DNA of 64,000 bases, taken from assembly GCA_034509925.1 (NCBI GenBank), contig CM067529.1, positions 4,907,001-4,971,000 of the forward strand. Reading direction: 5' to 3'. Below are positions 1-64,000 of the stretch, one piece after another; the stretch's first letter is position 1; the number at the start of each line of letters is the position of its first letter. A program made the translations under genes and the position numbers. Origin of the DNA: Hirudinaria manillensis. Its lineage: Eukaryota > Annelida > Clitellata > Hirudinida > Hirudinidae. The notes beneath the pieces are model-generated. The model had not been told where the DNA came from and did not search any database. It saw nothing but the letters and a program-made list of their open reading frames with translations.

Positions 1-382
1 ATCTACATGCATTATAAATGTTAATTCTATTTGCAAATGAGAAATTGAAATAAACATAAACCACATACAACGATTTCCCGAGTATTTAAAACTCGACAAA
101 AATTTGATAAAACCAATAATAGAAATAATTCTTCCAACTTGAAAAACTTTAGCAACATCTGTGAGCAGAAAATGTCTTCCGAGGCACGTTTGCAAAAGTA
201 GCACTTTGATTAATTTATGACGAAACTAACTGGAAGCAATGATATGCACCACGATAAAATGCAATCACCTAGATGTACGACTGCGTCAAAAATCCAGTTG
301 AAATATAAATTAGCATGAAATTGAAGCTATCTTAAACAATGCAAAGGCCACTGTATATGTGATGTAATACTGGTTTCAAATA

Positions 383-3300
383 TCATACGACTGATTCGAC
401 ATCAAGTACTTCAGCAGAACGAAGTACGAAGGCCTCTGCTGCTAGAGGAGAATAAACAGGAACAGAATCAGGATGTTGGTGGTCAATCAAGAACTTGATC
501 AAAAGTTGAAGATTTTGAGCATTGAAATCCGTTATAACTATGACTGCTCCAAAAAAATCCGATAAATGGTCTGCATGGCAAGACCCATTGAAGGCCATGA
601 GTTTGTTGTTCCCAGTTTTCAAAATTGCAAACGAACTTGTATTAATGTTTGCTAAAACGGCATTCACATAAAATCCATATAGTTCCCTATTAATACTGTC
701 CACAAAGGTATCGACCGAGTTGCCGGCGTCGATGCTAAATAGCAGAGGTTGAAAGTCTGAAGGAAATAGTTGAGTCGAATCGGAAAATGGTGCATGGTGA
801 AGACTTAGAGCTTTTGAGCTTGATTCCAAGATGCAGCTTTCAACCATCATCGTCCAGATTCTCAGAGATGCCTCGGAATCTATTTTTTCGGGCAAATTTT
901 TAGAGACTGCCCTCACCAAGAATGAAACGGCAGCTATTCTATTTGCTAGCGCATTCACGTAAAATTCATTTGTTTGAGTTTGTTGCTCGCAAGATACCAG
1001 CCAGGGGAACTTCCATAATTCTAAGGTCCTGAATATACAGTGCCTTGGCAGATCCATTTCAAGGCATCCGACTGGTCTGACATCATAAGTGGACAGATAA
1101 TCTTCTCCTTCTACTCTTGCTGATTTAATCCTATCCACTTTGATGTGTCTATCCAGGACATCGGGAATGATTTTGGACCACCTCATCCTCTGGCAGGCAA
1201 ATTTGTTTTTATGTTTGAAACTCAGTTCCAACATCTTAGGAATGGCAGAGCCACCGATGGTTATTAAAATAGCATAAGTGCCCTCATTACTCCATAGGAA
1301 ATTGAACATTTTCACTACCAAAAGAACAACCATCATATACATGACCAAGACGAACATTTTCTTGGAAAAACTTCTCAGACAACTTGACCATCCGTATTTT
1401 AGATCATTACAAACTCCGTAATATAATTCTTTGGAAACGTATTCTGTTCCATCTCCATCAATGAATTTGACAGCCCCAAGACTGTGGGCTTTCAAAAGAT
1501 GAACACTCGAATCCTCGATCCCGTCCTCGTCCACAGCGGATAGTCTTGGAGAATTTTCATCAATTAGTTTCAAAATAAAGCGATGCTGGTAGTTTATGTG
1601 GGAAAGAAAGTCGTTTGCATAGAAAAATAAAGAAACAAGAAAACACAGCCACGGAAATAAAGTTGAAGGATAAATGAGACAAGATAGAATAACAAAAAAA
1701 GTCACCTTTAAGCAGAATTCTACGATTAAAAAAACTATAGTGCAATAGCCGAAGAGAAGGAGGCTAAACACGAGCCATATGAAACAGGAAGCAAGAGCTT
1801 TGAAACATTTCGCTGGACAGCTTTCTTTTTTTCTTTCTACTGCAATTTCTCGAGATTTATAGAAAGTCCGGGGATACAAACTCGCGCAAACATTGACGAT
1901 TGGAATAAATGCTCCCAACGTTTCTATCCCAGCTTTGAGCAGCCTCTTCAATTTTGTTGATTTCCATGGCAACTGAAAGAAATGACTTAGAGCATCATCA
2001 TGACTTCCATAAGCAAGTTCCTTCAGTATTGATTTATAATTGTTGTTGAATTGTTTTCGTATGCTTTTGACGTAGTTAGTCGGTTTCTTGGAGCTGCTTT
2101 TTAAAATATATCTTTCAATGGGAGTGTCATTCCGAGATAATAAAAGGAGCGTATAAAAGAATGCAACCAACGAAAATAAAATCCACACGCCGAGTGCAAA
2201 ATTGTCTGGCAGAATGGCATTCAATCCCAAAATACTAAAATGAAGTTTGGCAGGATGAATGTCGGGAGAAGAACTAGTATGATCAATGATTTCCCTGTAG
2301 AAGGATAACCTAGGAAAGTAGAATATGACAGCCAAATGCAATGCCCAAGGATACACTAAGAGAACTCCCATGGCCTTGAGCAAGAAAAACCAACATTTTC
2401 TGAGCTTTGAATTTGGCAGACAAATGGATGGTTGGTACGGCCACGAACCCCACCAATGAATGCAACAACGACCTTCTCCATAACAATGGAATAACAAGCG
2501 GAGCAACGACCTCGGTAGGGAAAAGGGCGTCGAATCATTGAGATTGACGAGCTGCCTGTAGGAGATTCTGATGACGTAGCTGCATTGTCCTGTTATTCCA
2601 TGCTTTAATGAGGCCCTAAAAAATTTTGTGCTCTTTTCAAAAACAAGAAAATGCTTTAGTCGGATGACTAGAATTGGACTGTAAAGCGTCATTATAAGGG
2701 CCATAGAGAAACTGAAAATATTGATTATTAAGAAATCTCCTTTGTCGTGAACGACGAATTGACAGTTACCCTCTTCGTTTTCAATTTCTGAAATTGAACA
2801 ACATCGATGGACAAGAGAAGAAACATTCACATCCGTGTTGATGAACTGATAATGACACAAATAAGTTCCTACTAAATTGGAGTCGTTATCTGAAGGACCT
2901 TTCAGAACGATATCTTTTGCGATTGTTGTCCTTATGGCCATGAGGCGGCAGTTGGAAGTAAGCATTATAAAGCATCTTGGAGGTTTCTCAACCACAGACA
3001 TTCTTAGAACGGGTACTTTGAAATCTAAGAGATACAGGGACAACACGTCTGCGTCCGACGGTAGTTCTAACAATCTCTTACCGATTCTTCTACTTGTCCA
3101 AACCCACCTTGAAGCTTTGTAACTCGATTTCATGTAGGGATAAGTTTCCAATGCAGGGGAGGAATGATTCGGAAAATGGACGTGGAAATGTATAAGTTTG
3201 ATTTCTTTGTCCTCAACGTGTTTGTGAAACATTTCTCTGATGGAGTTCTCTTTATCGATCTGCAAGTGACACTTCTCGTTGCATTCGATTCTGTAATCAA

Positions 3301-3418
3301 AATCCAAGTCACGATGTTCTTCGCCGTCTCTCTGCCAGCTTTCTTGTTCACCCAACTTGAATCCCTCAGAGACGATCGCGTGTCCAAAAAGAAGAAGTTG
3401 TACAAGATGGAGAATCAT
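383..3418 (-). CDS. Intronless multi-pass membrane protein, family not recognised
   Basis: One uninterrupted frame of 1011 residues. The start Met is followed by a hydrophobic stretch (residues 1-18) that looks like a signal peptide, then an ectodomain-like region of about 200 residues containing several cysteines and N-x-S/T sites. Strongly hydrophobic segments follow at roughly 230-254, 343-367, 408-428, 543-566, 568-600, 686-707 and 713-730, so it is probably a polytopic surface protein. The last 250 residues are mostly soluble. I considered DC-STAMP-domain proteins (DCST1/2), but the expected motifs are not visible and I do not assign that family. The lack of introns is unusual here, because most neighbours have 8-19 exons; a retrogene or an ancestrally intronless family are both possible. 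An in-frame stop lies 11 codons upstream of the chosen Met, which supports this start. No function is claimed. Confidence 0.75.
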   Translation of the reverse strand: MILHLVQLLLFGHAIVSEGFKLGEQESWQRDGEEHRDLDFDYRIECNEKCHLQIDKENSIREMFHKHVEDKEIKLIHFHVHFPNHSSPALETYPYMKSSYKASRWVWTSRRIGKRLLELPSDADVLSLYLLDFKVPVLRMSVVEKPPRCFIMLTSNCRLMAIRTTIAKDIVLKGPSDNDSNLVGTYLCHYQFINTDVNVSSLVHRCCSISEIENEEGNCQFVVHDKGDFLIINIFSFSMALIMTLYSPILVIRLKHFLVFEKSTKFFRASLKHGITGQCSYVIRISYRQLVNLNDSTPFSLPRSLLRLLFHCYGEGRCCIHWWGSWPYQPSICLPNSKLRKCWFFLLKAMGVLLVYPWALHLAVIFYFPRLSFYREIIDHTSSSPDIHPAKLHFSILGLNAILPDNFALGVWILFSLVAFFYTLLLLSRNDTPIERYILKSSSKKPTNYVKSIRKQFNNNYKSILKELAYGSHDDALSHFFQLPWKSTKLKRLLKAGIETLGAFIPIVNVCASLYPRTFYKSREIAVERKKESCPAKCFKALASCFIWLVFSLLLFGYCTIVFLIVEFCLKVTFFVILSCLIYPSTLFPWLCFLVSLFFYANDFLSHINYQHRFILKLIDENSPRLSAVDEDGIEDSSVHLLKAHSLGAVKFIDGDGTEYVSKELYYGVCNDLKYGWSSCLRSFSKKMFVLVMYMMVVLLVVKMFNFLWSNEGTYAILITIGGSAIPKMLELSFKHKNKFACQRMRWSKIIPDVLDRHIKVDRIKSARVEGEDYLSTYDVRPVGCLEMDLPRHCIFRTLELWKFPWLVSCEQQTQTNEFYVNALANRIAAVSFLVRAVSKNLPEKIDSEASLRIWTMMVESCILESSSKALSLHHAPFSDSTQLFPSDFQPLLFSIDAGNSVDTFVDSINRELYGFYVNAVLANINTSSFAILKTGNNKLMAFNGSCHADHLSDFFGAVIVITDFNAQNLQLLIKFLIDHQHPDSVPVYSPLAAEAFVLRSAEVLDVESVV

Positions 3419-6270
3419 TTGGAAACAAGAAGCAGACCAAGTTGTGAGTCAAGCCATGTATGGCAATGGTTCATTCTTCCTTCTTTCGTCCTGGACAGAA
3501 TTAACGTAAAAATGTCGTTTTTAATTAATTGTGTTAATAAAAGTTATTTTGACAGTTTTTAACAAATACACTTTAAAGCGATATTCGATTGTCAAAGTAA
3601 GCGTTAGAAGTGTTCGGTTGATTTTGAAAGCTATGTAATGTCAAAGTAACATGTAATAAAATAAAAAGCTTCTATAGAATCTTTTATTCAGTTTTCTCGA
3701 GCATTATTTGGGACCAGATGTTGGAATCTGAACATTCTTCTTCAGGTCTGAATGTGGCACGAAGGAAATGAAGAAGCAGAGACAGGGAGATGATTAATGG
3801 ATCGTGAGCCAACAATGCCTTTGATTGCTAGTCGCTTTGACCCTCTTCTTTTCTCAATCTCCCCCAAAACAGCAAATGATGCCTTATAACTTAAAATTTG
3901 CAACAACTTATGCTTGCAATTTGCCATGAGATTAGTAAAAAACTATAGCGATAATTCTGGAAATATTAGAAAAAAAACGAGTAATTAAGTTACGATTAAC
4001 AAAAAATAGAACATTCGTAAAATGTCTACGAGCATGAATTAGGAATGAAAACGACACCGCATCTCATCTTTATCTTGGTCATCTTACAACGGGCTAGCTG
4101 AAGGATACGACAGATGGCGAACAATGGCTCTTTGTTCTCGCAGAGATTGACAAAACTCGAAGGCTGAGACTCCGCCACACGCCACCTTTAAAACATCGCC
4201 GGGACTGCCAAATCAACATCACAAATAACCGTCATTACTGAGTAACAAGGAAGGAAATGGCAATCCATTCGATTTCCTATTGACGACCTAATGTCGCTTA
4301 ATGATTCCTCAAATCGTACCTAAAATCTGCAAAACATCTTCAATGGCAAGAAATAATTTTCATTTTATTCTGCAGTCATGTAAAATCAACAGAATTTACA
4401 TTCCAATGATTTACTATTGAAGATTAAAATGTTTTAAGTCATAAGGAAGCAGGAATTGATTGCGTGATTGCCGACACTATTTCGCTATCATAGAATCCTC
4501 TCGAATCGTACAAGTATAAACAAATAAACATACCGAATTTCATCGAGCACATCACAATTCTGAACTGTGGAGTCACCGATTCTACTTCCATGGAAGACGG
4601 CTATTTGTAGCAGCATCTCCCAGGCATGCAGTCACTGAGATCATTATCACCATCACCATCGCCATCATCATCGCAATAGTTCCCTTTCCCTCATCATCAT
4701 CTCTTCGTGATCGAATTTATTTTTGAGCACAAATCCCATGGGTGAGCACAAATATTCCTGTCAAATATCTTCAATCGAAAGCATGGCAAACATCCGAAAC
4801 GCTCAGACGGTGGCCGACAATCACGATGAACCCATCTCCAAGTTCACTGTATTAAATATTGTTATATAATGTTGCATATCATTATGTGTGTAATTTCAAT
4901 AAAGTAATCATTAATAAGGGGAATGTCTAACAAATCGAGTAAAAATAATTTCAATTGTTGAGACGTACGGTGGATCTAATATTTGTTGCTCTGACAGGCA
5001 GGATCTACTACTGTATGTTAACATGTTTTTTGACTTGTGTGTTTCAATTCGTTTGCATTCATTTATGTTCGAATGCGATGAAATGCAATAGTGACGCATT
5101 CGACAATTTTTTTGGTTTGATTCGATAATTTAGAAAATGTTACGTTTGATTTTCAAATAGGGAAATGAAAGAAATGATTGGAATGCTCTGCGAATTACAA
5201 AGTGCGAAACAAGCAAATTGGACAAAATGTTCCAAACTTTGTCTGTGATAATATTTACAGAATTTGAATATTATGAAATCCAAAATTCCCCCAAACAATT
5301 TTAAACATACATTTTAATAGAGTTTACCGACCCCTGTTTTAGTAAATTCCATTCTCGAATCATACAAAAACTGCTCAGGCTTCTTTAATTAATCAAATTA
5401 TTATAAAATTCAGACTTCGCAATTGTTCCCCTCTCGAAATGTTAATGAATTGCTTTTCGAATTTAATTATTTATAATTATAATAAGAAATTTTAGATTCT
5501 TTAATTTTTCTCAAGCAAGCAAATTTATTTCAAAAATCCAAATCAAAGAAAGGCAGCCCGAAGGGATGTTCTCCGGGTCATAGGCCGTTTGTAGTAATTA
5601 ACTTTATAAAGTAGTCTCAGTTTGTAATCAGCGATGGATCTGTTTGAGGCAGGAGGGGTCCCATGATCCTCTCGTGATTCCTAAAGAATCAAATTTTTTT
5701 AAAAGCTTGGCGATCAGGAAAGACAAATTCAACCCTTAGATTGAACATTTTCATACATTTTCCTCGTTCCTAGTCCCTCCCGTTGGGTTAAACTTTATTC
5801 CCTCTTCCAAATTCCGACCCCGCCAAAGCGTTCAAGATTCGCCACTAGTAGTTACATTCCTAGTTATCAGACATTTCAACAAAATTTGGAATAATAGAAA
5901 AAATGTTATTATATATAAATATTTGTAGATAAACTTTATTAGTTAAAATTAATTAATAAGTACGATTGGTTTAATATTCATATTATTTTATTCTATAAGC
6001 TATTGATATCCAAATGTTGAGATTATTTAAGTGAAATTATCATCATGATTCTAAAGATCCATTGTAACAGTAAATAGCTTGTCAAAGATTCACTTTACGT
6101 TATTTTGTAAACGATGCCATTGACAACAGTTTCAAAACAGGGAATGGTGTCGTTCACAGAAGGACCGAGGAGCGGGGGCGATGATTGTTATCTTTAACTT
6201 ACAGATGGAAACTGATTTCATTTAAAAATTCGTTTCTATATTAATATTTTTGGTTTGTCGATCTTGAGCT
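3419..6270. other. Intergenic region, no gene seen
   Basis: About 2.9 kb between the divergent membrane-protein gene and the first anoctamin. Open frames here are short and lack splice context or family similarity. There is a small CAT/ATC-rich patch near 4640-4680. From about 6040 onward the sequence aligns by eye with 13420-13672, the region upstream of the second anoctamin, so this end belongs to the duplicated segment and probably includes the 5' UTR or promoter of the first anoctamin. Confidence 0.6.
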
Positions 6271-9200
6271 ATGGCATTACTGCAATGGAAAGTTGTCATG
6301 GATCCTCTTGTAAAGGTTCGGTCAAGAACAAATTTTTTTTATTCGAATTAGAGCTAAGAGAGGCAAGCATTTAGTTGATGTTTATTTAATTTTGAAATAA
6401 GCAATAATCTAAAAAGTATTTAGTAGTATAATAAGCCGTATTAATGTTAATGGTTAATAATAGTTAATGCAGCAGCGGAGACTCATTGATAATTAAATAA
6501 CATTTTAAATTTTCAATGCCCACAGATTTAGATATATCTGCTAGCGTGCGGGGGAAGGGGGAAATCGACTTCTCACCAATGATGTAGAAAGTCGAATTTT
6601 GTATGCTATTTATAGCTGGGGCAGGCAGACTTAATAGTTAAATTGTATATTCACGTAACTTGCCAGGGTCTGAACCCCACCCATCAAAGTTGATGGAGTG
6701 ATGGGATGAGTGGATGATATTATTGCAAAATAAAAAATGTAATACTTAATATAAAAAAAAACAGTGAAAGAGAGCCCCTTTCAATTTAATTTCAGTCAGG
6801 AAGATTTCTAGAAAGCCCTCAAACAGATTTTGTTCTAGTTTATAAAATCAATGATAATGAGTTTGGAAAACTATACAGAGATAAATTTTTTGCCTGGGTT
6901 CGGAAGCTAGAAATTAAAATGAAAGAAACCCAAATGGATGACAAAATGATTGTTGAGTTGCAAGTGCCTCTGTATCTCTTGTGTTTTGAGGGAAGCAGAG
7001 ATGGGCTTAAAGTCATTACAAAAGTACAACAAATTATTTAAATTGGAGTTGGAGATGACATTTAATTTATCATTTATTATTATTATTTGTTTAGTATTCA
7101 AGTAATTACAAAGAGATCCTAGCAGACGATTGTTGTTATTGGTGGAGATGCTTTGAAAGTGAAAGTTTTAGTAAGCTTCAATTTATTATTAGAAAAATAT
7201 CTCTATAAAATTATTTCATAACTTGATTGATAAATTCTTAAATAACTTTTTTTTTCAGTGGACAGGCTTTCTGTGTCACTGGAGCCACACAGCATTCAAA
7301 CTCTGGACTTTCAAAGTCCCTATTTATTCAGATCATCGACTCGATCTTTAATAGTAATTTATTTTTTATTATCCTTAATTATTTTCGATTAATTGTCAAA
7401 GTTTAAAATAATAGTCAAATAACTAGACACATGAAAAAAATGGAGAAGATTTTATAGTATTGTTTGAATTCTCTTTGCAGACTTATTACATCCTGAATTC
7501 CAATGATTTGGTTGATGATCAAGGGAGCATTGACGACTTGAATATCAATGAAGGTAAAAATCATTAATAAACTAGATCCTAGTTATGTTCACCCCTATAA
7601 AACACATTCTTTCATTGAGTCTCTTAGCATAAGTGTGTTATACTTGGATATCTTTCCAAGATATTTACTAATGTGTTGACATCTTAAGCATAGTTTCGAA
7701 AATGGGAAATCATTTCAATGTTTCAAAAGCTTCAACACACAAAGCAATAATCAAATTCAAATCAAATAAATGCAGATATTTTCTATTATGTTTCATGATT
7801 ACTTTACATGTATGTACTGGTTTGCCAATGAAATTTATGGTGAGTATCAAAATACATCTCAAAGGTTTACTAGCAACTAATGTGCTGCAGGAAGATGTCC
7901 ATGAAGATATTTTACTGGAGGCACATACACCACGGTTATAGTCTATAACATAACTTATAGATATGCTGTAAATAGTAATAAAGGTCTTATCCAATTTTTT
8001 TTTTCATCATCTCTAATGAATTCATTTAGTACTAGCTCTTCTACTTCTTGGTGATGAGTCCGACTTTTGCAAAATTACTTCAAGAGAATGTGATAGCAGC
8101 AAAAATAATATGGGTTTTTAAAGAAATTTTGAGACAAAACTTTTGACTAATGGTTTTGCACTTTTATAGACCTCAACATTTCCATGCATTTAAACTGAGG
8201 CTATCTCATGATACACCAGTGTATCCAAGAAATGATATCCTTGATTTACTAAGCATCACCAAGTTAGGTGACCTGCTGTACTAGAGGTGGATAGGAACGA
8301 ATATTACACCATTAATTTCAAAATATTTACTTGGTAGTGAGGAATATTACATCACTAATTTCAAAATATTTACTTGTAGTGATATTGCTTTACATGGTGT
8401 CAAACTGAACTTTGATTCCAGGAAGTCCAGTTTGATGTAAAACTTTCTATACTTCCTAAGCTTTTGATGCCCTAATTTAATATTTAAAGGTATTATGCCA
8501 TCTGTGAGCAGCTTTTGATTTGAACAAAGCCTTGTTTTTGGAATGCAAATCTGAGATGTGAGAGCAATCAACTAAATTCTTATTGGCGTACTGGTACATA
8601 CATCTGTATTAGCATTAATTTAACGGAGCAGATAATCTTACATTCTTAAGGTCTGAACTTCATGTTGAATAAAAAGTACATATCAGATGCCTTTCCAATG
8701 CACGAGATAGAAGTGGATGAGCATGATGCAGCAAAAGAAACAGAAGTGGCTCGATTATCGCAAGAGAGTAGGTCCAGAAAGCACTTTTATAGAGCGTGGA
8801 TGAAAGTATTCAGGTATAATTTTAATTTTTAGAAATATAGAATTGTTTGTTATAAAAATTGGAATTATTATTTAATATAAAATTATTTCTTACTTAAATT
8901 CAAAAATTAAGCTTGAATTTTTGAAATGTATGATAACTATCTCTCATAATATCAGGTTTCAACCAGTTCATAGTATAAGAGATTATTTTGGGCCACGCAT
9001 TGCTTTATATTTTGCATGGTGTGACATTTTGACCTTGTCATTGTGGATCCCTATGATTGTAGGAATCGTTACATTCGTGTATGGCCTCAAAGGAGAGTGA
9101 GTTTAATTGGTGTCCTCAGCTCATTGAGTTTCTTAATCGTTGTGTTACCAGCCAATTGATAGTTTGCAACGAATGATGTGATATTTGAGCCAAAAATATA

Positions 9201-12200
9201 AAAATAAATGAATTTGCTCGAGTAAAAAGAGAAATTTATTTTATTTAAATACCACTGTTTGCATAGTTTTCTGCCTCATTTTTTTAAAGTCTAGTTATGT
9301 CATATGGCATGCTAAAAAAAAGGTTAAGAACTTCTATTAAAACTGCTTATTTTCTTGATTTACAAAGATATTATAGACAAATATGTTGTAGACAAGCATA
9401 TAACTTATACATATTGCATACATATTTTATATATTTGAAGTTACTCTGAGACAAATGAAGCAAACCAAACAAACAGGTTTGGTGACCTTATATATGTTTA
9501 TTCATTTTGGCTAATTCCAACAATATGTATCTCAAGCTTATTTGTAAAATGTAAAACATATGATAATGAATCAAATATATTTTAAAATTTGCCGCATTAT
9601 TTTTTTTATCAAGTTTCTACTTGTTCAACACTCACCATGATGTCTTATTCTGCTTTTAAGCAAGAGTTAAATTCATTTAAATAATCTTAATGTAAACCTA
9701 ACTGAGGGCTATGAGAATCTTCGTATGAATGTGGTATGAAAGACAAATGAAATATTCAATGAAATAGCAGTTTAATAAATGTATTTTTATTCAGGGGCCA
9801 TGCAAATCTAGAATCTATCATAAGCCCTTTCAATGTGTCTTTCGATAATAATCTGATGCCTATTTATGCTGTTGTTGTGACTCTCTGGGGTGAGGGATAG
9901 GTTTCTTTAATAAGTTTCCATTAAATAAAAATAATTGTTAAAATTATATCTTTATTCCAGGAACCATCTTTCTAGAACTGTGGAAACGAGAAAATGCCAA
10001 ACTTGCTTATTTGTGGGATGTGAAATCTTTTGATGATAAAGAACCAGACAGACCTCAATATGTTATCAAAGTAAGCAACTGATTTTCTTTGGTTAAATTT
10101 TGTTGCAATGGAAAACATTACTATAAAATATTTATGCAAAACAGAGTTGGAACATTATTGTGATGCCGTTCTGGGTGAGGTGCTTCATCTCTACTGGTAT
10201 CAGTCTCTTTATGGTTATTCATGCTCAATTCTTGGAATATGCCCTTATATATATTTTTAATAAAAAAAGACTTTTTGATGAAGGTTGGTCTTGTCCTGGT
10301 GATAACCTTGGCTCTAATCGTTTATAGGGTGATCACAACAGTCGATCTCTGCTCTCAAATGTCCCCAATTAAATGTTTAATAATATCTGAGATAATTCCT
10401 TTACTCCTCAACTCGGTGGCTATTATCATACTTGGGAAGGTAGAACCTTTCATAACCAAGAATTTACATCTTTTGATTTTAGGAAGCATACTCAATTGTG
10501 ATTAATGCATTCAATTGGTTGAGCAGGCACAATAGTTATTTTAGGTGTATATAAATATTTGCTGTTTAAAAATATATGAATTGGATTTTATTTTTCAATC
10601 TCTGTAGGTTTATCGAAAGGTGGCTTACAAGTTGACTGAATGGGGTACAACTTTGTATTTATGTAATTTTATGACTGAAAAGTACTGAAAGTATTTTAAA
10701 TATTTTAAAAGAAAATTACAGATGCCTGACAGAATTTAATGATGCCCTAATTTTCAAATTATTTGCCTTTGAGTTTACCAACTCTTACACGGCTTGCTTC
10801 TACATTGCATTCTTCAGAGTTTGTCTTTGTGTTTTTTTTAATATTGAACTTAGAAACAAAGCTGTTATTTATATAAATATTTTCCAGAGATCCTACGATC
10901 AAGGAATTTTTGGTCTCGGTAAAGAATATAATGATGTTTGTGATGAGCATGTTGAATCATGCATGCCAATGCTTTCACTACAGATTTTTTTATTAATGGT
11001 CATCACACCACTTCCAAAAATTCTTTTAGAATTTTTTCTACCGTTAGCTCTCGTTTCACTTATAGTTTTAAAGCAAAAGCTTACAGAAGATCATCTGATC
11101 ATTTAATGTTCTTTCCACTAGAATTTTCAAAAAACGTTACTTTAACAAGAGCAAGGTGGCAGATGAGGAAATGGTAAAAGTTTTATCCCATGTTGAAATT
11201 GAATACTTGAAGGAGCCTCTTGCTGATTTCACTATGTCTGAATACACTGAGAAAGTGGTATTGTATGGATACTTAATGGTAAATCTCTATTGACTAAGTC
11301 TTCACTCTTCATCAGCATTGTAATTTTGTTCTCTGCAGTTATTTGCAGCATCATTTCCATTGGCACCACTAATAGCCATGTTGACTCTGATCATAGACGT
11401 AAGGATCGATGCCCATCGTCTTCTGTTTATCAGCAGGAGGCCAGTTCCATTTGTTGCAGAAAACATAGGTTGATATTATTATAACATTTTATTAAAACCC
11501 CTTTTATGTAATTAAATAAGTAACCGCAGACATTCTCATTAATGTTTAGCTATTCTTTTTATGTTCTTTTAAGTGTGCATTGCAATATGGTAATCCTGAA
11601 GAAAGTTCAGACAATCCAGAATATCGAATACTCCTGGCATCTTTAAAAATACTTGACTCTAATATTTATTGACCTCAACTGCAAAACAGTTATATGAACT
11701 TGCATTTAGAACCACTTTTTTATCTACCATATACACAAACTCCTGTTCTCAACCCTAACCCATATTCTTTCCCATATCCTTTTTGAAAACTCAATAACAG
11801 CAATAATATCTATAATTGAAACAACCATAATAATATTTAGATGCATCATTTGCTTTGATTGATCAAAAGCCTTAATTGAATTAATAAAGTTAAAGAGTTT
11901 AGTACATTTTGGTAAAAAGATTTTCATCAATCCTAAGACTTAACATGCTGTGGCCTATAAAACCATTTTAATTCTAGACTGAGGTTGTGTTTCCCCTGAA
12001 AAAAAGATCTTGCAGTTTTGTCTATTTGTTATTAATAACTTAATTAAATGAATTAAATTATAAATTTAAATATTTTTAGGAATGTGGTATGATATATTAA
12101 ACTTTATAAATGTTGTTGGTGTGGTTGTCAATGCATGTCTCATTGCATTCACTTCTCAGTGGGGTGAGAAGCTGTCATCCACGGACAAATTGGTATTTGT

Positions 12201-12664
12201 TCTCATTTTTGAGGTTATTGATCCATTAAATCGTCTAATTTGTGACATTTAATCTTATTTTGACGTTGTTGCAGAATGTTGTGTTTGGCCTCAAGTACCT
12301 GATTGCAATCATTATCCCAGATGTTCCCAGAAATGTAAAACGGGCCAAGAGACTGGTGATTTCAAGATTTTTATTTATTATGCATTATATTTTGGACATC
12401 AAACCATGCATTACAAAATCAGTTTTCATAAACTTTTAAAGGGATATATTTGTCCCTTCCATATTGTCCTTTTCAAACTTTTGATATTGTTCGAGTTTCT
12501 AATGATTAATTTTCATTATTCTTTTGCGAATTATTGAATAAATCTATGGTTTCCTTGCTTTTCTAATATCCATTGCATTTTATTTTTAGGATCTCTTCAA
12601 ATCTGGAAAGGTGGTTTCTAAGCTCACTGTTGGCAGGAAGAGAAGGATTTCAAAATACTATTAA
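6271..12664 (+). CDS. Anoctamin (TMEM16) family protein, tandem copy A
   Basis: Polytopic membrane protein of the TMEM16 family (Ca2+-activated Cl- channels or lipid scramblases). Nineteen exons give 708 residues in frame: 6271-6315, 6796-7023, 7095-7170, 7259-7353, 7481-7553, 8651-8813, 8956-9096, 9795-9889, 9961-10070, 10145-10213, 10284-10439, 10608-10654, 10722-10818, 10888-11042, 11122-11278, 11339-11468, 12080-12213, 12275-12355, 12590-12664. Family landmarks: DFVLVYK of the N-terminal dimerisation domain, RDYFGPRIALYFAW before TM1, FLELWKRENAKLAYLWD after TM2, SEYTE in TM7, FPLAPL then DVRIDA in TM8, and IPDVPRN near the C-terminus. The acidic pairs in SEYTE and DVRID match Ca2+ ligand positions known from ANO1. 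The protein is shorter than ANO1 (about 960 residues), with a very short first extracellular loop. Exon 1 was placed because the same 45-nt exon precedes copy B. Channel versus scramblase activity cannot be told. Confidence 0.9.
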
Positions 12665-12712
12665 TTGAAAATAAGACAGAAACGATAATATTTAAAATTT
12701 TTAGAGCTGCTA

Positions 12713-13085
12713 CGTTGAACAAACTCATAAGAGGCATTTTCAGGTTGTTCAAAAATATCCGAGCTGACCACAGGAGTAGTTGGTTGCTTTTGCTTTTCTT
12801 TCTCAAAGCCAAAAGCTTGGAATTGCCACTGCCTAAGGGACGTTGTTGTACGATTTTAAAGACATTTTTGAACCCTGTTTTATCAGATACTTATTGTTGA
12901 TGGTTTTTACCATAGGATTAGCTGATCCTTAAAAAAATAATGCTTTCGAAAGGTTTAAAGTGTTTAAGTTTTGTTCAAGTTAGTAGGCTGTCAGAAAAAC
13001 TGTCACTGCACAAAGGTTTTTTGTCATATAATGCGGTTGCGCTTTTTGTAATTTTTGTTGAGAATGGTTCCTATTCCAAAGTCAG
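12713..13085 (-). pseudogene. Decayed duplicate of two CEP170-like exons
   Basis: The plus-strand text at about 12720-12835 aligns with 24065-24180 (exon 3 of the intact CEP170-like gene), and 12985-13060 aligns with 24330-24395 (exon 2, the PSWWGD exon), in the same order and orientation, with the intron between them. Shared words include AGAGGCATTT, GTTGACCACA/GCTGACCACA and GTCATATAATG/GCCATATAATG. The frame is broken by substitutions and small indels and no intact exon remains. This identifies the right part of the ancestral duplicated unit. Confidence 0.7.
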
Positions 13086-13672
13086 ATGACTTAAATAGGT
13101 GCTGAACATTACTATTCAGAAGTTTCGTAGTTAAAATTGGTAGATCAGCGCACTCGTGAGCTGCTAAGTAATCGCGCGTGTTACATTCTTACGATTTTGA
13201 GATCATAATTTGTTTACTGATTCTCAGTGGTGTAATTTTTTCTAGGGACCAGGACCCGAGGCAATGTATATAAATATACAATTTAAGGGTTATATCTTCC
13301 CTCACCATTCTATCCCACCCCTAGGTCTGACAGGCATACAGATTTAATTCCTTCTATGCAACGGGGAAGGCTTGCCTTTATCGGTAAAAAGTATTAAAGA
13401 TATTTTTGAACAAAATCACTATCGTTCTAAAGATATATTATAAAAAATACATAGTATAAGCCAATAGCTCTACAAAGATGGACTTTGCGCTATTTTATCG
13501 TGCAGTCACGTGAAAGATGCTATTGACAACAGTTTCAAAACAACGAATACGGCCATTGTAGAGGGAACGCGGAGCAGGGTTGATGGTCGTTTTAGGAACT
13601 TGTGGATGGAATTTGGTCACATTTAAAAATTTAACTTTGGATTAATATTTTTGAGTTTGCCACCTTTGAGCA

Positions 13673-16600
13673 ATGGCGCTACTGCGATGGAAAAATACCA
13701 TGAACGCGTTGATACAGGTCTGGTAAGGAATTACTTTTTGTAATTATAAATTAGAGCCAAAGTTTTTACTTGATAACAAATTTTAATTTTTCACTAATTA
13801 CTGGTATAAATAATTTATAATTAATGCAGTCTTCGGGACCTATTCACTGGGAGGGCTTGGCATTATAAAGCAAAAATTTTTCCGGCCACCGGGAAGAGCA
13901 GATTTGATCTCCAAATTGAATATTCACGTAAATTTTTGCGGGTTCTGGCAAAAATTCCACTTCATCTGTTTGAAATTCCAACATATCAACAATAGTATTC
14001 AGTGCATCCAGCAGACCATTTTGACTGGATGCCATAACTGGCGGGAAATTGATTTAAATACTCGATTACAAAATTTGTCTCTTCTTTGGTCACCATGCAC
14101 AAATACTTAGTTTTTTACATATCATGAGGGCTTGACCTCTCCCTGCAGAGCCACCATTGGAGAGCTGTCACATTTAGTGCAATCTTCTGAGGTTGTATTT
14201 GTGAGACAACTTGGGCTGATCCAAATATCCATTGTCTCATGCTATTATACTAACGATCTGAGGTTGTATTTGTGAGACAACTTGGGCTGATCCAAATATC
14301 CATTGTCTCATGCTATTATACTAACGATCTGAGGTTGTATTTGTGAGACAACTTGGGCTGATCCAAATATCCATTGTCTCATGCTATTATACTAACGATC
14401 TGAGGTTGTATTTGTGAGACAACTTGGGCTGATCCAAATATCCATTGTCTCATGCTATTATACTAACGATCGTAGCAGACTATACTCAAAAGGAATGGCT
14501 TCAACCCACGATAAACATCTTGCTCATATGTGACACATCAGTCATAGATTATTAGTAAATTGTAACTATAGCCATCAGATTCTATCTGGACTGGACTGAC
14601 AAATGACTTAGTGAGCAACAACAGCCATGATAATGCCTGAAAATGGACTCCATATAAAATATGAATTTTTTTATTTAGTTTTTATTTTGATATAGTAATA
14701 TCGACAAAGAATATTACAAAAGATCATAATACTGCGACAAACATTAATACAGTCTATATGGCGAACACAATGTATTAAATCGCCACCCCAAAGTTAAGCT
14801 ATAGGGGATAATAATAAACTACGTAAGTCTGGGTATTGCATAAGAACACATGTAAAATTTGTTTAATTGGGACCTTTTGGCAACAAAAACACTGGTTTAA
14901 AGGAAGAATACGTAATTGCAGTTCTTTATAGATATTCAATTTAATTTTCAGTCGGGAAAATTTATGGAAAGTTCCCAAACGGATTTTGTACTGGTTTATA
15001 AAATTGATGATAGTGAGTTTGGAAAACTATACAGAGAGAAATTTTTCACCTGGATTAACAGTCTAGATATTAAAATGAAGGAAACCCAAATGGATGACAA
15101 AATGATTGTTGAGTTGCAAGTGCCTCTGTATCTCTTGTGTTTTGAAGGAAACAGAGATGGACTTAAAGTCATTACAAAAGTACAGCAAATTATACGGATT
15201 AAAACTTGCATTGGAAGACGTGTTATTTTTCAAAAATTAATTTGTTTAGTATTCGAGTAGTTATAAAGAAATAATGAAAGCTGACTGTTGTTGCCATTGC
15301 TGGAAATATTTAGAAAGTGAAAATTTTGGTAAGCTACAATTTATTTAAAAAATGGTTCTAGAATATGTTTTGATCAAATGATTTCTTTTTTTCAGTGGAC
15401 AGGCTTTCTGTGACACTGGAAACACATAACATTCAAGCTCTTGACTTTCAAAGTCCCTATTTATTCAGATCATCAACACGATTTTTAATAGTAATTTGTT
15501 TTTTATTATACTTAATTATTTTTAATTAATTGGCAAAGTTTAATATAATAGTCAAATAATTTGATGCACGACAACAATGGGGAAGTTTTTGTACTATTGT
15601 TTGAATTCTCTTTGCAGACATATTACATCCTGAATTCCAATGATTTGGTTGATAATCAAGGGAGCCTTGGTGACTCACATGTCAATGAAGGTAGAAATCA
15701 TTAATAAAACTAGATACTAGTTATAGTTCACCTGTATAAAACACATTCTTTCATTGGGTCTCCTAAATGAGAAATAATTGGTTATATTTTTGAGATTTAA
15801 AAAAAGTATTTTGATGTCTTAAGCATAGTAAGTGAGAAATCATCTAAATGCAAACAGAGTTTCAAAAACATTTTTACTCAAGGCAACTTTCAAAATTCAT
15901 ACAAAACAAATGTGGATTTTTTTCTGTTTCATTCTGTTGCATGGTTACTTTTCATGTACTAGTGTGCCAATGAAATTTGTACAATAAAATGCAACTGGTT
16001 TTTTGAGGTCACCATCAATAATAGTTTTCTAGCAACTAAGGTGTAGTAGAAAAATGTGCATGAAGATGTTTCAGTTTACTTGCCAATGCCGATGCAACAA
16101 TTTATCCAGACTTTTGAGTGCCTTATATACCCTGATTGGATTTGAATTACTTCTAACCAATCCTTATGGCCCTGTCTGGAGGCACAAACATATCAAATAC
16201 GGCACATAATGGCTTGTTGCCATTACTGCCGCTTGCAGGAACGTTACCCATTTGACCACTCCAATTATGCTTTGGCAATGTGTTTGATAATGCTACAGCA
16301 GTTTGGCTTTTAGTCTTATAATGGGATCAAAGAGTAATGTCATCAGACTGTTTTGACATCCTCTCAAAACTATGAAACTGTTCAGGTGTGATCTTTATCT
16401 ATTTATCTTTTGTAAGGAAGGTCATATCTACTTTTTTGCATCAAATATGATTTAAGAATGGTTCTACTTTTTCTCTGTAATGAGTCCAGTCTTTTCAAAA
16501 TTGCTTCAAGAGCATATCATATCTTATTGGGTAGCAGGGATAATATGGGGTTCAAAAATTGGTTTGACAATTTTAGACTGAGTGATGCTCACTGAACCTC

Positions 16601-19600
16601 AATGGCTCATTGCCTTAAGAATTACTTAATACTTTCTCGTTATGCTATCATGATACACCAACATATCTTCACCATCTCCTAGGAATGATATCTTTCATTT
16701 AAAAAGCATTATCAAGTTGTTTGATATATTTGACGTAACAGACTTATTTGATGTGCAAAGATAAAAGAAAAACAAATCTGAGTTATGAGATAATTAATTT
16801 CTTCGTTGGCACCTTCATACATATATCCTCATGAATTAAATGTTAATAAAAGTGATAAATTTAATGGAACAGACTTTTATATTCCTTTTCTTAAGGTCTG
16901 AATTTCATGTTGAATAAAAAGTACATATCAGATGCCTTTCCAATGCACGAGATAGAAGTGGATGAGCCTGATGCAGCAAAAGCAGCAGAAGTGGCTCAAA
17001 TAGCAAAGGAAAGTAGTTCCAGAAAAAGGCTTTATGAAGCATGGATAAAGATATTCAGGTACAATTTAAATTTCCATAAAATATATAAATACATTGTCAC
17101 ACAATTTTCAAAATTTCTTTTCAAATTTAATATTTATTAGAATGATTTTATTTTCAATTTTTATTTTGTGTATAATATTAGGTTTCTACCAGTTCATAGC
17201 ATAAGAGATTATTTTGGACCACGTATTGCCCTCTATTTTGCATGGTGTGACATTTTGACCTTGTCATTGTGGATCCCTATGATTATGGGAATCATTACAT
17301 TCATGTATGGCCTCAAAGAAGAGTGAGTGTAATTGGTGCCTAAGCTGCCCTTATGTTATTTGCTTAAGGAAAGTTTCTAATTTTCTTAATTCAAGTTTTT
17401 GTAGACAATCATGCCTTAATTTGAATTATTTATATTTGAAGTTACTTTGTGCAAAAGGAAGGAAATCCAACAAACAGGTTCGATGACTATGTTCTTTTAG
17501 GCCAGTTTTAATATAGTATATTTAAATTTCATTGTGAAATTCAAGATTTTTTATCTAGCATGGGAAAACTTTGATGGTGTTGAGTGACCTCTTGTTGAGT
17601 ATTTTATTTTTATCAAAGTTTGCAAACTCAATTTTTTCATGAGTTAGAACCACTCAAGAGGATTGGACTCAAAATTTTGAAAATATTATTATCAAACAAA
17701 AATTGTTTTTCATCATTGTCTTTAGATGATGGTCTCAATGCCATCCTAGACTTCCTGTTCTGATTTTAAACCTCTATTCAAGTAAATGTTATGTAAAGAC
17801 ATCTGATGGCTATAAGATTCTTGATGTGATATGAAAGTCAATAGATTACATAAATCAGCATTTTAATAAATTTTTTTTATTCAGGAATATTGTACAGATG
17901 AGATCTAATAATATAGGCCTGTTCAAGAAGGCTTTTGATAATGATATGATGCCTATTTATGCAATTGTTGTATCTCTTTGGGGTTAGAAGGATAAGCTGT
18001 TCATTTATATGTTAAGTAAATTATATCTTTATTCCAGGAACCATATTTCTAGAACTGTGGAAACGAGAAAATGCCAAACTTGCTTATTTGTGGGATGTGA
18101 AATCTTTTGAAGACAAAGAACCAGACAGACCTCAATATGTTATCAAAGTAAGCAACTGATTTTGTTGATTTTAAACACTTTCGATGAGTGATTTTAATCA
18201 CTCATGTAAAAATTTTACATAGCAAAGTTGGAGCATTATCCGGTCCTTCTGGCTAAGATGTTTCATTTCTACTGGCATCAGTCTCCTTATGGTTATTCAA
18301 GCTCAATTCTTGGAATATTTAAATTATTTTCAGTAAAAAAAAGGCTTTTTGATGAAGGTTTGTCTTGTTCTGGTGGTAACATCATCTCTCATTGCCTATA
18401 GGGTAGTCACAAGGGTTGATTACTGCTCTCACTCGCCTGGATTTCAATGTTCAGTGGTCTCTAGGGCAGTTCCTTTAATCCTTAACTCAGCAGCAATTAT
18501 CAGTTTTGGGAAGGTGGAACTTTCAATAATTAATAAATCAGAGTTTTTCATTCTTGCTAATTATACTTAATCATAATAAATATCAGCAGCTGGTAAAGCA
18601 ATATCCATGTTGTTGAGAATATATTATTTTACATGTTGCTTAAAAAGTTTCATTTGGATTTTTTTTTCAATTGTTTTAGATCTATCGAAAGGTGGCTTAC
18701 AAGTTGACTGAATGGGGTACAGCTTTGTATTTATGTAATTTTATGACTGAAAAGTACTGAAAGTACTTTAAATATTTTAAAAGAAAATTACAGATGCCTG
18801 ACAGAATTTAACGATGCCTTAATTTTCAAATTATTTGCCTTTGAGTTTACCAACTCTTACACAGCTTGCTTCTACATTGCATTCTTCAGAGTTTGTCTTT
18901 GTGTTTTTTTTAATATTGAACTTAGAAACAAAGCTGTTATTTATATAAATATTTTCCAGAGATCCTATGATCAAGGAATTTTTGGTCTTGGTAAAGAATA
19001 CAATGATAATTGTGAAGATGAAATTTCAAAGTCTTGTATGCCTCTTCTTTCAGCACAGATTTTTTTCTTAATGATCCTGAAACCTCTTCCAAAACTTTTT
19101 TCAGATTTTTTTCTCCCGTTAGCACCCATGCCTTATAGTTTTACAACAATTATTTTGGCATTGATTTGATCATTTAATGTTCTTTCCACCAGAATTTTCA
19201 AAAAACGTTACTTTAACAAGAGCAAGGTGGCAGATGAGGAAATGGCAAAAGTTTTATCCCATGTTGAAATTGAATACTTGAAAGAGCCACTTGATGATTT
19301 CACTATGTCTGAATACACAGAGAAAGTGGTATTGTATGGATACTTAATGGTAAATCTCTATAAAGATTGACTAAGTCGTCACTCTTCATCAGCATTGTAA
19401 TTTTGTTCTCTGCAGTTATTTGCAGCATCATTTCCATTGGCACCACTAATAGCCATGTTGACTCTTATCATAGACGTAAGGATCGATGCCCATCGTCTTC
19501 TGTTTATCAATAGGAGGCCAGTTCCATTTGTTGCAGAAAACATAGGTTGATGTTGTTATGATACATCTTGCCCAACATAAATAGGATATAAATATTTTAC

Positions 19601-21186
19601 ACTTATTTAATATCCAAATAATCGAATCATCCAATTCTGGATATTCCATCATTTTATTGCACACAAAACATATCATAAAATTTGTTGTGTCTGCATAGGA
19701 AGATTAAAATTTACAAATCATATAAAACTGTGTCTCTGGGTCTAAAAAAGATAGAAAGAGATTTTGCATTTATTCCATGATTTTTTTAATTTATGAACTT
19801 CAAAGTATTTTTTAATCGAAACATGATAGATGTACAAAAGATTTATTTTTAGTTTATTGATAATAGTTTAATGATGGGTAGAGGTGAAACTTTGTGCTAA
19901 GTGGAAGGGGATAGATTGAAGCCATTAGAAAAGCCAATTTTTCTCTTACCAAAATTACTAAAAAGCTTGAGGTTTGAGGCATGTCATTTCTATTTATTGA
20001 ATGTGTCTCAAGAGTATGCAAATAAGAAAAAAAAAGTGAAAACTGTTTGCCAACAGATAGTTCTGGCAAAGAAAATATTTCAATATATCAGATAAATATT
20101 TTGCAAACCACCTAAGGACAAGGCTAAATTCAACTTGTCTAAAAGTTTGGTAATGAATTACTTAAAAGCCAGTAACATTTGAAAATGTCAAAAAAAAAGA
20201 TTAAAGGCTCCAGTTCTGCGAGATCACAAGTGTCAAAGTTCAGAGGGCTAAAATCATGTTATCAGGCAGAGAAGGTCAGGCCAATATTTTATGATGAAAT
20301 CTGATTGCTTCAGATGGTTATCAGATTTATTGGCACAACTTTAGATAAGGGAAAGAATAAATTTCAGCAGAAATCATGGAACTCAAACAGTCATGATGTG
20401 AATGGGAATTTCAAATGGTAAAGACTGATTTGGCATTTCTCCAAGGAATGCAAAACTAAGAAGAAGAATATATAAAAATGTATCATTGTCACCTACATTG
20501 GTATTGCATCAAGTCTGTTTTTCCAACAAAAACCATTTAATTATATGAATTTATTAAATAATTGTACAAATGAATTCATAAAGTAGAACTTTTTTAGGAT
20601 TGTGGTTTGATATATTAAACTTCATAAATGTTATTGGCGTGGTAGTCAATGCTTGCCTCATTGCATTCACTTCTCGGTGGGGTGAGAGGCTCTCAACCGT
20701 AGAGAAATTGGTATTTGTTCTCATTTTTGAGGTTACTGATCCATTAAAATGTCTAATTTGCGACATTTTATCTTATTTTGATGTTGTTGTAGAATGTTGT
20801 GTTTGGCCTCAAGTACTTGATTGCAATCGTTATCCCTGATGTTCCCAGAAATGTAAAACGGGCCAAGAGACTGGTGATTTCAAGATTTTTATTTATTATG
20901 CACTATATTTTGCACATCAAACCATGCATTACAAGATCAATTTTCATAATGAGATAAAGGGAAATTTGTCCCCTCTATGAAGTCATGATTACCTTTTCAA
21001 ACATTCTGCAACATTTGAGTTTATAGTGATTAATTATCATTATTCATTTGAGATTTAACAAATAAATCCATTTTTATTTCTCTTCTGATGTCTATAAAAT
21101 TATATTTTTAGGATCTCTTCAAATCTGGAAAGGTGGTTTCTAAGCTTGTTATTGGCAGGAAGGGAAGGGCCTCAAAATATTATTGA
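13673..21186 (+). CDS. Anoctamin (TMEM16) family protein, tandem copy B
   Basis: Second copy of the anoctamin with the same 19 exons and phases, 711 residues in frame: 13673-13717, 14952-15179, 15250-15328, 15396-15490, 15618-15690, 16896-17058, 17182-17322, 17885-17982, 18038-18147, 18223-18291, 18358-18513, 18680-18726, 18794-18890, 18960-19117, 19193-19349, 19416-19545, 20598-20731, 20793-20873, 21112-21186. It differs from copy A by one extra codon in each of exons 3, 8 and 14 and by many substitutions in exons 8 and 14, while exons 12-13 and 15-16 are nearly identical. Family motifs (DFVLVYK, RDYFGPRIALYFAW, SEYTE, FPLAPL, DVRIDA, IPDVPRN) are all present, so both copies look functional. 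Exon 3 encodes a Cys-rich patch (CCCHCW; CCYWWRC in copy A) in the cytoplasmic N-terminus. The gene's long first intron contains a 71-bp tandem repeat. Confidence 0.9.
14186..14469. repeat. Four perfect copies of a 71-bp tandem repeat
   Basis: Copies begin at 14186, 14257, 14328 and 14399 with no differences seen between them. Each starts TCTGAGGTTGTATTTGTGAG and ends in TATACTAACGA. The array lies in intron 1 of anoctamin copy B and is absent from intron 1 of copy A, so it arose after the duplication. The unit contains GTGAGACAA and, 23 bp on, TTGTCTCAT, a near-palindromic pair able to form a hairpin. Confidence 0.9.
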
Positions 21187-21916
21187 AAATAAAGCAGAAC
21201 CATCAACATATTCATTCGCAACAGCTTGATAGTGACAGTAGAATGATTTATATGAATCACCCATTTGTTTAACTATCTTCTATTATATCATTTTTTACTA
21301 TAAAAGCATGGACATTTTCTTCATTATACTTTTTTCATAATAAGATGTTCATCACCATGTACAATAAATTATTCTACATTTTTTCTGAAATTAGTTTTGA
21401 ATTCAGTCACCAGATATCACAATTGATTCATGAAATTTTGGTTGAGCCTCAGCACGTTGTCACATTATTGGGCTCACATTTGATCCATTCCAGCTATGAG
21501 GAAATCGTGGAGATCTATGAAGATAAAGTTCAACTTTGAATTCTTGATCGTACAAATATTATGTCAAAGAAGTGACATCATATTTACCAAAGAGAAGATC
21601 ATTAGAAGCCTTCATTGTGGATAACATTGTAGATAATCTGGATGAGACTGTTGTGTCCACCACATGCCTTTCAGCAGATTTCCACATGTCTTTCTTTTCA
21701 TTTCTTAAACTTTAAAAGGTTTAAAAGTGATACCCAATTTGATTATTAACCACAATGATAAAATATTTACTTTATCAACTCGAGTAAATTACCAGCTAGC
21801 AATTGGATTTGAGCAGAATATTTCATGATGGCAGTCAAGCTTGATATATCATCATTTACCTAGGAATATTGAAAAAAAGTACATTTTTACCTAATCTACA
21901 TAGAATATTAACAATT
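21187..21916. other. Short gap between convergent genes
   Basis: About 730 bp separating the stop codons of anoctamin B (plus) and the CEP170-like gene (minus). It should hold both 3' UTRs. The 64-residue plus-strand frame at 21345-21539 has no start or splice context and no recognisable family, so it is not called. Confidence 0.55.
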
Positions 21917-24900
21917 TCAATGCAGAATAGATTTTTGAACCCTTTCCATCTTGATACTTTCTACATTTTGTTTTGCTCTGTCTTTCTGTTGCCAATCTAG
22001 TTCCCGTCCAGTTGCCATTCTGCTAAAAGATCTCCCTTTTACTGACAACTCAGTGGAACTTCTTCCTCTGATTGAACTTCTTGTGCTGTTTTGTTTCAGT
22101 CCTTTTGACCGAATATCTGGTGTTTTTGGTTGCTTGTTTTGCAACGTCTTGTGTGCCGACTTGTCTGAAGAAGTCGGACTGCCGTTAGAGACCAATTTTT
22201 GAATGGATGAGTATGTTTGTTTCTTGTGAGGTGGAATAAACGATCCTTGAGATTTCGCAGTGGAGGCTGATGAATTGCTTCTGCATTTTTTAACTATTTG
22301 CTGGCCTAGGCTCAAGTCTGTGAAATTTGACTGACAATCATCTACAGATGAATCTGTGCCAGGCATGATGCTGCTCTGATATCTTTTGAAAATTGAATCA
22401 CTCTCCTCAAATCCTATTGGAATAGTTTTAGGATTATAAATACAGTTTGAATCAAATCTTGTACCTTTTATGGGGTCATTTGTATCATTTCTAGCATTAT
22501 GTGGTGTTTCAAATTTGCAGGTAGAATCAGAAAAATTCGGAGGCTTGATTATTTCAATGGATTTGCTTTCTAAACTTTCAATTGAATCTATTGATTCACA
22601 GGAACTCACACCACTACCATCTTTTCCTTTGACCAAATCATTTTTAAGGGAAAAATCTTTATAGTCATGAGATTTCTTATTGTCTAAATGTGAGTAACTT
22701 CTTGATTGTTTTAAATGAAGGCTTATTTCCTCAGTGGGCTTGAGAAGTAGTTCTGTTTTTATGCTTCTAGCAGTCAACAAATTAAAATTATCTTCATCCA
22801 AGTTTTGAATTGGATTATATGTTGGGTCAGTATCATTAAGTTTGAAATGATCTGATTTCTGACCAAGGCTCCATGGTGCTACATCAGAAATCTGTGAAAA
22901 ATCTCCTTGAAATTCTCCGTTGTCCAATCTATTGCAGCTACTGTCTTTTATTTTGTTTTCAAATGTCGGTTTGTTTAGGATCTTTGGTGAATCCAGTTTC
23001 ATGACTGAAGCAGTATATTCCATATTTTCCAAAATATTACCAGAATTCACAAAATTCCATGATGATTCTTTTGAAAGTTGTCTGGTATCTAATGAATTTC
23101 CAAGATTGTCTGCTTTTTCCAAGGTCGGCTTTGTGGAAATGTTCTTATCATTGGTGCCACTTGCAAATTTGCCAATCTTATCAACCGAATTTGCTTGCAG
23201 ATCAGAAATTTTCTCTTGTGTTTTAACTATTGTGAGGTCTTCCAGATCTTCTGATGAAACAACGAAAGTTTTTTTCCGGCTAACTTTTTTTGGGTTTTCT
23301 ATGAAATACATAAGTAATGAAAACTAGAAAAATTCTTCTGATATTATGATCTCAAAACTTACTTTTACATTCTTTGCCCCCCTTGTTTCCCGTAGTTTTA
23401 TCTTCTCCGAGCCTGATTTCGTCAAAATCGCGAACCTGCACGATACGTCCAAATCACACACCAATCCAACGTAAATAGTCATGGTGCGTACCCGCGATTG
23501 TCATGACAACCATCAAAAACCTCCGGTTTGCGAAATAGTTAATGTGTCTTCAATTTGTTAGAGGTTGCATGGGAATAATTTCATCAACACAATTTTAGAA
23601 TACATAACATCGTGAGGTGAACACTTTCTATTAATCACGACTTTTGTAAAACGCTCCACCAATTATAACAAATGATACCTAAATATGAGCAGCCTACTAT
23701 CCTTAGAAATGTAAGCTTAAAACTATTTCGTATATTAAATATTTCATTTTAACGTGTAGTGCAAACAAATCTCACTTGGCAAGAGGTCTCTTTTAGAGGC
23801 GAACATTTACGCTGCACTTTGTCCATTTCCTGATGTGAATAAAACACTTGTGGCGATTCGTCTTCAATTACATCATCGTCCAAATCGAGGTCGACAACAT
23901 AAGTTCCGTGCTCACTGGCGACATCTGAAATTAAATTTCTGTCTGATGCTTCTAGCGATTGCTTTCTGCGGACGGACGCCTCTCTCCTTTGAAGGCTCAT
24001 TTTTCGTGAAACTGGAAAGTAGGAGCATAAGTGGTCGTTGATTTGAAACGAAGGCAGTGAACTCGAAAGAGGCATTTGTGCAGATTGTTCCGAACTATCC
24101 AAGTTGACCACAAAAGCGGTTGATTGCCTTCGCAGTTCTTTGTCAGTTCCGAGGGCTTCGTGTTGCAAAGTATCTGAGGGACCCTGTTCGTCCGAATTCG
24201 AAGACAACTTTGAACCCGGAATTGCCGGTCTATTGATGCCTTTTGCCTTATGGTTATCTAACGTTAAAAAGCAATACCATTGAAAGATTTAAAGTTTTAA
24301 AATTATCTTCAAACCTGATGATGGTGGGCTGTCTGAAGAACTGTCACCCCACCACGAAGGTGTCTTGCCATATAATGGGGTTGCATTCTTAGGACAAAGA
24401 AGTCGTTTACCTTCAAGAATTAGATTATATATAGGGTACATTTGGGATGTGCAAATATAAATTCTTTGGCTTAAAGAAACTCACCTCTTATTCTTGACAT
24501 TCCTGGGTTATCCGGTTTTTCACAATTTAATTTGAGGAGGTTTTCGTCATCTGCGTTTGTTTGTTCTCCGTTACTCGATTTCATAATTAAATTATCAAAA
24601 TAACTGGAATGTGCACTGAGAACATTCGGACATTCAGTCGATTTTGCCTCTGTGCCAACGCAAGCTGGGAGAAAAATGCAGCGATTTAAAGATGTAGAGG
24701 TGAAATTTGGTCCTTCAGAAGGAACTGGCTGAACTTTGTGCTCCCTCGCAACTTCTAAATGTTTTATGTGCTGCGGGCAAGTGCAACATTTCTGTCTTTG
24801 TGCGAAAAAATCAAATGAACATCCTATGATAGGTTGTAGCCGGCGATGATCTTTGGAAATTGGACATCCATGTGCTTCGGGAGAATTGATTTTGTCCAAA

Positions 24901-25064
24901 TTGGGCAAATACATGCTCTGGAAATGTGGAATTAACTGCATATTATCCCTCGGCACCCAGCAGTACGAAACATCCATGCCATGGGCTGGATGGTTATGGG
25001 AAGAGGTGCACCTGGTTGAAATCTCGGGATATGATAATTCCTCTTTCCGTTCGTCCATCTTCAT
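21917..25064 (-). CDS. CEP170-like protein without a visible FHA domain
   Basis: Five exons, 870 residues in frame: 24485-25064, 24315-24410, 23776-24257, 23363-23435, 21917-23298. The best clue is exon 2, which encodes TPLYGKTPSWWGD, close to a conserved motif I recall from CEP170, a centrosome and microtubule protein. Short repeats of the type AFVVNLD and TYVVDLD in exon 3 also fit. The rest is Ser/Asn/Lys-rich and low complexity, as in the long disordered part of CEP170, and ends with a basic segment (GRELDWQQKDRAKQ). CEP170 family members normally start with an FHA domain; none is visible here, so either an upstream exon was missed or this is an FHA-less relative. Part of this gene was duplicated with the anoctamin, leaving a pseudogene at 12.7-13.1 kb. 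The family name is tentative; the gene structure is firmer. Confidence 0.5.
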
Positions 25065-26621
25065 TTACGAAGCTCTGAACTGCTCAGATCTTTTAAAATG
25101 TCCTCTGTTTTAAGTGGAGAAATCGCTGAACGAAATCAAAATTGTCTTTAATTTTGCTAGTAAGTAACCATCACGATCACCTTTGCATAACTTGTTTCAT
25201 TTTGTTTTGCATGAAAACACATGTAATATACTTTGCATGCACAAAATGTGAACTGCAAAACATCATGCAAGCAGAAGAATGTCTATTTCAAAAATAATGA
25301 AGCAAAAGCGTTTCAAAAATAATTGAGAGTCTCTAATTAGGAACGCAAAACATAACTTCTTTGCTATTTAAAGCCGAAGGTCATGGCTTGAATTAAGACT
25401 AGAATTCTTTTTAACAAATTGGATTGTTAAGCTCAGAAGGGTCGCACAGAAAATTCTTGTATGGATCATTTATTTCATTGCAGGTATTTGCCACTCTGTA
25501 ATGGATGCTCACGGTGGCAATCAAGAGGCTTTACATTTATATATATATTTTTTTTTTATATATATAATCACTACGATACCACCTCGGCCCTTTGAATTGA
25601 TCAATTTTTGCTTTTTAATAACTTTATTACAAACAATTATCTAATCCGCGACTAAGTGGCTAAACTTAAAATAAATATGGTTTTTATAGAGATTTTATTG
25701 ACATTAATAACATTTTCATTAACATTAATTCATAGCAATTTACCAGTTTTCTCGTATTGTCTTTCTTGAGGTCAGACTTTTAAATCCAAAGGTATTTGCT
25801 TTATAATGGAACCTCTAATAATTTTCCCGAAACTGAATTGCGTACGACTACATCTTCACACCTGAAAGATGCAGTCAGATGTTTAGAGAGAAGATGAGTA
25901 ATCTGTTGCTTCAAGGGCAACAAGCGCACTGCAACGACCTTATCAGCACATCTCGTGTGTTATTCTTACAATGAACCTCACACAAAGAGATATACAGCAT
26001 GGTTTGAAGCTGCTAACTTTTTTTGCTGCTAACAAGAAATTAATCCACTTTCAGTCTCCAGATAAGTTTGGCTTTTCATTGCTAAGGACATTAATAATAA
26101 TCATCGTTATCATCATTCCTTTTAGAATAGCAACCACCTGGGTTCCCTTAGAACTGCTGCATTCGACGGTAATAAATAAATAATTAAATAAGATGCCTTG
26201 ATTCAGGATGATTAGTCAGATTAATCAAGGGCCGATAATAACTAGTCGTATTATTTGCTTTGTAAAATGTTCATCAAATGTTTTTTGTGTCCAACATTAG
26301 GAAAACTAATCATTTATTTTTAAGTCGAAATTTAATTTGGAAAGTTTCAACTTAGCAATATTTATCGATAAATAAAGCAAGCTTATTAATAAAGGTAATA
26401 ATTGTTGATAATTACTTCATTTAAACGTTTAAATGCTAATCTGCATTCGCACAAATTTCTTTTTATTTCAAAAGAAGTTTGCAATGGTATAACATTCGTT
26501 TTATTTTAGGAAATTCTCGGAATTCAAGAGTGCCTTTTAAAATTTTTGGTTTAGCAATTTACGTCACTGTTCTTTCTAAAATTCGAATCTGTGATAAAAA
26601 GACGTTGTTTTTTAATCGAAG
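25065..26621. other. Intergenic region between divergent genes
   Basis: About 1.55 kb between the start of the CEP170-like gene (minus) and the start of the SLC13-like gene (plus); both promoters should lie here. It contains an imperfect TA palindrome around 25535-25565. The 70-residue plus-strand frame at 25971-26183 is hydrophobic at its end but has no family similarity and no convincing splice context, so it is not called. Confidence 0.55.
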
Positions 26622-28406
26622 ATGGTAACCTTTGAGGACAGAATCGTAGAAGAGGATCAGACAATAAAATCTGAAAGCGAAAGCACCTTATCACGTGCAG
26701 CACACTTTATCAGAAATATTTGGTTCGATTTCTTGGCATTTCGGGGCATTCTTCTGAGCTTAACGTGTTTCATAATATCAATATCGTTTTTGGAATATGA
26801 GATGTCTTACGGAATGATATATTTTTTTGTCACAATCGGATGGACGTTTGCGAGCTTGCCGTTGCATGTCATTTGCTTAATAACTCCATTGAGCCTTGAA
26901 TTTCTTGAACTGGTTCCGGAAGAAAGTCCGATCAAAGGGTTCTTATTAGAGGAAACGTTAGGAATACTTGCTGCGTCAATTTTCTACTTTCCATTCAAGA
27001 CCAGCCTCGTGACAAGAAAATTAATGGTGAAATTCTTTATCAGATTTCCGTTCTTTCCTCATAACCATTTATTGATGTGCATCACCATATCAGCTGCTTT
27101 GTCGACCATATTTCCTGCTTACTTTGTTGTATTTTTTATGCTGCCATTCATCGAATCAGGAATGGAAATCCTAACATCCATCGATAGCAAATTTTATTTT
27201 GGAACTTCTGCACAAAAGCAAATGATAAGGATGCGCCAATATGACAAAGCCTTCAAGTTGGCAGTTAGCTATGCATCGGTCATCGGGTCAACAACGTCCC
27301 TAGTGACCAGCGAGAGTGGAGAAATCATCTACAGAGTACTGGTTCGAAGCGGCACTTTTGATAGCGAATTGTGGTATATAATGTCCATCCCGATCGCCAT
27401 TATCAATTTATTCAATCTATGGATCGTAATGTTATTAGTATTTTTGGGTGTCAACTTCACTAAAGTTTGCTTTTATTCGAATATTGAGACTATACAAAGA
27501 ATGTTCTCGAGAAAGGAAGAAAGTCTCTCCGAAAAGGGTTTCCATATATTTACGAAACAGTTGGAGGAGTTCAAACGAGAAGTGGGACATCTCAGTTTGA
27601 CAGATGCATTCATGACTGGCGTTATGATGCTTGTTATTTTATCAGCAATTACAAGAAAATCTTTTCTTTTCAAAGGCTGGAGTGATTGGATTGTGATTGA
27701 TATCCTGCAGTTGTATAAAGAAGGTGAACAAAAGCATATTCATTTTTCGCTCATTGTCAGTCTTGCTGCAGTTTTACTCTTCATAGTTCCGAGTAAAAAG
27801 ATGTCCTACATATACACTAAGGATGCTTCCATGATGACTGATGCCTATTCCATGTCATCAACTGTTCCCATTCCAATTTCCGATTGGGAATTAGTATGTA
27901 AGTACATCCCTTGGACGGCCATTTTATGCGTCGGAACGTCAATTAATTTGTTTTACAGCTATCAGTACACAAAAATATATCACCGTGTGAGTATAGGGTT
28001 AGCACACATATTAGGAACAGAAAATGATGAAACTACTATTTTCCATTTATATTTCATAGGTCTTTTGCTAAATATATTTAATTTTAGCTTGGTGGTGAGT
28101 TATATGATGGTTCCTATGTCAATTCACGTGGCAAGGTTTCAAAATCTTAATGTCGCAGAACTCTTGCTGGTATCGCTATATGGCACACGTCATTCGTTCA
28201 TTACTCCTTTTTCTTGTCGATCAAATTTAGTAGTGCATTATATGACTAATAACATCAGAAGATCTGACATGTTAAAAGCAGGTGTCCCATTAACTGCTAT
28301 TTGCACCATAACAACATTAATCTACTTCAGAACTTTCAAAAACGAGTTTTCCGCCGGCTTCGATTTGTCCGTAGTGCGTCAATCTATATTTAAGCTTGTT
28401 GACTGA
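26622..28406 (+). CDS. Divergent, intronless SLC13-like (DASS family) membrane transporter
   Basis: One frame of 594 residues with about 11-12 hydrophobic segments and an acidic N-terminus without a signal peptide. The SLC13/DASS family (Na+-coupled dicarboxylate, citrate or sulfate carriers, Drosophila Indy) has two inverted repeats, each with a Ser-Asn-Thr type substrate/Na+ motif. Repeat 1 corresponds to YASVIGSTTSLVTS (about 217-230), where family members usually have SYASNIGG followed by T-x-P-P-N. Repeat 2 corresponds to SFITPFSCRSN (about 525-535) followed by SDMLKAGVPL, matching the family's ATPPN...DM.KAG. The fold signature is therefore visible, but the conserved Asn and Pro residues of both motifs are replaced, so the substrate and Na+ coupling may be altered or lost. 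The lack of introns may mean a retrogene. The family call rests on remembered motifs, not a search. Confidence 0.6.
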   Translation: MVTFEDRIVEEDQTIKSESESTLSRAAHFIRNIWFDFLAFRGILLSLTCFIISISFLEYEMSYGMIYFFVTIGWTFASLPLHVICLITPLSLEFLELVPEESPIKGFLLEETLGILAASIFYFPFKTSLVTRKLMVKFFIRFPFFPHNHLLMCITISAALSTIFPAYFVVFFMLPFIESGMEILTSIDSKFYFGTSAQKQMIRMRQYDKAFKLAVSYASVIGSTTSLVTSESGEIIYRVLVRSGTFDSELWYIMSIPIAIINLFNLWIVMLLVFLGVNFTKVCFYSNIETIQRMFSRKEESLSEKGFHIFTKQLEEFKREVGHLSLTDAFMTGVMMLVILSAITRKSFLFKGWSDWIVIDILQLYKEGEQKHIHFSLIVSLAAVLLFIVPSKKMSYIYTKDASMMTDAYSMSSTVPIPISDWELVCKYIPWTAILCVGTSINLFYSYQYTKIYHRVSIGLAHILGTENDETTIFHLYFIGLLLNIFNFSLVVSYMMVPMSIHVARFQNLNVAELLLVSLYGTRHSFITPFSCRSNLVVHYMTNNIRRSDMLKAGVPLTAICTITTLIYFRTFKNEFSAGFDLSVVRQSIFKLVD

Positions 28407-28841
28407 ACAACAATAAAATTGTAAATGTGTGCTTAGAAATTTTGTTCTGGAAAATAATTTGTTTTGAAATATAATCTGAATTGTTTCCACGGATTCCACA
28501 TTTGTTCGGCTATCAAGTTAGAATTAAATATTAATAAAATTAATAAACAAATTATTTATAAACTGTAACATTTATTGTTAATTTATTAATTTAATATTTT
28601 TTTGTTTAAAGATATTAAAAAAATATTAAGTTATATGAAACTGCAAATTTGTTCACCAAAAACAATCTTTGCTCTTTCTTTTCCGTTCCATCGAGGTTGG
28701 TGTTGTTCCGCTTATTTTCGACTCGCCAAAGCGTCAGGTTTTTATCAACTTAAATATCTGAGACGTTTGACTATTAAGGAATAACACGCGCCCGGATTTT
28801 TAAAAGTGATTTTAATCTGTTGGTAAATTTCAGTGTGAAGG
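28407..28841 (+). promoter_or_regulatory. Upstream region of RpS9 with a TOP-like pyrimidine tract
   Basis: Between the SLC13-like stop and the RpS9 start. Around 28671-28690 there is a pyrimidine-rich run (CTCTTTCTTTTCCGTTCC) of the kind found at ribosomal-protein transcription starts (5' TOP). A probable 5' UTR intron ends at AAATTTCAG just before 28834, leaving about 8 nt of leader ahead of the ATG. The transcription start itself is not proven. Confidence 0.4.
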
Positions 28842-29545
<704 letters not shown>

Positions 29546-29574
29546 GCTGGCGGCCCCTTTTTGACTGACATTCA

Positions 29575-29580
29575 AATAAA
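29575..29580 (+). terminator. RpS9: Polyadenylation signal of RpS9
   Basis: AATAAA 30 nt after the stop codon, followed by a T-rich stretch (ATCATTTTTGTTCAG), as expected for a short 3' UTR. Confidence 0.75.
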
Positions 29581-29953
29581 CGGTCTCCAAACATCATTTT
29601 TGTTCAGCAGTTATTTCTTGTGGATGGGAGTTGTTTTTATCGCACGGGCTGTATGAGTACTGGTAGTGGTATTGGCTTAGTTTGGCATGTCGATTTTAAT
29701 GTTACAACAACAGCCTTGAGGTATACTAGAGGTTTTGAGGTGACATGGGTGAAACAGTTTGGTGTTGGTGTTGAAATCAAAAACAAGGTAGAGTTGGCAT
29801 TGCATCAATTCATTTGTATTGTATAATCCTTTCATAATGTTTGTGAGTTAGAAAATGTAGCTGTAAGGATGGGAAGTTGTTGGTATGGGCCAAACATAAT
29901 CTGAAACATTTACCAGAGTTAGAAGGTGTTTGAATGTAGTAAATAGTGATTAC

Positions 29954-30997
29954 CTGATGATGCAATGTCGTATGGGGCATCATATTGCCACAGCATATCT
30001 TTCACAGTTGAGATGCAATCCACTTCACCTTTCAAGAGATAGTTGATCACACCTAAAAAGAAATCAGTTCAATCGTCTCATCTGTAATCATTCGAAAAAG
30101 TTAAACCCTGCGAAGGAAGTAGTTCGGAATTGTTGGTGAAAAGATTGTCGAAAACGGCCGGAAAAAAATGCCTTGGCGTTTTGAGGATATAGATTCCGAT
30201 GTCGAGGATCTGCTTGATTAGATCAATCACAATTTTTTCATCCTTGTCACCTGGCTGAAAGTTGTCTGAGTCAACTCCTTCAATCTCCAGGAGTTGCCAA
30301 TAGAAATATGGATAATGAGGGATGGCAATGTGTCAAAACATATTAAGGGAATAATAATAAAAATAGTTGTTTTATGTAAATATGTTTGTATCTGAAAGGA
30401 TATATCATGATTTATCATTAGCACTTTGGAGATGTCAAAATTTCGGTCCTCTCGAAGTGAATCATCATGAACTTCCCTCAAATAGAGATTGATCAATGCC
30501 ATTGGTGCCTAGCACAAATTCAGTACTGTTTGATTAACTCTCAATCACGTCAAATTTGTAACTTTGACAAACCTCAACTATATGAACAGCATGTCTTCTA
30601 TGAATCATTAAAAAACCAGTGGCAGGTTCTGCTTGCAAACTCTCAGAGGCATTCTTAAGAAATTGTTCATATTGCTCTATTAAAATATCAGGGTATTTAG
30701 TTTTGTCACAACATCTGCAACGTTATCTCATACCTCCTATTTCTGTGCCATCTTGAGCCTTAGTTGCTATTTGAGAGATTAAGGCTATTCGTTGCAAAAT
30801 CCCTTTCTGAACAGAAATGTGAAAGTAAATTTCATTATTAAGCTATTACATATTCAATTATCTAACTCTTCCCAAAAGGGCGCTTTTCTCCTCAAAGACC
30901 GTATACAGATTTTCTCGTTTATCCTCGGCTTCATCGAACTCAATGCTAGTCATGTTGACCGTGTAACTATGCTTCCTCGCCACCGTCGCTAGGCTGA
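29954..30997 (-). CDS. Small multi-exon gene, possibly TEX47-like
   Basis: A run of short exons with good acceptors and donors: 30867-30997, 30734-30806, 30573-30676, one within about 30380-30515, one ending with the Gln of LLPSQ near 30110-30270, and about 29954-30053. Pieces read as ARKHSYTVNMTSIEFDEAED, KGILQRIALISQIATKAQDG, AEPATGFLMIHRRHAVHIVE, ALINLYLREVHDD, IVIDLIKQILDIGIYILKTP and VINYLLKGEVDCISTVKDML. The segment with PATGFLMIH..HAVHIVE resembles what I remember of TEX47 (C7orf62), a BLUF-like fold protein of testis and cilia; this is a weak recollection. The 3' end of the fifth exon and both ends of the gene are unresolved. More 5' exons may lie upstream of the inverted-repeat element, for example around 31800-32260. 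Confidence 0.45.
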
Positions 30998-31022
30998 CTA
31001 AAGCAGATATTTAATAAACATG

Positions 31023-31475
31023 AGGGGAGGAGCTGTATTTTACACAAGGAATCCGTTATAACGAAATATATTGAGAAGGTTCCTGACAGCATTGCGGGAT
31101 TGACGTGAATGTACTTCACTCAGTGTAATGGTTACACCGATGTTTGTGAGACAAACGGTTCGGGTTCGGCTCCCGGGTTCGGGACGAGCAAAAAAGCCAG
31201 GTTTGAGCCGTGATCGGGGTTTCCGAGCGATCACTATTTAGATTAGGGTGTGTCGCATCATAGGATTAGGTTTTGTCAGAATTAAAGCTAAATGCCATAA
31301 CGGGTTCTAAGTTCTTTTTACATTAGAATGAATATAAATGACAGTTTCTACGGTTTGACAAAAATTTTTTGCTTTTGTTGTGGATCCTACATATCAAAGT
31401 TAAAATATTGTAAAAGTACCGCATCAACACATTTGTTATCTACATAAAATTTTACAAAAATTCAGCTCCTCCCCT
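31023..31475. mobile_element. Short inverted-repeat element with a tRNA-like core (MITE or SINE-like)
   Basis: The left end reads AGGGGAGGAGCTGTATTTTA and the right end is its near-perfect inverted complement (TTCAGCTCCTCCCCT at 31461-31475), about 453 bp apart. Such ends suggest a non-autonomous DNA transposon. Inside, at about 31115-31195, is a tRNA-like stretch: an A-box-like CAGTGTAATGG, a possible anticodon stem-loop (TGTTT, loop GTGAGAC, AAACG), and B-box-like GGTTCGGGTTC. The acceptor stem does not pair, so it is not a functional tRNA. No clear target-site duplication was seen. A third copy of the end sequence, CAGGGGAGGAGC, lies at 31721 and has the CAGGGG start common in hAT ends. 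Confidence 0.4.
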
Positions 31476-32861
31476 ATTTCGGTTCCTACCATCATGTATA
31501 TTAAGTAATAGTCTGATGATAGTCGCCAGCCGCGACGCTATGGCTTCGTTCAAAGACGGTTAAAAATTGTAATATGATTTTAGTATTCTAACAAAAAAAC
31601 AAATTATCTAATTAATAATTAATTAAATATTAATAAAAATGGCTAAATTATAGGTATGCCTTAGCCCAACCTCAAACTTCAAGGCCGTGGGTTGACAAGG
31701 TTTTAAAGATATACATTTATCAGGGGAGGAGCCACGTTTTGAAATGCTTCTAAAATGCTGAACCATCGTTGTCGTCGTATCAACCACCTCAAATTTCTGT
31801 CATTGCATCATTCACAGCGAACAAAATAATACAATTCCAACTTATTGTTACCTCAGAAAGCAGAAGTGTAACTTCCAAACGAGCAGGTGCAAAGGATTTG
31901 TCGTGTTCTCGGTTTAGGTTTTATGCCCTCATGCATTTTGGTTTATATCGTGAAAATACAAACTAAAACTATCCACATGAAAAACTAATAATGTAAAATT
32001 TTTTTAATCACTTTTTCTTACCAGTTCCTCCTAGGCAGAACTGTAGCCAAAGTCTTTGTTAATTGCACATGATTTTTGGCTGGATTTCCAGAGTCCTGCG
32101 ATGGATCGGTCGAGTTCATAAATACATTCGTGCGTAATCGTATTAGTGACATGAGTAACAGTCATTGATTTTCTCCAGGTGTCATATTTAGATATAAGGA
32201 AATCTAATTTTTGACAGACACACAGAATAACGCCTTGGCAAATACAACTTACAGCTTCTGCCAACTTGAAGTCAGTTTATGAAATTATGTGAGTGTTGGC
32301 GCAAGTTGTCTATTTGATGTCACAGGAAGGAGAATAATTGGTAACGTGAAGATGAACTCTTCCAGGAAAGATTGTGGTCTAATCGCACGAATTAAAGTGG
32401 TTCCACAAAAACCAACTGCATGATCCGCTGTGAGGTTTTTGTAATGGGTTAAAGTCTTTCTAGTGCGTTTCTGAGTGTGTTTAAGCCACTAAATGTATCA
32501 AAACTGGCTTGAGGGTTTGCAATAATTTCTTGGCTGGTTTTAAATCAGATAATAAACGGACATTTTGCTTTTTATTTTCTCCCTATGGTGCAAGGAAGAA
32601 TATTATTTATATAAATTTATTATCATTGTCTGAGTCAATTAAGAATAAATAAATTACTCCAATCTACAGACTTCATAAAACTGACGCAAATGCTATATTA
32701 TTTACATTTTAGCAAAAGTGGATAATTTAGACTGTATAAATATCAAATTACACTGTTTTAAGAATTGCTCGAATCATTTTAACGATGCCGCAATTTGTAA
32801 ATTTGTATGAAAACATTGCTTGTGTATTTTTTGGTTATAGGAAGTTGGTAACTGAATCAAG
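31476..32861. other. Non-coding or unresolved region upstream of Galpha-q
   Basis: About 1.4 kb. A 77-residue minus-strand frame at 32031-32264 and an exon-like piece at about 31840-31890 may belong to 5' exons of the TEX47-like gene, but phases do not join and no family is recognised. The last 100 bp before 32862 should contain the Galpha-q leader; a likely acceptor (TTGGTTATAG) ends at 32840. Confidence 0.45.
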
Positions 32862-36541
<3,680 letters not shown>

Positions 36542-38020
36542 TTTCAGTCTTGGTCAGTTCACCTTTTTCTCAAGTTTAAATTATTCCAATTGTGTCATCG
36601 TGTCGTTCACAAACACAAATAAAGAAGTGTCACTGAGTTGAAATTAGTCGTCGCGCTTATCTTCTGTCGTTACGATGTATCGGTTCTTGGTATTAATTCT
36701 TCTCCGAGGAAGTTCTTGTAAAGTTTTCTCTAGAAGAGGACAGTAGTGAATTGAAAGTTTGTTTTTCGTTGACGTTATTTTATAGCATTTCAATAGCTTA
36801 GAAGAATTTTCGTTCGTTCTCCGTTCCTATGAACTTTAAGCCGACGAGCAGACGGCGACAAAGCGACTGAAAAGAAAAACACTGTTTTACCGAACGGTTT
36901 TACTCGAAATCCCTCTTAAATTGCATTGAAAATAAATAGTTAATGATTTCTTCTGCCAAAGGAGATTCGGCGACGATCGATCGCTCGTGTCGTCCCGATT
37001 TCAGACGGATTCGTGAATCTCAATCTGTTTTTACTGCTATTTTTATTTTTTTTTTTAAATTAACTTTCTTGACATAAATTGGATTTTGTTTGTTTTAGCT
37101 TAATGTTTCTTTTTAAAATTCTGAGCCTGCATATTTTAACGTTGTTTTGCAGTGTTTTTAAAGCTTACGAATTCGATCGTTTGGGTCCCTTTCTGCAAAC
37201 CAGTTTCTTTTTTTAATGCCCCTGAACTTATCGCTACTCTGTACATACCTTGTGGCACTTCCGCTTTATTTATTTCGTTCCGTTCGTTCTCCGAGAACGA
37301 ATTTTTATTTTTAAATCGTAACGATTATGCTGACAAGTATTCGACATTAACGAGCACAATTTGGATCGTGATCGTGGCTGAAAAGCTTGCCCAAATCCCT
37401 ATTGGGTGAACACTGCTTTGTTGATTCTCCTGCTTCAAAGTTGCTGGATATTTTCTTCGTAGATTTTTGTGACGTCGAAGTAGAGACCGTCGGTCGGATC
37501 GCCTCGGCCGCGTTTCGCAGTCGTCGACGTTTTGGATGGAAGCTTTTCATTGTGTTGCTCCTTAGATAGCCAGTCAAACTATTTGCTTTGGTTATCTGCT
37601 GTCGTCGTGTTTCGATCGAGTCGGAGTAAAACTTTCCGTCTGCAAGTTGTACATCGAGTCGTCTGCTATCGTTTCTGTATATAAAGGCAAGTATATATAT
37701 ATACATACATGGTATTGTTTGTATACGAACAATTTGTCATATAATTTATACAAACAGCAAGTACATGCAAGCACACGTAATATTTTGTATCCATTCATCC
37801 TACGTCGCAGTTTCACACGTCCAAGGCTACATTGACAATAGATCTTCATCGACTTTTTTCCTCGTCCGTCTCAAAGTTACAGTGAAGATTCTGCTCGATT
37901 TTTGTACATTTACGATTGATATTTATGTAGGTGTCATGATTATCTGTTTTCTCGAGAACAAAGGTGTGTTGCTTTTCTTGCTCGTCTTCGTTCGGTCGCT
38001 TAAAAACCGCGAGAAACGAT
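36542..38020. other. Gap between convergent Galpha-q and TRPC genes
   Basis: About 1.5 kb expected to hold the two 3' UTRs. Open frames on both strands (for example 37152-37409 and 37347-37706) overlap each other and have no family similarity or splice context. A TA/CATA repeat patch lies near 37690-37715. Confidence 0.55.
36618..36623 (+). terminator. GNAQ: Polyadenylation signal of the Galpha-q gene
   Basis: AATAAA about 76 nt after the stop codon, followed within 30 nt by GT/T-rich sequence. Confidence 0.65.
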
Positions 38021-47873
<9,853 letters not shown>

Positions 47874-48633
47874 GACGGGTTCATATCTTTGCGTTTTTGT
47901 TTTGGAAGTTCACTTTTAGAACTTGTAATCAATTCATTGTTAAACTTTCGATCATGAAAATACAATTATCAAAATGGCTAAACAGAAATATAATTTTCAA
48001 AGTAATTGGAATGTCGTAGAATTGACATTAAAATGTATTTTAACTAAATTTTATAACATTTACAGGCAAATACAACTTAGAAAATGTTAATAATAAAGAA
48101 TTTAGCAATAAAAAATTCAAAAATGTTGTTGATCCATTAATTCAAGGAGCGAAGGACTTCAAAGCATGAATCACTTTAATAACGGGAAATTCCAAGTTTC
48201 GGTGTCTTAATGTAATTTCATCCAAGAATAAAAGATTATGATTTCTTTTTTTTTTTTTTTAATTAATTTTTACCAAAGCATTTTTCAATCTTGAAAAGTG
48301 GTCGTTCATCATTTTCACTTTCGTTTCCAATTTACTTTCAACAAAATCTGATCCAGGCGAGCGTAATTGGTTCGCTTATTTGTTGGAAAACGTTCCAAAA
48401 AGCTTCACAAGGTGGATCTAGTGGATCGATCTGGAATTTCCAATTTTCATTGAGCCCCCCAAGTGCATGTTGTAACCTTTTGAACCATAAATCTCCGTTA
48501 GTTTCATTTCCTGGATGTCACGCTTAAAGGCTTAAAGTCTACGAAAAGCACCCGCCCAGCAGACGATTACGGCAGGAAAATGAATCATAGAAGGATATCG
48601 ACAATGAAAATATTATAAGAATATATTTTACAG

Positions 48634-48722
48634 CAACGTTTACAGTCCTACGTGAAGGGCGTCATTATGCAGCGCCCAATATTCAAGGCCCTATTGGACG
48701 TCCACCTTGTCCACCTTGTCAG
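48634..48722 (+). other. Exon-like island
   Basis: Flanked by a good acceptor (ATATTTTACAG) and a consensus donor (AG|GTAAGT). Two frames are open: one reads QRLQSYVKGVIMQRP, the other TFTVLREGRHYAAPN followed by GPIGRPPCPPCQ. I cannot tell which, if either, is used, and no partner exon was found with certainty. Confidence 0.3.
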
Positions 48723-50118
48723 GTAAGTTGTCCACGTAATGCTCTTTGAAAGTTGTTTACTTTCAGACAACAATAATTGTAATCATCTAAATAATTTTTC
48801 CTATTCACTTGCACTTCTGAGCATATACTGTGCAGTATTGGTTCTTTATCGGATGATAATGTCAAGTGGTTGACGACGATGATGATGATGATGACGACGG
48901 TGATGAAAGTGCGTTGTTGTCATGGCAACGAACACATCGCCGCGCGAGTCCAAAAAAAAATAAAAATAAAGTTCGTTACGAAGATATTGTGTCGTAAAAC
49001 TTTTTCAGAACTGACAATTAAAATCAAAACGTATCTTAAAGACTCGAAAACACGCAGCGGATGTGGTTTTCGACGATTATTTATTAAAATATCTGTGAAT
49101 AAAGAATTATTAAAATTGAAAACTAAATAATCTCACCTTTATTCTGTCATTTTGTTTATGCCATAAATAATGCGGTTCATAATGACGACGAAGATGACAA
49201 CGACGACGACGACGGTGGTGATGATAATGATAAGACATTTTCCATTGATTTTGCCCTCGCAGTGACTTATCGAACTCTGACTTCCTCAAGGTTGAAAGTT
49301 TGTGGTGATGGATTTCTTGCCAGAACTTTGCATTCAATATCTTCAATCTTGTTCAATCCCGTTTCAGTGTTTTTTTTTTCATAATTTTTTCAAATAAAAG
49401 AAATTATTGAATAACCGAACAAAAACAAAAAGATAAACAACTCCATGGAAAATCTGAATTAGATTCTTTTTTTTTCTTTCTTCTTCCTTTTAATTCACGG
49501 CGATTTCTTCAGGAATAACTTGGTGTCCATTCGTGCGTGACCACTTTCCGGGCGGATAAACGCCCTCCTACCCCCCCCCCCCCGTGCAGAACTCGTCCTT
49601 CCACGTCCACAACTGACGATGTTTTCCAAATCAATCGGTTGAACAATCGACATCTCATTTGATGATTGAAACCTTTTCTTGTAATAAAAGTGAGAGGCAT
49701 CATGGAGGCGGTCAAGCGTAAAATTTAATAACGAAATCGGAATCGGGGTCATGCGAGGCCAACAAATGGCGCCCATCAGGTCAATCGCTCGGTAATTGCG
49801 CCATTGTTTGACTTTGAAAGCAGACGACAAACGAATGCTTTGTGATGGGCGTGTCTCTCTCTTTTTATTTATTGCCTTGTTACATAATATTTATCGACGT
49901 TTCGTTTGTATTTACTCGAATTAATTGATTTAATCGATTTAATTCAGTGACTTTCATTTAATAATTCATTGTTACTTATTCGATAACATTGTCAGCTTGG
50001 GTGGATGCAGATTTGAAATTTAATAATATTTTTTATTATAATAATATTTACTATTTTTATTATAGTAATATTTATTATAATAATAATTAATATTATTTTT
50101 GTAAATATTGTACATCAG

Positions 50119-50291
50119 AAATTGACCGGAAATTGTTTGAAAACACTCGAGAAGCACCCACCTCTGAAGTGGGGAACCACTTGAAGTCCAAACAGGAGGT
50201 TCCAACGACAAGTCACAATTGCATCATAAAAGCAACACAAAGTATCCACGAAATGCAGTATCAGACGCCACAAAGTTATCCGTCAGCAATG
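50119..50291 (+). other. Exon-like island
   Basis: Starts after an acceptor (TACATCAG) with an open frame of 57 codons (IDRKLFENTREAPTSE...) up to a weak donor (ATG|GTCGTC). A second island, 50380-50525, follows a good acceptor (ATATTACAG) and runs 48 codons to a stop. Their phases do not join, so no gene model is offered. Confidence 0.25.
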
Positions 50292-53200
50292 GTCGTCTTT
50301 GTACTCAAATTAAATTACTAATTATTTACTGAAATATTTAAATAAATCGATCAAATTAATTACATCAATTATATTACAGCACCAGGACAGCGATTGCATC
50401 TTATTGGCATCGAAGTATTTGCAACTCTAGTCCAAAAGCATTGGGTTCGGTCGGTATCTCTTTATAGGAACTCCGCTTATGTTCCACCTTCTTCTCAATC
50501 GTCAAATGCGGATCTGGAAATGTGACGGCGACGACGACTACGACGATGAACGAAAATGGAAATGGAATTGTTCCACCTCTATTCGGAAATGAAGGACTTA
50601 AATCAATGGTGAAGGAAATTTGACGTTTTGCAGTTCGTAAGAAATCTCGGATTACTTGGAAAGGTTATTTCTCTTCTTTTTCTTTTGCATTCACTCGAAG
50701 TAATTTGTTGCGTCTGAGATTGTGTTTCTGTTTTTAATTTTTACACGTGAAATGTTTACCAGGCAGGTAATTGATTTTTTTGTTCGCATGTGATTGATTG
50801 CAACGAACCGTTTTATCAGAAATGCTCGCCGATAACAACAGCTTGCACAGAATTTCCAGCAAAAAACTATTTATGGCCGACCTCGAAAATGATGATCTCA
50901 TATGTGGTTGTGGAGGATTTCTGTGGTTGATTGGTTTTTTTTTTTAAACATCGACCATAAAAATGGCCGAAGTGAAACGGTAGATCTAAATATGAACTTG
51001 AATAAGGCAGAACAATGACATATTTCCCTCGGCTTCACCTGCATATTGTCCATTAGGGTAACAGGGAAGCGTCCCATTATCTCATTAAAGCGGCCCCTAC
51101 CGACGGCAATACCTGAACCTCGTATCCATGACAACGAGTGTGGTGCACGATTCTTTATCCTGAAAAAAGATGCAAGACAACGATTTCTTCACAACAAAAC
51201 GATATTTATCTCCTTTCTTTGCATTTTCAAAATTTTCCGTTAAAATCATCCTTTATGACCCCTTCTGATGAATAATCATAAATTTATGGAGAGCACGACG
51301 TTCTACGTTTTTGTGTAAGTCAATTATGCATGTTATGAATTTAAATATTTATGAATTAATCTGTTCTCAAACACTTTTAAATGCTAGGATTAATTTCACT
51401 GAACTGGGAGCACTCAAAACGAAGTGGCACAAAAAAGGCTCAAGAAGACAGTTATCCTCGTGTTCAATTGTTGATTATTATTGTTATTTAATAAATGAAT
51501 TCTTAAACAATTAAACTACCATTAAATAGTGGATCAAATGGTCAACGTTCACTAACGGATTTAGAAAAATGGGGTCCATGGTTCTAATATATTTGTATTA
51601 TATATTACTATACGGTATGTTGTAATATATAGTATTATATAATATATACGATGCAGAAAAATTTTATGTATGACTCTATTATATTATATGATATTGTATT
51701 ATTATACATATAATGTAAATTATAATATGCGGCATTTATACGGCAGCCTATGCTATATGTAAATAGGCATTTTTTCTATTCTCAACATCGTAACCTCTTT
51801 TTTCTTCACGTGATCAAGTCACAAAAAAAGTTAAACGAAATGCTTTTATCTTCAAACATTTTTGAATATTTAATAGACCCTGCTACTTGTGTTTCAGTGA
51901 TCTCCACGGGATACCGTGCCTCCCGGAGCAAAGCGATGCCGCCCGCGAAGTTATGTAAATCAACCAGGAATAAATTTAAAGTCGATCGAAATGAAATTTA
52001 ACGTTGATGATACTCTAAAAGAAACAGAATGACACCACCATTAACTTATTGTACGATCGCAAGCATGGAAGGGCCTGAAACTCTAACTCTGGAATTTCTA
52101 GACATGCAAATGGAAGATCAGCATACTTGGGAGAAATCTTGACGAGTAAGATTTTTTCCTAAGAATTTATTCATTAACTTTTTTTTTTCTTGGTTTCTAA
52201 GATTGAGTTTTAATGCGTTTTTGTGCTTTTAATCGATAAATGTTTCTTCTTGAACCGGCAAAATATTTGATTGGGTTAGTCCATAAAAGACATCCGCACG
52301 AGGGGGAAGAGAGGGGAGCCAAAAGTAGGCTTATGCGGATAAGGTTTAAGTTCAGGAGGAAAATTTAGAACGTTATGGATTTCACCTAATTCCGGGTTTA
52401 ATAAATTAAATTGTTACAGAAGTTTTTATTGGTTTGGTGGCAAAATGAAGGAGTTCAAGTCGAAAGCTGATTTTTGGGCACAAGTTGAGGAGGGAACGAG
52501 GGTATTCTGTAAATTGATCTCCCGTTTATATTGAACAGCTGGTACAAACAAAAAATTCCCCCTCAGATCACATAGACCTAAAGAAATCCTGATTGCATCA
52601 TTAATCGCTCAATCGATGGCGTTCATTGAAATAATGCCAACAATCCCTGTTTTTTAAAACAGTCGTTTAAAGTGTAAAGCAAAATCCATGACATTCCTGC
52701 TGGTCTCTGAAGCTTTGCAGAATAATGACATTTATAATTACCACATTTTCAATTACTGCGGCGAAATACAAAATAAATAATTTATAATAACAGTCATAAT
52801 AATCATTATTAGCATAGCCATACCACGTTAACATAAAGCAGTTATTGGACATAATTTTCTCAAATCGAAATTGGATGTTTCATAATTGAATAGGAAAGAT
52901 GAATCCATCCTCAGATGAATCCATATTTTTCACCTTTCAGGGGATTTAAGTCCACATTCAACATTTCCCCAAAAATATTTTATCGAAATAAATTCTTGAA
53001 ATGACAGTTCGTTGCCATTGGACATCTCGGAGTAAGACCAGCAAGTCAAGTTATGCATGACTGAAGCTTCGAAATCAAAGCTAAATGAAGCAGACGACAG
53101 AAAGCTAGCCTTTCCTGCAATTTAACAGAGAATCGGAAGCTCACCATTTCATTCGATTGAATTGCACTTCAAATCAACATTTATAAAAATTCAGCAAGAA

Positions 53201-53497
53201 TCCACGTTAAATTCTAAGAACCTCAAAAAAAAAAAAAAAGAACACACATCCCTGAAATTAGTTCTCTCGTAATCAACTCCGAAAGTTAAAAATTAGTTTT
53301 CATGTTTGGCAAGACCACAAAATCTACATTCACTTTAGGAGCAGCTGACAGTGTTGGTAAGAGTAGAAATTTTGGAAAATCACGTGCTGCCCCCTCAAAG
53401 CTTTAACGAAAGGTCCGGTGATATGTCAGTGTTAGAAGGCATCAATTAATTACAATGTAAGTTCTGAGAACAAATAACAGTTTAGGAAGAACGATTA

Positions 53498-56400
53498 TTA
53501 AACGGATATAAAATTTGGGATGTTCTTGGGATCGAGGTAGTAATATTTGTAGATATCATCCCGTGTGGAATTGCGTCCGTTGATTGTCTGACTTATGGAC
53601 TCCAGGTCTTTGGTAAGTCTAAGAAAAGATTCTCCGAATCAGTCGGATATTCGAAAATAAACTTAACGGTAAACATGTAACAAACTATCTGCAGCAAAAA
53701 GTACACGAAACAAACTATATGCGTATCGATCTATGACTCAGTTGCGTTAATATCCTTAATGAATATTAAGTGGATGCACTCACTCGGCTGCGGCTTTTCC
53801 GGCCACGTAATCGAAACCAAACTGAAACTCCCACTGCGTCAGGCATTTGACTGGTCTCGTACTGAACAACTTGCTCATGGACATGATCTCCAAAGTCGTT
53901 GCTTTGTCTGGCAGGACTGCCATGACGTCTTCTTCGGTTCGTGGAAGCTGTGCCGAGTTTAATGAGTTTAATAAGTTAATAAGTTTCGTTAATTTTACAA
54001 TTTTGTAAACAATATAATCTAATTCCAGTTCCTCATTTAAATAAATTGTTCACATTCATATTAACACAATGTTCATTGGAAACAAAGTACACCAGACAAT
54101 GGTACAAGCAGAGGCATGCAAGCATGAATTTAAAAGCAATAAAAGAAATAGAAAAATACAAATACTTTGTCTCGAGGTGGGCTTCCGTTCAGGACGGACG
54201 GATAGTTCGGAGGAAAGGCGTACTCGTTGTACATGGGAAAGTTGACGGCCGCATGTTGTACAGAGCAAGTGAAGAGAACCGTGGTGCACACCATCGCAAC
54301 GTCCTCGGCTCTGGCAAACGTCTTCCACCCCCCACTTTTATTCTTTATTTCTTTACCTGGAACACCCTGTTAATACCCAGTGTCACAATTTCAGTAATTT
54401 AGTCCATTGGCAGTAAAACTATTTCTTCTAAGAATACTTTTAAATTGCTAATCATTCGTTACTAATTTTATAATTTTTTATTTGTATTTTATGCTTATTT
54501 CTTTTAAATTCAGTTTTATTGTCATAAATTTGAAGATGAAATGCAATGAGTTCGTGTCTTGAGTCAAAATTAAAGCATTAAATCATTAAATTATTCCCAA
54601 ATAATCACCGTAAATTATAGTTTAGTAACCATATTTAACATTAACCTTCAATCCAGCACCTCCATCATCTTTAGAGAGTGACAACTCCTTTGCAAAATCT
54701 TGTATTTCAGCATCATTAATCAACTTTTCTTGATTATCTTTAACGCAAGAAAATCAATTCCTAATTAACCTGAAAGCACATTCAGAAGTTTATCAAATAA
54801 ATGAAAGCTCACCATAATAGTAGAAAATAATTTTGTTGACATATTGCTCAAAAGCCTTGTATATGAGCATGGCATCATCTCTGTAGCCATAATCGTTCAA
54901 TACTCTCAGGTCGAGGAGCTGCAAGAAAATGAGAATAAAAATCTCGATTCAATCTTCAAAAGCCTTGCAACTTGCCCCTCTTCTCTCGAGTTCCTTTGGA
55001 AATGTTCCTTGAACATCCATCCTCCATTCATCAATTCTATAAAAGGTTAAATTACTGTCATTACTCAAACTAATCCTGTCCCAAATATGGTTATTCTATT
55101 TTTTGACATCCAAATATTAAAGAAAGAGTTAAATAATTCAAACATGAACTAATATGATATTCAGACACTTCAATAGCAATAAAACAGAAGTTATTCTCTT
55201 GAAAATTAAAAGTAATTACTTTTAAAATAAGTTTAAATTTACTAAATGACAAATCAAATGTTATAAGCTGTATTAAAGAAATGCACTTAAAATAAAACAA
55301 TCAAGAGGTCATAGGTAAAATAAGGTTCAATTAATTGGAATTTAATGTTTGTATACCCTCTCTTCATGAGCTCAAACATTCCTTCGCAGCCAAGCGACGT
55401 GGTTCTGTCGATCCATCCGTTCTCGCTCAACAGCTGGTCCAATCCGCGGCTAAAAAACGTTCTTTTATGTCAATTCCGTGGGATGAAAGCGACGACCGAA
55501 TGATGACTCGCTCACGCGTTTATGGCCGGCAGGAAGAGAAAATGCGGTGCCAGGAGTTTGTACACCGGGTGACTGGGGGAAAGGGTTCTATTCATTGCCA
55601 CACAAACGGACTCCATGACGAGATGAGTGAAACCTGAGTCGACGTTCGGAATTTCCCGGTCGATCGATTATTGATTAGTTTCTATTATCCTTTTTTGAAA
55701 TTTGAAAGTGGAATAACTAACAGAAATGGCTGAGAGCCTGATGGACTGCTGCATCAGCATTGTTGAACCACATTTTGGCCAAGAGCCATGTGAAAGGAGG
55801 GTCGTTGGGAAGGAATACCTAATTAATAATAAAAAGAAATCATAATTATTAAGAATCACGATTCACTTTTCATTGATGTTTTAGTTTTTTAAATTCCCGA
55901 TAAACACGTCGCCGGAACTCACCGGGTTATTGGGAGCAATGTCTTGGAACAATTGAATGGCTATCGGAACGAACTGCTTATCTCCCGTCAGAAAGAACAG
56001 CCCTATAGGAGCGCAGACCTGAAATTCAAAATTAGTTTTCAGTTGATTCGTTCATTTTGCAAGTCATTCTGACTTCACCTGGCGACCGGGTCTACAGGCG
56101 ATGTTTTTAAGGATTTTCAAGTCCACGACAAAAAGGCGCCTAGCTTCTATGATCTGCTTCATATTCCATCCTTCCAGAAATGGTCTCAACATTTCAGCTG
56201 TGACACCCAAGCTGCAAAATTTAATGCTTTTAAATTCTCCAAGAACAAATATTTTCTTGAGAAAGGCATCTCACTTTTCTGGTAAGTTGCTGCACAATTG
56301 AACCATTGCTGGATTGCATCCAATCAATCTCTGAGCACCAAAACACAAGTCGTTGCTCCACCTATCGATTCCCTGGAATTTGAATTTTCACATTTAAAGT

Positions 56401-57442
56401 TTGAATTTATGAATTTGCAGACAACTCATTTTTAACTAACATTCTAATGTGATTAAATTTGATTATAATTTTTATTTGTCAGACTGTTTTGTTGATTAAA
56501 AGTATGAAAAAGTATAGCATACTTACAACAGGTTCTGGAAGTTCAGGCACATAAATTCCCAAAAGTTCTTCCAACGAATCCCATTGAGTGGCAGGAAGTT
56601 TTGAAATACCAGCCTTTGACAGAACTTGAAACTGAGAGTTTGTGATGTCCCACTGTCCCAATTTCGAGTGATTTTGAATTATATAATAATTTCCATGATT
56701 TATCAACTTCAAGCCTACCTTGTATTCATCTGAAAATTGCTCTGAAGGAGGTAATGTTCTCACCTAATTGGGATGCAAAATGTATCTTTGTATGTATGCA
56801 TTGCAATTAAATTATTGAAATGCATTACAAACTTGCACGGGCAGATCTTGAGCCGATTGTCCGTATTGGTAAGCCTCTTGTTTGAGCCTCAATTCTTCTG
56901 ATCTTTGATCCTTGTTTGGATCAAACTGAGGTAAGAAGGAATCATTAAGCTCAATTTTGTGAGTTTGATCTGGCAAGATCCATCTGCAATTAACAAATTA
57001 TACAATTATCATCTGATAACAATTCAGGGGTTGTGGTACAGGTACAAGTAACTTGCAACGTTCATTAAAACTTGGTAATTTACCTCAGAACTGGAAAATA
57101 GAAACATTTTTCTGTTTGGCGATTGTTGACCAAAATGTATTCGCAAAACCAATCGACACCCTCTGCATTTTCGCCATATTCATCGTCCAACTTCTCTCTG
57201 GAGATTTCAACTCTTGCCATCTCAGAGAATCCATTGAGTGAAACTGCTTCGAAAACATCGATTTTACCGCGTTCGAAGAGTGTTTCAAATTTAAGATCGA
57301 GTTTTAAAGCGTTGCTCGTTTTTCCGTTCACATCCTGCAGTTTGACTCGAAGTAAGACTTGAGAAAGCTGTCCTTTTACATCGCCTGTCTTCACATACAA
57401 AAAGTGATCGATTTTGTTCGGCGGTTCGCAGCAGTTCCCCAT
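53498..57442 (-). CDS. Animal lipoxygenase with N-terminal PLAT domain
   Basis: Non-haem iron dioxygenase of polyunsaturated fatty acids. Fifteen exons, 693 residues in frame: 57084-57442, 56833-56983, 56527-56763, 56275-56372, 56079-56211, 55923-56018, 55722-55818, 55516-55633, 55357-55449, 54976-55036, 54813-54918, 54646-54737, 54166-54321, 53784-53947, 53498-53618. A PLAT domain occupies about residues 8-118. Catalytic motifs: [20 protein letters not shown] with His384 and His389, [15 protein letters not shown] with His570 and Asn574, and the C-terminus IPNFISV. The usual C-terminal iron ligand is Ile; here it is Val693. The N-terminus MGNCC fits myristoylation plus palmitoylation, unusual for this family. 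Intron 10 uses a GC donor (GGG|GCAAGT), needed to give the normal spacing between RRG and YGYRDD. Positional specificity (5-, 8-, 12- or 15-) cannot be read from the sequence by eye. Confidence 0.93.
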
Positions 57443-58650
57443 ATTTTTGTGTTTTGTTTTTTGAATGCGCTTTGAATGAATGCCGATGATAGCAAAGTTT
57501 TATTGGTCTTCGTCCGAGTAAAGGCGATAATCACACAGGTGAGCTCCCCTGTTTATGTGCCTACCAGGTGATTCTTATCATTGCTCATATTTTCTAAAAT
57601 GTTTTTATGTTGTTTAACTTTTTACAAACTTAAAATGTTATTTTACCAAACATTTCACTGCAGTTATTAGTCGTTTTTGCTTTTTTTTTATGTTGTTGAG
57701 AAAACAGTAAAATTTGAAGTTTCATTTTGTGCCACAGAAATGTTTGGTTGAAATAGAAGCTGAATCGTCTTATCTCAACATGAGCTTATTTTTGTAGATT
57801 AGTATAGATTAAGAAGCATTATTTCAAAATATTTATGAATACGTCCTTCGCTTTTCATAATCTCTGAGTAATGCGAGAAGAAACATTTGAGAATAATTTT
57901 TTGTTCATTAACCAGTTTAACCATAAGTATTGAAGAACAGAAGGGATATCTCGAAATTTCAGATCCGCATTATGATTCATTAATTAAGCAATTTAAATTC
58001 TTTACCGTGGTTTCTCGCGGAATAAACAACAGTTTATCTAAAGATAGCGAAAAAGATAGTGAATCACACATTCGGATGCATTAGATGGATTTGAGATAGG
58101 CGTAATCAGATATGGTTAACAGGAATCAAAACTAAAGAGCATATGTATAACTATAGTTATTACACAGAACGGGGTCTTTCTAACCACGATAAACTATAGT
58201 TATCCAGCAGAGTGAGAGAAACAACAGGTTCCAAGACCTAGGCAATAGGGCATTGAATATATTCCAAGCCATCTGAACACTTTTAATAAACCTGACCTAC
58301 CATAATTAGTATGAGGACCCCGGGTTATTACACTATTATTATTTTGCAGTATATTAATTGCACATTATTATCTTTTAAATCCCATTTTATATTCCTCATC
58401 CCACTCGATAAAAGAAGCCGTCATTGAAAAAGGAAAAAAGGCCATCTCTCTTGTTAGACATTTGAATTGAATTTCATTCATTTAAAAGTTTTACAGAAAA
58501 AATTATAACTTGTTTAATAATTATTATTATAGCCTTAGATTTTTAGAGCAAATGCCTTGCTGCCATCACTTATGACGATGATGATGATGATGATGATGTG
58601 ATGATGATGATCATGATTATTATTATTTATTTATGTTATTATTGCTAAAT
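57443..58650. other. Intergenic region
   Basis: About 1.2 kb between the lipoxygenase start and the stop of the CARD/pseudokinase gene (both minus strand). It should contain the lipoxygenase promoter and the other gene's 3' UTR. A GAT microsatellite lies at about 58576-58612. The sequence AACTATAGTTAT occurs near 58150 and again, as AAACTATAGTTAT, near 58190. No gene seen. Confidence 0.55.
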
Positions 58651-60823
58651 TCATCTTTCCGGAAACTCGAAGAAACAAATGTTTCCAGACGTCAGACCGA
58701 CAAAAAGGAAATTTTCCAAGACGTAGATGCTTGAAGGAGCAGTAATTCCATCACTGACGTTGAGAATTTCGACAGGAGTTGACCTCATGAACCTGTCGAT
58801 GCTCATGATTTTGTTTTCACCCGCATCGGCGATCAAGAACCTCCCCGACGGACAGTGAATGGCGACATCTGAAACTTTGATGAAGGAAGCGGAGCCGAAG
58901 CCCGAAGAATTGGAGCCGTCGTTATCCAGCACGCAGAGAGAATCGATGGTATACACGGAGCTGTGCAGCACTAAACAGTGCATCTCGTCGATTTTGAAGG
59001 CTTTCCACGGTCCTTCTACTATTGTTTCGCATCTTAAAGTAGATAGTCGAGTACCTTCGCTGTCGTATTCCACTGCAGTGTATTCCGAATTGCAACAGCC
59101 GATGAGAATCGTATTTTTGGGAGTGATTGATAGACTTATGGCTCCCTCTGGAACTTCCCAGGATTTCGTGATCTTTAGACGTTGAACGTTAACATGAATG
59201 ACGATGGACTGTCCGACATCCAATACGTACAGACACTGCGCAGTGTTACTCGAAGCGATACTTTTGAGCTTGCTGCTGCAAACTTTAATAGGTTTCAAAG
59301 AAGATTTCTTTTTACCCGCCACGTCCTTGCTTTTAAAGTACGTTTTTAGTTTAGTTTTAGTGCTTGGTCCTAATCTGATTGAATTAAGTTTAAAGAAATC
59401 TTTCTGCATATTGTAGCGCTTGATGGAGCTGGAATACATGAAGATGACGTACAGAATACCGGAGAGTGAAGTCATACCTTGGACAGGTTTTCTGCAGGAA
59501 ATCATGTGTTCGCTTGTGTACCTTTTTGCAAACGGATCTGTAATATGTAAATAATTAAAAAATAAAGTATGAATATTTTCTGGAAACACGAAGCCTTAAT
59601 TTTCTCGCCTTTGATTTGAATAAACTGCAATATATCTGCCTAAAATAAGTGAAAATTTGAAAATAAGATTTACAAAACGTACTATCATCTCTTTGAGGTA
59701 AATATTGATCAAATGAATCAAGCTGGTCCAAATCTGGTCTTTTACACTCTTCCAAACTTAGACACTTTTGGATAGTTTGTTTAACCAGTGGGGAATCTAT
59801 CAGATGTGTGTTCAAAATAGTTGTTATGTTTTCTTCTCGGGCATTTGACAGAAATCCTATTATTTCCTTCTGAGTCATTTCTACAATTTAATAATTAAAT
59901 AAAATTATTATATTATATTATATTATATTATATTATATTATATTATATTATATTATATTATATTATATTATATTATATTATATTATATTATATTATATTA
60001 TATTATATTATATTATATTATATTATATTATATTATATTATATTATTATATATATTATTATATTATATTATATTATATTATATTATATTATATTATATTA
60101 TATTATATTATATTATATTATATTATATTATATTATATTATATTATATTATATTATATTATATTATATTATATTATATTATATTATATTATATTATATTA
60201 TATTATATTATATTATATTATATGCAAAGTATATTATAGTCACATCTAGGTCATCAACCACAATTGATTATATGCTCATTTGCCATTATTTATAGGAATT
60301 AGGCATGGTTTAATTACTATGAAATAATAATGATATTTCAGCTAATCTCTAAAATATTTTTTCAGAATTATTAAATAATTAATTATTACAAATTAGTAAT
60401 GAACAACATGAGGTAGGTCAGTAGGCTTTTCGCGATCCTTTGCTTAGCGAATGAATGCTAATTTCGTCTAAACGCGGGACACGAAATATTTTTTTTCCCT
60501 TTTATTAGCTCTTCCAAAACTCGCAAAAAAAAACAATCAGTTCATAATCCGATTCAATAATTTTAGGTCCGCCATTGGGTCTGGGAAATTGTGACCCCTT
60601 GTGCCGTCAGACTATCGAAAAAAAGGACTTTCAAATCCTTCTTCAGAATCAATGTACATTCATAAATATCATTCAGTTCGGCTTGCATATTTCAACCAAA
60701 TTCCAACAAACTTATATAATAATAATTATTATTATATGATATAATAATAATTATTATTATTATATGATATAATAATAATATATAATTATATAATAATAAT
60801 GATTATTAATATTATCATTCCAA

Positions 60824-60859
<36 letters not shown>

Positions 60860-63800
60860 CAGTAACAGTATTAATAGTAATGATTCATCAACCGATTAGT
60901 TCCTGGTTCCCTATTTTGGATTCTGCGAATGATCTTCATAATAATTGTCGGCAATTACAAAAGAATATGGATTTTCAAATCAAACAAGTCCAAGGAAGAA
61001 ATATTATGGAATAATAACAGGGAATTAATTTTTTGTGGATACTAATTTATTAGTTGGTATTTTATATTAAAATCTACAGAATTTTTACTCAAGCTGTTCC
61101 CTCCAAACGCAGTGATTGTTTACATTAAATTGTTTGTTTCATTTTTATATTAAAATTAACAAATTACCTGCAAAGTGATAACTGAAAGACTCTCAGACAA
61201 AACAAATTCCAAAGCCGACCACAGAATTTAAAAAAATCACAATATGACCTAAATGAAATACTAATTATTGAGTAATTAAATTTACCACTAAAATCAGTTT
61301 TAATTTGGCTTAAAAATTGTAGAGATCAATTCACTTCGTGATGATTTGCTTGTATGTGGAAATATTAGAACAACAATTATCGAAATGAACGTCCACTTAT
61401 TAAATAATAATAATTATTATTATTATAATTCACTTGCCTGGAAATATTTTCCCGCCCCTGATCCAAAGTTTCAATGCGGTCAGTCCAAACGACCAGACGT
61501 CAGTGGCATAAGAATATTTCTTTCGTTTAATTACTTCTGGAGCTATGCTTTCGGCTCGGGGGAGAGGTTTACCTGAATATGTACATATTTTAAAGACCTG
61601 TAGTGGTTGTTATGCTATCTTCTTATGTATCTCTGTTATACATAGATTATTTACTATTTTGTTGCGAATCCGTTCTTGATACGAAAAGGAATTAACCTTC
61701 GAGGATAAAATTCTTCAGTTCCACTCTGGCAGCGTTTTGAAAGTTGGTAATTTTAATGGAATATCCATTGTTGCATATTAATAAATTATATGCAAAAATA
61801 CTTCTGTGTAGAATGCTGCAGTCGTGCAAATATTTCAATCCAGAGGCCAGCTTTAAACAAATGAGATTGCCGTGTATAAATATAATAATAGGTCAATGGA
61901 TTTGCGTGAATATTGAATATTCGTCGTATATTGGAAACACAAAAATTATTATTTAATGCTACACAAATCCACCTTTTAAGTGTTTTATCAATGTAAGTGT
62001 CATTTAGATAAAATACCCTGCTAACTCAGTCCATCAATTTAAATGCTATTTAAATAAAATGCCGTGATAATGGCGTCTAACCTGAACGATCCATTCTGCT
62101 TTTATTTCATTTGGAATTTCAGATTTCTTTACGAATGTGAGAGCATTAGGAAAAGCCGAACATTCGAGTACTATGAAACGTTTGATGGAATTACAAGGAC
62201 CCATGCCCAGTAGGTTGGTGATTCTCGAATGTTTTCGGCGCTTCAGTAATTGAATCTCAGGAAGTTGTTCGACGCCACCGTTAACGTCGTTAAGTTCTTT
62301 GAGGCAAACGGTCATCAAGTCCGTTTTAGGAGGACATTCTTCGTTAAATAAATCGTTATAAGTCAAATTAATTTTTTTTTTCACACGTTTTATTATGAGG
62401 GCAATGCAAACATTGAGAAGGGTAATTTATTGGAGATAATTGCTTGTAATTCTTTTTATTTATTGTTACTATTCAACAAAACATATTGCTCACTTAAATG
62501 TCCACTCCATAAGTCGTAAGTGGATTGACAGTATTTTGGCAATTTTTTCAATGAGGACAGCTCATTCCTTTCAATTATTCTCACTTCATTTCCTATTTGA
62601 GCATTGTCTGGGTTTTCTGGAAAATTAAAATTGCTTTTAATGTCTTCATCAAGTTTATTTGGGTTAATAAAGTTTCATAAAGTTAAATAGTAACCTTGAT
62701 TTTCACAATCTTCTTGTTCGGATGTGTATTCTGGTATTCCATCATCTGAAATTTCAAACTTATAGTTATGCACAATAAATTAATTTATATTAAATATACA
62801 TTTATATTTGTTTCCTGTTAAGTAATCTCGTGTACCTTTATAGTCGTTCTGGTATTTAAACGAACTAAATAATAGTCGTTTATCGATTCATTTCTTTACA
62901 TGTGATTTTAAAATCAGCAACGTTATTGTAAAAGCTTTAATGAGAATCGTTGTTTGCATTTTTAAAAATTAAATAAGAAATATGAAAGTAAAAGATGTCT
63001 CCATGAATTCATATCATCTGACATGGGTTCCGACAAAATGGTGTAATTGAATTATAAATACGTTGAGGATAGCAAAAAGAAAGTATTACAAGTAATAATA
63101 ATTTAGACGGACGGATAAATATAAATGGATAAAGAAATTGGTTAACATAATAATTTCCAAATCACCAACCGTTATCGTAGGTCATTGAATTGGTTACATC
63201 AGCGAGAATGTCCTCGCTTTTGAAAATGGCAGAAGCGGCAGTTTTTATCTGATGCTCGAGTATCCCGATGTGGTTTTTCAATTTCTCTATTTCCTCATTT
63301 TTAGATCTTAATTGGTTTTCCAAATCATTGATTTTAGTTTTTAATTCCCGCACAATCGGTGGAATTGAAGAATCATTGGCCACGTAAGTTGAAAGTTGCC
63401 TTTCATAGACACGCCTTTCAGAGTTAGGTTGACTTTCATAGACAGATCGCCTTTCATAAACAGGTTGCCTTTCATATACAGGTTGACTTTCACAGACAGG
63501 TTGACTTTCTCTGCGTTCTATAATCAAGTTCTCATAAGTGGAATTTAATAAAGACAATTACATGTAATATACATTATGAATTATACATATTAGATGTCGA
63601 TCAAGCTGAATAACATAAATTCGTTGTTAATGGCGACGGTTATCATTAACTTTCTATAAATATATAATTAAATGCTAATTAATTCAGTGAAATATATTAA
63701 TCAATAAATAAGCAGTAAATGTCTATCAATTGAGTTTAATTTAAAAAAAAACGTAAAGAATTACAGACCAATTTCTATTCGGTTGGCATTCTCGTCGAGT

Positions 63801-64000
63801 TCAATGGCAATCCACGGGTAACTGTCTTGCAACGCTTGCTTGAGGAAGGTGAAGGCACAAGGATTGGTTGTGGTGAAGAACTTGTGGAGCATTGTACGGC
63901 ATTTGTCCTGTCTCGTGCCGGCTGTTATTATATTCTCTCGTTCTTCTATTGTTACGACTTTCTTCTCTATTAGGTAGTCGAGGACGAATTTCGGATCAAC
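58651..64000 (-). CDS. CARD - coiled coil - pseudokinase - beta-propeller protein (5' end outside window)
   Basis: Nine exons, 794 residues in frame, N-terminus cut by the window: 63769-64000, 63170-63517, 62695-62745, 62494-62616, 62082-62338, 61697-61850, 61438-61572, 59683-59880, 58651-59537. Residues 1-77 form a CARD (FVLDYLIEKKVVTIEERE, then CRTMLHKFF). A linker has six imperfect PVYERQ-type hexapeptides, then a coiled coil (about 125-165). A kinase fold spans about 235-500: VCLKEL with the beta3 Lys, YLHDCSILHRS in place of HRD, KITNFQ in place of DFG, APEVI, DVWSFG, and KCLSLEECKRPDL. The Gly-rich loop, catalytic Asp and metal-binding Asp are all missing, so it should be a pseudokinase. 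The last 295 residues form an NHL/WD-like propeller (VSDVAIHCPSGRFLIADAGE is typical). Likely a cytoplasmic signalling adaptor; the immune or cell-death role is inferred from the CARD only. Confidence 0.85.
59905..60222. repeat. (TATTA)n pentanucleotide microsatellite
   Basis: About 318 bp of TATTA with one disturbed patch near 60040-60058. It lies 25 bp upstream (in gene orientation) of the exon at 59683-59880, inside the large intron of the CARD/pseudokinase gene. Confidence 0.97.
60828..60858. repeat. (ATT)n microsatellite next to TA-rich palindromes
   Basis: About 31 bp of ATT; just before it, 60716-60800 is built of TAATAATAATTATTATTA palindromes separated by ATATGATATAA. All within the large intron of the CARD/pseudokinase gene. 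Confidence 0.85.
63400..63510 (-). repeat. Coding 18-bp minisatellite (hexapeptide repeat)
   Basis: Six imperfect 18-bp units encode PVCESQ, PVYERQ, PVYERR, SVYESQ, PNSERR and VYERQ directly after the CARD exon. The repeat keeps frame throughout, as expected for a translated linker. Confidence 0.85.

Follow-up and report, generated by a model that had tools for sequence, protein, structure and literature searches.

Structure of the locus

The analysed stretch of DNA (hereafter the window) comprises 64,000 nucleotides of the Hirudinaria manillensis genome, and at its end it carries nine minus-strand exons that splice in a single frame into an 816-residue protein, according to a model built from the genome sequence. 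The splice junctions are GT-AG throughout, apart from a GC donor after exon 7. The ATG lies at window coordinates 64066-64064 on the minus strand, 66 bases past the window end, so the gene extends beyond the window and residues 1-22 fall outside it. A first-pass annotation had placed the protein at 58651-64000; exon 1 reaches 64066. The features are as follows, with their basis in brackets.

63769..64000 (in-window part; whole exon to 64066), minus strand: exon 1, CARD, residues 17-89 (spliced model, Pfam)
63170..63517, minus strand: exon 2, degenerate YERQPVYER-type repeats, then a coiled coil at about residues 157-190 (spliced model)
62695..62745, minus strand: exon 3, linker of 51 nt, the least certain exon (spliced model)
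62494..62616, minus strand: exon 4, linker and start of the kinase fold, glycine loop lost (LPKYCQSTYDLWSG) (spliced model, Pfam, alignments)
62082..62338, minus strand: exon 5, N lobe of the kinase, retaining beta3 Lys287 and alphaC Glu301 (spliced model, alignments)
61697..61850, minus strand: exon 6, HRS (Ser376) and NFQ (395-397) replacing HRD and DFG (spliced model, alignments)
61438..61572, minus strand: exon 7, APE motif (421-423) and alphaF Asp435, GC splice donor (spliced model, alignments)
59683..59880, minus strand: exon 8, kinase C lobe, Arg503-Pro504 (spliced model, Pfam)
58651..59537, minus strand: exon 9, probable NHL-like propeller at the C terminus, ending in the stop codon TGA at 58651-58653 (spliced model)
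58626..58631, minus strand: AATAAA, a poly(A)-signal-like hexamer 19 nt past the stop codon, in AT-rich surroundings

In a coding test, the model frame ranked top of the six in eight of the nine exons, the exception being the 51-nt exon 3, and all eight introns were negative in all three frames. The joining of nine exons in one frame, as first proposed, is borne out by this frame preference, the negative introns and the 816-residue product. At the junction of exons 1 and 2, where alternative splice sites were read by eye, a few residues are ambiguous. The downstream neighbour was considered as a copine; it has a PLAT domain, and that identification was rejected.

The CARD, coiled coil and kinase fold

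The window protein contains a CARD and a kinase fold. The CARD scores 39.8 bits in Pfam (E 4.6e-10), above the curated cut-off of 23.9, and 44.2 bits in the genome-wide search. The best of its 18 matches to solved CARDs is that of APAF1 (E 3.7e-4), and no CARD9/11 chain is present among the 18; a protein-database search with the CARD region returned no matches. The coiled coil in exon 2 is short and was identified by eye, and Pfam gives no more than weak coiled-coil families for that part. The kinase fold occupies residues 269-510 and covers positions 16-255 of the 258 in the Pfam model PF07714 (E 2.8e-27). The order of CARD, repeat/coiled coil, pseudokinase and propeller-like C terminus recognised in the first-pass annotation is upheld. 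The proposed Pfam check recovered the CARD and the kinase, and left NHL and WD40 unmatched.

When the whole protein was searched against the protein database (scoring the best 7994 candidates by most words in common), the matches listed were general kinases only. None of the 50 database proteins among these matches has a CARD or NHL Pfam domain in its entry.

The C-terminal region

The C-terminal region had been described as an NHL/WD-like propeller. We favour an NHL-like over a WD40 assignment, and exon 9 probably encodes an NHL-like propeller, as judged from its sequence; the WD half of the description found no WD40 match in Pfam, and the NHL half stands at a modest level. When aligned to three joined NHL units, exon 9 crosses two successive units, and 24 of 2000 shuffles scored as well (133 of 2000 against a single unit). 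Within it, GRFLIADAGENKIMSID resembles an NHL repeat by eye.

Profiles that draw on other exons point in the same direction. A two-exon profile found three matches in PDB, two of them the NHL propellers of Thin and TRIM71. For a three-exon profile, 37 of 38 matches were to what we take, by name, to be NHL propellers or designs derived from one (25 'Pizza' designs and 12 others). Repeats inflate the low E-values of this three-exon profile, in which individual blades score about 4-9 bits, and the exon of a kinase-free gene described below may carry the profile. The natural structures matched include TRIM71, TRIM2, TRIM3, Thin and bacterial PknD.

That the region is instead some other lineage-specific domain, and no propeller at all, seems to us rather unlikely in view of the alignment across two units and the NHL-like segment, but several results speak for it. 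Exon 9 alone has no meaningful match in Pfam, PDB or the protein database; the window protein has no direct Pfam match to NHL, and a database search with the propeller region returned nothing. Internal repeats were not detected in exon 9 (best score 27, where the best scores of 12 shuffles ranged from 25 to 42). A profile built on the other two propeller exons fails to recognise it: scored together with 999 shuffled versions of itself, exon 9 takes rank 210 of 1000 (E 28), which weighs against homology. The structure prediction that had been suggested as a check did not confirm a propeller: from the single sequence of exon 9 it gave a pLDDT of 33 and no usable fold.

A kinase-free gene in the same genome

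A second gene in this genome, L010, has the order CARD, coiled coil and NHL-like region without a kinase, and all of its introns are in phase 1, in a structure likewise modelled from the genome sequence. Alignments between the two genes were at or near chance: 154 of 1000 shuffles did as well for the CARDs, 36 of 1000 heptad-keeping shuffles for the coiled coils (a marginal result), and the whole propeller exons matched no better than shuffled sequence (score 39; mean of the shuffles 37). Sequence therefore does not show common descent from an L010-like gene.

Given that such a kinase-free gene exists, the window gene can be read as a scaffold of this kind with a pseudokinase module placed between phase-1 introns. 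As for the earlier picture of a pseudokinase standing in for the ATPase, nothing shows such a replacement. NB-ARC was not detected in the genome search, where split exons could hide one. The gene L010 also makes CARD-CC and TRIM-NHL scaffolds closer models than APAF1.

Comparison with known systems

The predicted protein appears to be an unfamiliar combination made of familiar parts. RIPK2, in which the kinase precedes the CARD, likewise holds both in one chain; the window protein reverses that order, with CARD, coiled coil, degenerate kinase and propeller-like region. Bacterial PknD, an active membrane kinase, shares the joining of a kinase to an NHL propeller and has no CARD. APAF1 resembles the window protein in its N-terminal CARD and probably in its C-terminal propeller-type region, whereas the window protein has a coiled coil and pseudokinase and matches neither NB-ARC nor WD40; of the APAF1-like layout first suggested, only the CARD is supported. 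The CARD-CC proteins (CARD9, CARD10/11/14) also have an N-terminal CARD, followed by a coiled coil that is long, where the putative one of the window protein is short, and then by a larger C-terminal regulatory part, which in the window protein would consist of the pseudokinase and the probable propeller. One paper found invertebrate CARD-CC homologues solely in Bcl10-bearing species, and the lineages with Bcl10 that it names include annelids and molluscs (PMC5978004). Another describes DED-TRADD-N-WD40 proteins of marine animals, in which a death-fold domain is joined to a C-terminal beta-propeller (PMC8195603); in contrast to the window protein, these use other death-fold/adaptor domains and have no kinase.

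TRIM-NHL proteins (TRIM2/3/71, Thin/TRIM32) share with the window protein a coiled coil followed by an NHL-like C-terminal propeller, a likeness as modest as the NHL assignment of exon 9, and differ in that the window protein has a CARD instead of RING/B-box and a pseudokinase in between. The layout of coiled coil then NHL is that of the TRIM-NHL family, and with the profile matches to TRIM71, TRIM2, TRIM3 and Thin it would suit a protein outside immunity and cell death, namely an RNA or cytoskeleton regulator of TRIM-NHL type in which the CARD only oligomerises. We consider this unlikely: neither RING nor B-box was found in the window protein by the Pfam scan, and the nearest CARD is that of APAF1, a cell-death protein.

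Predicted loss of kinase activity

The kinase domain is predicted to be a pseudokinase. Both catalytic aspartates are gone in the alignments, with HRS for HRD and NFQ for DFG, and the glycine loop is lost, so that none of these hallmarks of an active kinase was found. Some kinases with altered motifs remain active, and Lys287 and Glu301 are retained here; atypical catalysis, or nucleotide binding that drives a switch, is nevertheless quite unlikely against the substitution of both aspartates and the missing glycine loop. The best 60 of 2166 PDB matches of this domain are tyrosine kinases; in a tree of 27 rows it falls outside the tyrosine-kinase rows, on a long branch of 4.04, so that its placement is tentative.

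Probably one gene rather than two

We infer that exons 1-9 belong to a single gene and transcript. An upstream gene for the CARD and coiled coil, read together with a downstream kinase-propeller or propeller gene, would accord with the tiny exon 3, whose model frame is not top of the six, with the in-frame stops that exons 1 and 2 soon meet if unspliced, and with AATAAA hexamers in introns 3, 4 and 7. That two genes were read as one is distinctly improbable, however, as one frame runs through every junction, introns 2, 3 and 8 are short (424, 78 and 145 nt), and intron 8 contains neither AATAAA nor ATTAAA; the order CARD, coiled coil and propeller-like region recurs in L010, itself a sequence-based model. 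A decaying or unexpressed gene, to which the very long kinase branch might point, has very little probability beside 816 open codons over nine exons, usable splice sites and codon bias.

Proposed origin and function

Taking the locus as one gene, we tentatively propose, at slightly less than an even chance, that it encodes an oligomerising scaffold of CARD, coiled coil, pseudokinase and NHL-like region that arose by insertion of a kinase module into a scaffold resembling L010. The module would correspond to exons 4-8, flanked by phase-1 introns. We infer this insertion and each of the following functional steps. The C-terminal propeller may bind a cue, whether protein, RNA or other, while the coiled coil would gather copies of the protein. 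Instead of acting as an enzyme, the pseudokinase could offer a docking surface or switch between conformations, and the clustered CARDs might seed a CARD filament together with one of the genome's four other CARD proteins. The roles of sensor, switch and output first suggested for propeller, pseudokinase and CARD are plausible. In CARD-CC proteins, as one paper reports, removal of the part after the coiled coil switches on signalling (PMC5978004).

If real and expressed, the protein would indicate that a pseudokinase together with an NHL-like propeller can form the core of a death-fold signalling platform that itself lacks an NB-ARC or NACHT ATPase. Comparison with L010, which has no kinase, would be a natural way to ask what the pseudokinase contributes. 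A wider proposal, which we regard as a long shot, is a leech family of CARD-coiled coil-NHL scaffolds in which the CARD replaces the RING/B-box of TRIM proteins and one member gained a pseudokinase switch; such scaffolds could gather CARD proteins as APAF1 or CARD-CC proteins do, with the propeller as sensor and no ATPase.

Gene structure and coding evidence

The gene at the window end was re-derived on the minus strand within the analysed genome (148.4 Mb, 23 contigs; window at C4:4907001-4971000), with the DNA past the window end taken from the genome sequence. As the first-pass annotation had proposed, nine exons could be joined in a single reading frame, which predicts a protein of 816 residues. 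The borders of the exons were set by visual inspection and by keeping the domains continuous, and alternatives are possible at the exon 1/exon 2 junction.

Predicted exon model of the window gene (window coordinates)
64066-63769, minus strand, exon 1
63517-63170, minus strand, exon 2
62745-62695, minus strand, exon 3
62616-62494, minus strand, exon 4
62338-62082, minus strand, exon 5
61850-61697, minus strand, exon 6
61572-61438, minus strand, exon 7
59880-59683, minus strand, exon 8
59537-58651, minus strand, exon 9

The interval assigned earlier (58651..64000) held for the nine-exon frame but not at the 5′ end, because the ATG lies 66 bases beyond the window and 22 residues had been cut off. 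An AG three bases upstream of this ATG could be an acceptor, so that the gene may have an additional exon at its 5′ end, or a spliced leader. All introns are in phase 1 except the phase 0 intron between exons 5 and 6, and all donors are GT except a GC after exon 7.

A codon log-odds score was trained on eight open frames from the same genome, with the introns of the window gene as background. The model frame ranked first of six in 8 of the 9 exons, the sole exception being exon 3 (51 nt), and all eight introns, which also served as that background, scored below zero in each of the three frames. The stop is followed after 19 nt by an AATAAA; since AATAAA also occurs within introns 3, 4 and 7, it is weak evidence.

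A CARD and a predicted pseudokinase

Pfam searches agreed with the earlier reading of an N-terminal CARD and a kinase-like domain, placing the former at residues 17-89 (E 4.6e-10) and the latter at residues 269-510 (PF07714, E 2.8e-27; PF00069, E 3.5e-23). Among solved structures, the CARD was matched best by APAF1 (E 3.7e-4). The stretch between the two domains, read by eye, has degenerate repeats of the YERQPVYER type and a coiled coil of ~34 residues.

Alignments to solved kinases placed HRS (Ser376) in the catalytic loop where HRD is expected and NFQ (395-397) in the place of DFG, and the glycine loop reads LPKYCQSTYDLWSG. Retained are the beta3 lysine (287), the alphaC glutamate (301), APE (421-423), the alphaF aspartate (435) and Arg503. 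The domain is predicted to be a pseudokinase, as initially supposed. The best 60 of its 2166 solved matches were tyrosine kinases, but in a 27-row tree the domain fell apart from the tyrosine-kinase rows, with a branch length of 4.04. When the whole protein was searched against its own genome, the other 13 of the 21 matches fell in the kinase region (26-35% identity). Two further open frames, L037 (C6:4226075) and L038 (C3:4750861), have degenerate kinase catalytic loops (HRN, HRK) and clustered together in the tree.

Exon 9 is probably NHL-like

The NHL/WD-like propeller claimed for the C terminus found no direct match: exon 9 alone matched nothing notable in Pfam, PDB or the protein database, and a search for internal repeats found none. 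Structure prediction from the single sequence, envisaged in the first-pass annotation, gave no usable fold. Indirect support came from profiles that combined it with exons of two other loci.

Loci with related propeller exons
C10:5612000-5621999, minus strand, L010: CARD, long coiled coil and NHL-like propeller without a kinase; four exons, 613 aa
C1:2410000-2419999, about 3269-7054, plus strand, L049: immunoglobulin-like domain, membrane segment and third related propeller, apparently in that order; partial model

Of the three PDB sequences matched by the profile of exon 9 and the L010 C-terminal exon, two are NHL propellers (fly Thin, E 0.0047; TRIM71, E 0.57). With the L049 exon included, 38 PDB sequences were matched, 37 of which we take from their names to be NHL propellers or NHL-derived designs (25 Pizza designs and 12 others, although two of the latter carry only the name serine/threonine kinase). 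The best natural matches were PknD (E 4.8e-4) and TRIM71 (E 7.2e-4), with E-values inflated by repeats (single blades at ~4-9 bits); the L010 exon may carry both profiles.

When aligned directly to three NHL units joined together, exon 9 scored 41 (shuffle mean 26), and 24 of 2000 shuffles did as well, compared with 0 for the L010 exon, 69 for the L049 exon and 1111 for the kinase region; against one NHL unit, the corresponding counts of 2000 were 133, 1, 19 and 858. Counting against an NHL-like reading, exon 9 came no higher than 210th of 1000 when it and its own shuffles were ranked by a profile of the L010 and L049 exons from which it had been left out. On the profile and shuffle tests, exon 9 is probably NHL-like, and no more than that.

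Relatives in the genome

L010 has a CARD (E 1.1e-11) and a weak Pfam NHL match (E 0.021). Its introns are all in phase 1, and the one between coiled coil and propeller (227 nt) is too small for a kinase. In comparisons with the window gene, shuffles aligned as well for the CARDs in 154 of 1000 cases, for the coiled coils in 36 of 1000 (heptad-keeping) or 2 of 1000 (plain), and for the propeller ends in 24 and 38 of 1000; whole propeller exons aligned no better than shuffles. A joined comparison without the kinase was equalled by 0 of 300 shuffles, which break the heptads. Sequence support for common descent is weak. The two genes have their parts in the same order, which suggests that the window gene is a scaffold of the L010 type to which a kinase module, with phase-1 introns on either side, was added. 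The L049 propeller is 38% identical to that of L010 over 69 residues, and L049 may encode a receptor whose propeller is cytoplasmic.

Genome-wide searches yielded five CARD matches (the window gene and four others, one of them L010) and 17 Death, 4 DED and 25 caspase-fold exon matches. NB-ARC was not found in the genome search, in which introns can hide split domains, and no CARD match adjoined a caspase match in the genome-wide match lists. A probable tandem-DED caspase lies at C1:6714422-6716665 (two DED matches, then caspase-fold matches), and a Death domain at L016 (C10:4738228, minus strand) lies near two TIR-like segments read by eye (FLSYQW and FISYQW). The genome also has 8 matches to annelid haemoglobin linker and 63 to antistasin, families that indicate a leech.

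Domain combination and possible function

Among the 7994 best candidates scored, the whole protein matched 50 database proteins, all with kinase Pfam labels and none with a CARD or NHL label. The propeller region had no match at E 0.001 (1522 candidates) and the CARD region none at E 10 (23 candidates); a hit in these searches requires five-residue words in common, and orthologues that have diverged may have escaped them. A literature search at abstract level, with most subscription papers outside it, found no described CARD-coiled coil-pseudokinase-NHL protein, in keeping with the original impression of a domain order unlike a described family. Every domain is already known, and only their combination would be new. 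Marine animals have proteins in which a death-fold domain is joined to a propeller (excerpts of PMC8195603), and the window gene thus varies an existing theme.

The coiled coil and CARD would allow the protein to oligomerise and nucleate a CARD filament, the propeller would bind a cue, and the pseudokinase might serve in docking or switching, with the four other CARD genes as candidate partners. In CARD-CC proteins, signalling is activated when the part after the coiled coil is deleted (excerpts of PMC5978004), which offers a helpful analogy if the C-terminal half of the window protein is inhibitory.

Neighbouring sequences in the window

The downstream neighbour contains a PLAT/LH2 domain (57080-57499, minus strand) and is possibly a lipoxygenase-type gene. 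A 1021-codon open frame (383-3448, minus strand) had no Pfam match at E 0.01. An exon at 41265-41756 (minus strand) has an ion-transport domain, TRPC-like by eye, and AAT/TTA trinucleotide repeats at 43871-44933 (~1 kb) yield long homopolymeric frames.
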